Of a DNA stretch of 64,000 nt, positions 1-64,000 are shown piece after piece (the first letter of the stretch is position 1; every line of letters begins with the position of its first letter). This stretch comes from Klenkia marina. GTDB taxonomy: Bacteria > Actinomycetota > Actinomycetes > Mycobacteriales > Geodermatophilaceae. Below the pieces are notes generated by a model. The model made no database searches and was not told the origin of the DNA. It saw only the letters and a program-made list of their open reading frames with translations. A program made the position numbers and the translations under genes. Location of the stretch: assembly GCF_900101025.1 (NCBI RefSeq), contig NZ_FMUH01000007.1, positions 62,001 through 126,000 on the forward strand. The letters run 5' to 3'.

Positions 1-927
1 CAGGTCGGCGTTGCGCAGCAGCAGGTCGGCGTCCCGGCGTCCGGCCGTGCCCGTGCCGGCGATGCCGACGCTGGTGGTGACCGACACGGGCCGGCCCCCG
101 AGCTGCACGGGGAAGCGGACGGCGGCCTGCAGCCGGTGCGCGACCTCGGCGGCGTGGCTGGCCGGTCCGGGCACCAGGACGGCGAACTCGTCGCCGCCCA
201 GCCGCACCACCAGGTCGTCGCTGCGGACCCCGGCCCGCAGCCGGTCGGCCACCTCGACCAGCAGCGCGTCGCCGATGGCGTGGCCGCGGCCGTCGTTGAC
301 CGCCTTGAAGCCGTCGAGGTCCAGGAACAGCACCGACAGCGGCCCGTCGCCGCGCAGCAGCCCCACGGTGGCCTCGGCCAGCCGCCGGCGGTTGCCCAGC
401 CCGGTGAGCGGGTCGGTGCGGGCGCCGTGCTCGGCCAGCTGCCACGTGCGGTGGTGCACCAGGCAGACCAGCAGGGTGGCCGCGACCGGGAGCAGGTCGA
501 AGGGGTCGATGTCGTGGGAGCCGAAGACGACGACGGCGAAGTCGACCAGCGCGACCACCACGGCGGTGGGCACGATGACCCAGTCCTGGTAGAGGGCGCA
601 CACGGCGATGGCCAGCAGCATCCAGCTGAACGCCTCGCCCTGGCCGGTGATCGGCACCAGCACGGCCGCCCCGGCGGTCAGCGAGAGGGTGGCCAGGACG
701 GTGCGCAGCCGCGCCGGCCAGGCCGGCCGTGCGGCGAACACCGCGGGCAGCCCGGTGCCGACCAGCACGAGGGCCGCCGCACCCCGGCCGTGGCCGAGCG
801 CGCCGGTGGTCAGGGCCAGGACGACGGCCTGCCAGAGGGCACCGCGGACGATCCAGCGGTGCCGCGACTCCCACTCGGCCGCGGTCAGCGACGTGCCGCC
901 GCGCCGTCGGCCGAGCTCCCAGGTCAT
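1..927 (-). CDS. Membrane-anchored diguanylate cyclase (GGDEF), C-terminus cut by window edge
   Basis: Predicted to make cyclic di-GMP from two GTP at the inner face of the membrane. The ATG at 927 follows GGAGGC. Residues about 30-150 are hydrophobic helices with no recognised sensor domain. The GGDEF domain then begins with the DPLTGLGNRR motif and reaches an intact GGDEF active site at about residue 244 (bases 184-198). An RxxD product-inhibition site (RSDD) lies the usual five residues before it, so both activity and feedback inhibition are likely. The reading frame runs off the left edge after the VTTSVGIA strand, so only the last helices are missing. It is divergent from the next gene, and the GAF-EAL protein at 10.3-12.2 kb is the opposing enzyme type. 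Confidence 0.9.
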   Translation of the reverse strand, partial: MTWELGRRRGGTSLTAAEWESRHRWIVRGALWQAVVLALTTGALGHGRGAAALVLVGTGLPAVFAARPAWPARLRTVLATLSLTAGAAVLVPITGQGEAFSWMLLAIAVCALYQDWVIVPTAVVVALVDFAVVVFGSHDIDPFDLLPVAATLLVCLVHHRTWQLAEHGARTDPLTGLGNRRRLAEATVGLLRGDGPLSVLFLDLDGFKAVNDGRGHAIGDALLVEVADRLRAGVRSDDLVVRLGGDEFAVLVPGPASHAAEVAHRLQAAVRFPVQLGGRPVSVTTSVGIAGTGTAGRRDADLLLRNADL

Positions 928-1025
928 GCCTCCACCTCGGCAGCCCGGCGACCGGGGTCGAGCCCGACGGGTGCCGGATCACCCTTTGGGGTGCGGGCGA
1001 ACCGTCGAGCGCCCACGATCGAACG

Positions 1026-1721
1026 GTGCAGGTGACCGATCCTCAGCTCGAGCGCCACCCCGTCGACGGCGAGACCCGTGGGGTCGCCCTGTTCTGCCAC
1101 GGCGGCACCGCCGCCAGCCAGGCCCCGCCCAAGGACCGCGCGTTGTCGTTGGTGCGCATGCGGGCCTTCGAGAAGTTCGTCCGCGACGACCTCGGCGGCC
1201 GCGGGGTCGAGACGGCGCTGGTGCGCTACCGGGTGGCCGGCTGGAACGGCGAGGCCGCCGACGCCTACCAGGACGTGCGGTGGTCGATCGAGCAGCTGCG
1301 CGCCGACCTCGGCAAGGACGTGCCGGTCGTGCTGGTGGGCCACTCGATGGGCGGTCGTGCTGCGCTCAAGGCCGGCGGCGACCCGCAGGTGACCGCCGTC
1401 TGCGCGCTGGCGCCGTGGACCCCGCCCGGCGAGCCCGTCATGCAGCTGCGCGAGCAGACGGTGGCGATCCTGCACGGCTCGGGCGACCGCTGGGTGCCGG
1501 CCAAGCTCTCGGCCGACTTCGCCGTGCGGGCCCGGCGGGCCGGCGCCCGGGTGGCCCGGTTCACCGTCCCCGGCGGGCACTCGATGCTGCGGCGGGCCCA
1601 CACATGGCACGCGTTCGCCCGCGACGTCGTGCTGGCGGGCACCGGACTCGAACCGATGCGGGCCGACGTGGCGAACGCCCTCCAGCTGCCCAGCCCGGAG
1701 GGCCTCGCGGTACCGCTCTGA
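1026..1721 (+). CDS. Alpha/beta hydrolase, probable serine esterase/lipase family
   Basis: A compact alpha/beta-hydrolase fold protein of about 231 residues with no signal peptide, so probably cytoplasmic. The oxyanion segment FCHGG is at about residue 24, the nucleophile elbow GHSMGG has Ser near residue 107, a late-strand ILHGSGDRWVP supplies the acid, and GGHSM near residue 185 supplies the catalytic His. The family covers esterases, lipases and dienelactone-hydrolase-like enzymes, and nothing here narrows the substrate. The GTG at 1026 was chosen because the fold begins immediately after it; a second GTG lies two codons later. It is followed by a hairpin and then the lipid operon, so it is likely a single transcription unit. 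Confidence 0.8.
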   Translation: MQVTDPQLERHPVDGETRGVALFCHGGTAASQAPPKDRALSLVRMRAFEKFVRDDLGGRGVETALVRYRVAGWNGEAADAYQDVRWSIEQLRADLGKDVPVVLVGHSMGGRAALKAGGDPQVTAVCALAPWTPPGEPVMQLREQTVAILHGSGDRWVPAKLSADFAVRARRAGARVARFTVPGGHSMLRRAHTWHAFARDVVLAGTGLEPMRADVANALQLPSPEGLAVPL

Positions 1722-1739
1722 CTCCTCCGAGCGGTACCG
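1708..1739 (+). terminator. Hairpin after the alpha/beta hydrolase
   Basis: An 11-bp perfect inverted repeat, CGGTACCGCTC / GAGCGGTACCG, with a 10-base loop containing the hydrolase stop codon. There is no T tract, as is common for actinobacterial terminators. It could equally be an operator for the operon starting at 1770. Confidence 0.45.
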
Positions 1740-1769
1740 GGGGGCGCCCCGACTGCCGAGGAGAAGAAG

Positions 1770-3080
1770 ATGTCCGCCGTGCACAATCGACCGACCGCCG
1801 CCGTCGTGGGTTCCGGGGTCTCCGGCCTCACCGCCGCGTACCTCCTGCAGCGCACCCACGACGTCACCCTCTTCGAGACCGAGGGCCGGCTCGGCGGGCA
1901 CGCGCACACCCACGACGTCGAGACCCCCGACGACCGGGTGATCCCGATCGACACCGGCTTCATCGTGCACAACGAGCGCACCTACCCGAACCTGCTCAAG
2001 CTCTTCGCCCAGCTCGGGGTGGCCACCCAGCCCACCGAGATGAGCATGTCGATCGTCTGCGAGGGGTGCGGGCTCGAGTACGCCGGCGCCCGAGGGCTGC
2101 CCGGCGTCTTCGCCCAGCGCAAGCAGCTGGCCAACCCGGCCTACCTGCGCATGCTGGTCGAGGTGAAGAAGTTCCACCGGCAGGCCCACCGGCTGCTCGA
2201 CCTCGCCGGCGCCGACCACGAGCGCGGCGCCGGCGGCACGGGCCAGTTCGACGGCCTGACCCTCGGCGCGTTCCTGGCGCTGGGCGGCTACTCCGACTAC
2301 TTCGTGCGCCACTTCATGGTGCCGGTCGTCTCGTGCGTGTGGTCCTCGGGCACGGGCACCTCGCTGCAGTACCCCGCGCTCTACCTGTTCCGGTTCCTGG
2401 CCAACCACGGGATGCTCTCGGTCACCGGCTCGCCGCAGTGGCGCACGGTCACCGGCGGCTCCCGCGCCTACGTGGAGAAGGCCGCCAAGGGGCTGACCAG
2501 CGTGCAGACCGCCACCGGCATCCGGTCGCTCACCCGGCACGTCGACGGCGTCGAGCTCACCGACGTCGACGGCCAGCGGCACGCCGCCGACGTCGTCGTC
2601 GTGGCCACCCACCCCGACCAGGCGCTCGCGCTGCTCGGTGACCCCACGGACGACGAGCGCGACGTGCTGGGGGCCTTCTCGTACTCGCGCAACGAGACGC
2701 TGCTGCACACCGACGCCTCGATCATGCCGGTCGCCGACCAGGCCCGGGCGTCGTGGAACTACCGCATGCCCGGCTGCGCCACCGACACCTCGTCGGTGCA
2801 GGTCACCTACTGGATGAACAAGCTGCACGCGATCGACGAGCCGGTCGACTACCTGGTCTCGCTCAACGCGACCGACCGCATCGACCCGGCGACCGTGCTG
2901 CGCCGCATGGTCTACGACCACCCCGAGTACACCCCCACCTCGGTCGCCGCCCAGCGCCGGCTGCCCGAGCTGAACACCGGGCGCACCGCCTTCGCCGGCG
3001 CCTACCACGGCTGGGGCTTCCACGAGGACGGCTGCGCGTCGGGCGTGCGGGCCGCGGAGTCGTTGGGCAGCGGCTGGTGA
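1770..3080 (+). CDS. FAD-dependent amine-oxidase-type oxidoreductase of the cyclopropane fatty acid operon
   Basis: 436 residues. The N-terminus has the dinucleotide-binding motif GSGVSGLTAAYLL, followed by FETEGRLGGHAHTHDV, typical of the NAD(P)/FAD amine-oxidase-like flavoproteins found beside cfa genes. A good Shine-Dalgarno sequence (GAGGAGAAG) precedes the ATG. The stop codon overlaps the GTG of the DUF1365 gene, and that gene overlaps cfa, so the three are one translationally coupled operon. In other bacteria this trio accompanies cyclopropane or branched fatty acid modification; the exact reaction of the flavoprotein is unsettled. The C-terminal WGFHEDGCASGVRAAESLG matches the FAD-closing motif of the family. 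Confidence 0.88.
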   Translation: MSAVHNRPTAAVVGSGVSGLTAAYLLQRTHDVTLFETEGRLGGHAHTHDVETPDDRVIPIDTGFIVHNERTYPNLLKLFAQLGVATQPTEMSMSIVCEGCGLEYAGARGLPGVFAQRKQLANPAYLRMLVEVKKFHRQAHRLLDLAGADHERGAGGTGQFDGLTLGAFLALGGYSDYFVRHFMVPVVSCVWSSGTGTSLQYPALYLFRFLANHGMLSVTGSPQWRTVTGGSRAYVEKAAKGLTSVQTATGIRSLTRHVDGVELTDVDGQRHAADVVVVATHPDQALALLGDPTDDERDVLGAFSYSRNETLLHTDASIMPVADQARASWNYRMPGCATDTSSVQVTYWMNKLHAIDEPVDYLVSLNATDRIDPATVLRRMVYDHPEYTPTSVAAQRRLPELNTGRTAFAGAYHGWGFHEDGCASGVRAAESLGSGW

Positions 3081-3883
3081 GCGCGGGGTCCGTCGACTGG
3101 ACGCCGACGGCCCTGCCCGCGCTGTACGACGTGCGGGTCGGGCACACCCGGTCGCACCCGTTGCGCAACTCCTTCGAGTACGGCGGCTACCTCTGGGTGG
3201 TCGACCTCGACGACCTGCCCCGGCTCCCCCGCGGGCTGGGCTGGGCCGCCCGCTTCGACGCGGCCGACCACCTCGGTGACCCGGCGTCCTCCATCAAGGA
3301 GAACGTGGTGCGCTTCGCCGCGCTGCACGGTGTCGGCGACGTCGCCCGGGTCGTGATGATGGCCAACGCCCGCAGCGGGCCGCACGTGTTCAACCCGCTG
3401 TCGACGCACTGGTGCTACCGGGCCGACGGGTCGCTGGCCTGCATCGTCGCCGAGGTGCACAACACCTACGGCGAGCGGCACGCCTACCTGCTGCACCCCG
3501 ACGACGCCGGGCGTGCGGAGGCGGAGAAGGACTTCTACGTCTCGCCGTTCAACACCGTCGACGGCCGCTACCTCATGCGGTTCACCGGCCCCGGCGACCG
3601 GCTGCACGTGACGATGGCGCTGCAGGTCGGCGGGCGCACGCCGTTCGTGGCCACCCTGCGCGGCCGGGCTCGGCGGGCGAGCACCGCAGCCGTCGTCCGT
3701 ACGATCTCGCGCTGGCCGCTCATGAGCCTGTGGGTGGCCGTGCTCATCCGGTGGCAGGGCATCCGGTTGTGGGCGCGCAGGTTGCCGGTGGTGCCCCGCC
3801 CCCCGCACGATCCACCGGCGGGGGTCGTTGCGAACACCCCTCGCCAGCAGCACTCCTTGCAGACGATCGAGGACAGGTCATGA
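3077..3883 (+). CDS. DUF1365 family protein of the cfa operon
   Basis: 268 residues of the DUF1365 family, recognised by HTRSHPLRNSFEYGGYLWVVDLDDL near the start and FNPLSTHWCYRADG and EKDFYVSPFNTVDGRY in the middle. The biochemical role is unknown. Members sit almost always between an FAD amine-oxidase-like gene and a cyclopropane fatty acid synthase, which fits here. The GTG start shares four bases with the previous stop codon and the TGA shares four with the cfa ATG. A hydrophobic stretch near residues 215-240 suggests peripheral membrane contact. The last about 35 residues are low-complexity and poorly conserved in appearance. Confidence 0.88.
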   Translation: MSAGSVDWTPTALPALYDVRVGHTRSHPLRNSFEYGGYLWVVDLDDLPRLPRGLGWAARFDAADHLGDPASSIKENVVRFAALHGVGDVARVVMMANARSGPHVFNPLSTHWCYRADGSLACIVAEVHNTYGERHAYLLHPDDAGRAEAEKDFYVSPFNTVDGRYLMRFTGPGDRLHVTMALQVGGRTPFVATLRGRARRASTAAVVRTISRWPLMSLWVAVLIRWQGIRLWARRLPVVPRPPHDPPAGVVANTPRQQHSLQTIEDRS

Positions 3884-5172
3884 CCACGGTGCACCACAAC
3901 GCGAACCGGACCGAGGACGCGCGCTTCCCCGTGCCGCGTCCCGACGAGGCGCACTGGCCCGGCTTGGCCACCCCGCCGCGCTCTCCCCTGCGGGCCCGCG
4001 TCGCCGAGCGGCTGTTCCGGCACGCCGTGTCCACGCTCCCCGTGCGGGTCGAGCTGCCCGACGGCACGGTGCTCGGCGCCGGCGACCGGCAGTCCCCCGT
4101 GATGCGCCTCGTGCGCCCCGAGGTCGTCTTCCACCGCCTGGGCGCCGACGCCAAGATCGGGTTCGGCGAGGCGTTCATGACCGGCGACTGGACGACGGGG
4201 CCGGACACCGACCTCGCCGACCTGCTCACCCCGTTCGCCGCGCGCATGTCCTCGCTGGTGCACCCGGCCCTGCAGCGGGTGCGCCACCTGGTCGAGCGCA
4301 CCCAGCCGATGGGCGAGGAGAACACCAAGGAGAACAGCCGGCACAACATCAGCCGGCACTACGACCTGTCCAACCAGCTCTTCGAGGCCTTCCTCGACGA
4401 GACCATGAGCTACTCGTCGGCCTGGTTCGAGCCCGGCGACAGCTTCGAGGACGCCCAGCGGCGCAAGATCGACGGCGTGCTCGACCTGGCCCGGGTCGGC
4501 GAGGGCATGCACGTGCTGGAGATCGGCTCGGGCTGGGGCGGGCTCGCGATCCGGGCCGCGCAGCGCGGCGCCCGCGTGACCACGCTGACGCTGTCGACCG
4601 AGCAGCAGGCACTGGCCCGGGTGCGTGCCGCCGACGCCGGGGTCGACCACCTGGTCGACGTCCAGCTGTGCGACTACCGCGACGCCCGCGGCCAGTTCGA
4701 CGCCGTCGTGTCGGTGGAGATGATCGAGGCCGTCGGCGAGAAGTTCTGGGCCACCTACTTCACCGCGCTGGACACGCTGCTCGCACCGGGCGGTCGGGTC
4801 GGCCTGCAGTCGATCACCATGCCGCACGACCGCATGATGGCCACCCGGCGCAGCTACACCTGGATCCACAAGTACGTCTTCCCGGGCGGGATCATCCCCT
4901 CGATCCGCTCGATCGAGGACAACCTCGCCCAGCACACCGGTCTGGGCATCGTCGAGCGCCGCGACCTGGGCCCGCACTACGCGCACACGCTGCGGTTGTG
5001 GCGCGAGCGGTTCCTGGACGCCTGGCCGACGCTGACGGGGGACTTCGACGGCACGTTCCGGGCGATGTGGGAGTTCTACCTCGCCTACTGCGAGGCCGGG
5101 TTCCGCTCGGGCTACCTCGGCGTGAGCCAGCTCGGCCTGGCGCGGAACCCCTTCCCCGCCCAGCCCGCCTAG
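3880..5172 (+). CDS. cfa: Cyclopropane-fatty-acyl-phospholipid synthase
   Basis: 430 residues, the usual length. It transfers a methylene group from S-adenosylmethionine to cis double bonds of phospholipid acyl chains at the membrane. The conserved HYDLSNQLFEAFLDETMSYS block is near residue 165, the SAM-binding VLEIGSGWGG near residue 212, and VSVEMIEAVGEKFWATYF near 285. FPGGIIPS and the C-terminal FYLAYCEAGFRSGYL complete the CFA/CmaA signature. It starts at an ATG that overlaps the DUF1365 stop (ATGA). It ends in a four-base convergent overlap with aztA. Confidence 0.95.
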   Translation: MTTVHHNANRTEDARFPVPRPDEAHWPGLATPPRSPLRARVAERLFRHAVSTLPVRVELPDGTVLGAGDRQSPVMRLVRPEVVFHRLGADAKIGFGEAFMTGDWTTGPDTDLADLLTPFAARMSSLVHPALQRVRHLVERTQPMGEENTKENSRHNISRHYDLSNQLFEAFLDETMSYSSAWFEPGDSFEDAQRRKIDGVLDLARVGEGMHVLEIGSGWGGLAIRAAQRGARVTTLTLSTEQQALARVRAADAGVDHLVDVQLCDYRDARGQFDAVVSVEMIEAVGEKFWATYFTALDTLLAPGGRVGLQSITMPHDRMMATRRSYTWIHKYVFPGGIIPSIRSIEDNLAQHTGLGIVERRDLGPHYAHTLRLWRERFLDAWPTLTGDFDGTFRAMWEFYLAYCEAGFRSGYLGVSQLGLARNPFPAQPA

Positions 5173-5804
5173 CCCGCCACGCGCCCGGCCACCAGCGCGA
5201 GCACGTGGTCGGCGTGCTCGACCGCCGCCGGTTCGTGGGTGGCGTGCACGACGACGGCACCCCGCTGCGCCTCCAGGGCCAGCGCACGGAGGACGGTGGT
5301 CCGGGTGTCGGCGTCGACGCCGGCGGTCGGCTCGTCCACGAGCAGCACGTCGGCCCGCGACACCAGGCCCTGGCCGACCAGCGCGCGTTGCCGTTGCCCG
5401 CCGGAGACCGAGGACAGCGGGGCCGCCAGCAACGGGGTGAGGCCGAGCAGGGATGCGGTCCCGGCGACGAGGTCGCGGTCGCTGCGGCGCAGTCGACGCC
5501 AGGCCCCGACCCGGCGCCACGCACCCATGGCCAGGGTGTCGCCGACGGTGACCGGGAGGTCGTCGGGGACGGCACTGCGCTGGGGGACGTAGGCCACGCT
5601 GGCCCCGGCCAGGCCGGCGACCCCACCTGACGTGGGCGTCCGCACCCCGGCCAGCACGTCGAGCAGCGTCGACTTCCCGGCCCCGTTGTGGCCGACGAGC
5701 GCGGTCACCGCGGCGGGCTGCACGACCGCGCTGACCTCCGAGAGGGCGAGGGTGTCGCCTCGCCGGACGGTGAGGTGCTCGATGCGGAGCGGGGGGGCGG
5801 GCAC
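5169..5804 (-). CDS. aztA: Zinc ABC transporter ATP-binding protein AztA
   Basis: 211-residue ATPase of the metal-type ABC importer family. Walker A GHNGAGKST is at about residue 38, signature VSGGQRQR near residue 134, and Walker B VLLVDEPTAGVD follows, all intact. The C-terminus is short, so there is no regulatory domain. The GTG at 5804 lies only 49 bases from the divergent permease aztB, with a Zur-like palindrome between them. Assignment to the Azt rather than the Znu type rests on the neighbouring AztC and AztD-like genes. Manganese cannot be excluded on the ATPase alone. Confidence 0.85.
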   Translation of the reverse strand: MPAPPLRIEHLTVRRGDTLALSEVSAVVQPAAVTALVGHNGAGKSTLLDVLAGVRTPTSGGVAGLAGASVAYVPQRSAVPDDLPVTVGDTLAMGAWRRVGAWRRLRRSDRDLVAGTASLLGLTPLLAAPLSSVSGGQRQRALVGQGLVSRADVLLVDEPTAGVDADTRTTVLRALALEAQRGAVVVHATHEPAAVEHADHVLALVAGRVAG

Positions 5805-5823
5805 GACCCCACCCTAGCGGGAC

Positions 5824-5838
5824 TGGGAATCATTCCTA
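5824..5838. promoter_or_regulatory. Zur-like operator between aztA and aztB
   Basis: TGGGAATCATTCCTA is a 15-base palindrome with one mismatched pair around a central C. It resembles Fur/Zur boxes and is AT-rich against the GC-rich background. It sits 20 bases from the aztA start and 16 from the aztB start, so one bound repressor could silence both divergent promoters when zinc is plentiful. A second box of similar type lies at 8898-8910. Confidence 0.65.
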
Positions 5839-5853
5839 GTACTGTGCCCCGTC

Positions 5854-6753
5854 GTGACCTGGCTCCTCGACCCCTTCACGCTGCCGTTCATGCAGCGCGC
5901 GCTGCTCGGTGGCCTGTTGGCCGCGGTGATGTGCGCGGTGGTCGGCACCTGGGTCGTCACCCGCGGGATGGCCTTCCTGGGCGAGGCGCTGGCCCACGGG
6001 ATGCTCCCGGGCGTCGCCGTCGCCACGCTGGCCGGCTGGCCACCGGTCCTGGGCGCTGCGCTCAGCGCCGGGGTCATGGGGGTCGGGGTGACCGCCCTGT
6101 CCCGCCGCGGCCGGCTGTCCCACGACACCGGCATCGGCCTGGTCTTCGCCGGGATGCTGGCCCTGGGCGTGCTCATCGTGTCCAGGTCACGGTCCTTCGC
6201 CACCGACATCACCGCGATCCTCTTCGGCGACGTCCTGGCCATCCGCCCGGCGGACCTGGTCCTGCTGGGCTGCGCGCTGGTGGCGCTGACGGCCATCTCG
6301 GTGGCGCTGCACCGACCCTTCGTCGCACTGGCGTTCGACGTCCGCACCGCCACCACCCTGGGCTTGCGCCCCGACCTGGCCCAGCTGGCACTCGTGCTCC
6401 TGGTGGCCGGGGCGGTGGTCACGTCCTACCAGGCCCTGGGCGCACTGCTCGTCGTGGCGCTGCTGCTGGCGCCGGCCTCGGCGGCCCGGCAGTGGACCCA
6501 CCGACTGGCCCCGACCATGGCCCTGGGCGCCGTCCTCGGCGCCGTCGCCGTCCTCGCGGGGCTGCTGCTGTCCTGGCACGCCGGCACCGCGGGCGGGGCA
6601 TCGATCGCCGCCTGCTCGGTGGCCCTGACCGGCCTGTCCGTCGCGGCCCGCTCCCTCACCGACCGCTCGTCCCGAGCTCGTCCGGCCGGCCGCTCGACGA
6701 GCGCCCGGCGACCCACCCCGACTCCAGGAGGACCTCCGTGCACCACCCCCTGA
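5854..6753 (+). CDS. aztB: Zinc ABC transporter permease AztB
   Basis: 299-residue integral membrane permease of the ZnuB/MntB (ABC-3) family with about eight hydrophobic helices. The N-terminal FMQRALLGGLLAAVMCAVVG and GMAFLGEALAHGMLPG segments are diagnostic, and SYQALGALLVVALLLAPA lies in the C-terminal half. It starts at a GTG just downstream of the shared Zur-like box. The final about 35 residues are hydrophilic and Arg/Pro-rich and overlap the start of the next gene by 16 bases, so that tail may be dispensable. It is co-transcribed with the following lipoprotein and aztC. Confidence 0.88.
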   Translation: MTWLLDPFTLPFMQRALLGGLLAAVMCAVVGTWVVTRGMAFLGEALAHGMLPGVAVATLAGWPPVLGAALSAGVMGVGVTALSRRGRLSHDTGIGLVFAGMLALGVLIVSRSRSFATDITAILFGDVLAIRPADLVLLGCALVALTAISVALHRPFVALAFDVRTATTLGLRPDLAQLALVLLVAGAVVTSYQALGALLVVALLLAPASAARQWTHRLAPTMALGAVLGAVAVLAGLLLSWHAGTAGGASIAACSVALTGLSVAARSLTDRSSRARPAGRSTSARRPTPTPGGPPCTTP

Positions 6754-7967
6754 CCCGCCCCGGCCGACGCCGGGCGCTCCCCGTCCCGCTCGGCCTCCTC
6801 GCCGCGCTCACCCTCACCGCCTGCGGCGCGGACCCCGCCGACGAGCCCGCCGACGACGCGTCGGCCTCCGCGACCCCGCACGGGTACGTCGCGGGTGCGC
6901 AGGAGCTCCCCGAACCCCAGCTGCAGCTGTCCTACCTCGACGCCGAGGGCTCCGCCCACGCCCTGGACCTGCTCACCGAGGACGACACCGAGCTCGGCGA
7001 GACCGGCGCGGCCGATGCGTTCGCCAGCGACGGGCGCTTCCTGTTCGCGGTGTCCGAGGACGCCGGCGAGATGACGATCGTCGACACCGGCACCTGGACC
7101 GTCGACCACGGCGACCACACCCACTACTACCGGGCCCCGGCACAGGTGGCCGGGACCCTCGACTGGTCCGGCGAGGTGCAGGCCGCGTCCTCGGAGACGC
7201 TGACCGCGGTCTTCTCCCCCACCACCGGCACCGGGGTGCTGCTCGACCGCGCCGACCTCGGCAGCGGCCAGGTCACCGAACTGGCCCGCATCGACACCGG
7301 CCCGCACCGGGGAGCGGTCATCCCGCTCGGCAACCGGGTGGTGGTCACCGACCCCACCTCGGTGACGGCCCTGGACTCCTCGGGCGAACCCCTCCCGGGG
7401 GACGGCGTCGAGTGCATCGACCCCCGGGGCGGTCTCGCGACCCGGGTGGGGGTGGTGGTGTCCTGCGCCGACGGTGCCGTGCTGGCGACCGGGACCGACG
7501 ACGGCGTCGACTTCGAGCGCATCCCCTACCCCGCGCCCGTCGCCGACGCCGACCGCGCCGCAGCGCTGGACAACCGGCCCGGTCGACCCTCCGTGGCCGC
7601 CCCCGCCGGCACCGGCGGGGTCTGGCTGCTGGACACCCGGGCGCGGGAGTGGCAACTGCTGCCCACCGACACCCCCTGGGTGACCGCGGTGGCCGCCGAC
7701 GACGACGCCGACCGCGTCGTGGGCGTCGACACCGCCGGCCGCGTGGTCGTGCTGGAGCCTGCATCGGGGACGACGACGGCCTCGGAGCCCCTGCTGCCCG
7801 TCGACCGGCTCGACGAGGTCGACCTGCAGGTGGACCCCGACCGCGCCTACGTCAACGTGCCGGGCGCCGGTCAGCTCCTGGAGATCGACTACGCCGACGA
7901 CGTCCGGCTGGCCCGGACGTTCCCCACGGCGGTCGACCCGGCCCACCTCGCGGAGACCGGTCGATGA
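6738..7967 (+). CDS. AztD-like zinc-locus lipoprotein (beta-propeller), first paralogue
   Basis: 409 residues with a twin-arginine-like basic N-terminus, a hydrophobic stretch and a lipobox LTAC at about residue 27, so probably an outer-face lipoprotein. The rest is a string of short beta repeats (for example FASDGRFLFAVSEDAG, VDTAGRVVVLEP) expected of a beta-propeller and similar in layout to the AztD metallochaperone. It holds a His/Asp cluster, DHGDHTHYYR near residue 122, suited to binding zinc. GTG at 6738 follows GGAGGACCTCC. It overlaps aztB and its TGA overlaps the aztC ATG. It may buffer zinc or hand it to AztC; the alternative is a structural lipoprotein unrelated to metal transfer. 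Confidence 0.72.
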   Translation: MHHPLTRPGRRRALPVPLGLLAALTLTACGADPADEPADDASASATPHGYVAGAQELPEPQLQLSYLDAEGSAHALDLLTEDDTELGETGAADAFASDGRFLFAVSEDAGEMTIVDTGTWTVDHGDHTHYYRAPAQVAGTLDWSGEVQAASSETLTAVFSPTTGTGVLLDRADLGSGQVTELARIDTGPHRGAVIPLGNRVVVTDPTSVTALDSSGEPLPGDGVECIDPRGGLATRVGVVVSCADGAVLATGTDDGVDFERIPYPAPVADADRAAALDNRPGRPSVAAPAGTGGVWLLDTRAREWQLLPTDTPWVTAVAADDDADRVVGVDTAGRVVVLEPASGTTTASEPLLPVDRLDEVDLQVDPDRAYVNVPGAGQLLEIDYADDVRLARTFPTAVDPAHLAETGR

Positions 7968-8884
7968 GGCGCTGCGCACCGCGCATCGCCGGCGGTCTGG
8001 CGGCCGCCCTGCTGGGCACCGCCGCACTGGCCGGCTGCACCGCCGGCGGCGACGACCGGCCGCTGGTCGTGGTGACCACCAACATCCTGGGCGACGTGGT
8101 CACCGAGGTCGTCGGGGACCAGGCCGAGGTGGTGACGCTGATGCCCGCCGGGGCCGACCCGCACTCCTTCGAGATCTCCGCCCAGGAGGCGGCCCGGATG
8201 CGGGAGGCCGACCTGCTCGTGGCCAACGGGCTGGGACTGGAGGAGGGCGTCCTGGCCCAGGTCGAGGCGGCCCGCGCCGACGGCGTCCCGGTGCTGGAGG
8301 CCGGGGACGTCGTGGACCCCGTGGAGTGGAGCACCGAGGACGACACCGGCACCGACCCGCACTTCTGGACCGACCCCGGCCAGATGGTCGCCGTCGTCGA
8401 CGCCGTCACCGACGCCGTGGACGAGCACGTCGCCGGTGTCGACACCGCACGCCTCACCCAGGACGCCGACGCCTACCGGTCCCAGGTCGAGGACCTGGAC
8501 GCATGGATGACCGAGCAGCTGGGCTCGGTCCCCGCGGAGCGCCGCAACCTGGTGACCAACCACCACGTCTTCGGCTACCTCGCCGAGCGCTTCGGCTACA
8601 CCGTGGTCGGCGCCGTCGTCCCCAGCGGCTCGACACTGGCCTCCCCCAGCGCCCGCGACCTCGAGGAGCTGGCGACGGCGGTCCGGGACGCCGGTGTCCC
8701 GACGGTGTTTGCCGACTCCTCCCAGCCCGACCGGCTCGTGCAGGTGCTCGCCGAGCAGGCGGGCCTGGACGTCGCGGTGGTCCCGCTGTTCACGGAGTCC
8801 CTCACCCCCGCAGGCGGGGGTGCGGAGACCTACCTGCAGATGATGCGGGCCAACACCGAGGACATCGTCGAGGGACTCCGGTGA
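7964..8884 (+). CDS. aztC: Zinc-binding lipoprotein AztC
   Basis: 306-residue cluster A-I metal-binding protein. The lipobox LAGC is at about residue 23. Candidate ligands are His in PAGADPHSFE (about 67), His in TDPHFWTDP (about 133), His in TNHHVFGYLAERFG (about 195) and an Asp in FADSSQPDRL (about 247), matching the three-His-one-Asp set of zinc-binding family members. The long His-rich loop of ZnuA is absent; the corresponding region is short and acidic, which fits the AztC subgroup that receives zinc from AztD. ATGA overlap with the preceding gene places it in the same operon as aztB. Confidence 0.88.
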   Translation: MRRCAPRIAGGLAAALLGTAALAGCTAGGDDRPLVVVTTNILGDVVTEVVGDQAEVVTLMPAGADPHSFEISAQEAARMREADLLVANGLGLEEGVLAQVEAARADGVPVLEAGDVVDPVEWSTEDDTGTDPHFWTDPGQMVAVVDAVTDAVDEHVAGVDTARLTQDADAYRSQVEDLDAWMTEQLGSVPAERRNLVTNHHVFGYLAERFGYTVVGAVVPSGSTLASPSARDLEELATAVRDAGVPTVFADSSQPDRLVQVLAEQAGLDVAVVPLFTESLTPAGGGAETYLQMMRANTEDIVEGLR

Positions 8885-8897
8885 CCCGCCCCATGAG

Positions 8898-8910
8898 AAT
8901 GATTGTCATT
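8898..8910. promoter_or_regulatory. Zur-like operator upstream of aztD
   Basis: AATGATTGTCATT is a perfect 5-bp inverted repeat with a three-base centre, located 19 bases before the aztD ATG and 14 bases after the aztC stop. Its sequence is close to Zur/Fur boxes and AT-rich for this DNA. It suggests a separate zinc-repressed promoter for aztD in addition to read-through from aztBC. Confidence 0.6.
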
Positions 8911-8928
8911 GCCGTTAGAGTGCACAAC

Positions 8929-10167
8929 ATGAACACAGCTCGCCTCACCTCCCCGTGGCGCCTGGCCACCGTGGGCGCCGTCGGCCTCCTGGTCGCCGGT
9001 TGCTCGTCCCCGGCCGACGACGCCAGCGGCTCGGCCCCCGGGTCGTCCGCGGCCGCGTCCGCCGAGTCCGTCGCCGCTCCCCAGCCCCGCATCACCCTCA
9101 CCTACGACGGCGGGCTGCTCGTCCTGGACGCCGACACCCTCGAGGTCGTCGGCGACCACGCGCTGGACGGCTTCCTCCGGGTCAACGCGGCCGGCGACGG
9201 CCGCCACTCCCTGGTCACCACCGAGGAGGGCTTCCAGGTCCTCGACGCCGGCGTGTGGACCGACGGCGGCCAGTCCTGGGCCGGGCCCTCCGCCCTGACC
9301 GACGACGTCTTCGCCGCCGACACCGCCGGCCACGTCGTCGTCCACGGCGACCGCACGGTGCTCTTCGCCGACGGCACCGGCGACATCACCTCCTTCACCA
9401 CCGCCGACCTGCTCACCGCCGACGGGCTGCCCGAGACCCGGGAGTGGACGTCGGAGGCCGCCCACCACGGCGTGGCCATCGAGCTCGAGGACGGCACCCT
9501 GCTGTCCACCCTGGGCGACGAGGAGGGCCGCACCGGAGTCCGCGTCCTGGACGCCGACGGCCAGGAGACCGCCCGCAACGAGCAGTGCCCCGGCGTGCAC
9601 GGGGAGGGCACCGTCGCCGGCGACGTCGCCGTCTTCGGCTGCGAGGACGGCATCCTCATCTACGACGGCGAGTTCACCAAGCTCACCGCTCCGGACACCT
9701 ACGGCCGCACCGGGAACATCTTCACCACCGAGGACTCCCCCGTCGCCGTCGGTGACTACAACGACGACCCCGACGCCGAGGGCTACGAGCTGACCCGGGT
9801 CGCGCTCGTGGACACCACCACCGACCAGCTCACGGTCGTCCCGCTGCCCGACGGCGTCGCGTACACGTTCCGCGACCTGGCCCGCGGGCCCCAGGACGAA
9901 GCCGTCGTGCTCGGCACCGACGGCGCCCTGCACCTCATCGACGAGCAGACCGGTCAGCTGACCGCCAGCTACCCCGTGATCGACGCGTGGGAGGGCCCCG
10001 CCGAGTGGCAGGACCCCCACCCGGCGCTCAAGGTGCACGACGGCATCGCCTACGTGACCGACCCCGCCGCCGACGCCGTCCACGCCGTGGACCTGGCCAC
10101 CGGTGAGGTCCTGGCCACCGGCGACCTCGGTGTCACCCCCGTCGAGATCGCCGTGGTCACCGGCTGA
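8929..10167 (+). CDS. aztD: Zinc metallochaperone AztD
   Basis: 412-residue secreted lipoprotein (lipobox VAGC at about residue 24) followed by a Ser/Ala-rich linker and a beta-propeller from about residue 50. Known AztD proteins are periplasmic propellers that carry zinc to AztC. Conserved-looking Cys/His motifs CPGVHGE and FGCEDG are near residue 222 and following. The His cluster of the first paralogue at 6738-7967 is missing here; the aligned stretch reads GVWTDGGQSWAG. The gene has its own Zur-like box and ends before a very strong hairpin. Identity as AztD is by family resemblance and locus; direct zinc binding is inferred. Confidence 0.78.
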   Translation: MNTARLTSPWRLATVGAVGLLVAGCSSPADDASGSAPGSSAAASAESVAAPQPRITLTYDGGLLVLDADTLEVVGDHALDGFLRVNAAGDGRHSLVTTEEGFQVLDAGVWTDGGQSWAGPSALTDDVFAADTAGHVVVHGDRTVLFADGTGDITSFTTADLLTADGLPETREWTSEAAHHGVAIELEDGTLLSTLGDEEGRTGVRVLDADGQETARNEQCPGVHGEGTVAGDVAVFGCEDGILIYDGEFTKLTAPDTYGRTGNIFTTEDSPVAVGDYNDDPDAEGYELTRVALVDTTTDQLTVVPLPDGVAYTFRDLARGPQDEAVVLGTDGALHLIDEQTGQLTASYPVIDAWEGPAEWQDPHPALKVHDGIAYVTDPAADAVHAVDLATGEVLATGDLGVTPVEIAVVTG

Positions 10168-10182
10168 CCGACCACCCACCGA

Positions 10183-10226
10183 GCACACCCGGGCCCCGCG
10201 ATCGCGACCGCGGGGCCCGGGCGTGC
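10183..10226 (+). terminator. Strong hairpin terminator after aztD
   Basis: A 13-bp perfect stem (10188-10200 with 10209-10221) closes an 8-base loop, and GCAC/GTGC extends it across one mismatch. It is GC-only with no T tract. It separates the zinc locus from the GAF-EAL gene. Confidence 0.7.
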
Positions 10227-10318
10227 CCGCTCCCGGGACGAGCACCCCGGGTGCACCCGAAGGGGGAGTTCCTCCGCGATCCGCTGCACCCCGGCGGCCG
10301 GACGCCGATGGGTGACGT

Positions 10319-12160
10319 GTGCAACCCGTGGACATGGCCCGGTCGATGGTCGCCATCGCCGAGGTGCCCGGAGAGGCCGGGATCCTCGACGAGCTGGTCG
10401 CCTCGTCGCGCCGGCTGCTCTCCGCCCAGTTCGGCATCGCACTGCTGGTGGGCGCCGACGGGCAAACCACTGCGCTGTCCCACCAGGGGATGAGCCCCGT
10501 CGACGTCGGCGCGATGCCCCGCCTGCCGCGGCCCGTGGGGCTGATCGGCGCCGTCCTGGCCGGGGAGGTCCTCCGCCTGGAGCGGATGGCCGACCACCCG
10601 GCCGCCGTGGGGTTCCCGGACGGGCACGTGCCCATGGGGCCGCTGCTGGCCACCCCGGTCACCGTCAACGACGCCGTGCTGGGCGCGCTGTACCTCGCCC
10701 GCACCCCCGAGCAGCCGCCCTTCACCGCCGACGAGGAGGCGGCCGCGTGCGCCCTGGCGCGGCTGGCCGGCCTGGTCGTGGTCGTCCGGCGACGCATGAA
10801 CGGGCACCGCGACGTCCTGGACGGGCTGGCCACCATGGGTCTGGGCCTCACCGAGACGTCCCCCGCCACCACCGGGTCCATCGACCACCTCGTCGCGTCC
10901 GCCCGGGACGTGCTCGGGGTCGACGTCGCCTTCCTGTCCCACCTGGCCGGCGGTCAGCAGACCTGGACCCACGTGAGCTCACGTCCCGGCGGCCCGTCGC
11001 CGGAGCAGGGACTGTGCCTGCCCGAGGAGGCCGGCTACTGCAGCGCGATGCTGCGCGGGGACCTCCCCTCCAGCGTGCCCGACACCACCGAGCACCCGGT
11101 GACCGCGGCCATGCCGGTCACGGCCGCACTCGGGGTCGGTTCCTACAACGGCGTGCCGGTGGTCCTGGCCGACGGCACCGTGCACGGCACCCTGTGCACC
11201 CTCGACCGGGCCGCCACGAGCACAGCCGACGGCGCCGCGCGCACCGAGACCCTGCAGGTGCTGGCCCGCCTGGTCGCGTTCCAGGTCGACCGCCACCTCG
11301 CCGAACGACGGCGCACCGCCGTCGACCGGGCCCTGCTGGAGCCGTTGCTGGACGGATCCCGCCGGACCACCGTGCTGCAGCCCATCGTCGAGCTCGCCAG
11401 CGGCACCACCGTGGGCTACGAGGCGCTGTCCCGGTTCACCGACACCTACGGCGGGCCCCTGCGCCCCGACCTCGTCTTCGCCGAGGCCGCCCGGCTGGAC
11501 CTCGGTGTACGGCTCGAGCAGCGCGCCCTGGCCTCGGCACTGGCGCTGCTGCCCCGGATCGCCGAGGACAGGTACCTCTCGGTCAACCTGTCCCCCGATG
11601 CGCTGACCGACCCCGCCACCCACGACCTGCTCGCGACCGTCCCCGCGCACCGCCTGCTGGTGGAGATCACCGAGCACGACGCCGTCCTGGACTACCCGGC
11701 CCTCACCAGGCACCTGGAGCACCTGCGCGGTCGCGGCATGCGCATCGCCATCGACGACGCCGGGTCCGGCTACGCCAGCCTCGCCCACATCACCCGGCTC
11801 GACGCCGACGTGATCAAGCTCGACATCGCCCTCGTCCGCGACATCGACACCGACCGCAACCGCCGAGCCGTCGCCCGCGCACTCATCGCCTACGCCGCCG
11901 AGACCGGCGCGACCCTCGTCGCCGAGGGCATCGAGAGCACCGCCGAGCGCGACCAGCTGCTGGCCCTCGGGGCGCCGCTCGGTCAGGGCTACCTCCTCGG
12001 CCGCCCCCGACCGGCCGAGGAGCTGGTGCCCCTCCCCCGGCGAACGGCGCTCGCCCCTCGTCCGCGACCGGCCGGGTCGTCCCCTGCACCCAGGGTTCAG
12101 GCTGCGGCGGCGGCCGGGGTCGCGACCGCGGCCTTGGGGCCGTGGCACTCGACGGAGTAG
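10319..12160 (+). CDS. Cyclic di-GMP phosphodiesterase with GAF sensor domains and EAL domain
   Basis: 613 residues, soluble. Two GAF-like sensor regions lie at about 15-155 and 185-330 and an EAL domain at about 345-580. The EAL motif is intact (YEALSRF at about 367), as are NLSPD, EITEHD, the metal-binding DDAGSGYA, IKLD and EGIES, so hydrolysis of c-di-GMP to pGpG is expected. No GGDEF domain is present. GTG at 10319 or ATG at 10334 could start it. The last about 30 residues are Pro/Arg/Ala-rich and run 64 bases into the convergent acetyltransferase-like gene, so the true stop region is unusual but real in sequence. Confidence 0.88.
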   Translation: MQPVDMARSMVAIAEVPGEAGILDELVASSRRLLSAQFGIALLVGADGQTTALSHQGMSPVDVGAMPRLPRPVGLIGAVLAGEVLRLERMADHPAAVGFPDGHVPMGPLLATPVTVNDAVLGALYLARTPEQPPFTADEEAAACALARLAGLVVVVRRRMNGHRDVLDGLATMGLGLTETSPATTGSIDHLVASARDVLGVDVAFLSHLAGGQQTWTHVSSRPGGPSPEQGLCLPEEAGYCSAMLRGDLPSSVPDTTEHPVTAAMPVTAALGVGSYNGVPVVLADGTVHGTLCTLDRAATSTADGAARTETLQVLARLVAFQVDRHLAERRRTAVDRALLEPLLDGSRRTTVLQPIVELASGTTVGYEALSRFTDTYGGPLRPDLVFAEAARLDLGVRLEQRALASALALLPRIAEDRYLSVNLSPDALTDPATHDLLATVPAHRLLVEITEHDAVLDYPALTRHLEHLRGRGMRIAIDDAGSGYASLAHITRLDADVIKLDIALVRDIDTDRNRRAVARALIAYAAETGATLVAEGIESTAERDQLLALGAPLGQGYLLGRPRPAEELVPLPRRTALAPRPRPAGSSPAPRVQAAAAAGVATAALGPWHSTE

Positions 12161-12675
12161 TACGTCTGCACGTCCTGCGGCTGCATGCTGATCTCGCACG
12201 CCGCGCTCATCGAGCGCTCGATGCCGCGGCTGAGGTGCTTCACCGTGTCGTTGTGGGCACAGATGTCGAACGCGACGACACCGCGGGCGGCGACCATGCG
12301 GTCGATGATCGGCTGCAGCGTGACCCGGAAGACCCGCCCCCGCTGCGCCCGCGGGTCGGTCAGGGTGAAGCCGAGGTAGAAGATCGCGTCGCGGGCGGCG
12401 TGCTCGGGGTGCCGGGCGGCGAAGTAGGCCGGCTCGATCCACGGCACCGACGAGAGGTCGCCGGTGAAGGTGGTGAGCCCGACCGCCGTGCCGTCGTCGT
12501 CGAAGGCCACGTACTTGTCGATGCGCTGGTCGGCCATCTCCTCGGCGAACTCCGCGGGCGAGAGCACGTGGCGGGCCGCGGCCAGCACGCGCAGCGGCTC
12601 GAAGGCATCGGCGTAGAGGACGTAGAAGCCCTCGACGAGCTCGGCCGGGACCGTCTGCAGCCGCTCGACCCTCAT
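12097..12675 (-). CDS. Acetyltransferase-like protein (GNAT-type fold suspected)
   Basis: 192 residues. FDDDGTAVGLTTFTGDLSSV, AIFYLGFTLTDPRAQRGRV and IDRMVAARGVVAFDIC follow the strand-helix order of GNAT enzymes, but the acetyl-CoA loop is not clear, so the assignment is tentative. The C-terminus is an Ala/Pro tail that overlaps the EAL gene tail-to-tail by 64 bases. The ATG at 12675 overlaps the stop codon of a 38-codon reading frame (ATGA), which argues for this start over the one five codons upstream and for coupled translation. Confidence 0.6.
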   Translation of the reverse strand: MRVERLQTVPAELVEGFYVLYADAFEPLRVLAAARHVLSPAEFAEEMADQRIDKYVAFDDDGTAVGLTTFTGDLSSVPWIEPAYFAARHPEHAARDAIFYLGFTLTDPRAQRGRVFRVTLQPIIDRMVAARGVVAFDICAHNDTVKHLSRGIERSMSAACEISMQPQDVQTYYSVECHGPKAAVATPAAAAA

Positions 12676-12788
12676 CGGGTGGACCCCCACCCGGTGGTCC
12701 CGCGGGCCGCGACGACCAGCGTGCAGACCGGCTCCTCGGTGCAGGTGGCACCGGTGACCACCGGGGTGGTCGGCAACTGTCGCATCAT
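12672..12788 (-). CDS. Small 38-residue ORF coupled to the acetyltransferase-like gene
   Basis: The peptide begins MMRQLPTTPVVTG and has two cysteines, at residues 16 and 22, in TCTEEPVC. A GGAG stands five bases before the ATG, and its TGA overlaps the ATG of the next gene. No family is recognised. It could be a leader peptide that controls the downstream gene, a small partner protein, or a modified-peptide precursor. The coupling and ribosome binding site are seen directly; function is unknown. Confidence 0.5.
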   Translation of the reverse strand: MMRQLPTTPVVTGATCTEEPVCTLVVAARGTTGWGSTR

Positions 12789-12999
12789 GACGCTCCGTAC
12801 TTGCTCGGGTCCTTGCGATGCCCCGGGCGGGGAATCAGCCGTGCATCTGGTGACCGAACGTAGCGATACCCACCGTACTCGCCCAGGCCTGCGCCCGATG
12901 AGGTGAACGTCGTCCGCCGTCCGGGGGCGTTGCCCGTCGTCCGGGTCGGACCGGCCCGGCGCGACGCGCCCACGGACGAGCGCGACGCAGGTCACGCGG

Positions 13000-13758
13000 T
13001 CAGCCCCGGCGCGCACCCGGGCTGGTGCCGTACCTGCGACGGAAGGCGGCCCCGAACCCGTTGACCGACCCGTAGCCCACGCGGGCGGCCGCTGCCGCGA
13101 CCGGGAGACCGGCGTCGAGCAACGGCAGCGCGGCCTGCAGCCGGGCCCGGCTGCGCCACTCGGTGAACGTCAGCCCGGTGCCCTCGACGAACGCCCGGCG
13201 CAGGGTGGACTCCCCCACCCTCAGCGCCGCGGCCCAGTCGGCCAGCGGGGTGGGGTCGGCCGGCGCCGCGAGCAGCCGCGAGGCCACCGCCCGTGCCCGA
13301 CCGTCGACCGGCCACGGCAGACCGTCGTCGGCGGTGGCCGCCCCACCCAGCTCGTGCAGCACCAGCGCCAGTGCCTCCGCGGCCACGGGCCCGTCGCCGC
13401 CGGCACCCCCCAGCGACCGGAGCAGCTCGCGCAGCAGCGCCGACACGGCCACGACGGTCGGCGCCGTCCACGGCAGCGGGCAGGCGCGCGGCCAGACGTA
13501 GAGGCAGTGCAGCGCGGCCGGACGCCGGAGGACGACGTCGTGCGGCACCCCGCCGGGGACGAACAGTGCCCGCGACGGCGGCAGCACCCACGAGCGCTCA
13601 CCGGCCAGCACCAGGGCGGAGCCCGACGCCGTCCACACCAGCTGGTGCTGGTCGTGCCGGTGCTGGCCCCAGCCGCCGGGCTCCTCGGCGTCGAAGGCGC
13701 ACGTCCAGGCGTCACGCAGGGCGGAGCCGTCGTGGTCGATGGACGGGACGACGGTCAC
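13000..13758 (-). CDS. AraC family transcriptional regulator
   Basis: 252 residues. An N-terminal cupin-like sensing half (WGQHRHDQHQLVWTASG, then LPPSRALFVPGGVPHDV near residue 70) is followed by an AraC DNA-binding domain at about 155-250. The C-terminal helix-turn-helix (LPVAAAAARVGYGSVNGFGAAFRRRYGTSPG) is canonical. GTG at 13758 follows GGAGGCCCG. It is divergent from a siderophore-binding lipoprotein, and AraC regulators in that position usually activate siderophore uptake when the ferric siderophore is present. The effector is not determined by sequence. Confidence 0.88.
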   Translation of the reverse strand: MTVVPSIDHDGSALRDAWTCAFDAEEPGGWGQHRHDQHQLVWTASGSALVLAGERSWVLPPSRALFVPGGVPHDVVLRRPAALHCLYVWPRACPLPWTAPTVVAVSALLRELLRSLGGAGGDGPVAAEALALVLHELGGAATADDGLPWPVDGRARAVASRLLAAPADPTPLADWAAALRVGESTLRRAFVEGTGLTFTEWRSRARLQAALPLLDAGLPVAAAAARVGYGSVNGFGAAFRRRYGTSPGARRG

Positions 13759-13821
13759 CGGGCCTCCTGGCGAGCGCTGGGCTCCTGGTCCGGGGCGCTG
13801 CGGTGCTGTCCCGGTCGAGCA

Positions 13822-13840
13822 AGGGCAGCCTAACCTTTGC
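13822..13840. promoter_or_regulatory. IdeR/DmdR-like iron box (partial)
   Basis: The segment AGGGCAGCCTAACCTTTGC contains GCCTAACCT, the right half of the actinobacterial iron box, between the AraC gene and the siderophore-binding lipoprotein. The left half is poorly matched. It lies 31 bases before the lipoprotein start, where an iron repressor would block transcription. Confidence 0.4.
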
Positions 13841-13870
13841 CGGTTCCCACCCGTCGTCCCAGGAGTGCCC

Positions 13871-14884
13871 GTGCGCCCGCCCGTCGTCCGTCTCGCCGCA
13901 GCCTGCCTCGCCGTCGTCCTGCTGGGGGGCTGCGGTTCGTCGCCCTCGGCCCCGTCCGGGGACGACGGGGGGACGGCGGCGGACGGGGTCTTCCCGGTCA
14001 CCGTCGAGCACGCGTTCGGCAGCACCACCGTCCCGGCGGAACCGACCCGCGTGGTCAGCGTCGGCGTCACCGAGCAGGACACCCTGCTCGCCCTCGGCGT
14101 CGTCCCGGTCGGGGTGACCGAGTGGTACGGCGACCAGCCGTACGCCACCTGGCCGTGGGCGCAGGACGAGCTCGGGGACGCCGAGCCCACCGTGCTGTCC
14201 ACCGCCGAGGGCCTGCAGTACGAGGCCGTCGCAGCGCTCGACCCGGACCTGATCGTCGCCACCAACGCAGGCCTGGACCAGGAGTCCTACGACACGCTGT
14301 CGGCGATCGCCCCGGTCGTGGCGCACACCGAGCAGGGGTACTTCGAGGCCTGGGACGTGCAGACGCTGGCAATCGGCACCGCACTGGGCAAGGCCGAGGA
14401 GGCCCAGGAGATCGTCGACGACCTGCACCGGCAGTTCGCCGAGGCCGCGGCCGCGCACCCGGAGTTCGCCGGCGTCCCGGCGGTCTTCCTGCAGAACGCG
14501 GTCTACGACGGCGACCTCATCGCCTACCAGGAGGGCTTGTCGACGGCCTTCCTCACCGACCTGGGGTTCACGGTGCCCGCGGCGATCGACCGGTTCGCGA
14601 CCGAGGGGCAGGCCTACATCCCGCTCGAGCAGGCATCGGTGCTGAACGAGGCCGAGGTGCTCGTCTGGGGCACCGAGGGACCGGCCGACCGCGCCGCGCT
14701 CGAGTCGCTGGAGGTGTACCGGTCGCTGACGGCGGTGCAGGGCGGGCACCTGGCGTTCACCGACGGCACGCTGGCCGGTGCCATCTACTTCACCAGCCCG
14801 CTCTCGCTGCCCTACGTCCTCGACGAGCTGGTGCCGATGCTGGCCGAGGCAGTGGCCGGGGACCCCGCCACCATCCCCTCCTGA
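13871..14884 (+). CDS. Iron-siderophore ABC transporter substrate-binding lipoprotein
   Basis: 337 residues of the FepB/FhuD-like (cluster A-II) class. A signal sequence ends in the lipobox LGGC at about residue 21, then TVEHAFGSTTVPAEPTRVVSVGVTEQDTLLALG, EAVAALDPDLIVATNAGL and LAFTDGTLAGAIYF are characteristic. No permease or ATPase gene is adjacent, so it must share a transporter encoded elsewhere. A TTAGG-type iron half-site and the divergent AraC gene suggest iron and siderophore control. GTG at 13871 follows AGGAG. Confidence 0.88.
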   Translation: MRPPVVRLAAACLAVVLLGGCGSSPSAPSGDDGGTAADGVFPVTVEHAFGSTTVPAEPTRVVSVGVTEQDTLLALGVVPVGVTEWYGDQPYATWPWAQDELGDAEPTVLSTAEGLQYEAVAALDPDLIVATNAGLDQESYDTLSAIAPVVAHTEQGYFEAWDVQTLAIGTALGKAEEAQEIVDDLHRQFAEAAAAHPEFAGVPAVFLQNAVYDGDLIAYQEGLSTAFLTDLGFTVPAAIDRFATEGQAYIPLEQASVLNEAEVLVWGTEGPADRAALESLEVYRSLTAVQGGHLAFTDGTLAGAIYFTSPLSLPYVLDELVPMLAEAVAGDPATIPS

Positions 14885-14999
14885 CGGAACGTGACCGTTC
14901 GTTTCACCCCATCGGACGACGTCGTGGCGGTGGCGGAAACGGTTCCGTCTCGTTGTACTGAGTGTTGTCGTTCCGTCACTCAGGGTGGAGGTGGGAGCT

Positions 15000-15983
15000 G
15001 TGGCCAGTGCTGGTCGTCGTCCCCACCTGCGCCGCCTCGCCGGGCGCGCCCTCGTGGTCGCCGGTGTGGGTGCCGGGGTCTGGCTGGCCGGTCAGGCCGC
15101 CGCCCAGGCCGACGAACCCGCCGGTCCGGTCAGCGGCCTGCTGTCCACGGTGACCGCGCCGGTCGCCCCGGTGGTGGCCCAGGTCAGCGCGCCGGTGACG
15201 GCCGTGACCGCGCCGGTGACCGCCGTGGTCGCCCCGGTCGTCGAGCAGATCAGCGTCCCGGTCGCACCCGTCGTCCGGGAGGCCACGGCACCGGTCGCAC
15301 CCGTGATCAGCCAGGCGGTGACCCCCGCGGCGGCTCCGGTCGTGCGGGCCGCGACCCCCGTGGTGACGGCGGTCAGCCCGGTCGTGGGCTCGGTCGTCAC
15401 GCCGGTCGCGTCCGCCGTCGCGCCGGTCGTCGGCGCGGTCGCCCCCGTGGTCGGGGTGCTGTCGCCGGTCGTGGACGCCGTGTCCCCCGTCGTCGACGCG
15501 CTGACCCCCGTGGTCGCAGCGCTCGACCCTGCGCTCGACCCCGTGGTGGACGCCCTGGCGCCGGTCACCGGGCCGGTGCTGGCCCCCGCGCCCTCCGCCG
15601 CGGCCGACCTCCTGCAGCCCACCGTCGGCGGTGACCCGTCGGCGGCGTCCGCCGTCCTGGTGCTCGGTGGCTCCGCCTCCGCGACCGCCTCGACCGCGGC
15701 CTCCTCCGCCGGCTCCGCTGCCGTCCGGGGCGACGCCGGGGGCCAGGTGCTGCCGCGATCGGCGCCGTCCGACCTGCCCGTCCCGGGTACCCCCGGCGAC
15801 GTCCCGCCGGCCACCGCCCCCGTCGGCGGCACGGTCGGCGGCACCCCACAGCACGACCAGGCCGCCGCCGACCTCTCGGCCGCGCCCCTCGCCGCCGGCA
15901 CCGCGGGTCTCCTCGCGGCCGCCGACACCGCCCGTGACGCCACGGGCGGCCCCGCGTTCGACCCCTCCTTCTCGCCCGACTGA
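15000..15983 (+). CDS. Secreted Val/Pro-repeat protein of unknown function
   Basis: 327 residues. A signal peptide (RRLAGRALVVAGVGAGVWLAGQAAAQA) is followed from about residue 40 to 200 by many tandem units of the form xPVVxxV or APVTAV, then an Ala/Ser/Gly/Pro-rich tail. The repeat gives an evenly spaced Val-Pro-Val pattern suited to an extended, surface-active or wall-spanning segment. GTG at 15000 is preferred because GGAGGT stands seven bases before it. No catalytic motif or sortase signal is visible. It lies directly upstream of the chaplin-like gene and could be part of the same surface layer. Confidence 0.72.
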   Translation: MASAGRRPHLRRLAGRALVVAGVGAGVWLAGQAAAQADEPAGPVSGLLSTVTAPVAPVVAQVSAPVTAVTAPVTAVVAPVVEQISVPVAPVVREATAPVAPVISQAVTPAAAPVVRAATPVVTAVSPVVGSVVTPVASAVAPVVGAVAPVVGVLSPVVDAVSPVVDALTPVVAALDPALDPVVDALAPVTGPVLAPAPSAAADLLQPTVGGDPSAASAVLVLGGSASATASTAASSAGSAAVRGDAGGQVLPRSAPSDLPVPGTPGDVPPATAPVGGTVGGTPQHDQAAADLSAAPLAAGTAGLLAAADTARDATGGPAFDPSFSPD

Positions 15984-16075
15984 GCAGCCCGTCCCGGCCC
16001 CTGCGCCGCGGCCCGGCTCGACCCGACCCCTGCGGTCGGCTCCCTCAATCGGCTCTCCTCGAGAAGGAACCCCTC

Positions 16076-17329
16076 ATGAACGTGTGGATGAAGCGCGGCC
16101 TGCAGACGGCGCTGCTCACCGGTGGCCTGCTGGCCGTCGGCAGCGGCATCGCCTCCGCCGACGACGGCCTCGACGTGACCGTCCCGGTCACCGTCACCGA
16201 CAACGCGATCGCCCTGCTGGGCACCGCGGACTCCGGCTCCCCCGCCCCCGCACCCGACGCGGCCCTGACGGTCGACGCCGGCGCACTCAGCATCTCGGTC
16301 CCGATCACGGTCTCCGGGAACGCGGTCGGCGTCCTGGGCGACGCCGGCACGCAGCCGGCGCCGGCACCCGCTGCTCCGGCACCCGCCCCGGCCGGTGACG
16401 GCGGCGGCATCGACCTCACCGTGCCCGTGACGGTGACGGGCAACGCGGTCGGCGTCCTCGGCGACGCCGAGGCGCAGGGATCGGCACCGGCGTCGACCGG
16501 GAGCACCGGCGGGGGCATCGACGTCGACGTCCCCGTGACCGCCTGCGGCAACGGCATCGGCGTCCTCGGCGACGCCGCCGGCACCTGCACCACCCCCGCC
16601 CCGGCCACCGACGACACCGACGGCGGCCTCGACGTCGACGTGCCGGTGCTGATCGGCGGCAACGGGGTCGGCGCCGTCGGCGGCACGGGCACCGGCACCA
16701 CCACCGGCACGGGCACCACCCCGGCTGCCGGCACCGGCGGGAACGGCGGCGGCATCGACGTCGACGTCCCCGTGACCGCCTGCGGCAACGGCATCGGCCT
16801 GCTCGGCGACGCTGCCGGCACCTGCACCACCTCCGGCCCCACCCCGGGCACCGGCACCGGTGGCACCCCCAGCACCGGTGGCGGTCTCGACGTCGACGTC
16901 CCGGTGGCGGTCTGCGGCAACGGCATCGGCCTGCTCGGCGACGCCGCCGGCACCTGCACCCTGCCGGCCGGCGGGGGCGGCGGCGACGTCGACGTCCCCG
17001 TGACCGTCTGCGGCAACGGGATCGGTCTGCTCGGCTCGGCCGCCGCCGACTGCGGCACGCCCACCACGCCGCCGACCACCCCGGAGATCCCCAGCACCCC
17101 GGAGACCCCCGGGACGCCGCAGAGCCCGAGCACCCCGCAGGGCATCACCCCGGTGGTCCTGCAGGGCTCCCCGGTCGCGGCCGGCACCCCGGTCGCGTCG
17201 GGCAGCTCGGTCCCTGACAGCTCGCTGGCCTACACCGGCAGCGAGCTCGGCACCGCGCTGCTCGCCGGGCTGCTGGCCCTCCTGTCGGGCCTCGGCCTGG
17301 TGGGGGCGGCCCGTCGCTCCACCCGCTAG
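16076..17329 (+). CDS. Chaplin-like wall-anchored surface protein with eight repeats and LAxTG signal
   Basis: 417 residues. A signal peptide ending GIASA at about residue 26 is followed by eight units of about 23 residues built on DVDVPVTxCGNGIGxLG, the same Val-Pro-Val / Gly-Asn / Leu-Gly grammar as streptomycete chaplins. Four units carry the chaplin-style cysteine pair. Linkers are Gly/Thr/Pro-rich. The C-terminus has LAYTG, a hydrophobic helix and an Arg tail, the class E sortase signal of long chaplins. AAGGA precedes the ATG. Chaplins form amphipathic amyloid sheaths on aerial hyphae and spores; here the role is inferred as a hydrophobic coat or adhesin. Standard long chaplins have two repeats, so eight is unusual. 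Confidence 0.8.
   Translation: MNVWMKRGLQTALLTGGLLAVGSGIASADDGLDVTVPVTVTDNAIALLGTADSGSPAPAPDAALTVDAGALSISVPITVSGNAVGVLGDAGTQPAPAPAAPAPAPAGDGGGIDLTVPVTVTGNAVGVLGDAEAQGSAPASTGSTGGGIDVDVPVTACGNGIGVLGDAAGTCTTPAPATDDTDGGLDVDVPVLIGGNGVGAVGGTGTGTTTGTGTTPAAGTGGNGGGIDVDVPVTACGNGIGLLGDAAGTCTTSGPTPGTGTGGTPSTGGGLDVDVPVAVCGNGIGLLGDAAGTCTLPAGGGGGDVDVPVTVCGNGIGLLGSAAADCGTPTTPPTTPEIPSTPETPGTPQSPSTPQGITPVVLQGSPVAAGTPVASGSSVPDSSLAYTGSELGTALLAGLLALLSGLGLVGAARRSTR
16166..17053 (+). repeat. Eight tandem chaplin-like coding repeats
   Basis: Repeats 4, 6, 7 and 8 have C-G-N...C pairs; repeats 1, 2, 3 and 5 lack cysteine (for example VPVTVTGNAVGVLGDA). Repeats 4 and 6 are almost identical over 25 residues, pointing to recent duplication or gene conversion. 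Confidence 0.8.
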
Positions 17330-17342
17330 GCGGCCCCGCCCC

Positions 17343-17371
17343 GGCCCGGTCGTCCTCGCGACGACCGGGCC
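17343..17371. terminator. Bidirectional terminator between chaplin-like gene and chemoreceptor
   Basis: A 12-bp perfect stem GGCCCGGTCGTC / GACGACCGGGCC with loop CTCGC lies 13 bases after the chaplin-like stop and 50 before the convergent chemoreceptor stop. Confidence 0.7.
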
Positions 17372-17421
17372 GTCGGCGTGCCCGCATGTTCCACGTGGAT
17401 CCGTGCGAGCCCGGCAGCTCC

Positions 17422-19032
17422 TCAGTACCGGAAGGAGCCGACGCTGGTGCGCAGGTCGGCCGCCATCCGGGACAGCTCGTCGACGGCGACGCGGGTCTGG
17501 GACAGCGCCTGCGTCGTCGAGTCGGCCGCGGTGGACACCCCGCTGATGTTGGCGGCGATCTCCGTCGTCCCACCGGCGGCCTCGGCCACCGACCGGGACA
17601 TCTCGTTGGTCGTGGCCGTCTGCTCCTCCACCGCCGAGGCGATGGTCAGCTGGTAGTCGTTGATCTGCCCGATCACGTCGCCGATGCGCCCGATCGCGGC
17701 CACCGCACCACCGGTGTCGGCCTGGATCGACTCCACCCGCCGGGCGATGTCCTCGGTGGCGCGGGCGGTCTCCTGCGCGAGCTCCTTGACCTCGTTGGCC
17801 ACCACGGCGAAGCCCTTGCCGGCCTCACCGGCGCGAGCGGCCTCGATGGTCGCGTTCAGGGCCAGCAGGTTGGTCTGCTCGGCGATGCTGGTGATCACCT
17901 TGACGACGTCGCCGATCTCCTTGGAGGACAGCCCCAGCTTCTGGATGGTCTGGTTCGTCGTCTCGGCCTCGCTGACCGCCGCGGCCGCGACCCGGGCAGC
18001 CTCGTTGGCGTTCTGCGCGATCTCCCGGATCGACGCGCTCATCTCCTCGGCACCCGCGGCCACGGTGGCCACGCTGCGGGAGACCTCGTCGGCGGCACCG
18101 GAGACGACCGTCGACTGGACCGAGGTCTCCTCCGACGACGCCGAGATCTGCGCCGCCGATGCCGACAGCTCCTCGCTGGAGGCCGCCACCGCGTCGGACG
18201 CCCCGGCGACCTTCGTCATCACCCCGCGCAGGTTCACCATCGCCGCGTCGAGCGAGGCGCTCATCCGGCCCAGCTCGTCGTGGCTGGTCAGCCCCACCTG
18301 CACGGTCAGGTCACCGGCAGCCAGCTTGTCCGTCGCGTCCTGCACCTTCCGCAGGTTGCGGGCGACGCTGCTGGCGACCAGCCAGCCGATGGCCACCGCG
18401 GCCGCGATGCCGACCAGGAGCGTCACCAGGTTGACGGTGCGGGAGGCCGACGCCGAGTCCCGTGCGCTCTCCGCAGCGGCCACCGCCTGGGTCCGCTCGA
18501 TCTCGGCCAACTCGTTGAGGTCGGCCACCACCGTGTCGAAGCGCGGCTTGACCTCTGCCGTGTTGGTGGTGACCCATCCGTCGTAGTCGTTGGCCAACGC
18601 CAGCGGCTCGAGGCTCTGGTCGGCCACGGCGCGCGCCTGCTCCATGTTGGCCGTGGCGTCGTCCAGCAGCTCCCACTTGTCGTCGTCCATGCCGAACGCG
18701 GTGTAGTCGGCCATGTGCTCGGCGAAGGCTTCGAAGGCTGCGTCGCCAGCCTGCAGGGCGGACTGCGTACCGGCCTCGTCCAGGGCCAGGACCGCGTTGC
18801 GGTTGGCGATCCGGATGTTCGCGGCGTCCTGCTGCATCTGGCTGATCGAGATGATGCTGGTCACGTTGTTCTCGTACATCCGCTGGGTGATGTCAGCGCT
18901 CTCGCCCAGAGCGGCGATCCCCACGACCCCCACGGCGGCGGCGACGGCGGAGGCGGTGGCGACGGCGGTGAGGACCTTGACCTTGACGCTGCGGTCGGCC
19001 CAGAAGCGCGCGGCGGTGGTGGAGCGGGACAT
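17422..19032 (-). CDS. Methyl-accepting chemotaxis protein
   Basis: 536 residues. A first membrane helix at about 18-40, a ligand-sensing four-helix-type region at about 45-190, a second helix at about 200-222, a HAMP domain to about 275 and a long coiled-coil signalling domain are present. The hairpin tip [35 protein letters not shown] is canonical and would contact CheA and CheW. It implies chemotactic motility in the organism. No che or flagellar genes are in the window. The ligand is unknown. Confidence 0.93.
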
Positions 19033-19273
19033 GGTGTCTCCAGACGGGTGGTCGATGTACCGGGCCCGGCTGCTTCAGGCACGGGGGTTAACGACCGTCC
19101 GCGTCCCGTTTGAACACGAAAACGGCATGCACGAATATTCGTTCGATGGAACGACCACGTTCCGGTTCACATGTCGATTCCCGGCCCTGTCGGGCCGACC
19201 GTGCAGTGGCGGTCGCCGACACCCCGGACACGCCCGGGCGGGCGACCCCGACTGCACGGTCAGCGCGGACGCC

Positions 19274-20323
19274 TCAGCTGAAGAGGGCGCTGTACCCGTT
19301 CAGGGCGGGCTGGCCACCGAGGTGGGCGTAGAGCACCGTCGCGTCGCGGGCGATCTCGCCCGAGCGCACCAGCTCGATCATCGCGGCCATCGACTTCCCC
19401 TCGTACACGGGGTCGGTGACCATGCCCTCGATGCGGGCCGCGGTCTCCATGGCGCGCAGGGTGGTGTCGTCGGGGATGCCGTAGATGCCGGCGTGGAAGC
19501 GCTCGTCGAGCTCGACGTCCTCCAGCGTCAGCTCGCGCTGGAGGCCGATGGCGGACGCCGTCCGCTGGGCGATGCGCAGTACCTGGTCGCGGGTCTCGGC
19601 GGGCTTGGCCGAGGCGTCGACGCCGAGCACGCGGCGCTTGCGTCCGCCGTCCTCCTCGAGCTTGGCGAACCCGGCCACCATGCCGGCCTGCGTCGACCCG
19701 GTCACCGAGCAGACCACGACGGTGTCGAAGAAGACGCCTAGCTGCGCCTCCTGCTCGGCCACCTCGTAGGCCCAGCCGGCGAAGCCGTGCCCGCCCAGCG
19801 GGTGGTCGCTGGCCCCGGCCGGGATGGCGTAGGGCTTGCCGCCGCGCGCCTCGATCTCGGCGAGCGCGGTCTCCCACGACTCCTTGAACCCGATGCCGAA
19901 CCCGGCCTTCACCAACCGGACGTCGGCGCCGGCCAGCCGCGAGATGAGGATGTTGCCGACCTTGTCGTAGACCGCGTCGGGCCACTCGACCCAGCTCTCC
20001 TGCACCAGCACGCACTTCAGGCCGAGGTGCGCGGCGACCGCGGCGACCTGGCGGGTGTGGTTGCTCTGCACGCCACCGATCGAGACGAGGGTGTCGCAAC
20101 CCTGCGCGAGGGCATCGGCCACGAGGTACTCCAGCTTGCGGGTCTTGTTGCCGCCGTAGGCGATGCCGGAGTTGCAGTCCTCGCGCTTGGCCCAGACCGC
20201 GGCACCGCCGAGGTGCTCGGTGAGCCGGTCGAGACGGTGCACGGGCGAGGGCCCGAACAGCAGGTTCGTCCGGGGGAAGTCGGCCAGCGTGGTCGGGGCG
20301 GTGGTCGGGGCGGTGGTGGTCAT
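19274..20323 (-). CDS. acdS: 1-aminocyclopropane-1-carboxylate deaminase
   Basis: 349-residue PLP enzyme that opens ACC, the plant ethylene precursor, to 2-oxobutanoate and ammonia. The PLP lysine lies in [15 protein letters not shown] at about residue 60, with [15 protein letters not shown] and the phosphate loop [26 protein letters not shown] retains the Leu that separates ACC deaminases from D-cysteine desulfhydrases. The ATG overlaps the stop of an upstream GntR gene (ATGA), forming a two-gene operon. This supports plant or soil association or use of ACC as a nitrogen source. Confidence 0.9.
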
Positions 20324-20970
20324 GCGGTCTCCTCGGTCAGCCCGGACAGCAACGCCGTCCAGATCTCGGTGGTGGTGGCGACGGCGGCGTCGACGTCGCC
20401 GGTGGCGCAGGCGGTGATGAGCTGGTCGTGCAGGTCGACGGAGTCGGTGGCGTGCGCGGCGGCGAACCGCAGCCGCTCGAGCCGGCGCACCAGCGGCGCG
20501 AACCGGTCGACGGTCGCCCGCACCGCGCCGTTGCCGGCCCGGTCGAGCAGCACGTCGTGCAGCTCGTCGTCGCAGGCCAGCGCGGTGTCGACGTCGCCCG
20601 CGGCCACGGCGGCGGCGAACCGGGCGTTGGCGTCGCGCATGGCCGCGACGTCGGCGGCGTCCACGCGCGGCACGGCGGTGCGGACGGCGAGCTCGTGCAT
20701 CGCCCGGACGACGACCGCCGCGTCGTGCACCACCGCGGGCACCAGCGGCGTGACGCGGGTGTGGCTCTGCGGCTTGGACTCGACCAGCCCCTCGTCGGCG
20801 AGCTTGGCCAGCGCGCTGCGCACGGGTGCCACCGAGAGCCCCCACCGGCCGGCGAGCGCGGCGTCCTTGACGACCTCCCCCGGGGGCAGGTCACCGCTGA
20901 CGATCGCCTCGCGGATCAGCACGAGTGCTTGGTCGCGCAGCAGCACCCGGGGCGTGGTCACGACTGACAT
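20320..20970 (-). CDS. GntR family (FadR/FCD type) regulator of acdS
   Basis: 216 residues. A winged helix at about 10-75 ([46 protein letters not shown]) is followed by an all-helical FCD ligand domain. It overlaps acdS by four bases and so is co-expressed with it, suggesting autoregulation and ligand control of ACC degradation. Many acdS genes are instead controlled by an Lrp-like AcdR, so a GntR partner is the less common arrangement. Confidence 0.88.
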
Positions 20971-21017
20971 CTAACATTTCAATGAGACCGGTGTCCAGCA
21001 CCGTCTACGTTCCGGGC

Positions 21018-21515
21018 ATGACCGGAGAGCCCACCCGACAGCGCACCTACACCTGGGGCGACCCGATGGAGTCCGCCGCCGAGGTGCGCACGAGCGCCGG
21101 CATCGAGGTGCTGCGCGCCATCGCCGCGGGCCGCCTGCCCGCCGCCCCGATCGCCCGCACCCTGGGCATGGGCCTGGAGTCGGTCGAGCCCGGGGAGGTC
21201 GTCTTCACGATCGAGCCGGCCGAGTTCCACTACAACCCGATCGGCTCGGTGCACGGCGGCGTCTACGCCACGATCCTCGACTCGGCCTGCGGCTGCGCCG
21301 TCCACTCGATGCTGCCCGCGGGCGTCGGCTACACCAGCCTGGACCTCACGGTGAAGTTCCTGCGCGCCATGACCACCGGCACCGGGGTGGTCCGCTGCAC
21401 CGGCACCGTCACCCACCTCGGGGGTCGCACCGCCCTGGCCGAGGCCCGGCTCACCGACGCCGACGACCGCCTGCTGGCGACCGCCACCAGCTCGATCCTG
21501 GTCATCCGGCCGTGA
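21018..21515 (+). CDS. PaaI-family hotdog-fold thioesterase
   Basis: 165 residues. The hotdog signature FHYNPIGSVHGGVYATILDSACGCAVHSML carries the HGG motif and catalytic acidic region of PaaI-type acyl-CoA thioesterases, and YTSLDLTVKFLRAM is the following strand. A GTG four bases before its stop starts the next gene. Substrate is not predictable. ATG at 21018 was chosen over starts inside the divergent GntR promoter region. Confidence 0.85.
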   Translation: MTGEPTRQRTYTWGDPMESAAEVRTSAGIEVLRAIAAGRLPAAPIARTLGMGLESVEPGEVVFTIEPAEFHYNPIGSVHGGVYATILDSACGCAVHSMLPAGVGYTSLDLTVKFLRAMTTGTGVVRCTGTVTHLGGRTALAEARLTDADDRLLATATSSILVIRP

Positions 21516-22135
21516 CCGTCCGCCCCGCCCGGCGTCCCGACGTCCCGCGGACCTCGGCCACCCTGGCCCGCGCCTGGTCCGACTACCGCTGGTCGAGCTG
21601 GGCGTTCCCCGAGGACGGCCGGGCCCAGCGGCTGCACCGCTGGTGCGAGCTCGCCGTCCTGCAGGGCCTGGACACCGACTCGGTCTGGACGACCGACGAC
21701 GGCGCGAGCGTGGCCGTGTGGACGCCGCCGTCCCCCCCGCCGGTCGCCGCCGACCTGCAGGCCGTGCTCGACCGCGACCTGCCGCGGATGCTGGGCAGCC
21801 GGCAGCCCGTGGTGCTGGCCAGCGACCGGCTCGGCGCGCTCGGGCTGCCCGACGAGCCGCACTGGCGGCTGGTCTCCCTGGGCACCCTGGCCGACCGTCG
21901 GCACGCAGGTCTGGCCGCCGAGGTCGCCCGCCCGGTGCTCGAGCGCTGCGACGCCGAGGGGACGCCGGCCGCGGTCACCGTGCACACGCGGCTGGCCGTC
22001 ACCTGGGCGCAGCGGCAGGGGTTCGCGGTCACCCACGCCACCCGCACCGCGGTCGACCACGAACTGCCGATCTGGACGCTGGTGCGCCGGCCGGCCGTGG
22101 GGTCAGGCGGCGGCGAGGGCGGGGACGAGGGGTAG
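21512..22135 (+). CDS. GNAT-family N-acetyltransferase
   Basis: 207 residues. The layout MTVRPARRPDVPRTSATLARAW at the start and LVSLGTLADRRHAGLAAEVARPVLERCDAEG / VTWAQRQGFAV later matches GNAT enzymes with a hydrophobic N-terminal arm. The acetyl-CoA pyrophosphate loop (RRHAGLA) is present. It is translationally coupled to the thioesterase by GTGA overlap. Its end overlaps the convergent methyltransferase gene by 33 bases, and the last about 12 residues are Gly/Glu-rich. Confidence 0.75.
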   Translation: MTVRPARRPDVPRTSATLARAWSDYRWSSWAFPEDGRAQRLHRWCELAVLQGLDTDSVWTTDDGASVAVWTPPSPPPVAADLQAVLDRDLPRMLGSRQPVVLASDRLGALGLPDEPHWRLVSLGTLADRRHAGLAAEVARPVLERCDAEGTPAAVTVHTRLAVTWAQRQGFAVTHATRTAVDHELPIWTLVRRPAVGSGGGEGGDEG

Positions 22136-22828
22136 CTGCAGCGCGCCGGCCAGCTCGGCCGCCCGGTCCCCGCGCAGCGCCGGCGACCGGGTGAGCAGCG
22201 CGACGGCGACCATGTAGGAGTCCTCGTCGGCCCAGCCGCGCCCGGCGTCGACCAGCTCGCGGATGCGTGCCAGCACCTTGGGCTCGCGGCTGTAGCGACC
22301 CAGCTCCAGCGGCATGGCCAGGAAGCTGGTCACCCGGTACCCGGCGTCGGCGGCCGCCTCGAGCGTGCCGACCGGGTCGGCGTAGCTGGCCACCGCGGTC
22401 ACCACGTGCTCCCACGGGCCATCGAGCAGGCGCAGCAGCAGGGCGTTGCCGTCGGGCCCGCCCCACAGGCCGGGCAGCTCGAGGTCGCCGTCCGGGGCGG
22501 GCAGGTAGGGCGGGTTGGTGATCACGGTGCGGGCGGGGCTGCCCGCGCTGCCGGCGAAGAAGTCGCCGTGCTCGACGGTGTAGCGGTCACCCACGCCGTG
22601 CTCGGCGATCGTGGCGCGCGCGGCCACCACCGAGGGGGCGTCGACGTCCCACGAGCGCACGCGCAGGCCGGGCACCCCGGCGACCACGCCGGCCACCGCG
22701 GAGGCGTCACCGGTGCCGAGCTCGACGACGCCGTCGCGGGCCCAGTCGAGCTCGCGGGCGTATTGGCGCAGCACGAGGCCCAGGGAGCAGCCGAAGTGCT
22801 GGGACTCGGCGGTGCAGTCGAACGGCAT
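22103..22828 (-). CDS. SAM-dependent methyltransferase with NPPY motif
   Basis: 241 residues. The SAM-binding motif VVELGTGDASAVAGVV is at about residue 35 and the catalytic TNPPYLPAPDGDL at about 105. The NPPY signature occurs in N6-adenine DNA methylases and in PrmC/HemK and TrmN6-type enzymes that methylate amide or ring nitrogens. The small size and lack of a recognition domain favour a protein or RNA substrate over DNA. The ATG at 22828 follows GGGGAG. Confidence 0.7.
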   Translation of the reverse strand: MPFDCTAESQHFGCSLGLVLRQYARELDWARDGVVELGTGDASAVAGVVAGVPGLRVRSWDVDAPSVVAARATIAEHGVGDRYTVEHGDFFAGSAGSPARTVITNPPYLPAPDGDLELPGLWGGPDGNALLLRLLDGPWEHVVTAVASYADPVGTLEAAADAGYRVTSFLAMPLELGRYSREPKVLARIRELVDAGRGWADEDSYMVAVALLTRSPALRGDRAAELAGALQLPLVPALAAA

Positions 22829-22949
22829 GGGCAGCTCCCCGGTCGGGTTCCGCCTGGCCCTGCTGGCCCGGCGGTGACGTCCCGGCCGTGGTCTCCAGCC
22901 GCAATGCTCTGCGACGCCCGTTACCCGAGGGGTCGCGGTGCCCAACCAT

Positions 22950-22978
22950 CCGCAGGTGGGAGCGGGTCCCACCTGCGG
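22950..22978 (-). terminator. Hairpin terminator after fabG
   Basis: A 12-bp perfect stem CCGCAGGTGGGA / TCCCACCTGCGG with loop GCGGG stands 10 bases beyond the fabG stop codon on the minus strand. Confidence 0.7.
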
Positions 22979-22987
22979 ACGACGAGG

Positions 22988-23746
22988 TCAGGCCCGCGGG
23001 CCGCCGGCGACGTAGATGACCTGGCCCGAGACGAAGCCCGCGCCCTCGCTGGTCAGGAACGACACGGTGTGCGCGATGTCCTCGGGCTGGCCGACGCGGG
23101 CCACCGGGATCTCCTTGGCGGCCATCTTCTTGAAGTCCTCGAAGGGCACGCCCACGCGCTCGGCGGTGGCCGCGGTCATCTCGGTCTCGATGAAGCCGGG
23201 GGCGATCGCGTTGGCGGTGACGTTGTAGCGGCCCAGCTCGATGGCGAGGGTCTTGGTGAAGCCCTGCATGCCGGCCTTGGCCGCGGAGTAGTTGGCCTGG
23301 CCGCGGTTGCCCAGCGCCGAGACGCTGGACAGGTTGACGATGCGGCCCCACTCGGCAGCGACCATGTGCTTCTGGGCGGCCTTGCTCATGAGGAACGCCC
23401 CGCGCAGGTGCACGCCCATGACGGCGTCCCAGTCGTCGACACCCATCTTGAACAGCAGGTTGTCGCGGGTGATGCCGGCGTTGTTCACCAGCACCGTAGG
23501 CCCGCCGAGCTCCTCGGCGACCCGCTCGACGGCGGCGGTGACGCTGGCCTCGTCGGCCACGTTCGCCCCCACCGCGATCGCGTCGCCCCCGGCGGCCTTG
23601 ATCTTCTCCACGGTGGCGCCGCAGGCACCCTCGTCGAGGTCCAGCACCGCCACCGACATGCCGTCGGCGGCCAGCCGGGTGGCGATCGCCGCCCCGATGC
23701 CCCGGGCCGCACCCGTCACGATCGCCGTCCGCTGCGCCTGCGCCAT
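22988..23746 (-). CDS. fabG: 3-oxoacyl-ACP / acetoacetyl-CoA reductase (short-chain dehydrogenase)
   Basis: 252 residues. The NADP-binding TGAARGIGAAIA is at about residue 11, NNAG near 88, and the catalytic set Ser (NLSSVSA), YSAAK and NAIAPGFIETEMT are all intact. The sequence style fits FabG or PhaB reductases that act on 3-oxoacyl thioesters. No other fatty-acid genes are next to it. The ATG at 23746 was chosen because GGAGGAGC precedes it by seven bases; a GTG five codons upstream is weaker. Confidence 0.85.
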   Translation of the reverse strand: MAQAQRTAIVTGAARGIGAAIATRLAADGMSVAVLDLDEGACGATVEKIKAAGGDAIAVGANVADEASVTAAVERVAEELGGPTVLVNNAGITRDNLLFKMGVDDWDAVMGVHLRGAFLMSKAAQKHMVAAEWGRIVNLSSVSALGNRGQANYSAAKAGMQGFTKTLAIELGRYNVTANAIAPGFIETEMTAATAERVGVPFEDFKKMAAKEIPVARVGQPEDIAHTVSFLTSEGAGFVSGQVIYVAGGPRA

Positions 23747-23849
23747 TGCCTGCTCCTCCACTACCGGTGAGTACGTCTCACGAGATCTCTACCAGCCGCT
23801 CCCGGGGACGGCGCGACGCGGGCCGGACGCCCTCCTGGATCACCCCGCA

Positions 23850-23883
23850 GTCATCGGGTCGCGTCGTGGCGCGACCCGATGAC
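23850..23883. repeat. Palindromic repeat element, copy A
   Basis: Two 14-bp perfect arms GTCATCGGGTCGCG / CGCGACCCGATGAC flank the loop TCGTGG. About 45 bases in and around it match copy B at 25017-25050. One stem pair differs as A-T here and G-C there, a compensatory change. It lies between fabG and the AbiEi-domain gene. Confidence 0.65.
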
Positions 23884-24003
23884 CGTGGGATGCCCCTGCG
23901 CACGGATCCGCGGTCCGTCCAGGCCACGGCCGGATCTGTGGACGGACGAACCGCGTGTGGACGACGACCCCCGCCCCGGCCGCCCATCCGGCACGGTGCG
24001 GGC

Positions 24004-24999
24004 GTGCACCCGCTCCTGGACGAGCTCCGCCCCCGACGGATGGGGCTGATCGTCACCGCCGACCTGCGCCGGGCCGGGATCACCGACGCCGAGGTGCGCC
24101 GGCAGCTGCGCCGGGGCGAGTGGGTCCGGCTGCGGCGCGGTGTCCTGGCCGAGGCCACCCACCTCGCGGGTCTGGACGCCGCCGGCCGGCACCTGCTCGA
24201 CACGGCCGCCGTGGTGCTCGCGCTGGGGCGTCCGGGTGCCGTCGTGGGGCGGCACAGCGCGGCCACGCTGTACGGGCTGCCCCTCCCGCGCTCCGTCGAC
24301 CGCACCGTCGCCCTCCTCGACCCGGCGCAGAACCGCACCGGCGAGGGGTACCGCATCCACCGCGCACCGCTGCCCGACGGCGACGTCACCCGGCTGCGCG
24401 CCATCCCGGTGACGACGCTGCCCCGCACCCTGGTCGACCTCGCCCGCACCCTGCCGCTGACCGACGCGGTGGTCGCCGCCGATGCAGCCCTGCACCGGCT
24501 GCCCCAGCTCGTCACCCCGGAGCTGCTGCGCGATGCCGCCGGCGCGGCTGCGGGGTGGTCGCGCGCTGCCGACGCCCGCCGGCTGGCTGACCTGGCCGTG
24601 GAGCACGTGGAGTCCCCTCTGGAGACCCGGCACCGGCTCGGGCTGATCCGCTCCGGCGTGCGCCTGCCCCGGCGCGGCATGCGCATCGACCTCGACGGCG
24701 AGCACTTCTACCCCGACGGGCTCTGGGAAGAGGAGGGCATCGTCCAGGAGTCCGACGGGCGGGTGAAGACCCGCGACCCGTGGCACGGTCGGTCGGCGGA
24801 GCAGAAGGTCTGGGAGGAGAAGCGCCGGGCCGAGAAGCTGACCGCTGCCGGCCTGCGGTTCTGGCGGGTGGCCGCGGAGGACCTGGAACCGCGGGCCTGG
24901 TCCAGGGCCGTCGAGCGGCTGGTCGCGATGCTGGCTCTCTCACCCCCGGGTACGCGCCGGTACACCGCGGTCTTCGCCCCGCGGCCGCGCTCGCGATGA
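24004..24999 (+). CDS. AbiEi-domain protein with endonuclease-like C-terminus
   Basis: 331 residues. The N-terminus (VTADLRRAGITDAEVRRQLRRGEWVRLRRGV) is the AbiEi antitoxin winged helix, followed by a shared middle region (TTLPRTLVDLARTLPLTDAVVAADAALH). The C-terminus (HFYPDGLWEEEGIVQESDGRVKT ... EEKRRAEKLTAAGLRFWRVAAEDL) resembles the Vsr/DUF559 nuclease-like fold with acidic residues in the right order. No AbiEii toxin gene is adjacent, so a type IV toxin-antitoxin role is unproven. Such solitary genes are common in actinomycetes. It is bracketed by two palindromic repeats. Confidence 0.72.
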   Translation: MHPLLDELRPRRMGLIVTADLRRAGITDAEVRRQLRRGEWVRLRRGVLAEATHLAGLDAAGRHLLDTAAVVLALGRPGAVVGRHSAATLYGLPLPRSVDRTVALLDPAQNRTGEGYRIHRAPLPDGDVTRLRAIPVTTLPRTLVDLARTLPLTDAVVAADAALHRLPQLVTPELLRDAAGAAAGWSRAADARRLADLAVEHVESPLETRHRLGLIRSGVRLPRRGMRIDLDGEHFYPDGLWEEEGIVQESDGRVKTRDPWHGRSAEQKVWEEKRRAEKLTAAGLRFWRVAAEDLEPRAWSRAVERLVAMLALSPPGTRRYTAVFAPRPRSR

Positions 25000-25016
25000 C
25001 GGCGGGTCACCTGGCA

Positions 25017-25050
25017 GTCGTCGGGTCGCGTCGCGACGCGACCCGACGAC
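25017..25050. repeat. Palindromic repeat element, copy B
   Basis: A perfect 34-base palindrome (17-base arms beginning GTCGTCGGGTCGCGTCG) right after the AbiEi-domain gene and 54 bases before the TPP riboswitch. It shares its flanks with copy A (GCAGTC before and GACCGTGGG after). It could be a mobile REP-like unit or a terminator insulating the riboswitch. Confidence 0.65.
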
Positions 25051-25103
25051 CGTGGGGTGACCCTCTGCGCGGCGTGCGTACCATCTGCGGCACAACCGAA
25101 CAC

Positions 25104-25190
25104 ACGACAGGGGAGCGCCTCGGCGCTGAGAGTGCGGGCAACCGCAGACCCTCGAACCTGAACCGGGTCATGCCGGCGTAGGGAGTCTGG
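25104..25190 (+). promoter_or_regulatory. TPP riboswitch (thi box)
   Basis: The conserved pyrimidine-sensing CTGAGA is at 25126-25131 and the pyrophosphate-sensing block ACCTGAACCGGGTCATGCC runs from 25156, followed by GGCGTAGGGAG. These are the hallmark TPP aptamer segments. The aptamer ends about 10 bases before the ykoE GTG, with the GGAG ribosome site at 25189-25192 inside or next to its closing stem, so control of translation initiation by thiamine pyrophosphate is likely. Confidence 0.93.
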
Positions 25191-25199
25191 AGCAGCACC

Positions 25200-25781
25200 G
25201 TGTCCGTGCAGGACCGCACCACCGTCAGCACCCGTTGGCGCACCGTCGACATCGTGACCACCGCCGTGCTCGGGGTGGCCTTCGGCGTCGTGTTCATCCT
25301 CTGGAACCTGGTCAACTCGGCCGTGGCCCTGGTCCCGCCGGTGGGCGGGATCATGAACGGGGTCTACCTGCTGCCCGGCGTCGTCGCCGGCCTGCTGGTG
25401 CGCAAGCCGGGCGCAGCGACCTTCGCCTCCACCCTGGCCGCCGCGGTGAGCCTGCTGGCCTCGCCCTACGGCGGGATCATCGTGGTCTACGGCCTGGTGC
25501 AGGGCCTGGGCGCCGAGCTGGGCTTCGCGCTGGCCCGCTACCGCTCCTTCGGCTGGGGCACCGCCGTGCTCGCCGCGGTCACCGCCGGGCTGGCGACCAC
25601 GGTGCTGGACATGACGATCTACTACCCCGCGGTGTCCTTCTGGGCGGTGAAGGTGCCCTACGGCGCGCTCACCGTGCTGAGCAGCGTGGTGGTCGCCGGG
25701 GTGCTGGGCCTGCTGCTGGTGCGCGCCCTGGCCCGCACCGGTGCGCTGAGCGCCTTCGCCTCGGGCCGCAGCCGCGTCTGA
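25200..25781 (+). CDS. ykoE: Thiamine/HMP ECF transporter substrate-binding subunit YkoE
   Basis: 193-residue membrane protein with about five helices, FILWNLVNSAVALVPPVGGIMNGVYLLPGVVAGLLVRKPGAA being characteristic of the YkoE family of S components. It binds thiamine or its pyrimidine precursor for uptake by the YkoCD energy module. It sits directly under a TPP riboswitch, so it is repressed when thiamine pyrophosphate is abundant. GTG start with GGAG seven bases upstream. The ATPase gene follows one base after the stop. Confidence 0.92.
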   Translation: MSVQDRTTVSTRWRTVDIVTTAVLGVAFGVVFILWNLVNSAVALVPPVGGIMNGVYLLPGVVAGLLVRKPGAATFASTLAAAVSLLASPYGGIIVVYGLVQGLGAELGFALARYRSFGWGTAVLAAVTAGLATTVLDMTIYYPAVSFWAVKVPYGALTVLSSVVVAGVLGLLLVRALARTGALSAFASGRSRV

Positions 25782-25782
25782 G

Positions 25783-27261
25783 GTGGTCGGCCCGGGTTCG
25801 GCCCGCCTGGTCGCCCGCGGGCTGGCGGTCCGGCACGCCTCCCGGCTCGCCTGGGCGCTGACCGGCGTCGACCTCGTGGTCGAGCCCGGCGAGCGGGTGC
25901 TGGTCACCGGGGCGTCCGGGGCCGGGAAGTCGACGCTGTTCGCCGCCGTCGCCGGGCTGCTGGATCCCGAGGCCGCCGAGGTCTTTGGCGAGCTCACGGT
26001 GGACGGCGAACCTCCGCGGGCGGCCCGCGACCGGCTCGGGTTGCTCATGCAGGACCCGGACTCGCAGCTGGTCATGACCCGCGCCGGCGACGACGTCGCG
26101 TTCGGGCTGGAGAACGCCGGCCTGCCCCCGGCGGAGATCTGGCCGCGGGTGGACGCCGCCCTCGCCGACGTCGGCTGGCGGTACAGCCGGGAGCGGGCCA
26201 CGCAGGCGCTGTCCGGCGGGGAGAAGCAGCGCCTGGTGCTGGCCGGCGCCCTGGCCCGCCGTCCCGGCCTGCTGCTGCTGGACGAGCCCACCGCGCAGCT
26301 GGACCCGGCCGGCTCGGACGTCGTGCGCGACGCCGTGTCCCGGGCCGTGGCCGCCCGCGGGACGACGCTGTTGGTGGTCGACCACGACGCCGCCCCCTGG
26401 CTGCCGCTGGTCGACCGGGTGGTCGAGGTCCGGGACGGCGGCCTGGCCGAGCACCCGCCCGGCTGGCGCCCCCTCCCCCGCGCCGCCGGCCTGGTGCTGC
26501 CCCCGGCCCCGGCATGGACCAGCCCCGTCCACCCACCTCCGTCCGGGATCACCGACGCCGGTGAGCCAGGCCCCCCACCGGTGGACCCAGCTGGTCGGCG
26601 CCGCGACCCCGCGCTCGTGGCCGCGGGCGCCGGGTTCACCTACCGCGGGACGACGACGCCGGCCCTGGCGCCGACCGACCTCGCGCTGCACCCCGGGCAG
26701 GTGACCGCCGTGACCGGCCCGAACGGCACCGGGAAGTCGACACTGGCGCTGCTGCTGGCCGGGCTGCGCGCACCCACCACGGGCTCGGTGCTGGCGTCGG
26801 CCGACCTCGCGGTGCGCGGCGAGCGGCGTCCGCACCGGTGGCGGGCCGGGGCGGTGGTGACCCGCATCGGCACCGTCTTCCAGCAGCCCGAGCACCAGTT
26901 CCTCACCGGCCGGCTGCGCGACGAGCTCGAGCTGGGTCCGTTGCGCAGCGGCACCGGGTCCGCCACCGCGCGGGCCCGGGCCGAGGAGCTGCTGGAGCGC
27001 CTGGGGCTGGCGCCCTTCGCCGACGCCAACCCCTACACGCTGTCGGGCGGCCAGCAGCGCCGGTTGTCGGTGGCCACCGCGCTGGCCACCGCACCGCGCG
27101 TGCTGGTGCTCGACGAGCCGACCTTCGGCCAGGACGCCGCGACCTGGCGCGAGCTGGTCACCCTGCTGGCCGAGCAGCGGGCCGCCGGGTGCGCCGTCTG
27201 CACCGTGACGCACGACCGCGACCTGGTCGACGTCCTGGCCGACGAGGAGGTCGCGCTGTGA
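25783..27261 (+). CDS. ykoD: ECF transporter double ATPase YkoD
   Basis: 492 residues with two ATP-binding cassettes fused head to tail. The first has GASGAGKST at about residue 43, LSGGEKQR and LLLLDEPTAQLD; the second has GPNGTGKST at about 315, LSGGQQRR and VLVLDEPTFGQD. Both halves keep all key residues, so the single chain replaces the usual EcfA-EcfA' pair. It powers thiamine or HMP import together with YkoE and YkoC. GTG at 25783 starts one base after the ykoE stop, and the end overlaps ykoC. Confidence 0.92.
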   Translation: MVGPGSARLVARGLAVRHASRLAWALTGVDLVVEPGERVLVTGASGAGKSTLFAAVAGLLDPEAAEVFGELTVDGEPPRAARDRLGLLMQDPDSQLVMTRAGDDVAFGLENAGLPPAEIWPRVDAALADVGWRYSRERATQALSGGEKQRLVLAGALARRPGLLLLDEPTAQLDPAGSDVVRDAVSRAVAARGTTLLVVDHDAAPWLPLVDRVVEVRDGGLAEHPPGWRPLPRAAGLVLPPAPAWTSPVHPPPSGITDAGEPGPPPVDPAGRRRDPALVAAGAGFTYRGTTTPALAPTDLALHPGQVTAVTGPNGTGKSTLALLLAGLRAPTTGSVLASADLAVRGERRPHRWRAGAVVTRIGTVFQQPEHQFLTGRLRDELELGPLRSGTGSATARARAEELLERLGLAPFADANPYTLSGGQQRRLSVATALATAPRVLVLDEPTFGQDAATWRELVTLLAEQRAAGCAVCTVTHDRDLVDVLADEEVAL

Positions 27262-28019
27262 CCGCCTCGCTGGCGCTCGGGCCCGCGCCCGACGTCCCGC
27301 TGTCGCGGATCAACCCGTGCGCGCAGATCCTCGCGTCGGTCGTGGTCAGCCTGGTGCTGCTGGCCACCCTCGACGTCGTCACCCCGGCGGTGGTGGTGGC
27401 CGCCGAGCTGTGCCTGCTGCCCGCGGCGGGCCTGACCTCCCTGCGCACCCTGCTGCTGCGCACCTGGCCGCTGCTGCTGGGCGCGGCGACGCTGGCCGTG
27501 GTCAACCTGGTGCTGGGCGACGCCGGCGTGCTCGGCGCGCTGGGCATCGCGCTGCGGGTGGTCGGGCTGGCGCTGCCCGGCGTGCTGCTGGTGGCCTCGA
27601 CCGACCCGGTGCGGTTGGCCGATGCGCTCACCGTGCACTGGCGCTTCCCGCCCCGGGTCGCGGTGGGGTCGCTGGCCGCGCTGCGCCTGGTGCCGCTGCT
27701 GGTGGCCGAGTTCGAGACCGTGCAGCTGGCCCGGCGCACCCGCGGGGTGGAGGCCGGGCACAACCCCCTGGCGCGGGTGCGGCTGCTGGCCGGGGTCGCG
27801 TTCACGCTGCTGGTGGGCGCGGTGCGCCGGGCCGGGCGGCTGGCGACGGCGATGGATGCCCGCGGCTTCGACTCCGGCATCGCGCGCACCAACGCCCGCG
27901 GGTCGGTGCTGCGCGCCCGCGACCACGTCTTCGTGGCCGCCGCCGTCGTGGTGGCCGCCGCCGCGGTGACCACCAGCGTGCTGGCCGGCACCTGGGCCCC
28001 GCTGTTCGTCGGCGGCTGA
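27258..28019 (+). CDS. ykoC: ECF transporter transmembrane subunit YkoC (EcfT-like)
   Basis: 253 residues with about five membrane helices. The cytoplasmic coupling motifs VQLARRTRGVE and LATAMDARGFDSG match the two Ala-Arg-Gly coupling helices of EcfT proteins, which link the ATPases to the S component. GTG overlaps the ykoD stop by four bases, completing the riboswitch-controlled ykoEDC operon. It ends three bases from the convergent regulator gene. Confidence 0.92.
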   Translation: MTASLALGPAPDVPLSRINPCAQILASVVVSLVLLATLDVVTPAVVVAAELCLLPAAGLTSLRTLLLRTWPLLLGAATLAVVNLVLGDAGVLGALGIALRVVGLALPGVLLVASTDPVRLADALTVHWRFPPRVAVGSLAALRLVPLLVAEFETVQLARRTRGVEAGHNPLARVRLLAGVAFTLLVGAVRRAGRLATAMDARGFDSGIARTNARGSVLRARDHVFVAAAVVVAAAAVTTSVLAGTWAPLFVGG

Positions 28020-28022
28020 CCG

Positions 28023-28616
28023 TCACCGTCCGGGCGGGGGCAGCTCCGGGTAGGGCTGCAGGAACTCGGCGAGCAGGTACGTGCGCCGGCCGTCGTCCAG
28101 ACCCCGGGTGCGGTCGGCCCACCGGGCCACGACGGCGTCGAGGTCCCGCGCGAGCTCCCGGGCCTCCTGCTTCGTCAGCCGCAGGGTGGCGCTGCTGATG
28201 TGCGTCGTCCGGTCGTCGTCGGGGGGGTGCGCGTAGGCGGCGTCGACCACGCCGTGGGCCCACGCCCGGTTCTGCGTGCGCCAGACACCCACGGCCGCCC
28301 GGCCACCGGGGCGGGACTCCAGGTCGGTGAGGTCGATGCTCAACCCGCGCTCCGCGGTCAGCCGCCACACGCGGTCCCGGCGGTCCCGGCCCTCGCCCTC
28401 GGCCTCCTCGACCAACCCGTACTTGGCCAGCTGGCGCAGGTGGAAGCTGGCCTGGTTGGCCGGGATGCCGAGCGCACGGGCGACGTCGGCGGCCCGGACG
28501 GGGCCGGTGGCGTTCATCTCGTCGACGATCCGGCCGCGCACCGGGTGCGCCAGCCCGCGCAGCACCCGGGGGTCGTGCACCGGCCGGACGCCGCCGGGGT
28601 CCTCGTCGTCCGCCAC
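28023..28616 (-). CDS. ArsR-like winged-helix regulator, divergent from an MFS exporter
   Basis: About 197 residues. The winged helix (HDPRVLRGLAHPVRGRIVDEMNATGPVRAADVARALGIPANQASFHLRQLAKYGLVEEAE) lies near the N-terminus, followed by an alpha-helical C-terminal region with no metal-site cysteines. Several GTG starts are possible; one at 28646 would fall inside the operator repeats, so 28616 is preferred. It is divergent from a drug-type exporter, and three exact TTGCGCA repeats in the gap are likely its operator, giving autoregulation and control of the exporter. Confidence 0.8.
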   Translation of the reverse strand: MADDEDPGGVRPVHDPRVLRGLAHPVRGRIVDEMNATGPVRAADVARALGIPANQASFHLRQLAKYGLVEEAEGEGRDRRDRVWRLTAERGLSIDLTDLESRPGGRAAVGVWRTQNRAWAHGVVDAAYAHPPDDDRTTHISSATLRLTKQEARELARDLDAVVARWADRTRGLDDGRRTYLLAEFLQPYPELPPPGR

Positions 28617-28638
28617 GCCGACCACGCTACCGGCCCAG

Positions 28639-28687
28639 TTGCGCACGCATCATTGCGCAACAAGTCTTGCGCACCCTACGGTGCGCA
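28639..28687. promoter_or_regulatory. Iterated TTGCGCA operator with 14-bp period
   Basis: TTGCGCA occurs at 28639, 28653 and 28667, and a variant GTGCGCA at 28681, each exactly 14 bases after the last. The core TGCGCA is itself palindromic. The array fills the gap between the divergent regulator and MFS genes. Confidence 0.65.
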
Positions 28688-28689
28688 TC

Positions 28690-29922
28690 ATGACCGGCCT
28701 CCGCGCGCTCGCCCGCAACCGCGACTTCACGACGCTGTGGGTCGGGGAGACGGTCAACGAACTGGGCACCCGGATGAGCACGTTCGTCCTCCCGCTGGTC
28801 GGCCTCGCGATCAGCCGCTCGGCCGTCACCGCCTCGCTCGCCGAGGCGGCCTACCTGCTCGGCACGGTGCTGACCCTGCTGCCCGGCGGCGTGCTGGTCG
28901 ACCGGTTCGACCGGCGCCGGCTGATGATCGCCGCCAGCGCCACCGGCGGGCTCTGCTACGGCTCGCTCGCCGTCGCCGCCTCCGCAGGCGTGCTGACCAT
29001 CCCCCACCTGGTGGCCGTCGGTCTCGTCGCCGGGGCCGCCGTCGGCGTCTTCGGGCCGGCGCAGATCTCGGCCATCCGGTCGGTGGTGCCCACCGCGCTG
29101 CTGCCGGCGGCCCTGAGCCAGAACGAGGCGCGGCAGCACGTCGCCGGGCTGCTCGGCGGGCCGCTGGGCGGCCTCCTCCTCGCCGTCGCCCGCGGCCTGC
29201 CCTTCGCGGTCAACGCGACCACCGCCGCGGTGTCCTGCTGGACGCTGAGCCGGATCCGCACCGACCTGTCCGCCACCGCCGGCCGGGGCTCCCCGTGGCT
29301 GGCCGACCTGCGGGAGGGGGTGCGGTTCGTGCTGGCCCGACCGTTCTTCCGGCACCTCGCGCTCTGGGCGGCGCTGGTCAACCTGGTGCTGAACGCGCTG
29401 CTGTTCGTCGTCGTCCTGAGGATGGCCCGGGCGGGCTCCCACCCCTCGGAGATCGGGTTGGCCAGCGCCGCGGCCGGGGTGGGCGGCATCCTCGGCGCCC
29501 TGCTCGCGCCGTGGCTCGTCGCCCGGGTGGCCACCGGCCGGCTCACCGTGCTGATCGCCTGGTCGGTCGTCGTGCCCGTTGCGCCGCTGGTGTGGTGGGC
29601 GCACCCGGTCGTCGCCGGTGCGGCGCTGTTCGTCGTCCTGCTGCTGAACCCGGCCGGCAACGCCGGCATCGCCGCCTACCGGATCGCGGTCACCCCGGCC
29701 CGCCTGCAGGGTCGGGTCAGCTCGGCGTCGAGCTTCCTGTCCAGCTCGGTCATGCCGCTGGCCCCGGTGCTGGGCGGGGTGCTGCTGGAGGCGTTCGGGG
29801 GCCGCGCCGCGACGGCGGTCCTGCTCGCCGCGACCGCGGGCACCGCACTGCTCGCGACGCTGAGCCGACCGATCCGCGAGGTCCCCGGCCCCCACGCCTG
29901 GCCCCGCGCCGTGCAGCCCTGA
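28690..29922 (+). CDS. MFS transporter (putative drug/metabolite exporter)
   Basis: 410 residues with about twelve hydrophobic helices. The loop motif GGVLVDRFDRRRLMIAAS between helices 2 and 3 is the MFS motif A variant of the enterobactin-exporter-like (EntS/MFS_3) group. GPLGGLLLAVARGLPFAVNATT and VTPARLQGRVSSASSFLSSSVMPLAPVLGG agree. It probably exports a small hydrophobic compound by proton antiport. The divergent ArsR-like gene and 14-bp iterons suggest repression relieved by a ligand. Confidence 0.88.
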   Translation: MTGLRALARNRDFTTLWVGETVNELGTRMSTFVLPLVGLAISRSAVTASLAEAAYLLGTVLTLLPGGVLVDRFDRRRLMIAASATGGLCYGSLAVAASAGVLTIPHLVAVGLVAGAAVGVFGPAQISAIRSVVPTALLPAALSQNEARQHVAGLLGGPLGGLLLAVARGLPFAVNATTAAVSCWTLSRIRTDLSATAGRGSPWLADLREGVRFVLARPFFRHLALWAALVNLVLNALLFVVVLRMARAGSHPSEIGLASAAAGVGGILGALLAPWLVARVATGRLTVLIAWSVVVPVAPLVWWAHPVVAGAALFVVLLLNPAGNAGIAAYRIAVTPARLQGRVSSASSFLSSSVMPLAPVLGGVLLEAFGGRAATAVLLAATAGTALLATLSRPIREVPGPHAWPRAVQP

Positions 29923-29943
29923 CCCCCCCGGAGAGGTGTCGAC

Positions 29944-31461
29944 TCAGGCCTTCTTCTGCGCGGTCTCCACCGAGATCAGGGCCAGCAGCAGCGACCAGCC
30001 CAGGGCGACGGCCAGCAGCAGGTCGGGCACGTCGCCGAGCAGCAGGCCGATGATCAGCGGCACCGTGCCCAGGATGCCCAGGTCGAGCCCGCGCACCAGG
30101 GTGACCGTGACGCTGGTGGGCACGGCCCCCATCGGCGACGACAGCACGGGCCCCGACCAGTCGAGCTCGGGCCGGTACCCCCCGCGGACGACGGCGCCGG
30201 CCCACGCCGGTGCGGTCGCGGCCCCCAGCGCGGCCCACTGCCAGCCCAGCCCGGCCACCCCGGCGGACACCGCGCACACCAGCACCAGCGCCGCGGTGGG
30301 CACGATCGCCCGGGCCCGGACGACGTCCTTGGCCCCCAGCGGCAGCGCACGGTCGGCGGCGGGTGCTGCGTGCGCGCTGCGCGACGGCTCGCCCAGCGCG
30401 ACCGCGGCGATCGACCAGCCCACGACGACCGCCACCGCGACCAGTGCCGGCACCCCGCCCAGGCCGTCGGTGCGCGCCGCCAGCACCGGCAGCGCGGTGC
30501 CGATGGCCAGCTGGCCCCAGCGCCACGGCGACCGGGCCAGCACCGCGAGGTCACCGGCCACCACCGCCTGCCACGGCTGGCGCACCCAGGCCCAGGTCCG
30601 CGTGCGCCGCGGCGGGTGCACCGGGGTGCCCATCGCCCGACCCAGTTCACGGGTGTCCAGCGACAGCGCCGAGGCCGAGGCGACGAAGACGGCCGCGCCG
30701 CGGTCGCGGAGGGCACCGGCCCGCAGCCGCCCGGTGACCCGGTCGGCGGCCAGCAGCGCCGCCGCGGCCAGCGCCACGAGCACCCCGGCCAGCACGGGCA
30801 GCGGGACGCCGGGGCCACTGGGCACCCAGCCCCAGGTGCCGATCGTGCCCACCACCGCCGGGACGACGACGGCCACCGTCGCGACGGCCCCGGCCGCCGG
30901 CGCCACCCAGCCGGTGAGCTCGCGGGCCTGCAGCACCACCAGCACCCCGACGGCGGCCAGGGCGAGCAGCACCGCGGCCAGCACGCCGACCGCCACCTCG
31001 GGCACGGTGGGCGCGGTCGGCGCGGCGAGCACGACCGGGAGCGCCACCACCACGGCGGCGACGACGGCGACCCAGCAGGTGCGCACCAGCTCGCCGCGCA
31101 GCAGGCCGCGGCGGTCGGCGGGCAGCGGCAGCCACCAGGCCGCGGTGGCCGGGGTGGCGCTGACCGGGCCCAGCCGGGACAGCAGGGCGACCACCCCGGC
31201 GGCGACCAGCAGCGCAGCGACCAGCGCGGTCAGCTCGCCGGGCAGGTGGGTGGCGGCGGCCTCGGGGCGGGCGGCGATGCGCTCGCGCAGCGCGGAGAAG
31301 GCACCGCCGAACACCGCCACCACGACGCCGGCGACGGTGAGCGCGCTGAGCACGTCGCCGCCGAGGGTCAGCCAGCTGGTGTCGGCGCGGGCGGCCGTGG
31401 CCTGCCGGGTGGCCCGCCGGACGCCGGCCCCGGTGAGCTCGCGGGTCGGGTCCGCATGCAT
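29944..31461 (-). CDS. DUF6297 membrane protein, ABC exporter subunit
   Basis: 505 residues with about ten to twelve hydrophobic segments and several Arg/Pro loops. The layout matches the actinobacterial DUF6297 family that accompanies ABC ATPases, presumably as an ABC-2-like permease. Its ATG shares one base with the stop of the ATPase gene (TGATG), so the two are coupled. The transported compound is unknown. Walker or enzymatic motifs are absent. Confidence 0.75.
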   Translation of the reverse strand: MHADPTRELTGAGVRRATRQATAARADTSWLTLGGDVLSALTVAGVVVAVFGGAFSALRERIAARPEAAATHLPGELTALVAALLVAAGVVALLSRLGPVSATPATAAWWLPLPADRRGLLRGELVRTCWVAVVAAVVVALPVVLAAPTAPTVPEVAVGVLAAVLLALAAVGVLVVLQARELTGWVAPAAGAVATVAVVVPAVVGTIGTWGWVPSGPGVPLPVLAGVLVALAAAALLAADRVTGRLRAGALRDRGAAVFVASASALSLDTRELGRAMGTPVHPPRRTRTWAWVRQPWQAVVAGDLAVLARSPWRWGQLAIGTALPVLAARTDGLGGVPALVAVAVVVGWSIAAVALGEPSRSAHAAPAADRALPLGAKDVVRARAIVPTAALVLVCAVSAGVAGLGWQWAALGAATAPAWAGAVVRGGYRPELDWSGPVLSSPMGAVPTSVTVTLVRGLDLGILGTVPLIIGLLLGDVPDLLLAVALGWSLLLALISVETAQKKA

Positions 31462-32144
31462 CACTCGTGCAGCATCGCGACGGCGGCCTTCGGCGAGACC
31501 ACGGTGCACGCGTCGTCGTCGACCACGAGCACCCGCCGGGCGACGGTGGACAGGAACTCGGCGTCGTGGCTGGCGAACACCACGGTGAGGCCGTCGGCGA
31601 CGTCGGCGGCGATGCGGGCGGCGAGCTGGCGGCGCATCTGGGCGTCCAGCCGCCGCTCGGGCTCGTCGAGCACCATGAGCCGGGCCGGCCGCACGAACGC
31701 CGCGGCCAGCGCGAGGCGCCGTCGCTGGCCCGACGAGAGCGCCGAGGGCAGGGCGTGCGCCCGCTCGGTGAGCCCGAACTCCTCGACCTCCTCGGCCACC
31801 ACCTCGTCGGCGTCGGCGACCCCGTGCCCGCGTGCGGTGAGCAGCAGGTGCTCGGCCCCGGTGAGCGAGGGGAAGAAGGCGTCGTCGTCGAGCACGGTGA
31901 CGACGTCGCGGCGGAAGGCGGCCTCGCGCTCGTCGACCGGCCGGCCGTCGAACTCGACCGTCCCGCCGATGGGCGGCAGCAACCCCACCAGGGTCTGCAG
32001 CACCGTGGACTTGCCCGCGCCGTTGGGGCCGATGACCCCGAGCGCGGTGCCGGCCGCCACGGCGACGGTCACCGGGGCGCAGACGGGCTCGCCGCCGTAG
32101 CCGACGGACAGGTCGTGCACCTCGAGCAGCCCGGTCTTCGCCAT
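31461..32144 (-). CDS. ABC transporter ATP-binding protein partner of DUF6297
   Basis: 227 residues. Walker A GPNGAGKST is at about residue 40, signature LSSGQRRR near 142, Walker B LMVLDEPERRLD, and a His switch in FASHDAEF. LSSGQ is a mild variant of LSGGQ seen in ABC-2 exporters. It starts at an ATG close to the terminator of the upstream permease and is coupled to the DUF6297 gene, so the pair forms a complete two-gene exporter. Confidence 0.88.
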   Translation of the reverse strand: MAKTGLLEVHDLSVGYGGEPVCAPVTVAVAAGTALGVIGPNGAGKSTVLQTLVGLLPPIGGTVEFDGRPVDEREAAFRRDVVTVLDDDAFFPSLTGAEHLLLTARGHGVADADEVVAEEVEEFGLTERAHALPSALSSGQRRRLALAAAFVRPARLMVLDEPERRLDAQMRRQLAARIAADVADGLTVVFASHDAEFLSTVARRVLVVDDDACTVVSPKAAVAMLHE

Positions 32145-32184
32145 CGCCGGCAGCCTAGGGGCCGAACCTGTGCCCGGTCGGCCT

Positions 32185-32214
32185 CCGGTCCGGTCCCGGG
32201 CGGGACCGGACCGG
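32185..32214 (-). terminator. Hairpin terminator after the NCS2 permease
   Basis: A perfect 13-bp stem CCGGTCCGGTCCC / GGGACCGGACCGG with loop GGGC lies just past the NCS2 stop codon and before the next minus-strand gene. Confidence 0.75.
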
Positions 32215-32224
32215 GCCGGGCGGG

Positions 32225-33619
32225 TCACTCCGTGCGGCGCTGCTCCTCGCGGGTCTCGACCGCGGCCTCGACGAACGGCTCGGCCGGCGAGGGGATCTCC
32301 GGCGCGGGCACCGGGCGGCCGGGCAGCACCAGGTTGAGCACGATGGCCACCAGCGCCGAGACGACGATGCCCGAGCTGAACAGCGCGCCCCACTCCCCGG
32401 CGATGCCCGCGATGGCGTCGGGCGCCGAGGCGATGCCCCGGCCCAGCGCGATCGACAGCGCCACGATGAGCAGCGACCGGGTGTCCAGACCGTTCTTGCT
32501 GAGCAGCTCGATGCCGATCGCGCAGACCATGCCGAACAGCACGAGCACGCCACCGCCGAGCACCGCGGGCGGGACGGCGGCGAGCACCGCGGCCAGCTGG
32601 GGCAGGAGTGAGAGGGCCACGAGGACGACGGCGCCGATGGTCACCACGTGCCGGCTCATCTGCTTGGTGAGCGCGACCAGGCCGATGTTCTGGCTGAACA
32701 TCGTCGTCGGCAGGGCGCCGAACACCCCGCCCAGCACGGCCGACCCGCCCTCGGCGAGGATCCCGCCGCGCAGCTCGCGGCGGGTGGCCGGCCGGCCGGC
32801 CCCGCCCTCGGTGACCGCGTGCACGGTGCCCACCGAGTCGACCATGTTGACCACGCCGACGATGGCCATCGAGGCGATGGCGACGACCTCGAAGGAGACC
32901 CCGAACTCGAAGGGTGACGGGAAGGCGACCACCGGCCGGTCGGCCGCGCCGGAGAGGTCGAGCAGGCCGAGCGGGATGGCCACGACGTAGCCGACGACCA
33001 CCGCGATGAGCACCGAGGCGGCCTTGGCCAGCCCGCGGGCGAACTGGTTGAGCACCACGGTGAGCACGAGCACGAGCCCGGCGACGCCGAAGTTGGTCCA
33101 CGAGCCGAAGCCCTCACGGCCCACCCCGCCGGCGGCCAGGTTGATGCCGCTGGGCAGCAGGCCCAGGCCGATGACCAGGATGATCGTGCCGGTCACCACG
33201 GGCGGGAACAGGAACGCGATCTTGTGGATGCCCAGGCCGATCGCCACCTGCACCAGCGCGGTGACCAGGACGCCGCCGAGCACCGCGGGCAGCCCGCGCT
33301 CGGCGGCCAGCGGGACGGCGACCGCGATGAACGCGAACCCCGACCCCATCATCAGCGGCAGTCGACTGCCCACCGGGCCGATCCCGATGGTCTGCAGCAG
33401 CGTGGCCAGCCCGGCGCAGAGCAGCGCGGCCTGGACCAGCAGCACGGCCTCGCCGGTGGTGGCGCCGATGACGCCGGCCAGCAGGATCGCCGGGGTCAGG
33501 TTCGAGGTGAACATCGCCAGCACGTGCTGCAGGCCCAGCGGCACGGCCACGCCCCACGGCGGCATCGCATCGGGGTCGCTGGGGTCCCGCCGCACCTTCG
33601 CGGGCTTCGTCGTCGCCAT
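32225..33619 (-). CDS. NCS2-family nucleobase (xanthine/uracil) permease
   Basis: About 464 residues with some twelve to fourteen membrane helices. The first helices (PLGLQHVLAMFTSNLTPAILLAG) and the family motif Q-N-I-G-L-V-A-L-T in MFSQNIGLVALTKQMSRHV are characteristic of nucleobase:cation symporter 2 proteins of the xanthine/uric acid branch (QNxGxxxxT). It imports a purine base with protons or sodium. ATG at 33619 is preferred over one three codons upstream, because the AGGGGG ribosome site is nine bases away instead of touching. A nucleoside hydrolase that releases bases is at 40 kb. Confidence 0.88.
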   Translation of the reverse strand: MATTKPAKVRRDPSDPDAMPPWGVAVPLGLQHVLAMFTSNLTPAILLAGVIGATTGEAVLLVQAALLCAGLATLLQTIGIGPVGSRLPLMMGSGFAFIAVAVPLAAERGLPAVLGGVLVTALVQVAIGLGIHKIAFLFPPVVTGTIILVIGLGLLPSGINLAAGGVGREGFGSWTNFGVAGLVLVLTVVLNQFARGLAKAASVLIAVVVGYVVAIPLGLLDLSGAADRPVVAFPSPFEFGVSFEVVAIASMAIVGVVNMVDSVGTVHAVTEGGAGRPATRRELRGGILAEGGSAVLGGVFGALPTTMFSQNIGLVALTKQMSRHVVTIGAVVLVALSLLPQLAAVLAAVPPAVLGGGVLVLFGMVCAIGIELLSKNGLDTRSLLIVALSIALGRGIASAPDAIAGIAGEWGALFSSGIVVSALVAIVLNLVLPGRPVPAPEIPSPAEPFVEAAVETREEQRRTE

Positions 33620-33697
33620 GTCGCGCATCCCCCTGCCTCGTGCGGGACCCGCCGTCCCGCCGTGGGGCGAGACTGCACCGTCCCGGTCACAGCCGGG

Positions 33698-35074
33698 TCA
33701 CAGATCCGTGTCGGGTCCGCTCCAGTCGACCGCGGCCAGCAGGCCCGCCAGGCGCCCGCCGCGGGCGGGGTGCACCTGGGCCACCCAGGCGACCCGACCG
33801 GCCAGGTGCCGGCGCAGGGCGTGCCGGTCGCCGTCGAACGCGGCGAGGTCGGCCGCCGAGGGCCCGCGCCGGACGGCGTTGGTCAGCCGGGCGCGCAGGG
33901 CGTCGAGCTCGGCCCGGGGCAGGGACGTCCGGTCGTTGACGACGACGCCGGTCACCGTCTGCCGGGCACCGCGCCCGCGCACGCGGGTCTTCGTGGGCTG
34001 CACGGTGAAGCCCTCCTCGGCGACCACGGCCGCGACCCGGTGCCGCAGCCCGGCCGTGCCGCGCCGGCCGGAGAACGTGAGGTCGTCGGCGTAGCGGGTG
34101 TAGACCGCGCCGGCCGACGCGGCCAACCCGGCCAGTCGACGGTCGAGCCGGTGGGCGGCGAGGTTGGCCAGCTGCGGCGAGGTGGGCGCCCCCTGCGGCA
34201 GGTGCGGGAGGGCGAGCGCGGCGCGCACGTGGTCGCGGGCCCCGGGGGTGCCGCCGGCCGGCATGGTGGCCAGGTCGTCGCGGGTGGCCCGGGTGGTGCA
34301 CAGGCCGGTGATCAGCGCGGCCACCGGCTCGGGGTAGCCGGCGCTGCGCAGGGTCGCGAACACCCGGCCGGAGCGGACCGTCGCGAAGAAGGCGGCCAGG
34401 TCCATGGTCAGCAGCTGCTCGGCGCCCACGTGCTGCCGGGCGCCGGTCAGCGCCGAGCGGCCGGCCACGAAGCCGTGCGCTGCCGGGTGCGGCGGCACCG
34501 GGGCGAGCACCGCGTCGAGCAGCACCCGCTGCACCCGGCGCAGCCGCGGGGTGGGCACCTCCACCAGCCGGGGCACCCGGCCGGGCCGGGCCAGCCAGTG
34601 CCGGCGGTACAGCTGGAGGTGGCCGGCGGGTTCGGTGCGCTGCCGGTCGAGGGGGTCGGCGTACCAGCGCAGCTGGTCGAGGTCGGTGGCCAGCAGCTCG
34701 GCGACGTCGGACAGGTCGTGCAGCGGGTGCACCGGCCACCGGGCGCGGCCCATGCGGGTGGCCGTCGGCAGCCACTCGCGCACCCGGGGCTCGGGGACCG
34801 GCGGCGGCAGGTCCTCCTCGTCGTCGTACCCGGGCGGCTCGGCGGGCGGGTGCTCCCGGGCGGCGCTGAGGTAGCGGGCGAACTCGCCCGGGGCGTCGCG
34901 GGGCGGCTCCCGCCAGGCGGCCACCGTGGCCGCGGCCAGGGCGGGCAGCCAGTCGGGCGCGGGATCCAGGGCGCGGCGGCCCCGGGCGGTGAGGCCCTCG
35001 ACGGTCCAGGGTCCGTCGGCCAGTAAGGCAGTGGCCAGCGCCCGCGCGGTGCGCTGCTCGGGGGGCTGCTTCAC
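33698..35074 (-). CDS. Retron-type reverse transcriptase
   Basis: 458 residues from a GTG at 35074. Motifs in order: AHGFVAGRS at 199-207, LTMDLAAFF (first catalytic Asp 225), LPQGAPTSPQLAN at 292-304, YTRYADDLTFSG (Asp 330 and 331), and QTVTGVVVN with the VTG triplet (374-376) typical of retron enzymes. All catalytic residues are intact. Residues 1-110 are an N-terminal extension with an acidic Pro-rich linker (PPGYDDEEDLPPPVP) and no recognised domain. No maturase or endonuclease domain of group II introns is present. The structured RNA candidate at 35089-35252 ends 14 bases before the start. No Shine-Dalgarno site is visible. Retrons are anti-phage systems, and the effector is not evident here. 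Confidence 0.88.
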   Translation of the reverse strand: MKQPPEQRTARALATALLADGPWTVEGLTARGRRALDPAPDWLPALAAATVAAWREPPRDAPGEFARYLSAAREHPPAEPPGYDDEEDLPPPVPEPRVREWLPTATRMGRARWPVHPLHDLSDVAELLATDLDQLRWYADPLDRQRTEPAGHLQLYRRHWLARPGRVPRLVEVPTPRLRRVQRVLLDAVLAPVPPHPAAHGFVAGRSALTGARQHVGAEQLLTMDLAAFFATVRSGRVFATLRSAGYPEPVAALITGLCTTRATRDDLATMPAGGTPGARDHVRAALALPHLPQGAPTSPQLANLAAHRLDRRLAGLAASAGAVYTRYADDLTFSGRRGTAGLRHRVAAVVAEEGFTVQPTKTRVRGRGARQTVTGVVVNDRTSLPRAELDALRARLTNAVRRGPSAADLAAFDGDRHALRRHLAGRVAWVAQVHPARGGRLAGLLAAVDWSGPDTDL

Positions 35075-35088
35075 GTGGAACAGCGGGG

Positions 35089-35252
35089 TGCGGTGGTGGG
35101 GGTCGACCTGACCCGTCGTCCCGGCGTACGCGTGCGCGGAGCGCACCGACACGCCGGAGGCGTGGTGGTGGAGGCTGCGTGCGGTCCCCGGGGCATCCCC
35201 GGAGCTGCCGCGCCGACCTGCGGAGCGGCACCCTCGACCGCCCACCACCGCA
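35089..35252 (-). ncRNA. Candidate retron msr-msd RNA
   Basis: On the reverse transcriptase strand, arms at 35252-35234 and 35106-35089 pair over 18 bp (TGCGGTGGTGGG, then GGTCGA) with one bulged base at 35240, like retron a1/a2 repeats. Inside are TGCCGC/GCGGCA (35230-35225 with 35211-35206), CTCCGGGG-ATG-CCCCGGGG (35204-35186), and a longer hairpin in which CCGGCGT (35157-35151) pairs with ACGCCGG (35127-35121) around GTGCGC-TCC-GCGCAC. The first two would be msr stems and the last the msd stem. An alternative CACGCC-TCC-GGCGTG hairpin competes with it. The branching guanosine was not identified. Confidence 0.7.
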
Positions 35253-35301
35253 TGCCCGACACCCTCCCAGAACCCCCTTCCGGAGCGCTACGGTGCCGGA
35301 C

Positions 35302-35850
35302 GTGACCCGTGCCGTCGTCCTGCTCCGCGGGATCAACGTGGGCCGCGCCAAGCGCATCGCGATGGGCCCGCTGCGCGAGGCGCTGACCGCCCGGGGCCAC
35401 GGTGCCGTCGTCACCCACCTGCAGAGCGGCAACGTCGTGCTCGACACCGACCTCGACGAGGCCGCCCTGGCCGCCGACGTGCACGCCTGCGTCCGGGAGG
35501 AGTTCGGGCACGACGTCGACGTCGTCGTGCGCACCGGGGCGGAGCTGGCCGACGTCGTGGCGGGCGGGCCGGTCGCCCTGCCCGCGGGCACCGAGCTGGC
35601 CCCGAAGCGCTACCTGGTCACCTTCCTCACCGCGGTGCCCGCGCCGGCGGCGGCCGCCGCCGTCCCGGTCGCCGGCCCCGGGGACGGCGCGTGGGCTCTC
35701 GTCGGCCGCGACCTGCACCTCTGGCTGCCCGACGGCGTGATCGGCACTCCGGTCGGCGGCTGGCGGTGGGACCGCCTGCTCGGCACGGCCGGCACCGGCC
35801 GCAACTGGACGACGGTCGGCCGGGTCGCCGAGCTGGCCGGGACGCCGTGA
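35302..35850 (+). CDS. DUF1697 family protein
   Basis: 182 residues. VVLLRGINVGRAKRIAMGPLREAL at the start and HLQSGNVVLDTD at about 40 are the defining DUF1697 segments. The C-terminal RNWTTVGRVAELA fits as well. The family is widespread, small and cytoplasmic, with no established function. The GTG at 35302 lies 50 bases from the divergent retron RNA, so their promoters share that gap. Confidence 0.85.
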   Translation: MTRAVVLLRGINVGRAKRIAMGPLREALTARGHGAVVTHLQSGNVVLDTDLDEAALAADVHACVREEFGHDVDVVVRTGAELADVVAGGPVALPAGTELAPKRYLVTFLTAVPAPAAAAAVPVAGPGDGAWALVGRDLHLWLPDGVIGTPVGGWRWDRLLGTAGTGRNWTTVGRVAELAGTP

Positions 35851-35971
35851 CCGAGGCACCCGCCCCGGGGACCCCGGGGCCCCGCCCCGCCCCGCACGTG
35901 GTCGAATGGCGCGGGTCCAGGCCCACCCGCGCTGCAGACCGACGGCCGGGTCGACCACGAGGAGGGTCCGC

Positions 35972-36415
35972 GTGAACCGCGAACCGACGAGCCCCGTGTG
36001 GCCGTCGGCTCCCCCGCCGGCCGCCGAGCAGGGCCTGACCTGGAGCCTGGACCACGTGTCGCAGCTCCCCCGGGTGCGCGCGCAGCTGCGCCGGCACCTG
36101 GCCGAGGGCCGCAGCGAGGACCCCACCCCCGAGTCCACCGACCTCGACGACCAGCTCGTGCTGGCCTTCGACGAGATGGCGTCGAACGCCCTGCGGCACG
36201 GCGGCGGCGGCGTGGTGGCGCGGGTGGCGCCGCACGGCGCCTCCTGGCTGGTGGAGGTCTGCGACGAGGCGCCGGTCTCCCCGCCCACCCCGGCGGTCGA
36301 CCGCGACCCCAGCCAGGGCGGGCTCGGGCTGCACCTCATCGCCGAGATGGCCACCGCGCACGGCTGGCACACCCACGGCCGCGCCAAGAGCGTCTGGGCC
36401 CTGCTCCCCCGGTGA
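35972..36415 (+). CDS. RsbW/SpoIIAB-like ATP-binding (serine kinase) regulator
   Basis: 147 residues. A GHKL ATPase domain is visible: N-box FDEMASNALRHGGGG at about residue 65 and the glycine-rich lid GGLGLHLIAEMA near 112. Such stand-alone domains phosphorylate STAS anti-anti-sigma proteins or bind sigma factors. A related protein is at 52678 and a STAS protein at 48202, so a partner-switching network is plausible. GGAGGG precedes the GTG. Its stop overlaps the rhodanese start. Confidence 0.85.
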   Translation: MNREPTSPVWPSAPPPAAEQGLTWSLDHVSQLPRVRAQLRRHLAEGRSEDPTPESTDLDDQLVLAFDEMASNALRHGGGGVVARVAPHGASWLVEVCDEAPVSPPTPAVDRDPSQGGLGLHLIAEMATAHGWHTHGRAKSVWALLPR

Positions 36416-36813
36416 CCGAGGGCGTCGACGCGGTGCTGGCCCGCGCGCGCGAGGGCGTCGTCCGGCTCGACCCGGCGCAGACCGCCGCGGCGCTGGGCCG
36501 GGGTGCATTGGTCGTCGACACCCGCACCGAGACCCAGCGCGCCGAGCAGGGCGAGATCCCGGGCGCCCTGGTCATCGACCGCACGGTGCTCGAGTGGCGG
36601 CTGGACCCCACCGGCAGCCACCGCATCCCCGAGGCCACCGGCTGGGACGTCGAGGTGGTCGTCGTCTGCCACGAGGGCTACAGCTCGTCGCTGGCCGCCG
36701 CGAGCCTGCGCGCGGTGGGCCTGCACCGGGCCACCGACCTGGTGGGCGGGTTCGCCGCCTGGCGCGATGCCGGGTTCCCGGTCGACCGCGGCCCGGCCGA
36801 CGTCCGCCGCTGA
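36412..36813 (+). CDS. Rhodanese-like sulfurtransferase domain protein
   Basis: 133 residues, one rhodanese domain. The start ALVVDTRTETQRAEQGEIPGALVIDRTVLEWRL and the active-site loop VVCHEGYSSSLAAASL with Cys at about residue 85 are intact, followed by DLVGGFAAWRDAGFPV. It can transfer a persulfide sulfur or act in redox signalling. It overlaps the kinase-like gene by four bases, an unusual pairing suggesting joint regulation. Confidence 0.85.
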   Translation: MTEGVDAVLARAREGVVRLDPAQTAAALGRGALVVDTRTETQRAEQGEIPGALVIDRTVLEWRLDPTGSHRIPEATGWDVEVVVVCHEGYSSSLAAASLRAVGLHRATDLVGGFAAWRDAGFPVDRGPADVRR

Positions 36814-36864
36814 CCCCGTCGCGGACGCCGTCGCCGGGCCCGGCGCGGGGGCCGGCGCCGGACC

Positions 36865-38697
36865 TCAGCGGCCGACGGCGTAGCCCTGCATGCCGCGGGG
36901 GTTGGCAGCCGCCGTCAGCAGGCCGGTGCTCGGGTCGGCGCTCACCGCCGACAGCCGGCCGAGCGACCAGGCGTCGGCCACCACCACGGTGTGCCCGCGG
37001 CGGCGCAGGTCGGCGATCACCTGCTCGCCCACCCGCGACTCCACGACCACCTCGCCGGGCACGGTCTCGCGGGGGTAGAACGACGACGGGAAGCTCGTGG
37101 TGTGCCAGGCCGGGGCGTCGATCGCGGCCTGCAGGTCGAGCCCGCGCACGGTGTGCGCGAGCCAGAAGCACAGCTGCCACTGCTCCTGCTGGTCACCGCC
37201 CGGGGTGCCGAAGGCCAGCCAGCGGCCGGTGCTGCGGTCCTGCGCCAGGGTCGGGGTGAGCGTGGTGCGCGGCCGTTTGCCCGGGGCCAGGGAGTTGGGC
37301 AGGCCGCGGTCGAGCCAGAACATCTGCGCCCGGGTGCCGAGCGCGAAGCCCAGCTCGGGGATGGTCGGAGAGCTCTGCAGCCACCCGCCCGAGGGGGTGG
37401 CCGAGACGACGTTGCCCCAGCGGTCGACGACGTCGACGTGGCAGGTGTCGCCGCGGGTGGTGCCGTCGCGCTCGGTGATCTGCTCACCGGTGCGCTGGAC
37501 GGTGGGTTCGCCGACGCCGGCCCCGACGGCGAAGCTGCCGGACGGGTCCGTCACGTGCCGGGGGAGCCGGGGCGGGCGCCCGTCGGGTGACCCGGGCCGC
37601 AAGGTCAGGCTTGCGGTGTCACCGACGAGCGCCCGCCTCTCAGCGGTGTACTGCGGGTCGAGCAGGTGATCGAGCGGGACGTCGGGCACGTCCCCGTACC
37701 AGGCCTCGCGGTCGCCCATGGCCAACTTGACCGCCTCGACGGTGGCGTGGACGACCTCGGCCGATGGCGCCTGCTGCCCTGCTCCCTCGCCCGGTGCCAG
37801 TGCGGGCACACCGTCCAGCATCGCCAGCGTCTGCAGCATCGCCGGTCCCTGGGACCACGGCCCGGCCTTCGAGACGTCCCACCCTCGCCAGTCGGTCGTG
37901 ACCGGGGGCTCGTACGTCGGCTGCCAGCTGGCCAGATCGTGCCCGGTGAGGAAGCCCGCATGGTCGCGACCGGAGTCGTCACGCACGGGGCGCCGGGAGA
38001 ACACGTCGATCGCATCGGCGACGAATCCGGAGTACCAGGCCGCGAGCGCCGCATCGATGCCTGCCTCCCGGGAGGGTCCGCGCGCTGCGTCGAGCAGCCG
38101 GCGGTACGTGGAGGCGAGAGCTGTGTTGCGGAACAGGCGGCCCGCTGCCGGAGGAGCTCCGTCGGCGGCGAGCCAGGTGGCGGCCGAGGTCGGCCAGTGG
38201 GTGGAGAAGTGCTCGGAGACCGAGGCGACGGTCGCTGCCACCCGTGGGGAGAGCGGGTGGCCGGACTCGGCGTACTCGACCGCGAAGCGGAGGACGGCGT
38301 CCAGCGGCAGGCTGCCGTGGTCGCGGAGGAGGGTCAGCCAGGCACCGACAGCACCGGGGACGGTGGCCGCGAGCAGGCCCGTACCGGGGACCAGCTCGAG
38401 ACCGAGTGCCTCGAACGCTTCGATGGTGGCTGCGGCCGGGGAGATCCCCTGGCCCGAGAGCACGGCGGCCCGGCCCGCGAACCCACCGGCCCCGCCGCGG
38501 GCGAACACGATCGGGACCTCGCCACCCGGGCCGTTGAGGTGCGGCTCGACGACGTGGAGGACGAAGCCGGCAGCGACAGCGGCGTCGAACGCGTTCCCGC
38601 CGGCCTCGAGCGTCGCCATGCCGGCTGAGCTGGCGAGCCAGTGCGTCGAGGCGACCATGCCGAAGGTGCCGGCGAGTTCGGGACGGGTCGTGAACAC
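36865..38697 (-). CDS. ggt: Gamma-glutamyltransferase family protein
   Basis: 610 residues, Ntn-hydrolase family. The large subunit begins with ASTHWLASSAGMATLEAGGNAFDAAVAAGF. The autocleavage and nucleophile Thr is in TTRGDTCHVDVVDRWGNVVSATPSGG at about residue 415, and GGDQQEQWQLCFWLAH and AIDAPAWHT follow in the small subunit. No signal peptide is evident, so it may act in the cytoplasm, unlike secreted GGTs. It cleaves or transfers gamma-glutamyl groups. The N-terminal third has weaker third-position GC than its surroundings. Confidence 0.88.
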   Translation of the reverse strand: MFTTRPELAGTFGMVASTHWLASSAGMATLEAGGNAFDAAVAAGFVLHVVEPHLNGPGGEVPIVFARGGAGGFAGRAAVLSGQGISPAAATIEAFEALGLELVPGTGLLAATVPGAVGAWLTLLRDHGSLPLDAVLRFAVEYAESGHPLSPRVAATVASVSEHFSTHWPTSAATWLAADGAPPAAGRLFRNTALASTYRRLLDAARGPSREAGIDAALAAWYSGFVADAIDVFSRRPVRDDSGRDHAGFLTGHDLASWQPTYEPPVTTDWRGWDVSKAGPWSQGPAMLQTLAMLDGVPALAPGEGAGQQAPSAEVVHATVEAVKLAMGDREAWYGDVPDVPLDHLLDPQYTAERRALVGDTASLTLRPGSPDGRPPRLPRHVTDPSGSFAVGAGVGEPTVQRTGEQITERDGTTRGDTCHVDVVDRWGNVVSATPSGGWLQSSPTIPELGFALGTRAQMFWLDRGLPNSLAPGKRPRTTLTPTLAQDRSTGRWLAFGTPGGDQQEQWQLCFWLAHTVRGLDLQAAIDAPAWHTTSFPSSFYPRETVPGEVVVESRVGEQVIADLRRRGHTVVVADAWSLGRLSAVSADPSTGLLTAAANPRGMQGYAVGR

Positions 38698-39401
38698 CGG
38701 TCCAACCTACGAGCCCCACCACTGGGTCGCAGGCTGCCCGACCCCGAGGTGCACGAGGTCCAGGCGACTCCCCGCACCACCGCACGACGTCGCGTCCTGA
38801 CTGCAGGACGGGACGCCGGGACCGGCGCGGGAGCGGTCACCCGGCGCAGCGGCGCCCCTGCCGGGAACGCGCGGGTCGAGCTGGCGGGCCGGGGCGACGT
38901 CGGCCCGGGGAGCTCCCGCATCGGTGCGGGGTCGTCGTCGGGGGCGCGGTGCCGGGACGCGGGCGAGGCCGTGGGCGTGCTGGGCAGCTCGCGCATCGGC
39001 ACCGGGTCGTCGTCGTCCGGGGCGCGGTGCCGCAGGTCGAGCTCGGCCTGCGCCGCTGCGGCCGCCAGGGCCGCGGCGGCCGGCCGGCCCCAGGCGAGGT
39101 TCTCGCCGTCGGGCCCGGCACCCCAGGAGGCCAGGCGGTGCAGAGCGGCGCGGACCCAGGTGATGAGCCGGGTCAGGGTCAGCACCGGCGACCGCCGGGG
39201 CCGGCGCGGGTGGGCCGGGACCAGCCGGGCGACGGTGAACGTCTGCTGGCCCTCCACCGCGGCCCGTGCCCGGGCGACCCGCTCGGCCGACGACAAGCTG
39301 GTCAGCGCGACCGCCCGCTGCCGGGCGTCGTGGTCTGCCGCTGCCCGCAGCCGAGCAGCGCTGCTGGGCCGGATGACCGGGTACTGCAGCGTCTCGGACA
39401 T
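38334..39401 (-). CDS. Hypothetical protein; 3' end overlaps ggt and is doubtful
   Basis: The ATG at 39401 opens a frame whose first about 200 codons have normal codon bias. It contains one hydrophobic stretch (LTLTRLITWVRAALHRLASWGAG) and an internal duplication, RHRAPDDD..PMRELP, twice. After about 38800 the frame loses coding character and runs 364 bases into ggt on the same strand, ending at 38334. In another frame a well-biased C-terminus (LDLVHLGVGQPATQWWGS) ends at a TAG near 38707. A frameshift near 38800 or a fused remnant is likely. No family is recognised. Confidence 0.4.
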   Translation of the reverse strand: MSETLQYPVIRPSSAARLRAAADHDARQRAVALTSLSSAERVARARAAVEGQQTFTVARLVPAHPRRPRRSPVLTLTRLITWVRAALHRLASWGAGPDGENLAWGRPAAAALAAAAAQAELDLRHRAPDDDDPVPMRELPSTPTASPASRHRAPDDDPAPMRELPGPTSPRPASSTRAFPAGAPLRRVTAPAPVPASRPAVRTRRRAVVRGVAWTSCTSGSGSLRPSGGARRLDRCSRPVPNSPAPSAWSPRRTGSPAQPAWRRSRPAGTRSTPLSLPASSSTSSSRTSTARVARSRSCSPAAGPVGSRAGPPCSRARGSPRPQPPSKRSRHSVSSWSPVRACSRPPSPVLSVPG

Positions 39402-39684
39402 GGGGTTCTCCTCTCCTGCTCGAAGCGTGAGCCGCAGCCGGGGAAGGGACTGCGGTCAGGGAGAAGAGTGGCTCGTGGGGCGCACGGGAACGGTCGTCCG
39501 CGACACGTCACCGACGGCGCGTGACCGAACCGTTGCGCGGGCCGCGCCGCGGGCCGGTGACCAGCCCGTCCGGCGGTTCACATGTCGACCCGAATCGGTG
39601 TTTTCGCAGGTCGGACTGTGAACGCCAGCCGGTGACCCCAGGACGCGTCGGGTGGGGCGGGCGTGTCGCGTGTGACGGAGGGGG

Positions 39685-40020
39685 TCAGCGGTGGTGCGCG
39701 ACGGCGGGGTCGGCACCCACCGCGCGCAGCGCCTGCACCAGCAGCGCACCCAGCGGACCCTCGGCGACCGTGTAGTAGACGAACGTGCCCTCGCGGCGGC
39801 CCTGCACGAGCCCGGCCAGCCGCAGCTTGGAGAGGTGCTGGCTCACCGCGGTGGCCGAGGTGCCGGCCAGCTCGGCCAGGCACGCCACGTTGCTCTCGCC
39901 CTGCGCCAGCGCCCACAGCACCGAGAACCGGGTGGGGTCGCTGAGCATGCGCAGCAGGTCGGTGGCTTCCCGCACCTGGGCAGGGTCGGGCATCGCGAAG
40001 TCGTCGATGCCCTGGTGCAT
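39685..40020 (-). CDS. ArsR/SmtB family regulator
   Basis: 111 residues, a minimal winged helix: RMLSDPTRFSVLWALAQGESNVACLAELAGTSATAVSQHLSKLRLAGLVQGRREGTFVYYTV. One cysteine in the alpha-3 segment and a C-terminal HHR are the only obvious metal-ligand candidates, so metal sensing of the KmtR/NmtR kind is possible but unproven. It is divergent from the nucleoside hydrolase, 32 bases apart, and may regulate it. Confidence 0.85.
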   Translation of the reverse strand: MHQGIDDFAMPDPAQVREATDLLRMLSDPTRFSVLWALAQGESNVACLAELAGTSATAVSQHLSKLRLAGLVQGRREGTFVYYTVAEGPLGALLVQALRAVGADPAVAHHR

Positions 40021-40052
40021 GGCCCGGATCCTAGTGCGGCAGGCTCTCCGAC

Positions 40053-40997
40053 GTGACGGCACGCACCCCTCTGGTCATCGACACCGACCCCGGCATCGAC
40101 GACGCCCTGGCGATCCTGCTCGCCCTGGCCAGCCCGGAGGTGGACCTGCAGCTGGTCACCACGGTGCACGGCAACGTCGAGCTGGCGCAGACCACGCAGA
40201 ACGCACTGCGGGTGCTGCACCTGGCCGGGCGCCCCGACGTCCCGGTGGCCGCCGGTGCCGCCGGCCCGCTGGTGCACCCGCTGCCCGAGCGTGCCGGGCA
40301 CGTGCACGGCGCCGCCGGGCTGGGCGGCGTGGAGCTGCCGGCCTCGCCCGCGACGGTGGACCCGCGGCCCGCGGTGGTCGCCCTGGCCGACCTGCTCATG
40401 GCCCACGAGCCGGGCACCGTCACCGTCGCGCCGATCGGGCCGCTGACCAACATCGCGTTGCTGCTGCACGTGTTCCCGGAGGCGGCGGCCCGCATCGGCC
40501 GGGTCGTGTGGATGGGCGGCTCGGCCACCCGCGGCGGCAACGTCACCGCCGCGGCCGAGTTCAACGCGTGGGCCGACCCCGAGGCCGCGCAGGCGGTGCT
40601 GCGCTCCGGTCTCGCGGTGACGATGGTGGGGCTCGACGTCACCATGCCCACCGTGCTGACCGAGGCCGGCATCGAGCGCTTCCGCGACACCGGCGGGCGG
40701 GTCGGAAAGACCGCCGCCGGCATCCTGCGGCAGTACGTCGACTCCGCCCGCGACCGCTACGGCATCGACGGCGTGGTGGTGCACGACGCGCTCGCGCTGA
40801 CCGAGGCGATCGTGCCCGGCACGCTGACCACCACCCGGCGGGACGTCGTCGTCGACACCACGCTGGGTGCCGGCCGCGGCCAGACGCTGGTCGACCGCCG
40901 CGCGGTGGCCGGGCACGGGGTCGAGGTCGCCGAGTCCGTCGACAGCGCCGCCGCGGTCGAGTTCCTGGTCGAGCGCCTCAGCTCCTACGGGACCTGA
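40053..40997 (+). CDS. Nucleoside hydrolase (inosine/uridine-preferring type)
   Basis: 314 residues. The calcium-binding signature DTDPGIDDA is at about residue 10, VAPIGPLTNIALLL near 128, and the closing VHDALALTEAI near 248. It hydrolyses ribonucleosides to base and ribose for salvage. GTG at 40053. It is divergent from an ArsR gene. The nucleobase permease at 32.2 kb would serve the same pathway. Confidence 0.9.
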   Translation: MTARTPLVIDTDPGIDDALAILLALASPEVDLQLVTTVHGNVELAQTTQNALRVLHLAGRPDVPVAAGAAGPLVHPLPERAGHVHGAAGLGGVELPASPATVDPRPAVVALADLLMAHEPGTVTVAPIGPLTNIALLLHVFPEAAARIGRVVWMGGSATRGGNVTAAAEFNAWADPEAAQAVLRSGLAVTMVGLDVTMPTVLTEAGIERFRDTGGRVGKTAAGILRQYVDSARDRYGIDGVVVHDALALTEAIVPGTLTTTRRDVVVDTTLGAGRGQTLVDRRAVAGHGVEVAESVDSAAAVEFLVERLSSYGT

Positions 40998-41000
40998 GGC

Positions 41001-41265
41001 CCAGTCCCGCACCGCGGTCTCCTGGAACAGGGCGACCTGCAGGCCGGCCGGCTCGGCGAGCCGGGAGTCGACCGACCGCCACGGCCTCAGCACCAGCTCG
41101 GCGCCTGCGTCGCACCGGACACTGCAGGAACGGCTGCGCGACGAGGTCCAGCGCCTGGAGGACCGACGTCGCGAGCTGGCCCGGCAGGTCGCCGTGCTCG
41201 CCGACCTGCTCTTCGAGCAGCCCCCGCTCAGTGCCCCGCGGGGGTCGGGCCGACCGGCGGCCTGA
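41001..41265. pseudogene. Coding-like remnants between nucleoside hydrolase and ltrA-like gene
   Basis: On the minus strand, bases of about 41001-41118 read GAELVLRPWRSVDSRLAEPAGLQVALFQE, resembling the C-terminus of a glyoxalase/VOC protein but with no start. On the plus strand, about 41119-41265 read LQERLRDEVQRLEDRRRELARQVAVLADLLFEQ, a coiled-coil segment with no usable start codon and ending 38 bases inside the ltrA-like gene. Both have coding-style GC3. They look like pieces of lost genes joined near 41118. Confidence 0.3.
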
Positions 41266-42379
41266 CCACCAGGACGACGACGACCGCGACGACCACCGCA
41301 GCGCTCAGCGACACCGGGACCGGCAGCAGCGGGTCGGCCAGCACCAGCACCGCGCCGGCCGGGACGACCGCGTTCACCAGCCCGTCGGCCACCGGGCGCA
41401 CCGCGATCCACCAGGTGCCGAGCAGGAACACCGCGATCGGCACGGTGACGGTGAACGAGGCAGCGACCTCCGAGAGCTGCGAGCCCCCGGTCTGGCTGTC
41501 GATCTCGACCTCCACACCCGCGGAGAAGGCCCCGGCGGCGGCGAAGACCGCGTAGTGCACGTAGCCGTAGCTCAGCGACTGCCGCAGGGTTCCGATGGCG
41601 TGGTGGTGCGGGGGCCAGAAGTAGACCCACCAGAGTCCCGCGGTGACCACGAGGGCGAGGACGGCGGTGCTGATCAGCGGGGCCAGGGCCTCGTCGTCGT
41701 GCAGCGCCTCGATGACCGCGTTCGCGCTGGCCAGCAGGCTCTCACCGAGCAGGATCAGGGTGAACAGCCCGAACCGCTCGGTGAGGTGGTGCGGGTGCCA
41801 GGGCGTCGTCCCCTGCCGCTCGGCGACCACCGGGACGGCGAGCTCCCCGGCGACCAGCACCAGGTAGCCGACGACGGCCGCCGTGCCGTCGAGGGCGAGC
41901 AGGGCCACCCAGAGCACCTGGAGCCCGGCGATGCCGCCGGCGTAGGTCAGGCAGGTGCGACGGTGCTCGGGCGAGGCGCGGGCGGCGCGCAACCACTGGG
42001 CGACCATCGCCACCCGCATGACCACGTAGCCGACCACGACGACGGTGATCGGGTCGCCGGCGAACACGGCGTCGATGCCGGCGGCCAGCACCAGCACCCC
42101 GGCCATCTGCACGATGGTGAGCACCCGGTACAGCCAGTCGTCGGTGGCGAAGCTCGTGGCGAACCAGGTGAAGTTCATCCACGCCCACCAGACGGCGAAG
42201 AACACCATCAGGTAGTGACCGACCCCGGCCAGCACATGACCCTCGGTCAGCTCGTGGTGCAGGTCGACGGCGGCGATGCTCACCGCGACCACGAACACCA
42301 GGTCGAAGAAGAGCTCCAGCGAGCTGGCGGTCCGTCCCGGTTCGTGGGGGTCGCGCGGTCGCATCGGGGTCAGCAGCAC
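41228..42379 (-). CDS. Low temperature requirement A (LtrA) family membrane protein
   Basis: 383 residues with about ten membrane helices. ASSLELFFDLVFVVAVSIAA at the start, FFAVWWAWMNFTWFATSF, and HLTERFGLFTLILLGESLLA in the middle define the LtrA family. The family is named from a Listeria cold-growth mutant; its molecular function is unknown. GTG at 42379 or ATG at 42364 could be the start. It is divergent from arr. Confidence 0.88.
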   Translation of the reverse strand: MLLTPMRPRDPHEPGRTASSLELFFDLVFVVAVSIAAVDLHHELTEGHVLAGVGHYLMVFFAVWWAWMNFTWFATSFATDDWLYRVLTIVQMAGVLVLAAGIDAVFAGDPITVVVVGYVVMRVAMVAQWLRAARASPEHRRTCLTYAGGIAGLQVLWVALLALDGTAAVVGYLVLVAGELAVPVVAERQGTTPWHPHHLTERFGLFTLILLGESLLASANAVIEALHDDEALAPLISTAVLALVVTAGLWWVYFWPPHHHAIGTLRQSLSYGYVHYAVFAAAGAFSAGVEVEIDSQTGGSQLSEVAASFTVTVPIAVFLLGTWWIAVRPVADGLVNAVVPAGAVLVLADPLLPVPVSLSAAVVVAVVVVLVVRPPVGPTPAGH

Positions 42380-42424
42380 GACGACGGTCTACCGCACGCC
42401 GGGCCCGGACGGGAGCATGTCGGC

Positions 42425-42847
42425 ATGGCCGCCGCCGACGAGACCGGACCCTTCTTCCACGGCACCGCCGCGGACCTGCGGCCGGGCGACCTGCTCACCG
42501 CGGGACGGCCGTCGAACTACCGGCCCGAGATCACGATGAACCACGTCTACTTCACCGCACTGGTGGACGGCGCCGGGCTGGCTGCCGAGGTGGCCGTGGA
42601 GCTGACGTCGGGCCCGGCCGCCCCGCACGTGTACGAGGTCGAGCCGACCGGTGCGTTCGAGGACGACCCCAACGTCACCGACAAGAAGTTCCCGGGCAAC
42701 CCCACCCGCTCCTACCGCAGCACCGACCCGTTGCGGGTGGTCCGCGAGGTCGACGGCTGGACCCGGCTCACCCCGGAGGCGCTGCAGGGCTGGCGCGACC
42801 GGTTGACCGCGTTGCTCCACGTGGAACACGCCGAGATCGACAACTGA
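42425..42847 (+). CDS. arr: NAD(+)-rifampin ADP-ribosyltransferase
   Basis: 140 residues, the normal Arr length. FFHGTAADLRPGDLLTAGRPSNY near the start and VYEVEPTGAFEDDPNVTDKKFPGNPTRSYRS around residues 74-104 are near-diagnostic. Arr inactivates rifamycins by ADP-ribosylation of the ansa-chain hydroxyl, using NAD. The gene has ordinary base composition and no mobile element beside it, so it looks like an intrinsic chromosomal gene. Its stop is three bases before the first palindrome of the next gene's operator. Confidence 0.93.
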   Translation: MAAADETGPFFHGTAADLRPGDLLTAGRPSNYRPEITMNHVYFTALVDGAGLAAEVAVELTSGPAAPHVYEVEPTGAFEDDPNVTDKKFPGNPTRSYRSTDPLRVVREVDGWTRLTPEALQGWRDRLTALLHVEHAEIDN

Positions 42848-42849
42848 CC

Positions 42850-42895
42850 GTCAACCCATGGTTGACGAATGAGGCTTCGTCAACCTACGGTTGAC
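42850..42895. promoter_or_regulatory. Paired GTCAACC-n3-GGTTGAC operators
   Basis: Two 17-base palindromes with identical arms (42850-42866 and 42879-42895) differ only in their three-base centres (CAT and TAC). Centre spacing is 29 bases. The second ends three bases before the ATG at 42899, overlapping any ribosome site. They are probably bound by the HTH-containing product of that gene. Confidence 0.75.
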
Positions 42896-42898
42896 GGC

Positions 42899-43540
42899 AT
42901 GACCTCCCCCGTGCGCCTGGACCACCTCATCGAGACCGTCGAGCAGATGCACCCCGACCCCCTCGACCGGCTGGGCGGCGCGGTCGCCATCGGCGAGCGC
43001 CTCGGCGAGGTGGCCGACCACCTCGTGGGCCACTTCGTCGACGAGGCCCGCCGGGCCGGTCTGTCCTGGACCCAGATCGGTGCGGGGATGGGCGTGACCA
43101 AGCAGGCCGCGCAGAAGCGGTTCGTGCCCAAGGAGGGCAGCAACCCCTTCGAGCGCTTCAGCGAACCCGCCCGGCGGGCGGTCATCGGCGCTCAGGAGAC
43201 CGCCCGCGGCGCGCGGGCCGGCGAGATCGGCACCGACCACCTGCTCGTGGCGCTCCTGGACGACGACGGCGTGCGCGAGCAGCTGCGCGCCCTCGACGTG
43301 GACCCCGCCCAGGCCCAGGAGCTGGCCCGGGCGCGGTGCGGCACCGGCACCGGTGAGCCGCCCGCGCTGATCCCGTTCGACTCCCCCACCAAGGCCGCCT
43401 TGGAGCGGGCCGCCCGGACCGACGACGCGACCATCACCCCCGGGCACCTGCTGCTCGCCGTCCTCGTCGGCGAACCGGCCGACGGCGTGCTCACCGGGCT
43501 GGGCCTGGACCGCGCCCGGCTGGCAGCCGCGCTCAGCTGA
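42899..43540 (+). CDS. HTH and Clp-N-domain regulator, probably autoregulated
   Basis: 213 residues. The N-terminal half has a helix-turn-helix (EARRAGLSWTQIGAGMGVTKQAAQKRFVP, about 48-76). The C-terminal half has two Clp_N repeats (GEIGTDHLLVALLDDDGVREQLRALDVD and ATITPGHLLLAVLVGEPADGVLTGLGLD) like the substrate-binding domain of ClpA/ClpC. There is no ATPase. Two identical palindromes lie just upstream and no Shine-Dalgarno sequence is visible, suggesting a short-leader or leaderless transcript under tight autorepression. A link between protein damage sensing and transcription is an inference. Confidence 0.82.
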   Translation: MTSPVRLDHLIETVEQMHPDPLDRLGGAVAIGERLGEVADHLVGHFVDEARRAGLSWTQIGAGMGVTKQAAQKRFVPKEGSNPFERFSEPARRAVIGAQETARGARAGEIGTDHLLVALLDDDGVREQLRALDVDPAQAQELARARCGTGTGEPPALIPFDSPTKAALERAARTDDATITPGHLLLAVLVGEPADGVLTGLGLDRARLAAALS

Positions 43541-44480
43541 GCTCGTCGACCACCTGCTGGGCGCGGTCGCGGTCGGCCTCGGCGCGCTGCAGGTCCTCCT
43601 CCGCGGCGGCCCGGTCGGCGTCGGCCTGCTCGGCGTCGTGCTCGGCGGTGGTCGCGTCCTCGTCCGCCTGGTCGGCCCGCTCGCGCGCCTGGGCCAGCGC
43701 CTCCTCGAGCTCGGCGACCCGGGCGCGCGCGTCGTCCCGGGCCTTGCCCGCGGCGGCTGCGGCCTGCGCGGCTTCGCGGGCGGCCGCGGTGGCCTCGTCC
43801 AGCTCGCCGGCGGCGTCGTCCACGGCCGTGCGGGCGGTGCGCAGCGTGGTGCGGGCGGCCCGCAGCTTCTCCTCCGCCTCCCGGCGGGCGGCCCGGTCGG
43901 CCTTGGCGGCGCGGGCCGCGTCGAGGTCCACCGGCGGCGGGGGCGGCTCGGCGGGTGCCGCGGCGGCCGGACGGCGGGGCGGACGCCCGGTGGTCGACGT
44001 GGCCTCCGGCGTCCCCAGCCCGTTGTAGGTCAGCGCCCCCGTCAGCCGGCCGGCCAGCACCACCTCCGCGGCGGCCGGGTCGGCGACGGCGGCCTTGAGC
44101 GTCTCCTCCACCTGCACCAGCACCTGGTCGCTGACCGCGTGCCCGGCGCGGCGGGCGAGCTTGCCGGCCTCCCGGGCCAGCGCCCGCACCACCTGGCGAC
44201 GCTGCTTGTCCAGGGCGCGCAGCTGATCGGGGTCGAGGTCGTCCTGCGCTCGGCGGAGCAGGTCGCCCAGCTCGACCAGCTCGGTGACCTGGTCACCGGC
44301 CTCCCGCACCAGCAGGTTCACCACCCAGCCGGCCAGCGTGGGCTTGCCCAGCTCGCCGATCCGGCGGGCCAGCCCCTTGTCGGTGCCCTTGGCCGCGGCG
44401 ACGGCGTCGGTGCGGGCCGCGATGAACTCCGCCGGCAGCACCGCGTACAGCTGGTCGGCGACGTCGTCGAAGCTCGGCAC
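43533..44480 (-). CDS. Coiled-coil protein of unknown function
   Basis: 315 residues. The N-terminal half (SFDDVADQLYAVLPAEFIAARTDAVAAAKGTDKGLARRIGELGKPTLAGWVVNLLV) is a conserved actinobacterial region of unknown role. A Pro-rich linker at about 165-185 leads to about 120 residues of Ala/Glu/Arg heptads, a long coiled coil. It has no signal peptide or membrane segment. It overlaps the previous gene tail-to-tail by eight bases and lies four bases from the betaine-type operon end. Confidence 0.78.
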   Translation of the reverse strand: MPSFDDVADQLYAVLPAEFIAARTDAVAAAKGTDKGLARRIGELGKPTLAGWVVNLLVREAGDQVTELVELGDLLRRAQDDLDPDQLRALDKQRRQVVRALAREAGKLARRAGHAVSDQVLVQVEETLKAAVADPAAAEVVLAGRLTGALTYNGLGTPEATSTTGRPPRRPAAAAPAEPPPPPVDLDAARAAKADRAARREAEEKLRAARTTLRTARTAVDDAAGELDEATAAAREAAQAAAAAGKARDDARARVAELEEALAQARERADQADEDATTAEHDAEQADADRAAAEEDLQRAEADRDRAQQVVDELS

Positions 44481-44484
44481 CCCT

Positions 44485-45450
44485 CTAGGAGACCAGACCC
44501 TCGCTGCGCATCCAGTCCAGTGCCACGTCGACCGGCTCCTCGCCGTCGACGTCGACCCGGCGGTTCAGCTCGATCATCACGTCGTCGGTGATGAGCGGGG
44601 TGATCTCGGCGAAGACGTCGGCCAGCTCGGGGTGCGCCTCCAGCGTCGGCGTGTAGAGCACCGGCGCCACGTTGTAGGCGGGGAAGAACTGCCGGTCGTC
44701 CTCCAGCACCGTGAGGTCGAGGGACTCGATGCGGCCGTCGGTCGTGAACACCTCGCCGAAGTTGCACGAGCCCTGGTCGGTGGCCGTGTAGACCGCGCCG
44801 GTGTCCAGCGTCGACACGTTGTCGCGCGGGACGCCGTCCGGGCTGCCCAGCGGCAGGTCGTAGGCCTCGAGCATCGGCACGAAGCCGTCGTTGCGGCTGG
44901 CGAACTCGGCCTCGACGCAGAACGTGCGCTCCTCGACCGGCAGGTTCGCGATGTCGCTCAGCGAGGCGACGCCCAGCTCGGCGGCGGCCTCGCTGCGGAT
45001 CGCGAACGCGTAGGTGTTGTTCATCTCCGCCGGCGGCAGCCACGTGAGGTCGTTGGCCAGGTCGGCCTCGCGCACGGACTCGTACTGCTCGGTGCGGTCG
45101 GGGATGCCCTCGGGCTCGCTGAGGTAGGTCAGCCAGGCGGTGCCCGTGTACTCCCAGTTCATGTCGATCTCGCCCGACGTGGCCCCCGTGCGCACCGGCA
45201 CCGAACCCGGGATGTTGGTGCGGTCGAGCACGTCGAACCCGGCCGTCTGCAGCGCGATCACGGCGATCTTGCCCAGGATCAGCTGCTCGGTGAAGTTCTT
45301 GCTGCCCACCACCAGCTCGACGCCCTCGGCCCCGTCCACCGGCTGGATCGAACCGGGCGAGGCCTCGGGGGTGTACTGGTTGGCCGCCTGCAGCCCGCAC
45401 CCGGCCAGCAGCAGGGGGACGGCGAGCAGGGCGGTCGCGGCGCGGCGCAT
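44485..45450 (-). CDS. Glycine betaine/choline-type ABC transporter substrate-binding lipoprotein
   Basis: 321 residues. The lipobox LAGC is at about residue 18. ELVVGSKNFTEQLILGKIAVIALQTAGFDVLDRTNIPGS and GEIDMNWEYTGTAWLTYL are typical of OpuAC/OsmF quaternary-amine binding proteins. It is the last gene of a four-gene operon running from 48044. It captures compatible solutes such as glycine betaine for osmoprotection or catabolism. Confidence 0.9.
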   Translation of the reverse strand: MRRAATALLAVPLLLAGCGLQAANQYTPEASPGSIQPVDGAEGVELVVGSKNFTEQLILGKIAVIALQTAGFDVLDRTNIPGSVPVRTGATSGEIDMNWEYTGTAWLTYLSEPEGIPDRTEQYESVREADLANDLTWLPPAEMNNTYAFAIRSEAAAELGVASLSDIANLPVEERTFCVEAEFASRNDGFVPMLEAYDLPLGSPDGVPRDNVSTLDTGAVYTATDQGSCNFGEVFTTDGRIESLDLTVLEDDRQFFPAYNVAPVLYTPTLEAHPELADVFAEITPLITDDVMIELNRRVDVDGEEPVDVALDWMRSEGLVS

Positions 45451-46250
45451 CAGAGTCCCTTCGGGCGGGCGACGGTCTCCACGACCCGGCCGACCCAGTC
45501 GACGGCCAGCGCGAGGAGCGCGACCAGCAGGGCGCCGCTGTAGAGCAGCGCGTCGAGGTTGAGGTTGATGCCGGTGGTGATGAGCAGGCCCAGGCCGCCG
45601 CCGTCGATGAAGGTGGCCAGGGTCGCCGTCCCGACGAGCAGGACGAGGGCGGTGCGGACGCCGGAGAGCATCACCGGCACCGCCAGCGGCAGCTCCACGC
45701 GCAGCAGCACGGCCAGCGCGCTCATGCCCATGCCGCGGCCGGCCTCCACCAGCCGGGCGTCGACGCCCTGGAGGCCGACCATCGTGTTCCGCAGCACCGG
45801 CAGCACCGAGTAGAGCACCAGCGCGACCACCGCCGACCGGAAGCCGAAGCCCAGCCAGGTGGCCAGCAGCACGAAGAGCCCGATCGCCGGCGCGGCCTGG
45901 CCGGTGTTGGCGATGCCCAGCACCAGCGGGGTGGCCCGGCGGAAGGGCCCGCGGGTCAGCAGCACGCCCAACGGGATGCCGATGACCAGGACGACCACCG
46001 CCGAGACGGCGACGAGCTCGAGGTGGTCCACGATGCTGCCCAGCAGTGCGCTCCAGGCCAGCGGGCGGGCCTCGGCGTCGGTGAGGTCGGCGGTGGCCCG
46101 CCACACGGCGAACGCGCCGAGGGCCACCAGCACCAGCACCGGCTGCAGCAGCAGGCCGCGCCAGGAGAAGCCGTCCCGCCGCCCGCCGGGCTCGACGTCG
46201 GCCTGCGCGTCGACGGCCGGGTCGACCGCCGGGTCCGTCGCGCTGGTCAT
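45450..46250 (-). CDS. Betaine-type ABC transporter permease, second subunit
   Basis: 266 residues with about six helices. The conserved permease core NTGQAAPAIGLFVLLATWLGFGFRSAVVALVLYSVLPVLRNTMVGLQGVDARLVEAGRGMGMS contains the EAA loop that contacts the ATPase. An extra Asp/Val-rich hydrophilic N-terminus of about 28 residues precedes the first helix. The end overlaps the binding-protein ATG by one base and the start overlaps the ATPase stop by four. Confidence 0.9.
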   Translation of the reverse strand: MTSATDPAVDPAVDAQADVEPGGRRDGFSWRGLLLQPVLVLVALGAFAVWRATADLTDAEARPLAWSALLGSIVDHLELVAVSAVVVLVIGIPLGVLLTRGPFRRATPLVLGIANTGQAAPAIGLFVLLATWLGFGFRSAVVALVLYSVLPVLRNTMVGLQGVDARLVEAGRGMGMSALAVLLRVELPLAVPVMLSGVRTALVLLVGTATLATFIDGGGLGLLITTGINLNLDALLYSGALLVALLALAVDWVGRVVETVARPKGL

Positions 46251-47410
46251 CCGCGGGTCTCCCCGCGGGTGGCCTGGATCGCGGCCATGACCTGCTCCAC
46301 CACCAGCACGCCGGCCACCGAGTCGCGGCGTCCCGTGACGACGACGCCGCCCTGGCTGGCGGCCAGCATGGTGTCGAGGGCGTCGTTCAGCGTGGAGCGC
46401 AGGCCCACCACCGGCAGCCGGTCGTCGCGGGTGCCGGGCACCGACGTCGTCCGGGAGAGCTCGGCGACCGAGGGCCAGCTGACCGGGCGGCCGCGGCCGT
46501 CGGTGACCACGACGTACTGCTCACCGGCCTCGGTGGCCCGGGCGACGACGGCGGCGCTGTCCTCGCCCACCTGGGCGGTGATCGGGGTGTGCAGCTCGGT
46601 GTCGGCGACCCGGGTGAGGGTGAGCTGCTTGAGCGTGGCGCCGGCGCCCACGAAGTCGGCGACGTAGTCCTCGGCCGGCTCGGCCAGGATCGCCTCGGGG
46701 GTGTCGTACTGCACCACCCGGGCGCCGACGTCGAACACCACGATCTTGTCGCCGAGCTTCACGGCCTCGTCGAAGTCGTGGGTGACGAAGACGATCGTCT
46801 TGCCCAGCTCCTCCTGGATGCGCAGCAGCTCGTCCTGCAGCCGCTGGCGGGTGATCGGGTCGACCGCCCCGAAGGGCTCGTCCATGAGCAGCACCGGCGG
46901 GTCGGCGGCCAGCGCGCGGGCCACGCCGACGCGCTGCTGCTGGCCGCCGGAGAGCTCCTTGGGGTAGCGGTCGCGGTAGACCTCGGGGTCCAGGCCGACC
47001 AGGTCGAGCAGCTCGTCGGTGCGCTCGGCGATCTTCTTCTTGTCCCAGCCGAGCATGCCGGGCACGATCCCGATGTTCGTGCCGACGGTCATGTGCGGGA
47101 AGAGGCCGCCGGCCTGGATGACGTAGCCGATGCGGCGGCGCAGCCTGTCCGGGTCCTGGCCGGTCACGTCCTCGTCGCCCAGGAAGATCTTGCCGCCACT
47201 GGGCTCGATGAGCCGGTTGAGCATCTTCAGCAGCGTGGTCTTCCCGCAGCCCGAGGGGCCGACGAACATGACCGTCTCGCCGGCCGCGATCTCGAGGTCG
47301 ACGGCGTCGACGGCCGGCTTCTGCTGGCCCGGGTACCGCTTGGTGACGCCCTCGAGCCGGATGGCGACCCCGCTGACGGTGCGCTGGTCCTGGACGGTGG
47401 TCTCAGACAC
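46247..47410 (-). CDS. Betaine-type ABC transporter ATP-binding protein with CBS domains
   Basis: 387 residues. Walker A GPSGCGKTT is at about residue 52, LSGGQQQR near 150 and Walker B VLLMDEPFGAVD follow. After the ATPase, residues about 265-380 form two CBS repeats (TPITAQVGEDSAAVVARATEAGEQYVVVTD and LPVVGLRSTLNDALDTMLAASQGGVVVT). In OpuA-type systems these sense ionic strength, so activity control by osmotic stress is likely. It overlaps both flanking permease genes. Confidence 0.92.
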   Translation of the reverse strand: MSETTVQDQRTVSGVAIRLEGVTKRYPGQQKPAVDAVDLEIAAGETVMFVGPSGCGKTTLLKMLNRLIEPSGGKIFLGDEDVTGQDPDRLRRRIGYVIQAGGLFPHMTVGTNIGIVPGMLGWDKKKIAERTDELLDLVGLDPEVYRDRYPKELSGGQQQRVGVARALAADPPVLLMDEPFGAVDPITRQRLQDELLRIQEELGKTIVFVTHDFDEAVKLGDKIVVFDVGARVVQYDTPEAILAEPAEDYVADFVGAGATLKQLTLTRVADTELHTPITAQVGEDSAAVVARATEAGEQYVVVTDGRGRPVSWPSVAELSRTTSVPGTRDDRLPVVGLRSTLNDALDTMLAASQGGVVVTGRRDSVAGVLVVEQVMAAIQATRGETRG

Positions 47411-48044
47411 GGATGCCCTTCGAGGTGGTCAGGCGGCCGACCAGCACGAGCACCACGTCGAGGACGAGGGCCAGCAGGACCATCGCGATGGTCCCGACGA
47501 GCGTGGCGTTCAGCGCGTTGGCGCCGCCCAGCCGGGAGAGCCCGGAGAAGATGAGGCTGCCGAGGCCGGGGCCCAGCACGTAGGCGGCGACGGCGGCGAT
47601 GCCCATGACCATCTGGGTCGAGACCCGGACGCCGGCCAGGATCACCGGCCAGGCCAGCGGCAGCTCGACCCGCCGGAGGGTGGCCCAGCGGCTCATGCCG
47701 ATCCCCCGGGCGCTCTCGACCAGCGACTGGTCGACCCCCGCCAGCCCGACGACGGCGTTGCGCAGCACGGGCAGCGCGGCGTAGAAGACCACCGCGACGA
47801 CCGCCGGGGTGATGCCGAAGCCGAACGGGGCCAGCAGCAGGCCGAGCAGCGCGAACGAGGGGATGGTCAACCCGATGGCCGAGATGCCGTTGGCCAGGCC
47901 CGTGATGCGCGGGCTGCGGTAGGCGAGCACGGCCAGCCCGACGGCGAGGACGGTGGCCAGGGCCACGCACTGCACCACCAGGCTGACGTGCTGGTAGGCC
48001 TGGAACGCGATGAGCTCGCGCCGGTCCACGAGGTACTGCCACAC
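47403..48044 (-). CDS. Betaine-type ABC transporter permease, first subunit
   Basis: 213 residues, about five to six helices. ISAIGLTIPSFALLGLLLAPFGFGITPAVVAVVFYAALPVLRNAVVGLAGVDQSLVESARGIGMS carries the EAA loop. The GTG at 48044 was chosen because GGGAGGT stands eight bases before it; an in-frame GTG twelve codons upstream lacks this. It heads the operon permease-ATPase-permease-binding protein, an OpuC-like order. Confidence 0.9.
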   Translation of the reverse strand: MWQYLVDRRELIAFQAYQHVSLVVQCVALATVLAVGLAVLAYRSPRITGLANGISAIGLTIPSFALLGLLLAPFGFGITPAVVAVVFYAALPVLRNAVVGLAGVDQSLVESARGIGMSRWATLRRVELPLAWPVILAGVRVSTQMVMGIAAVAAYVLGPGLGSLIFSGLSRLGGANALNATLVGTIAMVLLALVLDVVLVLVGRLTTSKGIRV

Positions 48045-48201
48045 GGTCGCTGACCTCCCGGACGACGTACCGGGAACCACCCGATCCGAATATTGGACGT
48101 CGACCGTGTCACAGCAGCCCCACCCGTCGCACGGTGGAGCGGGTCACGATGTGGTCACGGACCAGGTTTGCCGGGCGCCGCGGCGGCTCAAGGACCATGT
48201 C

Positions 48202-48594
48202 GTGGGAGAACACCGGGACGGGGGCTTCGCGCTGTCGACCGCCGAGGGCGGGGACGGCGAACTGGTGGCCCACGTGGCCGGCACGCTCGACGCCGCGCAC
48301 GGCCCGCAGCTGCAGCGCGAGCTGCTGGAGACGCTGCGCCGGGCCCCGCACCGGCTGGTCGTCGACCTGTCGGAGGTCGTCTTCTTCGGCTCGGCCGGGG
48401 TGACCGCGCTGGTGTGGCTCAGCCAGCACCCCGAGGCCGAGGGCAAGCACGTGCGGGTGATCGCCACCAGCCGCATCGTCACCGGCCCGCTGGAGATGAC
48501 CGGCCTGCTGCTGCGGCTGGACGTCTCGGGCATGCCGCCGGGGTCCGTGCCACCGGCCGATCCCACCGCGCCCGCCGTGCCGCCGTCGGATTGA
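48202..48594 (+). CDS. STAS-domain anti-anti-sigma factor
   Basis: 130 residues. The core ELVAHVAGTLDAAHGPQLQRELLETLRRAPHRLVVDLSEVVFFGSAGVTALVWLS has the SpoIIAA fold, with the phosphorylatable Ser in FFGSAGV at about residue 57. In its unphosphorylated form it would sequester an RsbW-like kinase, two of which are encoded at 35972 and 52678. AAGGA is seven bases before the GTG. The tail is Pro-rich. Confidence 0.82.
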   Translation: MGEHRDGGFALSTAEGGDGELVAHVAGTLDAAHGPQLQRELLETLRRAPHRLVVDLSEVVFFGSAGVTALVWLSQHPEAEGKHVRVIATSRIVTGPLEMTGLLLRLDVSGMPPGSVPPADPTAPAVPPSD

Positions 48595-48602
48595 CTGGCT
48601 CC

Positions 48603-49376
48603 ATGAGCAACCGCGAGAAGGCCGAGACCCTTGCCCGCCTGCACACCGACCCCGAGCTGCTGACCGTCGTCAACGTCTGGGACGTCATCAGCGCGACCGT
48701 CGTGGCCGACCTGGCCGGCACGAAGGCGCTGGCCACCGCCAGCCACTCGATCGCCGCCTCCTACGGCTACGCCGACGGCGAGCAGATCCCGGTCGACACG
48801 ATGATCGAGGCCGTGGGCCGCATCGCCGCCGCCGTCGCGCAGCCGGTGTCGGCCGACCTCGAGGCCGGCTACGGCGACCCGGGTGAGACCACCCGCAAGG
48901 CCATCGGGGTCGGCGTCGTGGGCGCGAACCTCGAGGACCAGATGAAGCCGCTGGCGCAGGCCGTGGCCGCCGTCGAGGCCGTGGTGGCCGCGGGCGAGGC
49001 CGAGGGCGTGCCGTTCGTGCTCAACGCCCGCACCGACGCCTTCGTCAAGGCCGGCGACCGCCCGCGGGCCGACGTCGTCGCCGACGCGGTCGAGCGCGGC
49101 AAGGCCTTCCTCGAGGCCGGTGCCACCTGCGTGTTCGTGCCCGGCAAGCTCGACGAGCCCACCGTGGTGCAGCTGGTCGAGGGCATCGGCGAGCGCCGCG
49201 TCTCGGTCATCAACGTGCCCGGCTCGCTGCCCCAGGAACGGCTGCAGCAGCTCGGCGTCGCCCGGGTCTCGTTCGGCCCGTGGACCCAGCGCCTGGCGCT
49301 GACCGCGTTCGCCGACTTCGCGGTCTCGGCCATCCGCGGCGGCAACCTGCCCGACGGCGTCCGCCCGCTGAACTGA
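48603..49376 (+). CDS. Isocitrate lyase / PEP mutase family protein
   Basis: 257 residues, TIM-barrel. NVWDVISATVVADLAGTKALATASHSIAASYGYADGE, the metal-binding VSADLEAGYGD and GANLEDQ, and NARTDAF are family hallmarks. The KKCGH motif of true isocitrate lyases is missing, so it is closer to methylisocitrate-lyase-like or oxaloacetate-hydrolase-like members. The specific reaction is unknown. The ATG lies nine bases after the STAS gene, so co-transcription is probable. Confidence 0.85.
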   Translation: MSNREKAETLARLHTDPELLTVVNVWDVISATVVADLAGTKALATASHSIAASYGYADGEQIPVDTMIEAVGRIAAAVAQPVSADLEAGYGDPGETTRKAIGVGVVGANLEDQMKPLAQAVAAVEAVVAAGEAEGVPFVLNARTDAFVKAGDRPRADVVADAVERGKAFLEAGATCVFVPGKLDEPTVVQLVEGIGERRVSVINVPGSLPQERLQQLGVARVSFGPWTQRLALTAFADFAVSAIRGGNLPDGVRPLN

Positions 49377-49380
49377 CTCC

Positions 49381-49414
49381 CCCGCGCCGCCGGCCGGTCA
49401 GCCGGCGGCGCGGG
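49381..49414. terminator. Bidirectional terminator overlapping a GTPase stop codon
   Basis: A perfect 14-bp stem (arms CCCGCGCCGCCGGC and its complement) with loop CGGTCA stands between two convergent genes. The loop holds the stop codon of the minus-strand GTPase, whose last codons encode the right arm. Confidence 0.7.
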
Positions 49415-50948
49415 CCAGGGCGGCGCAGAACTTCGCGTGGTCGTCGGCCGTCTCACGCAGGGGGTCCAGCACCTCGGCCCGCCCGACCTCGGAGACCGCC
49501 CGCTCCAGCCTGCGGCCGGCCCGCCTCGCCCGGCGCCGTGCCCGGACCCCGACCAGCGGGCGGGCCAGCACGGCCAGCAGCAGCCCGGCCAGCAGACCGC
49601 CCACCAGCAGCACCGTGGGCAGCGGGAGCCCCTCGACCCGGGGCAGCGGCACCACGTCGGCCAACTGCAGCCAGCCCAGCACGACCAGCAGGAGCAGCCA
49701 GAGCGCGCCGACCAGCGCCGCCGCGGTGACCACCCACTGCAGGGCCCCGACACCGCGCTGCCACAGCGGGGTGCGCTCGGACCCGAGGTCGGTTCCGGTC
49801 ACGGCCTGGTCGAGGCGGTCGGCCAGGCGGTCGGTGTGCACCTCGACGGTGCGCCGCAGGTCGTCCGACCACGCCAGGGGCAGACCCTCGCCGGCGTCGT
49901 CGCGGACCCGCCGCACCGCCGTGGCCACCGCGGCCTGCTGCACCGACCCGGGGGTGGGCAGCGAGCTGCGGGCCGCCGCATCGCCCAGGTGCAGCCGGCG
50001 CAGCGGGTCGGGGCGCAGCTTGCCTGCCCACCGCACCACGGGCCAGCCGGTCGCCGCCGTGCCCGCCTTGACCGTCGAGCGCTCGACCGCCGACACCACC
50101 GCCGGCACCCCGGCCGCGGCCGCCAGCGCCCGGGTCAACCCCCGCTCGTCGGCCCGCACCTCCGACGTGGTGCCGCAGTGCACCTGCAGCGCCCGGGCCG
50201 CCCCGCGGACGTCGGCGGTCAGCCGCTCGGTGGCCGCCCGCCGCGCAGCCACCCGGTCGGCGAGCCCGGCCAGCAGCTCGGGCAGGCCGGCTCCGGTGCG
50301 GCCGCTGACGGTGAGCAGGGCGGCGTCGGCCAGGCCCTCGGCGTCCAGCAGCCCGCGCAGGTCGGCGCGGCAGGCCTCGAGGTCGGCCGCGGGCAGCCGG
50401 TCGGCCTGGTTGAGCACCACCAGGAGCGTGCCGGCGTGCCCGGCCAGCGGCCGCAGGTAGCGGTCGTGGACGGCGGCGTCGGCGTACTTCTCGGGGTCGA
50501 GCACCCACACCAGGACGTCGACCAGCTCGACCAGCCGGTCGACCTCCAGCCGGTGCTCGAGCCGCACGCTGTCGTGGTCGGGGAGGTCCAGCAGCACCAG
50601 GCCGTCCAGGGCGGGGTCGGCGTCGTGCCGGTGCCGGCGGGGCACCTCGAGCCAGTCGAGCAGGGCGTCCTGCGGCGGCCCCCAGACGGTCGCGTGGGCC
50701 ACGCCGGTGGTCGGGCGGCGCACGCCCGGGGTGCTCACGTGGGCACCGGACAGCGCGTTGAACAGGGTGGACTTGCCGCTGCCGGTCGCCCCGGCCAGCG
50801 CCACCACCGTGGCCTCGCCCAGGGCCTGGCGGGCACCGGCCTTGGCCAGCAGCGTGCGCGCCCGGCCCACCTCGGGGACGGCCAGCCGCCCCTCGGCCAG
50901 CTCGACGGCCTCCCGCAACCCGGCCAGCCGGGTGGTCAGGTCAGCCAC
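49398..50948 (-). CDS. Dynamin-like GTPase, downstream member of a pair
   Basis: 516 residues. The P-loop GATGSGKSTLFNALSG is at about 53, switch region TPGVRRPTTGVAHATVW, the G3 LLDLPDHDS near 118 and the G4 NQAD near 180 give a complete GTPase. Two hydrophobic helices lie at about 420-475 (WVVTAAALVGALWLLLLVVLG and LPTVLLVGGLLAGLLLAVLA), anchoring it in the membrane. It overlaps the upstream GTPase gene by eight bases. Paired dynamin-like proteins such as DynA-DynB of Streptomyces act together in septum formation during sporulation, which is a plausible but unproven role here. Confidence 0.85.
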   Translation of the reverse strand: MADLTTRLAGLREAVELAEGRLAVPEVGRARTLLAKAGARQALGEATVVALAGATGSGKSTLFNALSGAHVSTPGVRRPTTGVAHATVWGPPQDALLDWLEVPRRHRHDADPALDGLVLLDLPDHDSVRLEHRLEVDRLVELVDVLVWVLDPEKYADAAVHDRYLRPLAGHAGTLLVVLNQADRLPAADLEACRADLRGLLDAEGLADAALLTVSGRTGAGLPELLAGLADRVAARRAATERLTADVRGAARALQVHCGTTSEVRADERGLTRALAAAAGVPAVVSAVERSTVKAGTAATGWPVVRWAGKLRPDPLRRLHLGDAAARSSLPTPGSVQQAAVATAVRRVRDDAGEGLPLAWSDDLRRTVEVHTDRLADRLDQAVTGTDLGSERTPLWQRGVGALQWVVTAAALVGALWLLLLVVLGWLQLADVVPLPRVEGLPLPTVLLVGGLLAGLLLAVLARPLVGVRARRRARRAGRRLERAVSEVGRAEVLDPLRETADDHAKFCAALARAAG

Positions 50949-52575
50949 GTGCCCGGGCCGTCGCCTCGGCCGCCGCACGCACGGCGGCGACGTCCTCGGT
51001 GGAGGCGGTGCCGGCGAGCAGCTCGGTGAACCGGGCCCGCTCGGCGGCGAGCAGGGCCTCGGTGCGCTCGTCGAGGTCGCGGCGCGCCCGGTCGGCGAGC
51101 TGGCGCACGGCCGAGTCGCCGAACACGGCCTCCAGCACCCGCTGCCCCACGACCGTCGTGCCGCCGGCGACCGCGACCTCGGCACCCGACAGACCCGCGG
51201 TCTGCGCGAACACCGCGACCATCACCACGGCGCCGGCGCCGTTGACCCCCCACGACAGCACGCGGGCCCGGGTGCGCTTGCCCGCGCCCTCGCCGCGCAC
51301 CAGCTCGAGCACCGCGCCCTGCCAGTCGCGCACCGTGCGGCCCGCGGCCTCGGTGAACCCGGGGCCCACGGTGGCCAGCTCGCGCTCCCGGCCGGCCACC
51401 AGCGCCGCACCGCCGGGCAGGGCCCGCCAGGCGGTGACGGTCTCCTCGGCCGCGGTCTCGGCGGCCGAGCGCAGCAGGTGCTCGACGCCGCTCTCGAGGG
51501 CCCCGGCGAGGTCCTCGGCCGGGGTGGTGCGGCCGGTGACCGCGGCGGTGACCCGGTCGCGCAGCCGCCCGATGCCGGCCTGCAGCGAGCGCATCCACTC
51601 ACCGGTGCCCACGAACTCCTGCCAGCGGGCCAGCACCTCACCGCGCAGCAGGGTGCCGCTGCGCACGCCCTCGTCGACCGAGGCAGCCGCCCGTGCGGTG
51701 GCGGCGTCCGCGGCGGTCCGCAGCGCCGCGGCGGCCGCGACCTGCTCGTCCCCGGCCGCGGCGATGCCGGCGATGCGCTCGTCGAGGCTGGCCAGTGCGC
51801 CCGCCAGGGTCTGCCGCACCACCTCCGCCCGGGCACCGGCGTCCGCGGCCAGCCCGTGCAGCCAACCGCGCAGCGGGGCCACCTGCTCCTCGGGCAGGAG
51901 GCCGTCGCGCAGCGGCACCTCAGGCACCACCCACAGCCGCGCGGCGCCCAGCCCGGCGCGGGCCAGCATCCCGGTCAGGTCGGCGGCGATCTCCTCCGCC
52001 GCCTCCGGCGGCACCCGGTCCAGGACGACGGCCAACGCCGTCCCCCGGTCGGCGGCGGTGCGCAGCAGGTCCCACGGGACGGCGTCGGCGTAGCGGGCGG
52101 CCGTGGTGACGAACACCCACAGGTCGGCCGCGGCCAGCAGCTGCCCGGCCAGGTCGCGGTTGCTCTCCACCACGCTGTCGACGTCGGGGGCGTCGACCAG
52201 GGCGAGACCGGGCGGCAGGGCCGGGGTCACCGTCACCTGCACCGGCAGCACCCGGCCGTCGGCGAAGGTGCCGCGGTCGGCGGGGGCGCACACCAGCACG
52301 GGGGTGCGGGTGGTCGGGCGCAGCACGCCGGCCGTGCTCACCTGCTCGCCGAGCAGGCTGTTGACCAGCGTCGACTTGCCGGCGCCGGTCGAGCCGCCCA
52401 CCACGGCCAGCAGCGGGGCGTCGAGGTCGCGCAGCCGGGGCAGCAGGTAGTCCTCGACCTGGTCGACGACCGAGCGCACGGCCCTGACCGCTCCGTCACG
52501 ACCCGGCGTCGCGAGCCGCCAGGGCAGGGCGTCGACGCGGTCGCGGAGCCGGTCGAGCTCCTCGGGGAGGGTCAC
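50941..52575 (-). CDS. Dynamin-like GTPase, upstream member of a pair
   Basis: 544 residues. P-loop GGSTGAGKSTLVNSLLGEQVSTAGVLRPTTRTPVLV near residue 60, G3 LVDAPDVDSV near 117 and VLDRVPPEAAEE follow the same plan as the downstream protein. A long helical stalk region (about 230-400) and one membrane stretch (VNGAGAVVMVAVFAQTAGL at about 445) are seen. GTG at 52575 follows GGGGAGG. The overlapping gene order suggests a heteromeric complex. A divergent RsbW-like gene lies 102 bases upstream. Confidence 0.85.
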   Translation of the reverse strand: MTLPEELDRLRDRVDALPWRLATPGRDGAVRAVRSVVDQVEDYLLPRLRDLDAPLLAVVGGSTGAGKSTLVNSLLGEQVSTAGVLRPTTRTPVLVCAPADRGTFADGRVLPVQVTVTPALPPGLALVDAPDVDSVVESNRDLAGQLLAAADLWVFVTTAARYADAVPWDLLRTAADRGTALAVVLDRVPPEAAEEIAADLTGMLARAGLGAARLWVVPEVPLRDGLLPEEQVAPLRGWLHGLAADAGARAEVVRQTLAGALASLDERIAGIAAAGDEQVAAAAALRTAADAATARAAASVDEGVRSGTLLRGEVLARWQEFVGTGEWMRSLQAGIGRLRDRVTAAVTGRTTPAEDLAGALESGVEHLLRSAAETAAEETVTAWRALPGGAALVAGRERELATVGPGFTEAAGRTVRDWQGAVLELVRGEGAGKRTRARVLSWGVNGAGAVVMVAVFAQTAGLSGAEVAVAGGTTVVGQRVLEAVFGDSAVRQLADRARRDLDERTEALLAAERARFTELLAGTASTEDVAAVRAAAEATARARG

Positions 52576-52677
52576 CGGGGAAGTCTCCCCCGGTTGCTCC
52601 CGCTGCGCGTCCGGACCGCGTCGGTCAGGATGGGTCCGACCGCGCCCCGCCGACGCACGAGAAGAGGACGCCACCCC

Positions 52678-53160
52678 GTGCACGCCGACTCCTCGTGGCC
52701 CCACGCGCCGGTCCCCGACATCCCCGGTGACGTCTGGCGCTGGCAGCTGCCCAGCGTGCACGACGCCTCCCGCGTGCGCATGGACCTCCGCGCCCGGCTC
52801 GCCCACCCCTCCCTGGCGTCGTCGTCCACCGAGGACGCCCGTGAGGGCCTGCTGCTCGCCTTCGAGGAGCTCGCGTCGAACGCACTGCGGCACGGCGGCG
52901 GGGCCGTCGAGGCGGTCATCGTGGCCACCCCGGGGTCCGGCTGGGTGCTGAGCCTGTCCGACGAGGCCGTCGACCGGCCGCCGGTGCCCGCCGTCGACCG
53001 CGACCCCGCCTTCGGCGGCATGGGGCTGCCGATGGTCGCGCAGCTCTCGGTCGAGCACGGCTACGCGATCGCGCACGACCGCAAGCACGTGTGGGCGCGG
53101 CTGGCCTCGGGCGTCCCGGCACCCGACGCCACCCCGGCCCCCCGGGGCAGCCTCGCCTGA
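52678..53160 (+). CDS. RsbW-like ATP-binding regulator, second copy
   Basis: 160 residues. The GHKL N-box FEELASNALRHGGG and lid FGGMGLPMVAQLSVEHGY match the protein at 35972 (shared DRDPxxGGxGL), so the two are paralogues. It likely switches between a sigma factor and a STAS protein. GAAGAGGA precedes the GTG at 52678. It is divergent from the dynamin-like pair, which it or its partner sigma factor could control. Confidence 0.85.
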   Translation: MHADSSWPHAPVPDIPGDVWRWQLPSVHDASRVRMDLRARLAHPSLASSSTEDAREGLLLAFEELASNALRHGGGAVEAVIVATPGSGWVLSLSDEAVDRPPVPAVDRDPAFGGMGLPMVAQLSVEHGYAIAHDRKHVWARLASGVPAPDATPAPRGSLA

Positions 53161-53219
53161 CCTGGGTCTTCGTCACCCGTCCGTGACACCCGGGGTCACG
53201 GTCGGTTAGCGTCGTGACG

Positions 53220-54368
53220 ATGCGCCGCCGGTTGACCGTCCTCGTCGCCGGGGCAGTGGTGGCTCTCACCGCAGCGACGTCCCCCGCGTACGCCGCCCCC
53301 GTCGACGCCACCGCGGTCACCGCCGCGCAGGCCGAGGTCGACCGGGTCGCCGCCCTCGTGCGCGCCGCCGAGGACGAGCTGGCCCGCTCGACCGTGCTGG
53401 CCGAGGCGGCCGCCGACGCCGACCGGGCCGCCCAGGAGCAGCTGCTCGCCGCCCAGGTCGCGCAGGTCACCACCGCCGCGGCGCTGGCCCGGGCCCAGGC
53501 CGACACCGTCGCCGCCGAGGCCGACGTCGCCACCCTGGGCCGTGAGGCGTTCATGGGCCAGCAGGGGTTCGGCACCGCGCAGGTGCTGCTGGACTCGGGC
53601 AGCCCCGAGGAGGTGCTGCAGCGGGCCGCCACCCTGGCGCAGCTCGGCGAGGACCGTGCCCAGCGCTTGGACGCCGTGGAGCTCGTGCGCGACCAGGAGC
53701 AGGCGGCCGACACCGCGGCCCAGCAGGCGGTCGCCGAGCTGAGCACCGCGGCCTCCGCCGCCGCCGAGGCCGACACCGCCGCGCAGCAGCAGGTCGCCGC
53801 CGCGCAGCAGTCCTACGACGCCGTGGCCGCGCAGAAGGCCGGCCTCGACGCCCAGCTGCTCGCCGCGCAGACCGCGCTGCTGGAGGCCCAGGGCGTCGAG
53901 GACGCCGCCGCAGCGGCCCAGGCGGCCGCCGCCGAGGCGGTGGCCGAGGTCAGCGTGACGTCGGTGGGTGACGGCTCGCTGGTCGCCGGTCGGGTCACCT
54001 CCTGCTACGGCTCGCGCTGGGGCACCACGCACTACGGCGTCGACATCGCCGCCCCCATCGGCACCCCGATCTACGTCCCCGAGGGCGGTGTGGTGCTCGA
54101 CGCCGGGCCGGCCAACGGGTTCGGGCAGGCCGTGTACGTGCAGCACCCCGACGGCGTCGTCTCCCTGTACGGGCACGTCGACACGTTCACCGTGCGGGCC
54201 GGGCAGGTCGTGTCCGCCGGCCAGCAGATCGCCACCGTGGGCAACCGCGGCCAGTCGACCGGTCCGCACGTGCACGTCGAGACGCACTACGGCGGCCTCT
54301 ACGCCGACCGCCGCAACCCGGTGCCCTGGCTGACCTCGCACGGCATCTCCGTCGGCACCTGCGGCTGA
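53220..54368 (+). CDS. Secreted coiled-coil M23 (LytM) peptidase
   Basis: 382 residues. A signal peptide ends at SPAYA (about 22). A long Ala-rich coiled coil (about 30-240) is followed by an M23 domain from about 255. Zinc and catalytic motifs HYGVDIAAP (HxxxD) and GPHVHVE (HxH) are intact, so it should cleave peptidoglycan cross-bridges. The coiled coil resembles the regulatory arm of EnvC/RipA-type hydrolases that are activated at division sites. ATG at 53220 is preceded two codons earlier by an in-frame GTG. Confidence 0.88.
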   Translation: MRRRLTVLVAGAVVALTAATSPAYAAPVDATAVTAAQAEVDRVAALVRAAEDELARSTVLAEAAADADRAAQEQLLAAQVAQVTTAAALARAQADTVAAEADVATLGREAFMGQQGFGTAQVLLDSGSPEEVLQRAATLAQLGEDRAQRLDAVELVRDQEQAADTAAQQAVAELSTAASAAAEADTAAQQQVAAAQQSYDAVAAQKAGLDAQLLAAQTALLEAQGVEDAAAAAQAAAAEAVAEVSVTSVGDGSLVAGRVTSCYGSRWGTTHYGVDIAAPIGTPIYVPEGGVVLDAGPANGFGQAVYVQHPDGVVSLYGHVDTFTVRAGQVVSAGQQIATVGNRGQSTGPHVHVETHYGGLYADRRNPVPWLTSHGISVGTCG

Positions 54369-54776
54369 CGCCCCCCGCGCACCGAGCCACCTGCTGCGCT
54401 CCCACGCGGGTCTCCCAGCTCGATGACCCGCACCCCAGCGCACCCGCGAGGTGGGCGCGTCGCTGCGCCCGTCATCGGGGGCGATGAGCCGCATGCCGGC
54501 GCGGTGGCTCGCCGGGTGCGCACGCGGAGGTCATCGACCCGACGTTGCCGTGGACGTTGCATGCCGTCCGACCGTTTACCGCACCAGCGGATCGTGCGTC
54601 GCCAGCCGTCCGCACCGACGGAGATGATCACGGTTCACGGCCAGGTCGGCGCAACTTGTACGTGAACGGCCGTGACGCACACCACCCCTGGGCGTTGGAC
54701 AGGTCGACGCTGTGCGCCCGCTCGACGACGGTGCGCAGCGCTCCGCCACCGACGACAGCTGACGAAGGAGTCACCT
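54369..54776. other. Gene-free stretch before the molybdoenzyme operon
   Basis: About 400 bases with no convincing reading frame. Its second half is less GC-rich than its surroundings and ends in GAAGGAG, the ribosome site for the gene at 54777. No clear operator palindrome, riboswitch or tRNA was recognised. It probably holds the promoter of the following two-gene operon. Confidence 0.5.
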
Positions 54777-57023
54777 GTGAGCCTGGGAACGCCTGAGCAC
54801 GACATCGCCGAACCCGCGCGCGAGCACAGCCGCCGCCGCTTCCTGACCTTCCTGGTGGCCGCACCCACCCTGGCCGTCGCCGCGCGCATCGGCGCCGACG
54901 GCCTCGCCCCGGCCTCGGCGCAGGCCGCCGTGCCGTCGCTGCCGGCCCCGGCGGAGATCCTGGACCTGGGCGACGCGCTGATCCTGGCGGCCGCCCCGAC
55001 CGCGAACCTCATCGTGGTCACCGTCGACGAGACCGGCCGGGTCGGTCTGGCCCTGCCCCGCGCCGAGGTCGGGCAGGGCATCACCACCGCCGTGGGCATG
55101 CTGATCGCCGACGAGCTCGACGTCGGTCTGGACCAGGTCGACGTCACCCTCGCCGACGCCCGGCCCGAACTCGTGTTCAACCAGCTCACCGGCGGCTCGA
55201 ACACGATCCGCAGCGTCTACGGCCCGGTGCGGGCGGCGGCCGCCCAGGCCCGCGCCCGGCTGCTCGCCGCGGCTGCCGCCCGCTGGGGCACCGCGCCGTC
55301 CGTCCTCTCCGTGTCCGCCGGTGTCGTCACCGGCCCCGGCGGGCGCAGCGCGACCTACGGCGAGCTCTCCGCCGCAGCCGCCGACCCCGGCCTGTCGGTC
55401 GTGCTGGCCACGCCCAAGCCCCCCTCGGCCGCCACCCTGGTCGGCACCCCCACCAACCGGGTCGACGCGCGACGCATGGTCACCGGGCAGATGGAGTACA
55501 CGCTCGACCTCGACGTGGTGCCCGGCGCGCTGCCGACGATGGTGCGCCGCCCGCCGACGATCAACGGCACCGTGCGGTCGGTGCAGAACGAGGCCGCGGT
55601 GCGGGCGATGCCCGGCGTCGTCGACGTGGTCACCGTGGCGACCGGCGTGGCCGTGCTCGCCGAGACCTTCGGGCAGGCACTGGCCGGCAAGGAGGCCCTG
55701 GAGGTCACCTGGGGCCCGGGCACCGTCGACGGCGAGAGCAACGCGACGATCCAGCAGAAGCTGCGGGCGGCCACCCTGCCCTTCGTCGTCCCGCCGTTGC
55801 TGACCACCACGGTCGACGCCGAGTTCGACTTCGCGATGGTCAGCCACGCGCCGATGGAGACCAACTCGGCGATCGCCGACGTCCGGCGCGACCGGGCCGA
55901 GATCTGGTCGGGGCTGAAGTCGCCGATCGTCGCGCAGCAGACCATCGCCGCCGAGCTCGGCCTGCCCCAGTCGGCGGTCACCGTGCACGTCACCCAGGGC
56001 GGCGGCTCGTTCGGTCGCCGGCTGTTCTTCGACGCGGCCCTGGAGGCCGCGCGCATCTCGAAGGCGGCCGGCAAGCCGGTGAAGCTGATGTGGTCGCGGA
56101 TCGACGACATGCGGCACGGGCGGGCCCGCGCGGCCAGCTTCCACCGCATCCGGGCGACCGTGGCCGCGGGCCAGGTGCTCACCTTCGAGCACCGGGTGGC
56201 CAGCGGCGAGACCGACACCAAGCACGGACTCGGCGAGATCCTCACCGCGGTCGCGGCCAGCCTGCCCGTCGGCGGGAACCTGAGCTTCGCCCAGACGATC
56301 TTCCTGACCACGGTGCACTCGCCCTACCAGCTCGGCGCGACCACGCACCTGCTGAACGAGGTGCCGCTGCAGATGCACACCGGCTCGTGGCGGTCGGTCT
56401 ACTCGGCCAACACCCGGGGCGCCGAGGAGGTGCTCATCGACGAGATCGCCGCGAAGCTCGGCAAGGACCCGGTGACCTTCCGCCGCGAGTTCCTCAAGAG
56501 CGACCGGTTCCGCGCGGTGCTCGAGAAGGTGGTCACGGAGGGCCAGTGGGGCCGCTCGATGCCGCGCGGCACGGCCCAGGGCATCGCCTTCCACGCCGAG
56601 TACAAGTCGTGCACCGCGTGCCTGGTCGAGGTCGACGCCACCGACCCCCGTGCGCCGCGGGTCACCCGGGCCACCATCGCCGCCGACGTCGGCCGGGTGA
56701 TCAACCCGCGCGGCCTGGAGTCCCAGCTGATCGGCGGGCTCACCGACGCCATCGGGACGACGTTCCGGGCCGGGTTGCACATCGACGCCGGCCTGCCGCT
56801 GGAGGGCAGCTACTCGCAGTTCCACTACACCCGCCAGGCCGAGAGCCCGCTGCGCACGTCGGTGTTCGTGGTGCCCTCGGACGGCGAACCGGGGGGTGCC
56901 GGCGAGCTCGGCGTCCCCGCGGCCGTCGGCGCGGTCGCCAACGCCTACGCCCGCGCGACCGGCACGAAGCCGCGCAGCTTCCCGATCAACTTCCCGGTCG
57001 ACTTCGACCCCTTCCCCCGCTGA
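54777..57023 (+). CDS. Molybdopterin-dependent oxidoreductase large subunit (isoquinoline 1-oxidoreductase beta type)
   Basis: 748 residues. A twin-arginine signal [19 protein letters not shown] is at about 18-37, so the folded enzyme is exported. Mo-cofactor motifs [27 protein letters not shown] and the catalytic [10 protein letters not shown] with its Glu are intact. The size and Tat signal match the IorB group, which hydroxylates N-heterocycles or oxidises aldehydes. GTG start behind GAAGGAG. The Fe-S subunit follows 17 bases later. No cofactor-insertion chaperone gene lies nearby. Confidence 0.9.
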
Positions 57024-57040
57024 GCCAGGAGACGACCGCG

Positions 57041-57511
57041 ATGCCGAACTACACCTTCCAGCTCAACGGCGAGACCGTCACCGTCGACGCCCCGGCCGAT
57101 CTGCCGCTGCTGTGGGCGCTGCGCGACAAGCTGGGCGTCACCGGGCCGAAGTACGGCTGCGGGATCGACGTCTGCAAGGCCTGCACCAGCCACCTCGACG
57201 GCGCCGCGATCAACCCGTGCGTCACCCCCACCGCCGACGTGGCCGGCCGCGAGGTCACCACCATCGAGGGGCTGGCCGGCACCTGGTCCGACGACCCGGA
57301 CGAGCTGCACCCCGTGCAGGAGGCCTGGCTCGAGCGCGACGTCGCCCAGTGCGGGTACTGCCAGCCGGGCCAGATCATGGCCGCGGTCGCGCTGCTGCGC
57401 CGGACGTCGAACCCGACGGACGCCGACATCGACGCGATCGAGAACGTCTGCCGGTGCGGCTCCTACAGCCGCATCCGGGAGGCGATCAAGGCCGCCGCCG
57501 CCCGCATGTGA
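57041..57511 (+). CDS. 2Fe-2S small subunit of the molybdoenzyme (IorA type)
   Basis: 156 residues with eight cluster cysteines in two sets: [14 protein letters not shown] plus NPC near 61 for the plant-ferredoxin cluster, and CGYCQPGQ plus CRCGSYSRI for the helical cluster. It carries electrons from the molybdenum site to an acceptor. It has no signal peptide, so it would travel through Tat attached to the large subunit. Ribosome site AGGAGA. The genes form a two-cistron operon; a separate cytochrome subunit is not encoded here. Confidence 0.92.
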
Positions 57512-57520
57512 GCTGCGGTG

Positions 57521-57579
57521 ATCAGCTCAGCTGATCCGACTCCGTCCTGGCTCACCGGCGTCGGTGCGCCAGGACGGAG
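57521..57579. terminator. Hairpins between convergent operons
   Basis: ATCAGCTCAGCTGAT (57521-57535) is a short palindrome, followed by a 12-bp stem CTCCGTCCTGGC / GCCAGGACGGAG (57540-57551 with 57568-57579) around a 16-base loop. CAGCTGATCC recurs at 57591. The region separates the plus-strand molybdoenzyme genes from the minus-strand ABC genes. Confidence 0.55.
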
Positions 57580-57615
57580 GCCGGTGGACGCAGCTGATCC
57601 ACGCCGAGCGGGCCG

Positions 57616-59331
57616 TCAGCCGCGGGCGCTCCAGGCGGCCCACAGCCGGGCGTAGCCACCCCCGGCGGCGACCAGCTCGTCGTGCGTCCCCTGCTCGACC
57701 ACCCGCCCGGCGGCCAGCACCACCACCCGGTCGGCGCGGGCGGCCTGGCTGAGCCGGTGGGCCACCACCAGCGTGGTGCGGCCGCGCACGGCGGCGTCGG
57801 CGGACTCCTCGAGGTCCCGGGCCCCTGCGCTGCCGGCCTCCGCCGTCGCCTCGTCCAGGACGGCAACAGGCGGGTCGGCCAGCACCAACCGGGCCAGGGC
57901 GAGCTGCTGGGCCTGGGGGGCGGTGAGCTCGCGGCCGCCCTCGCCGACCAGCGTGCCCAGCCCCATCGCGACCGCCCAGCCCGCACCGACGGTCTCCAGC
58001 GCCGCGGTCACCTCGGCGTCGGTGGCGTCGGGGCAGGCCAGCCGCACGTCGTCGGCGAGGGTGCCGGCGAAGACGTGCACCTCCTGGCTGACCAGACCCA
58101 CGTGCGCCCGCAGGTCCTCGACGGGTGCGCCGTCCAGGAGCACCCGGCCCGCAGACGGTTCGAGGGCCCCGGCCAGCACCCCGGCCAGGGTGGTCTTGCC
58201 CGCGCCCGAGGCCCCGACCAGCGCCGTGTGCTCCCCGGGGGCCAGCACGAGGTCGACGTCGTCGAGCACGGCCGGCCCGCCGTAGCTGTGCCGGATCCCG
58301 CGCAGCTCGACGGCCGGGCGGGTGGTCGAGCGGGCCCGGGCCGCCGGGGGGACGTCGGGCAGGTCGGCGACCCCGACCATGCGCACCAGCGACGCCCCGG
58401 CGGACTGGATGTCGTCGAAGGTGAACAGCAGCAGGCCCAGCGGCCCGAACAGGCGGTGGAACAGCAGCGCCGCCGTCGTCACCGCACCGACCGTCACGGT
58501 GTCGGCGCGCACGAGCACGAACCCGACCGCGAGGACGGCGGCCAGGCCCACGTACTCGGCGCGGTTGGTCCGCCACCCGAAGTCGGTGTAGAGCCGGAAG
58601 ACGTCGAGGGTGATCGACAGCGACCGGGCCGACCGGTCGTCGACCACCGCGCGGTGCCGGGCCTCGTCGGCGTAGGCGTGCACGGTGTCGGCGCCCTGCA
58701 CCGAGCTGACCAGGGCCTGCGACCGCTCGCCCATCGCGACGCGCTCGGCGGCGTACCGGGGGCCCGACCGCGGCAGGTACCAGCGCAGGGCGGCGACGTA
58801 GAGCGGGAGGGCCACGAGCCCGGCCAGGGCCAACCGCCAGTCCAGGGCCCCCAGCCCCAGCAGGGTGAGCAGCACCGTGAGCCCGGCGCCGACCACCTGC
58901 GGCAGCCCGCTGGTCACGGCCTCGGCCACCTTGGCGACGTCGTCGGCGACCCGCGAGAGCAGGTCACCGCCGCGCACCCGGTCCAGCGTCGCCGAGGGCA
59001 GGTGCAGCGCCCGGTCGACCACGCGCTCGCGCAGCCGGGCCAGCACGGTCTCCCCGAGCCGCGCCATGAGCACGACGGAGACCCCGGTGAGGACGGCGGT
59101 CAGCAGCGCCGCGGCCAGCAGCGCGACCAGGAACGGCCCGATCGAGCCCTCCTGCCGGTCGACGGCGTCGACGAGGCGGCCCAGCACCGCGGGGGCGACC
59201 AGCCCGGACGCCGCGGCGGCGACGGCGGAGAGCAGCGTGACCGCGGTCGCGACGGGGCGGGTACGGAGGACGTCCCACACCACACGGCCGGCGCGCCGTC
59301 CGGTCGAGACGGGCAGCAGCTGGTCGCTCAC
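57616..59331 (-). CDS. ABC transporter fused membrane-ATPase subunit with variant signature motif
   Basis: 571 residues, six-helix ABC exporter domain plus ATPase. Walker A GASGAGKTT is at about 380, Q-loop VSQEVHVF, Walker B VAVLDEATAE and H-loop VVAHRLS are intact, but the signature reads GRELTAPQAQQ instead of LSGGQ. It is translationally coupled (GTGA) to the preceding gene at 59328-60974, whose defects are complementary, so the two form an asymmetric heterodimer. A TTAGG-n4-CCT iron-box-like site before the pair hints at siderophore traffic of the IrtAB kind; multidrug export is the alternative. Confidence 0.85.
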   Translation of the reverse strand: MSDQLLPVSTGRRAGRVVWDVLRTRPVATAVTLLSAVAAAASGLVAPAVLGRLVDAVDRQEGSIGPFLVALLAAALLTAVLTGVSVVLMARLGETVLARLRERVVDRALHLPSATLDRVRGGDLLSRVADDVAKVAEAVTSGLPQVVGAGLTVLLTLLGLGALDWRLALAGLVALPLYVAALRWYLPRSGPRYAAERVAMGERSQALVSSVQGADTVHAYADEARHRAVVDDRSARSLSITLDVFRLYTDFGWRTNRAEYVGLAAVLAVGFVLVRADTVTVGAVTTAALLFHRLFGPLGLLLFTFDDIQSAGASLVRMVGVADLPDVPPAARARSTTRPAVELRGIRHSYGGPAVLDDVDLVLAPGEHTALVGASGAGKTTLAGVLAGALEPSAGRVLLDGAPVEDLRAHVGLVSQEVHVFAGTLADDVRLACPDATDAEVTAALETVGAGWAVAMGLGTLVGEGGRELTAPQAQQLALARLVLADPPVAVLDEATAEAGSAGARDLEESADAAVRGRTTLVVAHRLSQAARADRVVVLAAGRVVEQGTHDELVAAGGGYARLWAAWSARG

Positions 59332-60974
59332 CGCAGCACCGCCGCGGCGTAGTCCGGACGGCCGGCGAGCTCGTGGTGGGGGCCCTCGGCGACGACCGCG
59401 CCCTCGCGCAGCACCACCACCCGGTCGCAGCGGCCCAGCAGCGCCGGGCTGCTGGTGACCAGCACGGTCGTGCGGCCCGCGCGCAACCGCGCCAGCCCGG
59501 CGGCGATCTCGCCCTCCGTCACCGCGTCCACCGCGGTGGTCGGGTCGTGCAGCACCAGCACGTCGGGCCCGCGCAGCAGCGCCCGGGCCAGCCCCACCCG
59601 CTGCCGCTGCCCACCCGACAGCGAGCGCCCGCGGTCGGCGACGGCCAGCTCGAGGTCGGCGAGGTCGGCCGCCCCCGCCGCGGTCAGGCTCGTGCGCAAG
59701 GCTGCTTCGTCCGCCGCACCCGCCGGGTCGACGGCGGTGCGCAGGGTGCCCTCGAACAGCACGACGGCGTGCGGCTCGACCAGCACCCGCGCCCGGACGG
59801 CGGCGGGGTCGAGCCCGGCGACGTCCTGCCCGTCCAGCAGCAGCTCCCCGGGCAGGGCGGCGCGCCGACCACCGAGCAGGGCGACCAGGGCCTCGGCGTC
59901 GGCCGGGTCGGTGGTCACCACCCCGGTCGTGCGGCCCGGTTCCACGTGGAACCCGAGCGCGGGCAGCTCGAGGCGGCCCGGGCCCGGCAGCGGGGGCACC
60001 CCGGTCGGGTGCAGCGGCTCGGCGGCCAGGACCCCGACCACCCGGGCCGCGGACGCGCGCGCCTCGGCGACCTTCTGGCCGGCGAACCCGAGCAGCCCGA
60101 CCGGCTCGGCGAGGAACTGGGCCAGCCCCACGACGGTGACCAGCTGGCCGACGGTCATCGCGCCGTCGAGGGCGAGCGCCCCGGCGACCCCGGCCACGGC
60201 CAGCAGGAACAGCCCGCTGCCCAGCACGGTGGCCCCGCGGTAGGTGCCGACGGCGCCGGCGGCCCGCAGCGTCGAGGCCAACGCGGCGGCGCTGGTGCGG
60301 CGGTAGCGCTCGGTGGCGGCGTCCTCGGCGCCGATGCCGCGCAGCACGCGCGTGCCGCGCACGAGGTCGGTGGCCAGCCCGGCGGTGCGGGCGACGTCCT
60401 CCTGCTGGGTGGCGGTGCGCCGGGTGAGCCAGGGCGACAGCAGCTGCAGCAGACCCACGAGCAGGGGCGCACCGAGCAGCACGCCGATGCCCAGCGGCAC
60501 GCTGATGGTGAGCAGCCCGACCGCCGAGACCGCCAGCGCCGTCGTCCCGGCGACCACCAGCGAGGCCGCCTCCACCACCCGGCCGACCCGTTCGGCGTCG
60601 TTGGTCGCGATGCTCAGCAGCTCGCCGGTGGGCGGGGTGCCGCGCAGCCCGTGCGGGTCGAGCACCCGGGCGGCCACCTCGACCCGCAGCTGGTGGGTCT
60701 CGGTGAACCAGCCGGCGACCACGTGCCGCGCGCCGAACCGGTAGGCCTGCGACAGGACCACGAACAGCACCGCCGTCGCGCCCAGCGAGGCCAGCAGGGC
60801 CGGCACCGAGCCCGTGCTCACCGCACGGTCGATGGTCACGCCGATGGCGACGGGCACCAGCGCCTCGCACGCCTGGTGCAGCGAGAGCAGCAGGGTCGCC
60901 GCGCCGAGCTGCCGGGGGTGCCGGTGCAGTGCGCGACGCAGCAGGCCGGTCGCGGTGGTGGGGTGCCCGTTCAT
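59328..60974 (-). CDS. ABC transporter fused membrane-ATPase subunit with degenerate nucleotide site
   Basis: 548 residues. The membrane half is normal, but the ATPase half lacks a Walker A lysine (VVTTDPADAEALV), has LVLHDPTTAVD in place of LDEPT, VEPHAV for the Q-loop and VTSSPALL without the switch His. The signature LSGGQRQR is intact. It can therefore only complete the partner's ATP site, as in degenerate-site heterodimers such as TM287/288. ATG at 60974 lies at the edge of an IdeR-like box. Confidence 0.85.
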   Translation of the reverse strand: MNGHPTTATGLLRRALHRHPRQLGAATLLLSLHQACEALVPVAIGVTIDRAVSTGSVPALLASLGATAVLFVVLSQAYRFGARHVVAGWFTETHQLRVEVAARVLDPHGLRGTPPTGELLSIATNDAERVGRVVEAASLVVAGTTALAVSAVGLLTISVPLGIGVLLGAPLLVGLLQLLSPWLTRRTATQQEDVARTAGLATDLVRGTRVLRGIGAEDAATERYRRTSAAALASTLRAAGAVGTYRGATVLGSGLFLLAVAGVAGALALDGAMTVGQLVTVVGLAQFLAEPVGLLGFAGQKVAEARASAARVVGVLAAEPLHPTGVPPLPGPGRLELPALGFHVEPGRTTGVVTTDPADAEALVALLGGRRAALPGELLLDGQDVAGLDPAAVRARVLVEPHAVVLFEGTLRTAVDPAGAADEAALRTSLTAAGAADLADLELAVADRGRSLSGGQRQRVGLARALLRGPDVLVLHDPTTAVDAVTEGEIAAGLARLRAGRTTVLVTSSPALLGRCDRVVVLREGAVVAEGPHHELAGRPDYAAAVLR

Positions 60975-60977
60975 GAG

Positions 60978-60991
60978 TGAGGGCACCCTAA
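60978..60991 (-). promoter_or_regulatory. IdeR/DmdR-like box before the ABC pair
   Basis: On the minus strand the sequence is TTAGGGTGCCCTCA, matching TTAGG-n4-CCT-n-A of actinobacterial iron boxes, only four bases before the ATG. A repressor here would block transcription when iron is plentiful. The match is imperfect (one outer position), so confidence is moderate. Confidence 0.4.
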
Positions 60992-61009
60992 CCCAGCCCG
61001 GTGGTGGCC

Positions 61010-62569
61010 TCAGGCCCGCGTGCGGCGGTGCCCCCGGCGCTGCACGCGACCGACCACGCGCTGCACCCGGTTCGGCGTCTGCTCGGGGTCCAGCAGCTCG
61101 GTGTCGGCCAGCAGGGTGTCGATGATGCCCTGGCGCGGGGGCTGGAAGGGCTGCAGCGAGCGGCCCTCGTCGCGGCGCAGGTGCTCGACCGCCCCGATGA
61201 GCGAACCGTCGTGGGCGGCCACGGCGGCGGCGACGTCCTCGGCCCGCACCCCGAGGTGCTCGGCCAGCAGCCGGTCGCGCATGCCCAGCACCGCCGCGGC
61301 GACCTCGGCGCGGTCGGCGTGGTCGGCGCCGGCCTCGATGGTGAGGTCGCACTCGGTGTCCAGCCCCATCGAGCGGTTGTTCAGGTTCGACGAGCCGATG
61401 CGCAGCAGCCGGTCGTCGACGACGCAGACCTTGGCGTGCACGTAGATCGGCGCGCGCTGCTCGGTGACCGGCACGTAGATGCGGAAGCGGTCGTGCACGT
61501 CGGCCCCGCGCACCATGCCCAGCAGCTTGGCCCGGGCGGTGCCCATGGCCTTCTCCTCGAGCCAGCCGTCGGCGGTCTCGGGGTTGACCACCACGAACTC
61601 GGGGCCGTCCTCCTCGCCCAGCCGCGCGGCGATGGCCTCGGCGACGCGGCGGTTGGCGAAGTACTGGCTCTCGATGTAGACCGCCGTGGTCGCGCTCGCG
61701 ACCATCGCCAGCCAGAGGTCCTCGATCTCGTGCACCAGCTCCCACTCGCGGTGCTGCGGCCGGGTGCGCGAGATGGCCACGTCGACGTCGTGCAGCAGCA
61801 CCGGCACCTGCTCGGGCCAGCAGTGCTCGACGTCCTCGACCGGGTCCAGCTGCTCACCGGTGCCCGCGGCCCACCGCCGGCGGGCCAGCTCGCCGAGGGC
61901 CTTGGCCGCCGGTCCGGACACCAGGCTGGTGACGTCGTGCCAGGGCTGCGTGGTGCGCGGAGAGCGCGGCCGGTGCCGGTGCCGGTTGCGGTCGAGGTGC
62001 TCGGAGGTGTCCCAGCGGTCTGCGGTGACGTCGATGCCGCCGGCGAAGGCCAGGCAGTCGTCGACGACGACGATCTTCTGGTGGTGCGCCCCGCCGAGGG
62101 GGTGGAAGGCGTCGACCTTCATCTGGAACCGGTCGGGGGTGCGCCGGTTCAGCAGCACGATCGGCGCCAGCCCGCGGCCGAGGGCCTCGAGCATGCCGAG
62201 GTCCCACTGCAGCACCCCGACGAAGAGGTCGGGGTTGGCCTCGACCGCGGCCTCGAGCACCCGGCCCACGCGGTCGTCGCGGCCCCGGCCCGGGGAGCGC
62301 GGGTCCAGCCGGATGCGGGGGTCGAAGTCCCACCCGATGAACAGCACCTGCCGCTTCGCCTGCAGCACGACCTGCTTGAGGGTGGCGAAGTAGTCGGCGG
62401 CGTCGACGAACACCGCGTGCTGGGTGGCCCGCTCGATGCGCCAGACCGTCTCGCCGGGCACCAGCACGCTGCCCGGCGCCGGGGCCGGGTCGACCGGCTC
62501 GTGGACGCTGGGGACGGCGGCGGCGAACCCGCCGGTCTCCGGATCGGTCTCGGGGTCGGTGGTGGTCAC
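61010..62569 (-). CDS. Phospholipase D-family protein with two HKD motifs
   Basis: 519 residues. The two active-site motifs are HHQKIVVVDDCLAFAGGID (about residue 210) and VHAKVCVVDDRLLRIGSSNLNNRS (about 390), both complete. VLFIGWDFDPRIRL precedes the first. It lacks a signal peptide and membrane anchor, unlike many cardiolipin synthases, so it may hydrolyse or transfer phosphatidyl groups at the inner membrane. GTG at 62569 overlaps the NYN gene stop by four bases. Confidence 0.88.
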   Translation of the reverse strand: MTTTDPETDPETGGFAAAVPSVHEPVDPAPAPGSVLVPGETVWRIERATQHAVFVDAADYFATLKQVVLQAKRQVLFIGWDFDPRIRLDPRSPGRGRDDRVGRVLEAAVEANPDLFVGVLQWDLGMLEALGRGLAPIVLLNRRTPDRFQMKVDAFHPLGGAHHQKIVVVDDCLAFAGGIDVTADRWDTSEHLDRNRHRHRPRSPRTTQPWHDVTSLVSGPAAKALGELARRRWAAGTGEQLDPVEDVEHCWPEQVPVLLHDVDVAISRTRPQHREWELVHEIEDLWLAMVASATTAVYIESQYFANRRVAEAIAARLGEEDGPEFVVVNPETADGWLEEKAMGTARAKLLGMVRGADVHDRFRIYVPVTEQRAPIYVHAKVCVVDDRLLRIGSSNLNNRSMGLDTECDLTIEAGADHADRAEVAAAVLGMRDRLLAEHLGVRAEDVAAAVAAHDGSLIGAVEHLRRDEGRSLQPFQPPRQGIIDTLLADTELLDPEQTPNRVQRVVGRVQRRGHRRTRA

Positions 62570-63246
62570 GGGTGCTTGGTGGCGTAGGCGGCCGCGGCGT
62601 CGCGCAGGCTCTTGGTCGGGCGCAGCCAGGCGCCGTCGACCGGCAGCGAGTCCAGCCGCACCCGGTCCAGCGGGGCGGCGAAGGCACCGGGGACGTCCTC
62701 GATGTCGACGAAGCGCAGCAGCTCCGAGGAACTGGCGTAGCCGGCCACCTCGGAGAACGCCACGACGACGACCTCGGTGCCGGCACGGGCCAGCTCCTCC
62801 AGCGGCTCGGCGAAGTTGCGGCCGTCGCCGGAGAACACGACCAACCGGCGCAGCTGGTGGCTGTGCGCGCGCACCTCGATGTGGTCGAGCATCGACTGGT
62901 CGATGTCGTCGTCGGGGCGGCTCTTGGGGCGGGCGAAGACCGAGTAGCCGAAGCTGCGCAGCGCCTCGACCCAGCCGCGCAGCGTGGTGACGTGCTGCGG
63001 CGGCACGTTCGCGAAGACGCACGCCTCGACGTCGTCGGCGTCGGCCCCGCCGACGAACCAGGCGGCGATGGCGTCGAATCGCGGCCGGGAGGCCGCGGTG
63101 GGGCGGGCGCCGATGACCGTCGCCAGCGTCATGTCGATGTTCGGGGCGTCCCAGACCAGCAGGTCCAGCGAGGGGCGGCCGTCCGGGCCGCGGTCGTCCG
63201 CGGGCGACCAGGCGGGTTCGGCGTCGGTGCTCACGGGCGCGCTCAC
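62566..63246 (-). CDS. NYN-domain (PIN-like) putative ribonuclease
   Basis: 226 residues. The NYN core LDLLVWDAPNIDMTLATVIG with Asp at about 34 and LVVFSGDGRNFAEPLEELA near 143 gives the PIN-like acidic site (the second motif reads SGDGRNF, a variant of SGDGDF). Members are RNases or nuclease-like regulators. It is translationally coupled to the phospholipase D gene, an unusual pairing. The GTG at 63246 begins VSAPVSTD. Confidence 0.82.
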   Translation of the reverse strand: MSAPVSTDAEPAWSPADDRGPDGRPSLDLLVWDAPNIDMTLATVIGARPTAASRPRFDAIAAWFVGGADADDVEACVFANVPPQHVTTLRGWVEALRSFGYSVFARPKSRPDDDIDQSMLDHIEVRAHSHQLRRLVVFSGDGRNFAEPLEELARAGTEVVVVAFSEVAGYASSSELLRFVDIEDVPGAFAAPLDRVRLDSLPVDGAWLRPTKSLRDAAAAYATKHP

Positions 63247-63481
63247 CGGGCCAGTGTGCCCCGTCGGGTCCGGGTCCGGTGACCAGGTGCGGACGTCGGC
63301 CACCCGCGAGGGTGGTCCGGCAGGGGACGTCGCCCGCCGCGAGCGACGTCGACCGGAGGGCTCCACCCGGTCCATGGTGGCAGCCCCGCACGCACGGCGA
63401 GCGGGTGGTCGCGCACGGTTCTTCATTGACATCTCATAGAGTTCCGGGACGAAGCGGAACCGAACGGGACGAGGTACAGGC

Positions 63482-64000
63482 ATGCAGTCGTCACGGCGCG
63501 ACCGCAAGCGCGAGCAGACTCGCCAGCACATCCTGGCCGAGGCCCGCCGGTTGTTCCTGGCCCAGGGCTTCGAGCGCACCACCGTGCTGCAGATCGCCGA
63601 GGCCGCGGACGTCGCCGTCCAGACGGTGTTCAACCACGCCCCCAGCAAGGAGGCGCTGTTCTTCCTGGGCCGCATCCCGTACCTGGAGGCCATGACCCGC
63701 CCGGTGGACCCGACGGGTGACCGCACGGCGGCCGAGGTGCTCGTCGCGCAGCTGGCCGAGCAGACCCTGGGCTACCTGCGCTCGCTGGAGGACCCGGACA
63801 ACCTGGCCATGGCCGCGCAGGTCGACTCCTCCCCCGCGCTGGCGCAGTACGAGCGCACCCTGCTGGCGCACTCGGAGGGCGACCTGGCGGCGGTGCTCGA
63901 GGAGCAGGTGCCCGGCGTCGACGGCTGGCTGGCCGCGGCCCTGCTGGTGGCCATCACCCGCACCCACGCCTACGTGCAACGGCGCCGCATCATCGGGGGC
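63482..64000 (+). CDS. TetR family regulator, C-terminus cut by window edge
   Basis: At least 173 residues. The helix-turn-helix RDRKREQTRQHILAEARRLFLAQGFERTTVLQIAEAADVAVQTVFNHAPSKEALF is a standard TetR N-terminus. The ligand domain follows and runs off the right edge. An AT-rich stretch just upstream contains TTGACA (about 63426), a possible -35 element. It is divergent from the NYN-phospholipase D pair, which it could regulate. Confidence 0.92.
   Translation, partial: MQSSRRDRKREQTRQHILAEARRLFLAQGFERTTVLQIAEAADVAVQTVFNHAPSKEALFFLGRIPYLEAMTRPVDPTGDRTAAEVLVAQLAEQTLGYLRSLEDPDNLAMAAQVDSSPALAQYERTLLAHSEGDLAAVLEEQVPGVDGWLAAALLVAITRTHAYVQRRRIIGG

Follow-up and report, generated by a model that had tools for sequence, protein, structure and literature searches.

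Retrons have been explained as three-part guard systems in which a complex of reverse transcriptase (RT), RNA, and DNA restrains a toxin. The tripartite numbered defense retrons carry a linked or fused effector, and Retron-Eco1 (Ec86) likewise has a separate effector. Surveys have found putative retrons in Actinobacteria, for which the consulted part of Simon 2019 (PMC6868368) gives no clade-level detail. The same part of that paper describes Mx162 and Sa163, in which we recognize several features of the unit reported here: an N-terminally extended RT (a likeness by description), inheritance within close species, and a priming G where the a1 stem ends, comparable to our candidate G. However, the Mx162 msd measures 162 nt, compared with about 79 nt inferred here. 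A preliminary description of the locus considered retrons of high-GC actinomycetes sparsely characterized, and the literature we searched agrees, as none of its papers contained any of six phrasings for retrons in actinobacteria or Streptomyces. The RNA is undescribed in that literature, including the consulted portions of PMC8565338, PMC12262390, and PMC8934634; retron classification papers may report the clade or its RNA.

We analyzed a 64,000-nucleotide stretch of the Klenkia marina genome (NZ_FMUH01000007.1, positions 62,001 to 126,000; referred to as the window), in which the preliminary description had proposed a retron made up of an RT gene and an adjoining msr-msd RNA. By sequence tests the unit looks like a retron, and this interpretation is supported by the class of the RT, the covarying RNA, and the linkage between the two. 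Our preferred reading, to which we assign a probability of roughly 0.8, is that the chromosome carries here a two-part retron whose clade lies outside the numbered types, with a predicted msDNA of about 79 nt and without a linked effector. The comparisons used 94 loci, one per RT group, after removal of duplicates and of loci with a best RT match of 60 bits or less. Protein counts refer to 75 of the 86 loci in which the RNA was found, with 11 loci excluded for short, broken, or oddly long frames. A redundancy filter left 56 of these 75 RTs, of which 55 were aligned (alignment A4; L088 was left out).

The RT gene occupies positions 33698 to 35074 on the minus strand (coding region, 33701 to 35074) and encodes 458 amino acids plus a stop codon. 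Its likely start is a GTG at 35074, separated from the a2 arm of the RNA by 14 nt. A longer frame of 516 amino acids from 35248 is mechanical and reads through the RNA region. We rejected the upstream region as coding, and favor the GTG, because in 36 of the 75 relatives a stop codon interrupts the frame between the RNA 5′ end and the RT start and because RNA lengths are spread evenly modulo 3. No other protein in the 4.22-Mb genome matched RVT_1.

Two PADLOC models, RT_other (PDLC02949; 481.9 bits) and RT_outgroup (PDLC03740, description "retron"; 480.0 bits), match the window RT over nearly its full length, N-terminal extension included. Both are protein models only, with no attached RNA, effector, or type number, and they were also the top two for five other family members scanned (456 to 584 bits). 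The next-best models were clearly lower, namely, type XIII (PDLC02956; 278.2 bits, about 200 below the top) and type III-A (234 bits), and the best models therefore belong to none of types I to XIII. The search of solved structures gave 15 matches, of which the top 14 were retron proteins. Ec86 ranks first and has the same msr-msd-RT order, but it matches only part of the RT core and not the N-terminal extension. None of the NCBIfam retron models reached its cutoff (154.6 versus 600, 151.9 versus 235, and 130 versus 450 bits). In a tree of 57 RT cores, for which the references were 13 rows of other retrons and 3 of group II introns with no type XIII sequence, the RNA-bearing members and one further family RT (L042) formed a single clade of 40 rows (support, 100/99) inside the retron RTs. 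Type XI and a Methylobacterium RT joined this clade with support of 97/95, five III-A rows fell outside it, two others were unresolved, and the group II introns split off at 100/100. These RTs thus belong to the retron RT lineage, in a clade outside the numbered types. As the earlier proposal required, they fall among retron RTs and away from group II introns, and the Drt2 model reached 29.1 bits against a cutoff of 390. That the locus is instead a remnant of a group II intron, diversity-generating retroelement (DGR), or CRISPR-associated RT beside chance hairpins would agree with RVT_1 being the only Pfam domain. We consider this exceedingly improbable given the tree split, a group II maturase-RT score of 46.8 bits against a cutoff of 300, and the covariation of the RNA pairs described below.

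The active-site motif YADD and the previously noted VTG triplet of region Y are present in the window protein. Across the 75 relatives, the Y, D, and D of the active site are conserved in every sequence, as is the H of region X, where the NAxxH motif reads GARQH in the window, with the N replaced. The last G of VTG is found in 74/75 relatives, while the middle T is found in only 18/75, and VTG is no family signature for these RTs. According to the consulted part of Toro 2014 (PMC4244168), 47% of retron RTs carry VTG and 59% carry NAxxH.

Fold, alignments, and a covariance model delimit a structured, msr-msd-like RNA of 164 nt, from a1 to a2, at positions 35089 to 35252 of the minus strand. Its a1 arm (35234 to 35252) and a2 arm (35089 to 35106) pair over 18 bp with one bulged base, as the preliminary description had claimed and direct reading of the sequence confirms. 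The outer 12 bp join TGCGGTGGTGGG (35252-35241) to CCCACCACCGCA (35100-35089), and past the bulged C at 35240, the inner 6 bp join GGTCGA (35239-35234) to TCGACC (35106-35101). Enclosed by the arms are msr hairpin I (35207 to 35229), which is variable in sequence with covarying pairs, and msr hairpin II (35186 to 35204; CUCCGGGG-AUG-CCCCGGGG), which is the most conserved element and has 8 pairs in the family consensus and 6 in the minimum-energy fold of the window. The inferred msd template stretch (35108 to 35185) contains a hairpin from 35158 to 35120 with the previously noted TCC loop, in which TGCGC-TCC-GCGCA is enclosed by a 7-bp CCGGCGT/ACGCCGG stem. The minimum-energy fold (−104 kcal/mol; z, −3.63; equaled by 1 of 200 shuffles) contains the closed a1/a2 helix, both msr hairpins, and the msd hairpin with its TCC loop.

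Taken alone, the arms of the window are only moderately beyond chance for a single GC-rich sequence. In an ungapped arm search with the same geometry, 33 of 249 dinucleotide shuffles scored as high as the window (33), and so did 44 of 247 other genomic stretches. Comparison supplies the strong evidence; a score of at least 40 was reached in 67 of 83 family loci, compared with 5/249 shuffles and 7/247 genomic stretches. Chance arms, which the window by itself leaves possible, are ruled against by the comparison across relatives.

We examined covariation in three alignments, comprising 17 sequences with an RNAalifold structure (A1), a separate set of 32 (A2), and all 86 fitted to the model (A3). 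All three lean towards structure, as A1 and A2 were trimmed to arms found by complementarity and A3 was model fitted; in an untrimmed upstream alignment of 8 sequences, the arms already change together. In A1, 96.2% of 628 cells were paired, and 21 of 37 pairs had changes on both sides. The covariation score was 0.355, compared with 0.140 in shuffles (0/500 as high), and sliding the partners by one to three columns lowered pairing to 38 to 48%. A2 gave the same architecture, with 97.7% of cells paired, 12/40 pairs doubly changed, and again 0/500 shuffles as high, and in A3 95.6% were paired and 32/37 pairs were doubly changed. Arm sequences diverge widely between lineages while complementarity is retained. 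Within the outer a1/a2 helix, double changes affect all 10 pairs in the model-fitted A3 and 7/10 in A1, which was not model fitted. Conserved pairing of the arms in homologues, on which the earlier proposal depended, is therefore borne out by compensatory changes.

The covariance model (R1) was built from 17 relatives, which are counted among its matches. It found one RNA each in 86 of the 94 RT loci (69/77 among nonseed loci), with no second match at an E value of 0.01 in the 1.06 Mb of these loci. The RNA lay on the RT strand and upstream of the gene in 86/86 matched loci, at a median of 9 nt from the end of the RNA model to the RT start (75 loci with intact frames). The eight loci missed comprise L042 and seven with distant RTs, namely, three with III-A RTs (L008, L116, and L117), one with a type XI RT (L056), and three in which no PADLOC model matched at 1e-70 (L057, L060, and L118). 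L042 is a natural RNA-less case among family RTs, having no RNA match in its 4.3-kb locus and an ABC-transporter-like frame upstream. In 20 genomes chosen from the 112 of the family, the RNA was present in 8/8 with the RT (one each) and in 0/12 without it, with 137 first-look candidates, part of all, scored per genome. K. marina itself gave one match (150 of 11628 first-look candidates scored). Beyond the family, the model matched three Burkholderia loci with the same layout (L142, L161, and L162) at 44 to 53 bits and loci in Tsukamurella and Dietzia at 51 to 53 bits; the annotated RT of L162 begins 8 nt past the RNA. There was no credible match at the Methylobacterium relative, which is 44% identical across 62% of the query, or at six loci of other retron RTs. 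Covariance-model support, as envisaged in the preliminary description, was therefore obtained with our own model but not with the Rfam retron families, none of which reached its gathering score over the window. The RNA family is absent from Rfam, and the RNA region gave two chance-level matches only (E values of 3.5 and 7.4). The only Rfam match at gathering score in the window was a TPP riboswitch at 25099 to 25201 on the plus strand (64.7 bits).

Several signals in the RNA suggest how it might be used. Directly after a1, position 35233 is a G in 83/86 sequences and a gap in the other three. Known retrons prime at the G ending the a1 stem (Simon 2019 [PMC6868368], consulted in part), which makes this guanosine, the first base inside the a1/a2 helix, a candidate priming (branch) site. 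The stretch from hairpin II to a2, with boundaries that we set on A3, measures 77 to 85 nt (median, 79) in 86/86 sequences. Upstream of the RNA, a promoter-like TANNNT box starts 3 to 16 nt before the model start in 63/86 loci, compared with 0/86 and 3/86 in two control upstream stretches; the window departs from this pattern, reading GAGGGT at the −10-like position directly 5′ of a1 (35261 to 35266). The upstream structure could alternatively regulate the RT gene in cis, as a leader or attenuator, in which case the RT would use another template. Its distance of a median 9 nt from the RT start is where a leader could act, and the presence/absence pattern in the 20 genomes is compatible with both functions. 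Nevertheless, we consider a leader quite unlikely, because a template-primer RNA would account for the closed a1/a2 helix with its pair of msr hairpins and single msd hairpin, for the invariant G where the helix ends, and for an msd of almost uniform length.

A further alternative concerns the cDNA itself. In the DRT2/DRT9 class, an RT has a neighboring RNA and no separate effector, and the cDNA product itself acts. The two-part layout without an effector would suit such a system, by analogy, but the position of the RT in the retron clade, the low Drt2 score, and the a1/a2 and priming-G design, which is that of retrons, all argue for a retron instead. A Neo-like endless frame in the inferred cDNA was found in 41/86 sequences against 42.9 expected from shuffles, a null result on which we rejected this candidate; the RNA strand had an endless frame in 54/86 (a raw count without a shuffle expectation). 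We regard a DRT2/DRT9-like system as unlikely.

At the RT start codon, the window carries a palindrome, GTTCCACGTGAA (35070 to 35081), retained as [AT]TCCACGTGAA in 6/6 genus loci with the RNA. CACGTG occurs at this place in 8/86 loci and in 1/86 at each of three control places, and GTTYCACGTGRA has five matches in the window (two overlapping) and none in shuffles. We take this palindrome to resemble actinobacterial parS.

Unlike the tripartite numbered defense retrons, the unit has no linked effector that we could find among frames of at least 110 amino acids within 7 kb in 58 loci (BLAST matches above 100 bits). No general neighbor emerged in this sample except the RT cluster. The best others occurred in 7/58 loci, all of one family code (f15), and a second frame cluster, in 21 of the 58 loci, was mostly antisense to the RT. 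Nor is an effector fused to the window RT as a Pfam domain, since RVT_1 is the sole domain matched. Among congeners, the DUF1697 gene and the permease gene that flank the unit are adjacent in all three RT-less genomes (G001, G005, and G007), with a spacer of roughly 110 to 125 bases, and the RT sits before the permease in G002, G003, G004, and G008. With the site so cleanly empty, the unit cannot accommodate an additional gene. An effector might still have been overlooked, either as a short or fast-changing gene beside the RT or elsewhere in the genome. Retrons typically comprise an effector (PMC12548924, consulted in part), and the size, score, and distance limits of our scan could have hidden one. 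However, the gaps in the window are only 69 bases between the RT end and the permease frame and about 50 bases between a1 and the DUF1697 start, which together with the adjacent flanking genes and the low, single-family neighbor count make an overlooked effector possible but doubtful. It overlaps with the preferred reading of a two-part retron, which also allows an unlinked partner.

Within the unit, the N-terminal extension of the RT (34760 to 35074, minus strand) is about 105 amino acids long in the window and about 95 residues in most relatives, and it is present in 52 of the 55 aligned, with W23 and P58 nearly invariant. It is without a Pfam family, as searches with the window and L125 sequences gave no match and L162 gave one subthreshold match. 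Because the RTs of L099, L101, and L054 lack this domain, it is a weaker candidate for a universal effector. At L120 (5321 to 6961), about 600 extra bases split the RT match into two halves within one 830-amino-acid open frame.

Protein searches, own genome included, found the RT in 6/9 genomes of the genus and 50/112 of the family, and in 87/348 sampled genomes of the order and 28/396 sampled in the phylum, where most matches were weak and covered part of the RT core. The named relatives are Klenkia soli, in which the unit is present, Modestobacter sp. Leaf380, and Patulibacter minatonensis. The RT also occurs on records labeled plasmids in Burkholderia, Tsukamurella, and Dietzia, although the Tsukamurella record contains polA and rpsA and looks chromosomal. 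A phage-borne element was rejected, as 93 viral loci (80 top-ranked RT relatives out of 223 and 13 motif hits) gave no RNA match at an E value of 0.1; six phage records held only RTs of 26 to 31% identity. Two family genomes (G004 and G072; loci L008 and L117) encode a type III-A retron RT in addition to the clade member.

Comparison of the window RT with that of L121 gave a dN of 0.13, a dS of 0.39, and a dN/dS of 0.33, and comparison with L123 gave a dN/dS of 0.50. These ratios indicate purifying selection, yet the protein changes fast and the constraint is loose. Some copies of the unit are probably decaying, as suggested by RT matches in two or more neighboring pieces in 8 of the 50 matching family genomes (G049, G051, G053, G071, G079, G081, G082, and G100) and by matches spread over more than one frame in 4/86 loci. 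In Burkholderia pyrrocinia BX1, all that is left of the queried unit is its final 177 bases (L256, 3001 to 3177; 93.8% identity), adjoining a transposase gene. G003 is the most distant congener in a midpoint-rooted permease tree yet carries the unit, which makes it likely that the unit has been repeatedly lost from, or exchanged at, one site; the nesting of its RT inside the others in the RT tree fits exchange.

From these data we infer how transcription, priming, and msDNA synthesis might proceed. Transcription would start at a1, and the transcript would form the a1/a2 helix together with a pair of msr hairpins and a single msd hairpin. This RNA would be bound by the RT, whose gene lies directly downstream on the same strand. 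The enzyme would prime from the 2′-OH of G35233, and about 79 nt adjoining a2 would be copied into msDNA that stays joined to the msr and the RT. Because there is no linked effector gene, the output would come either from the RT-RNA-DNA complex itself, for which most members offer the N-terminal domain as a candidate, or from a host protein that is not linked to the unit. The likeliest role appears to be dispensable and defense-like. We tentatively suggest, at somewhat less than even odds, that this is a widespread effector-less retron clade, found in Actinomycetota and in some Burkholderia. The RT-RNA-msDNA particle by itself would then be the whole system, perhaps acting through the N-terminal domain that is conserved in most of the RTs. 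A deep clade with a tight RNA-RT pair and no toxin gene found beside it raises the question of what msDNA does alone. For dozens of species, the RNA model predicts which base primes, how long the msd is, and where its boundaries fall. Together with the RT, the RNA is also a candidate tool for retron editing of high-GC actinomycetes.
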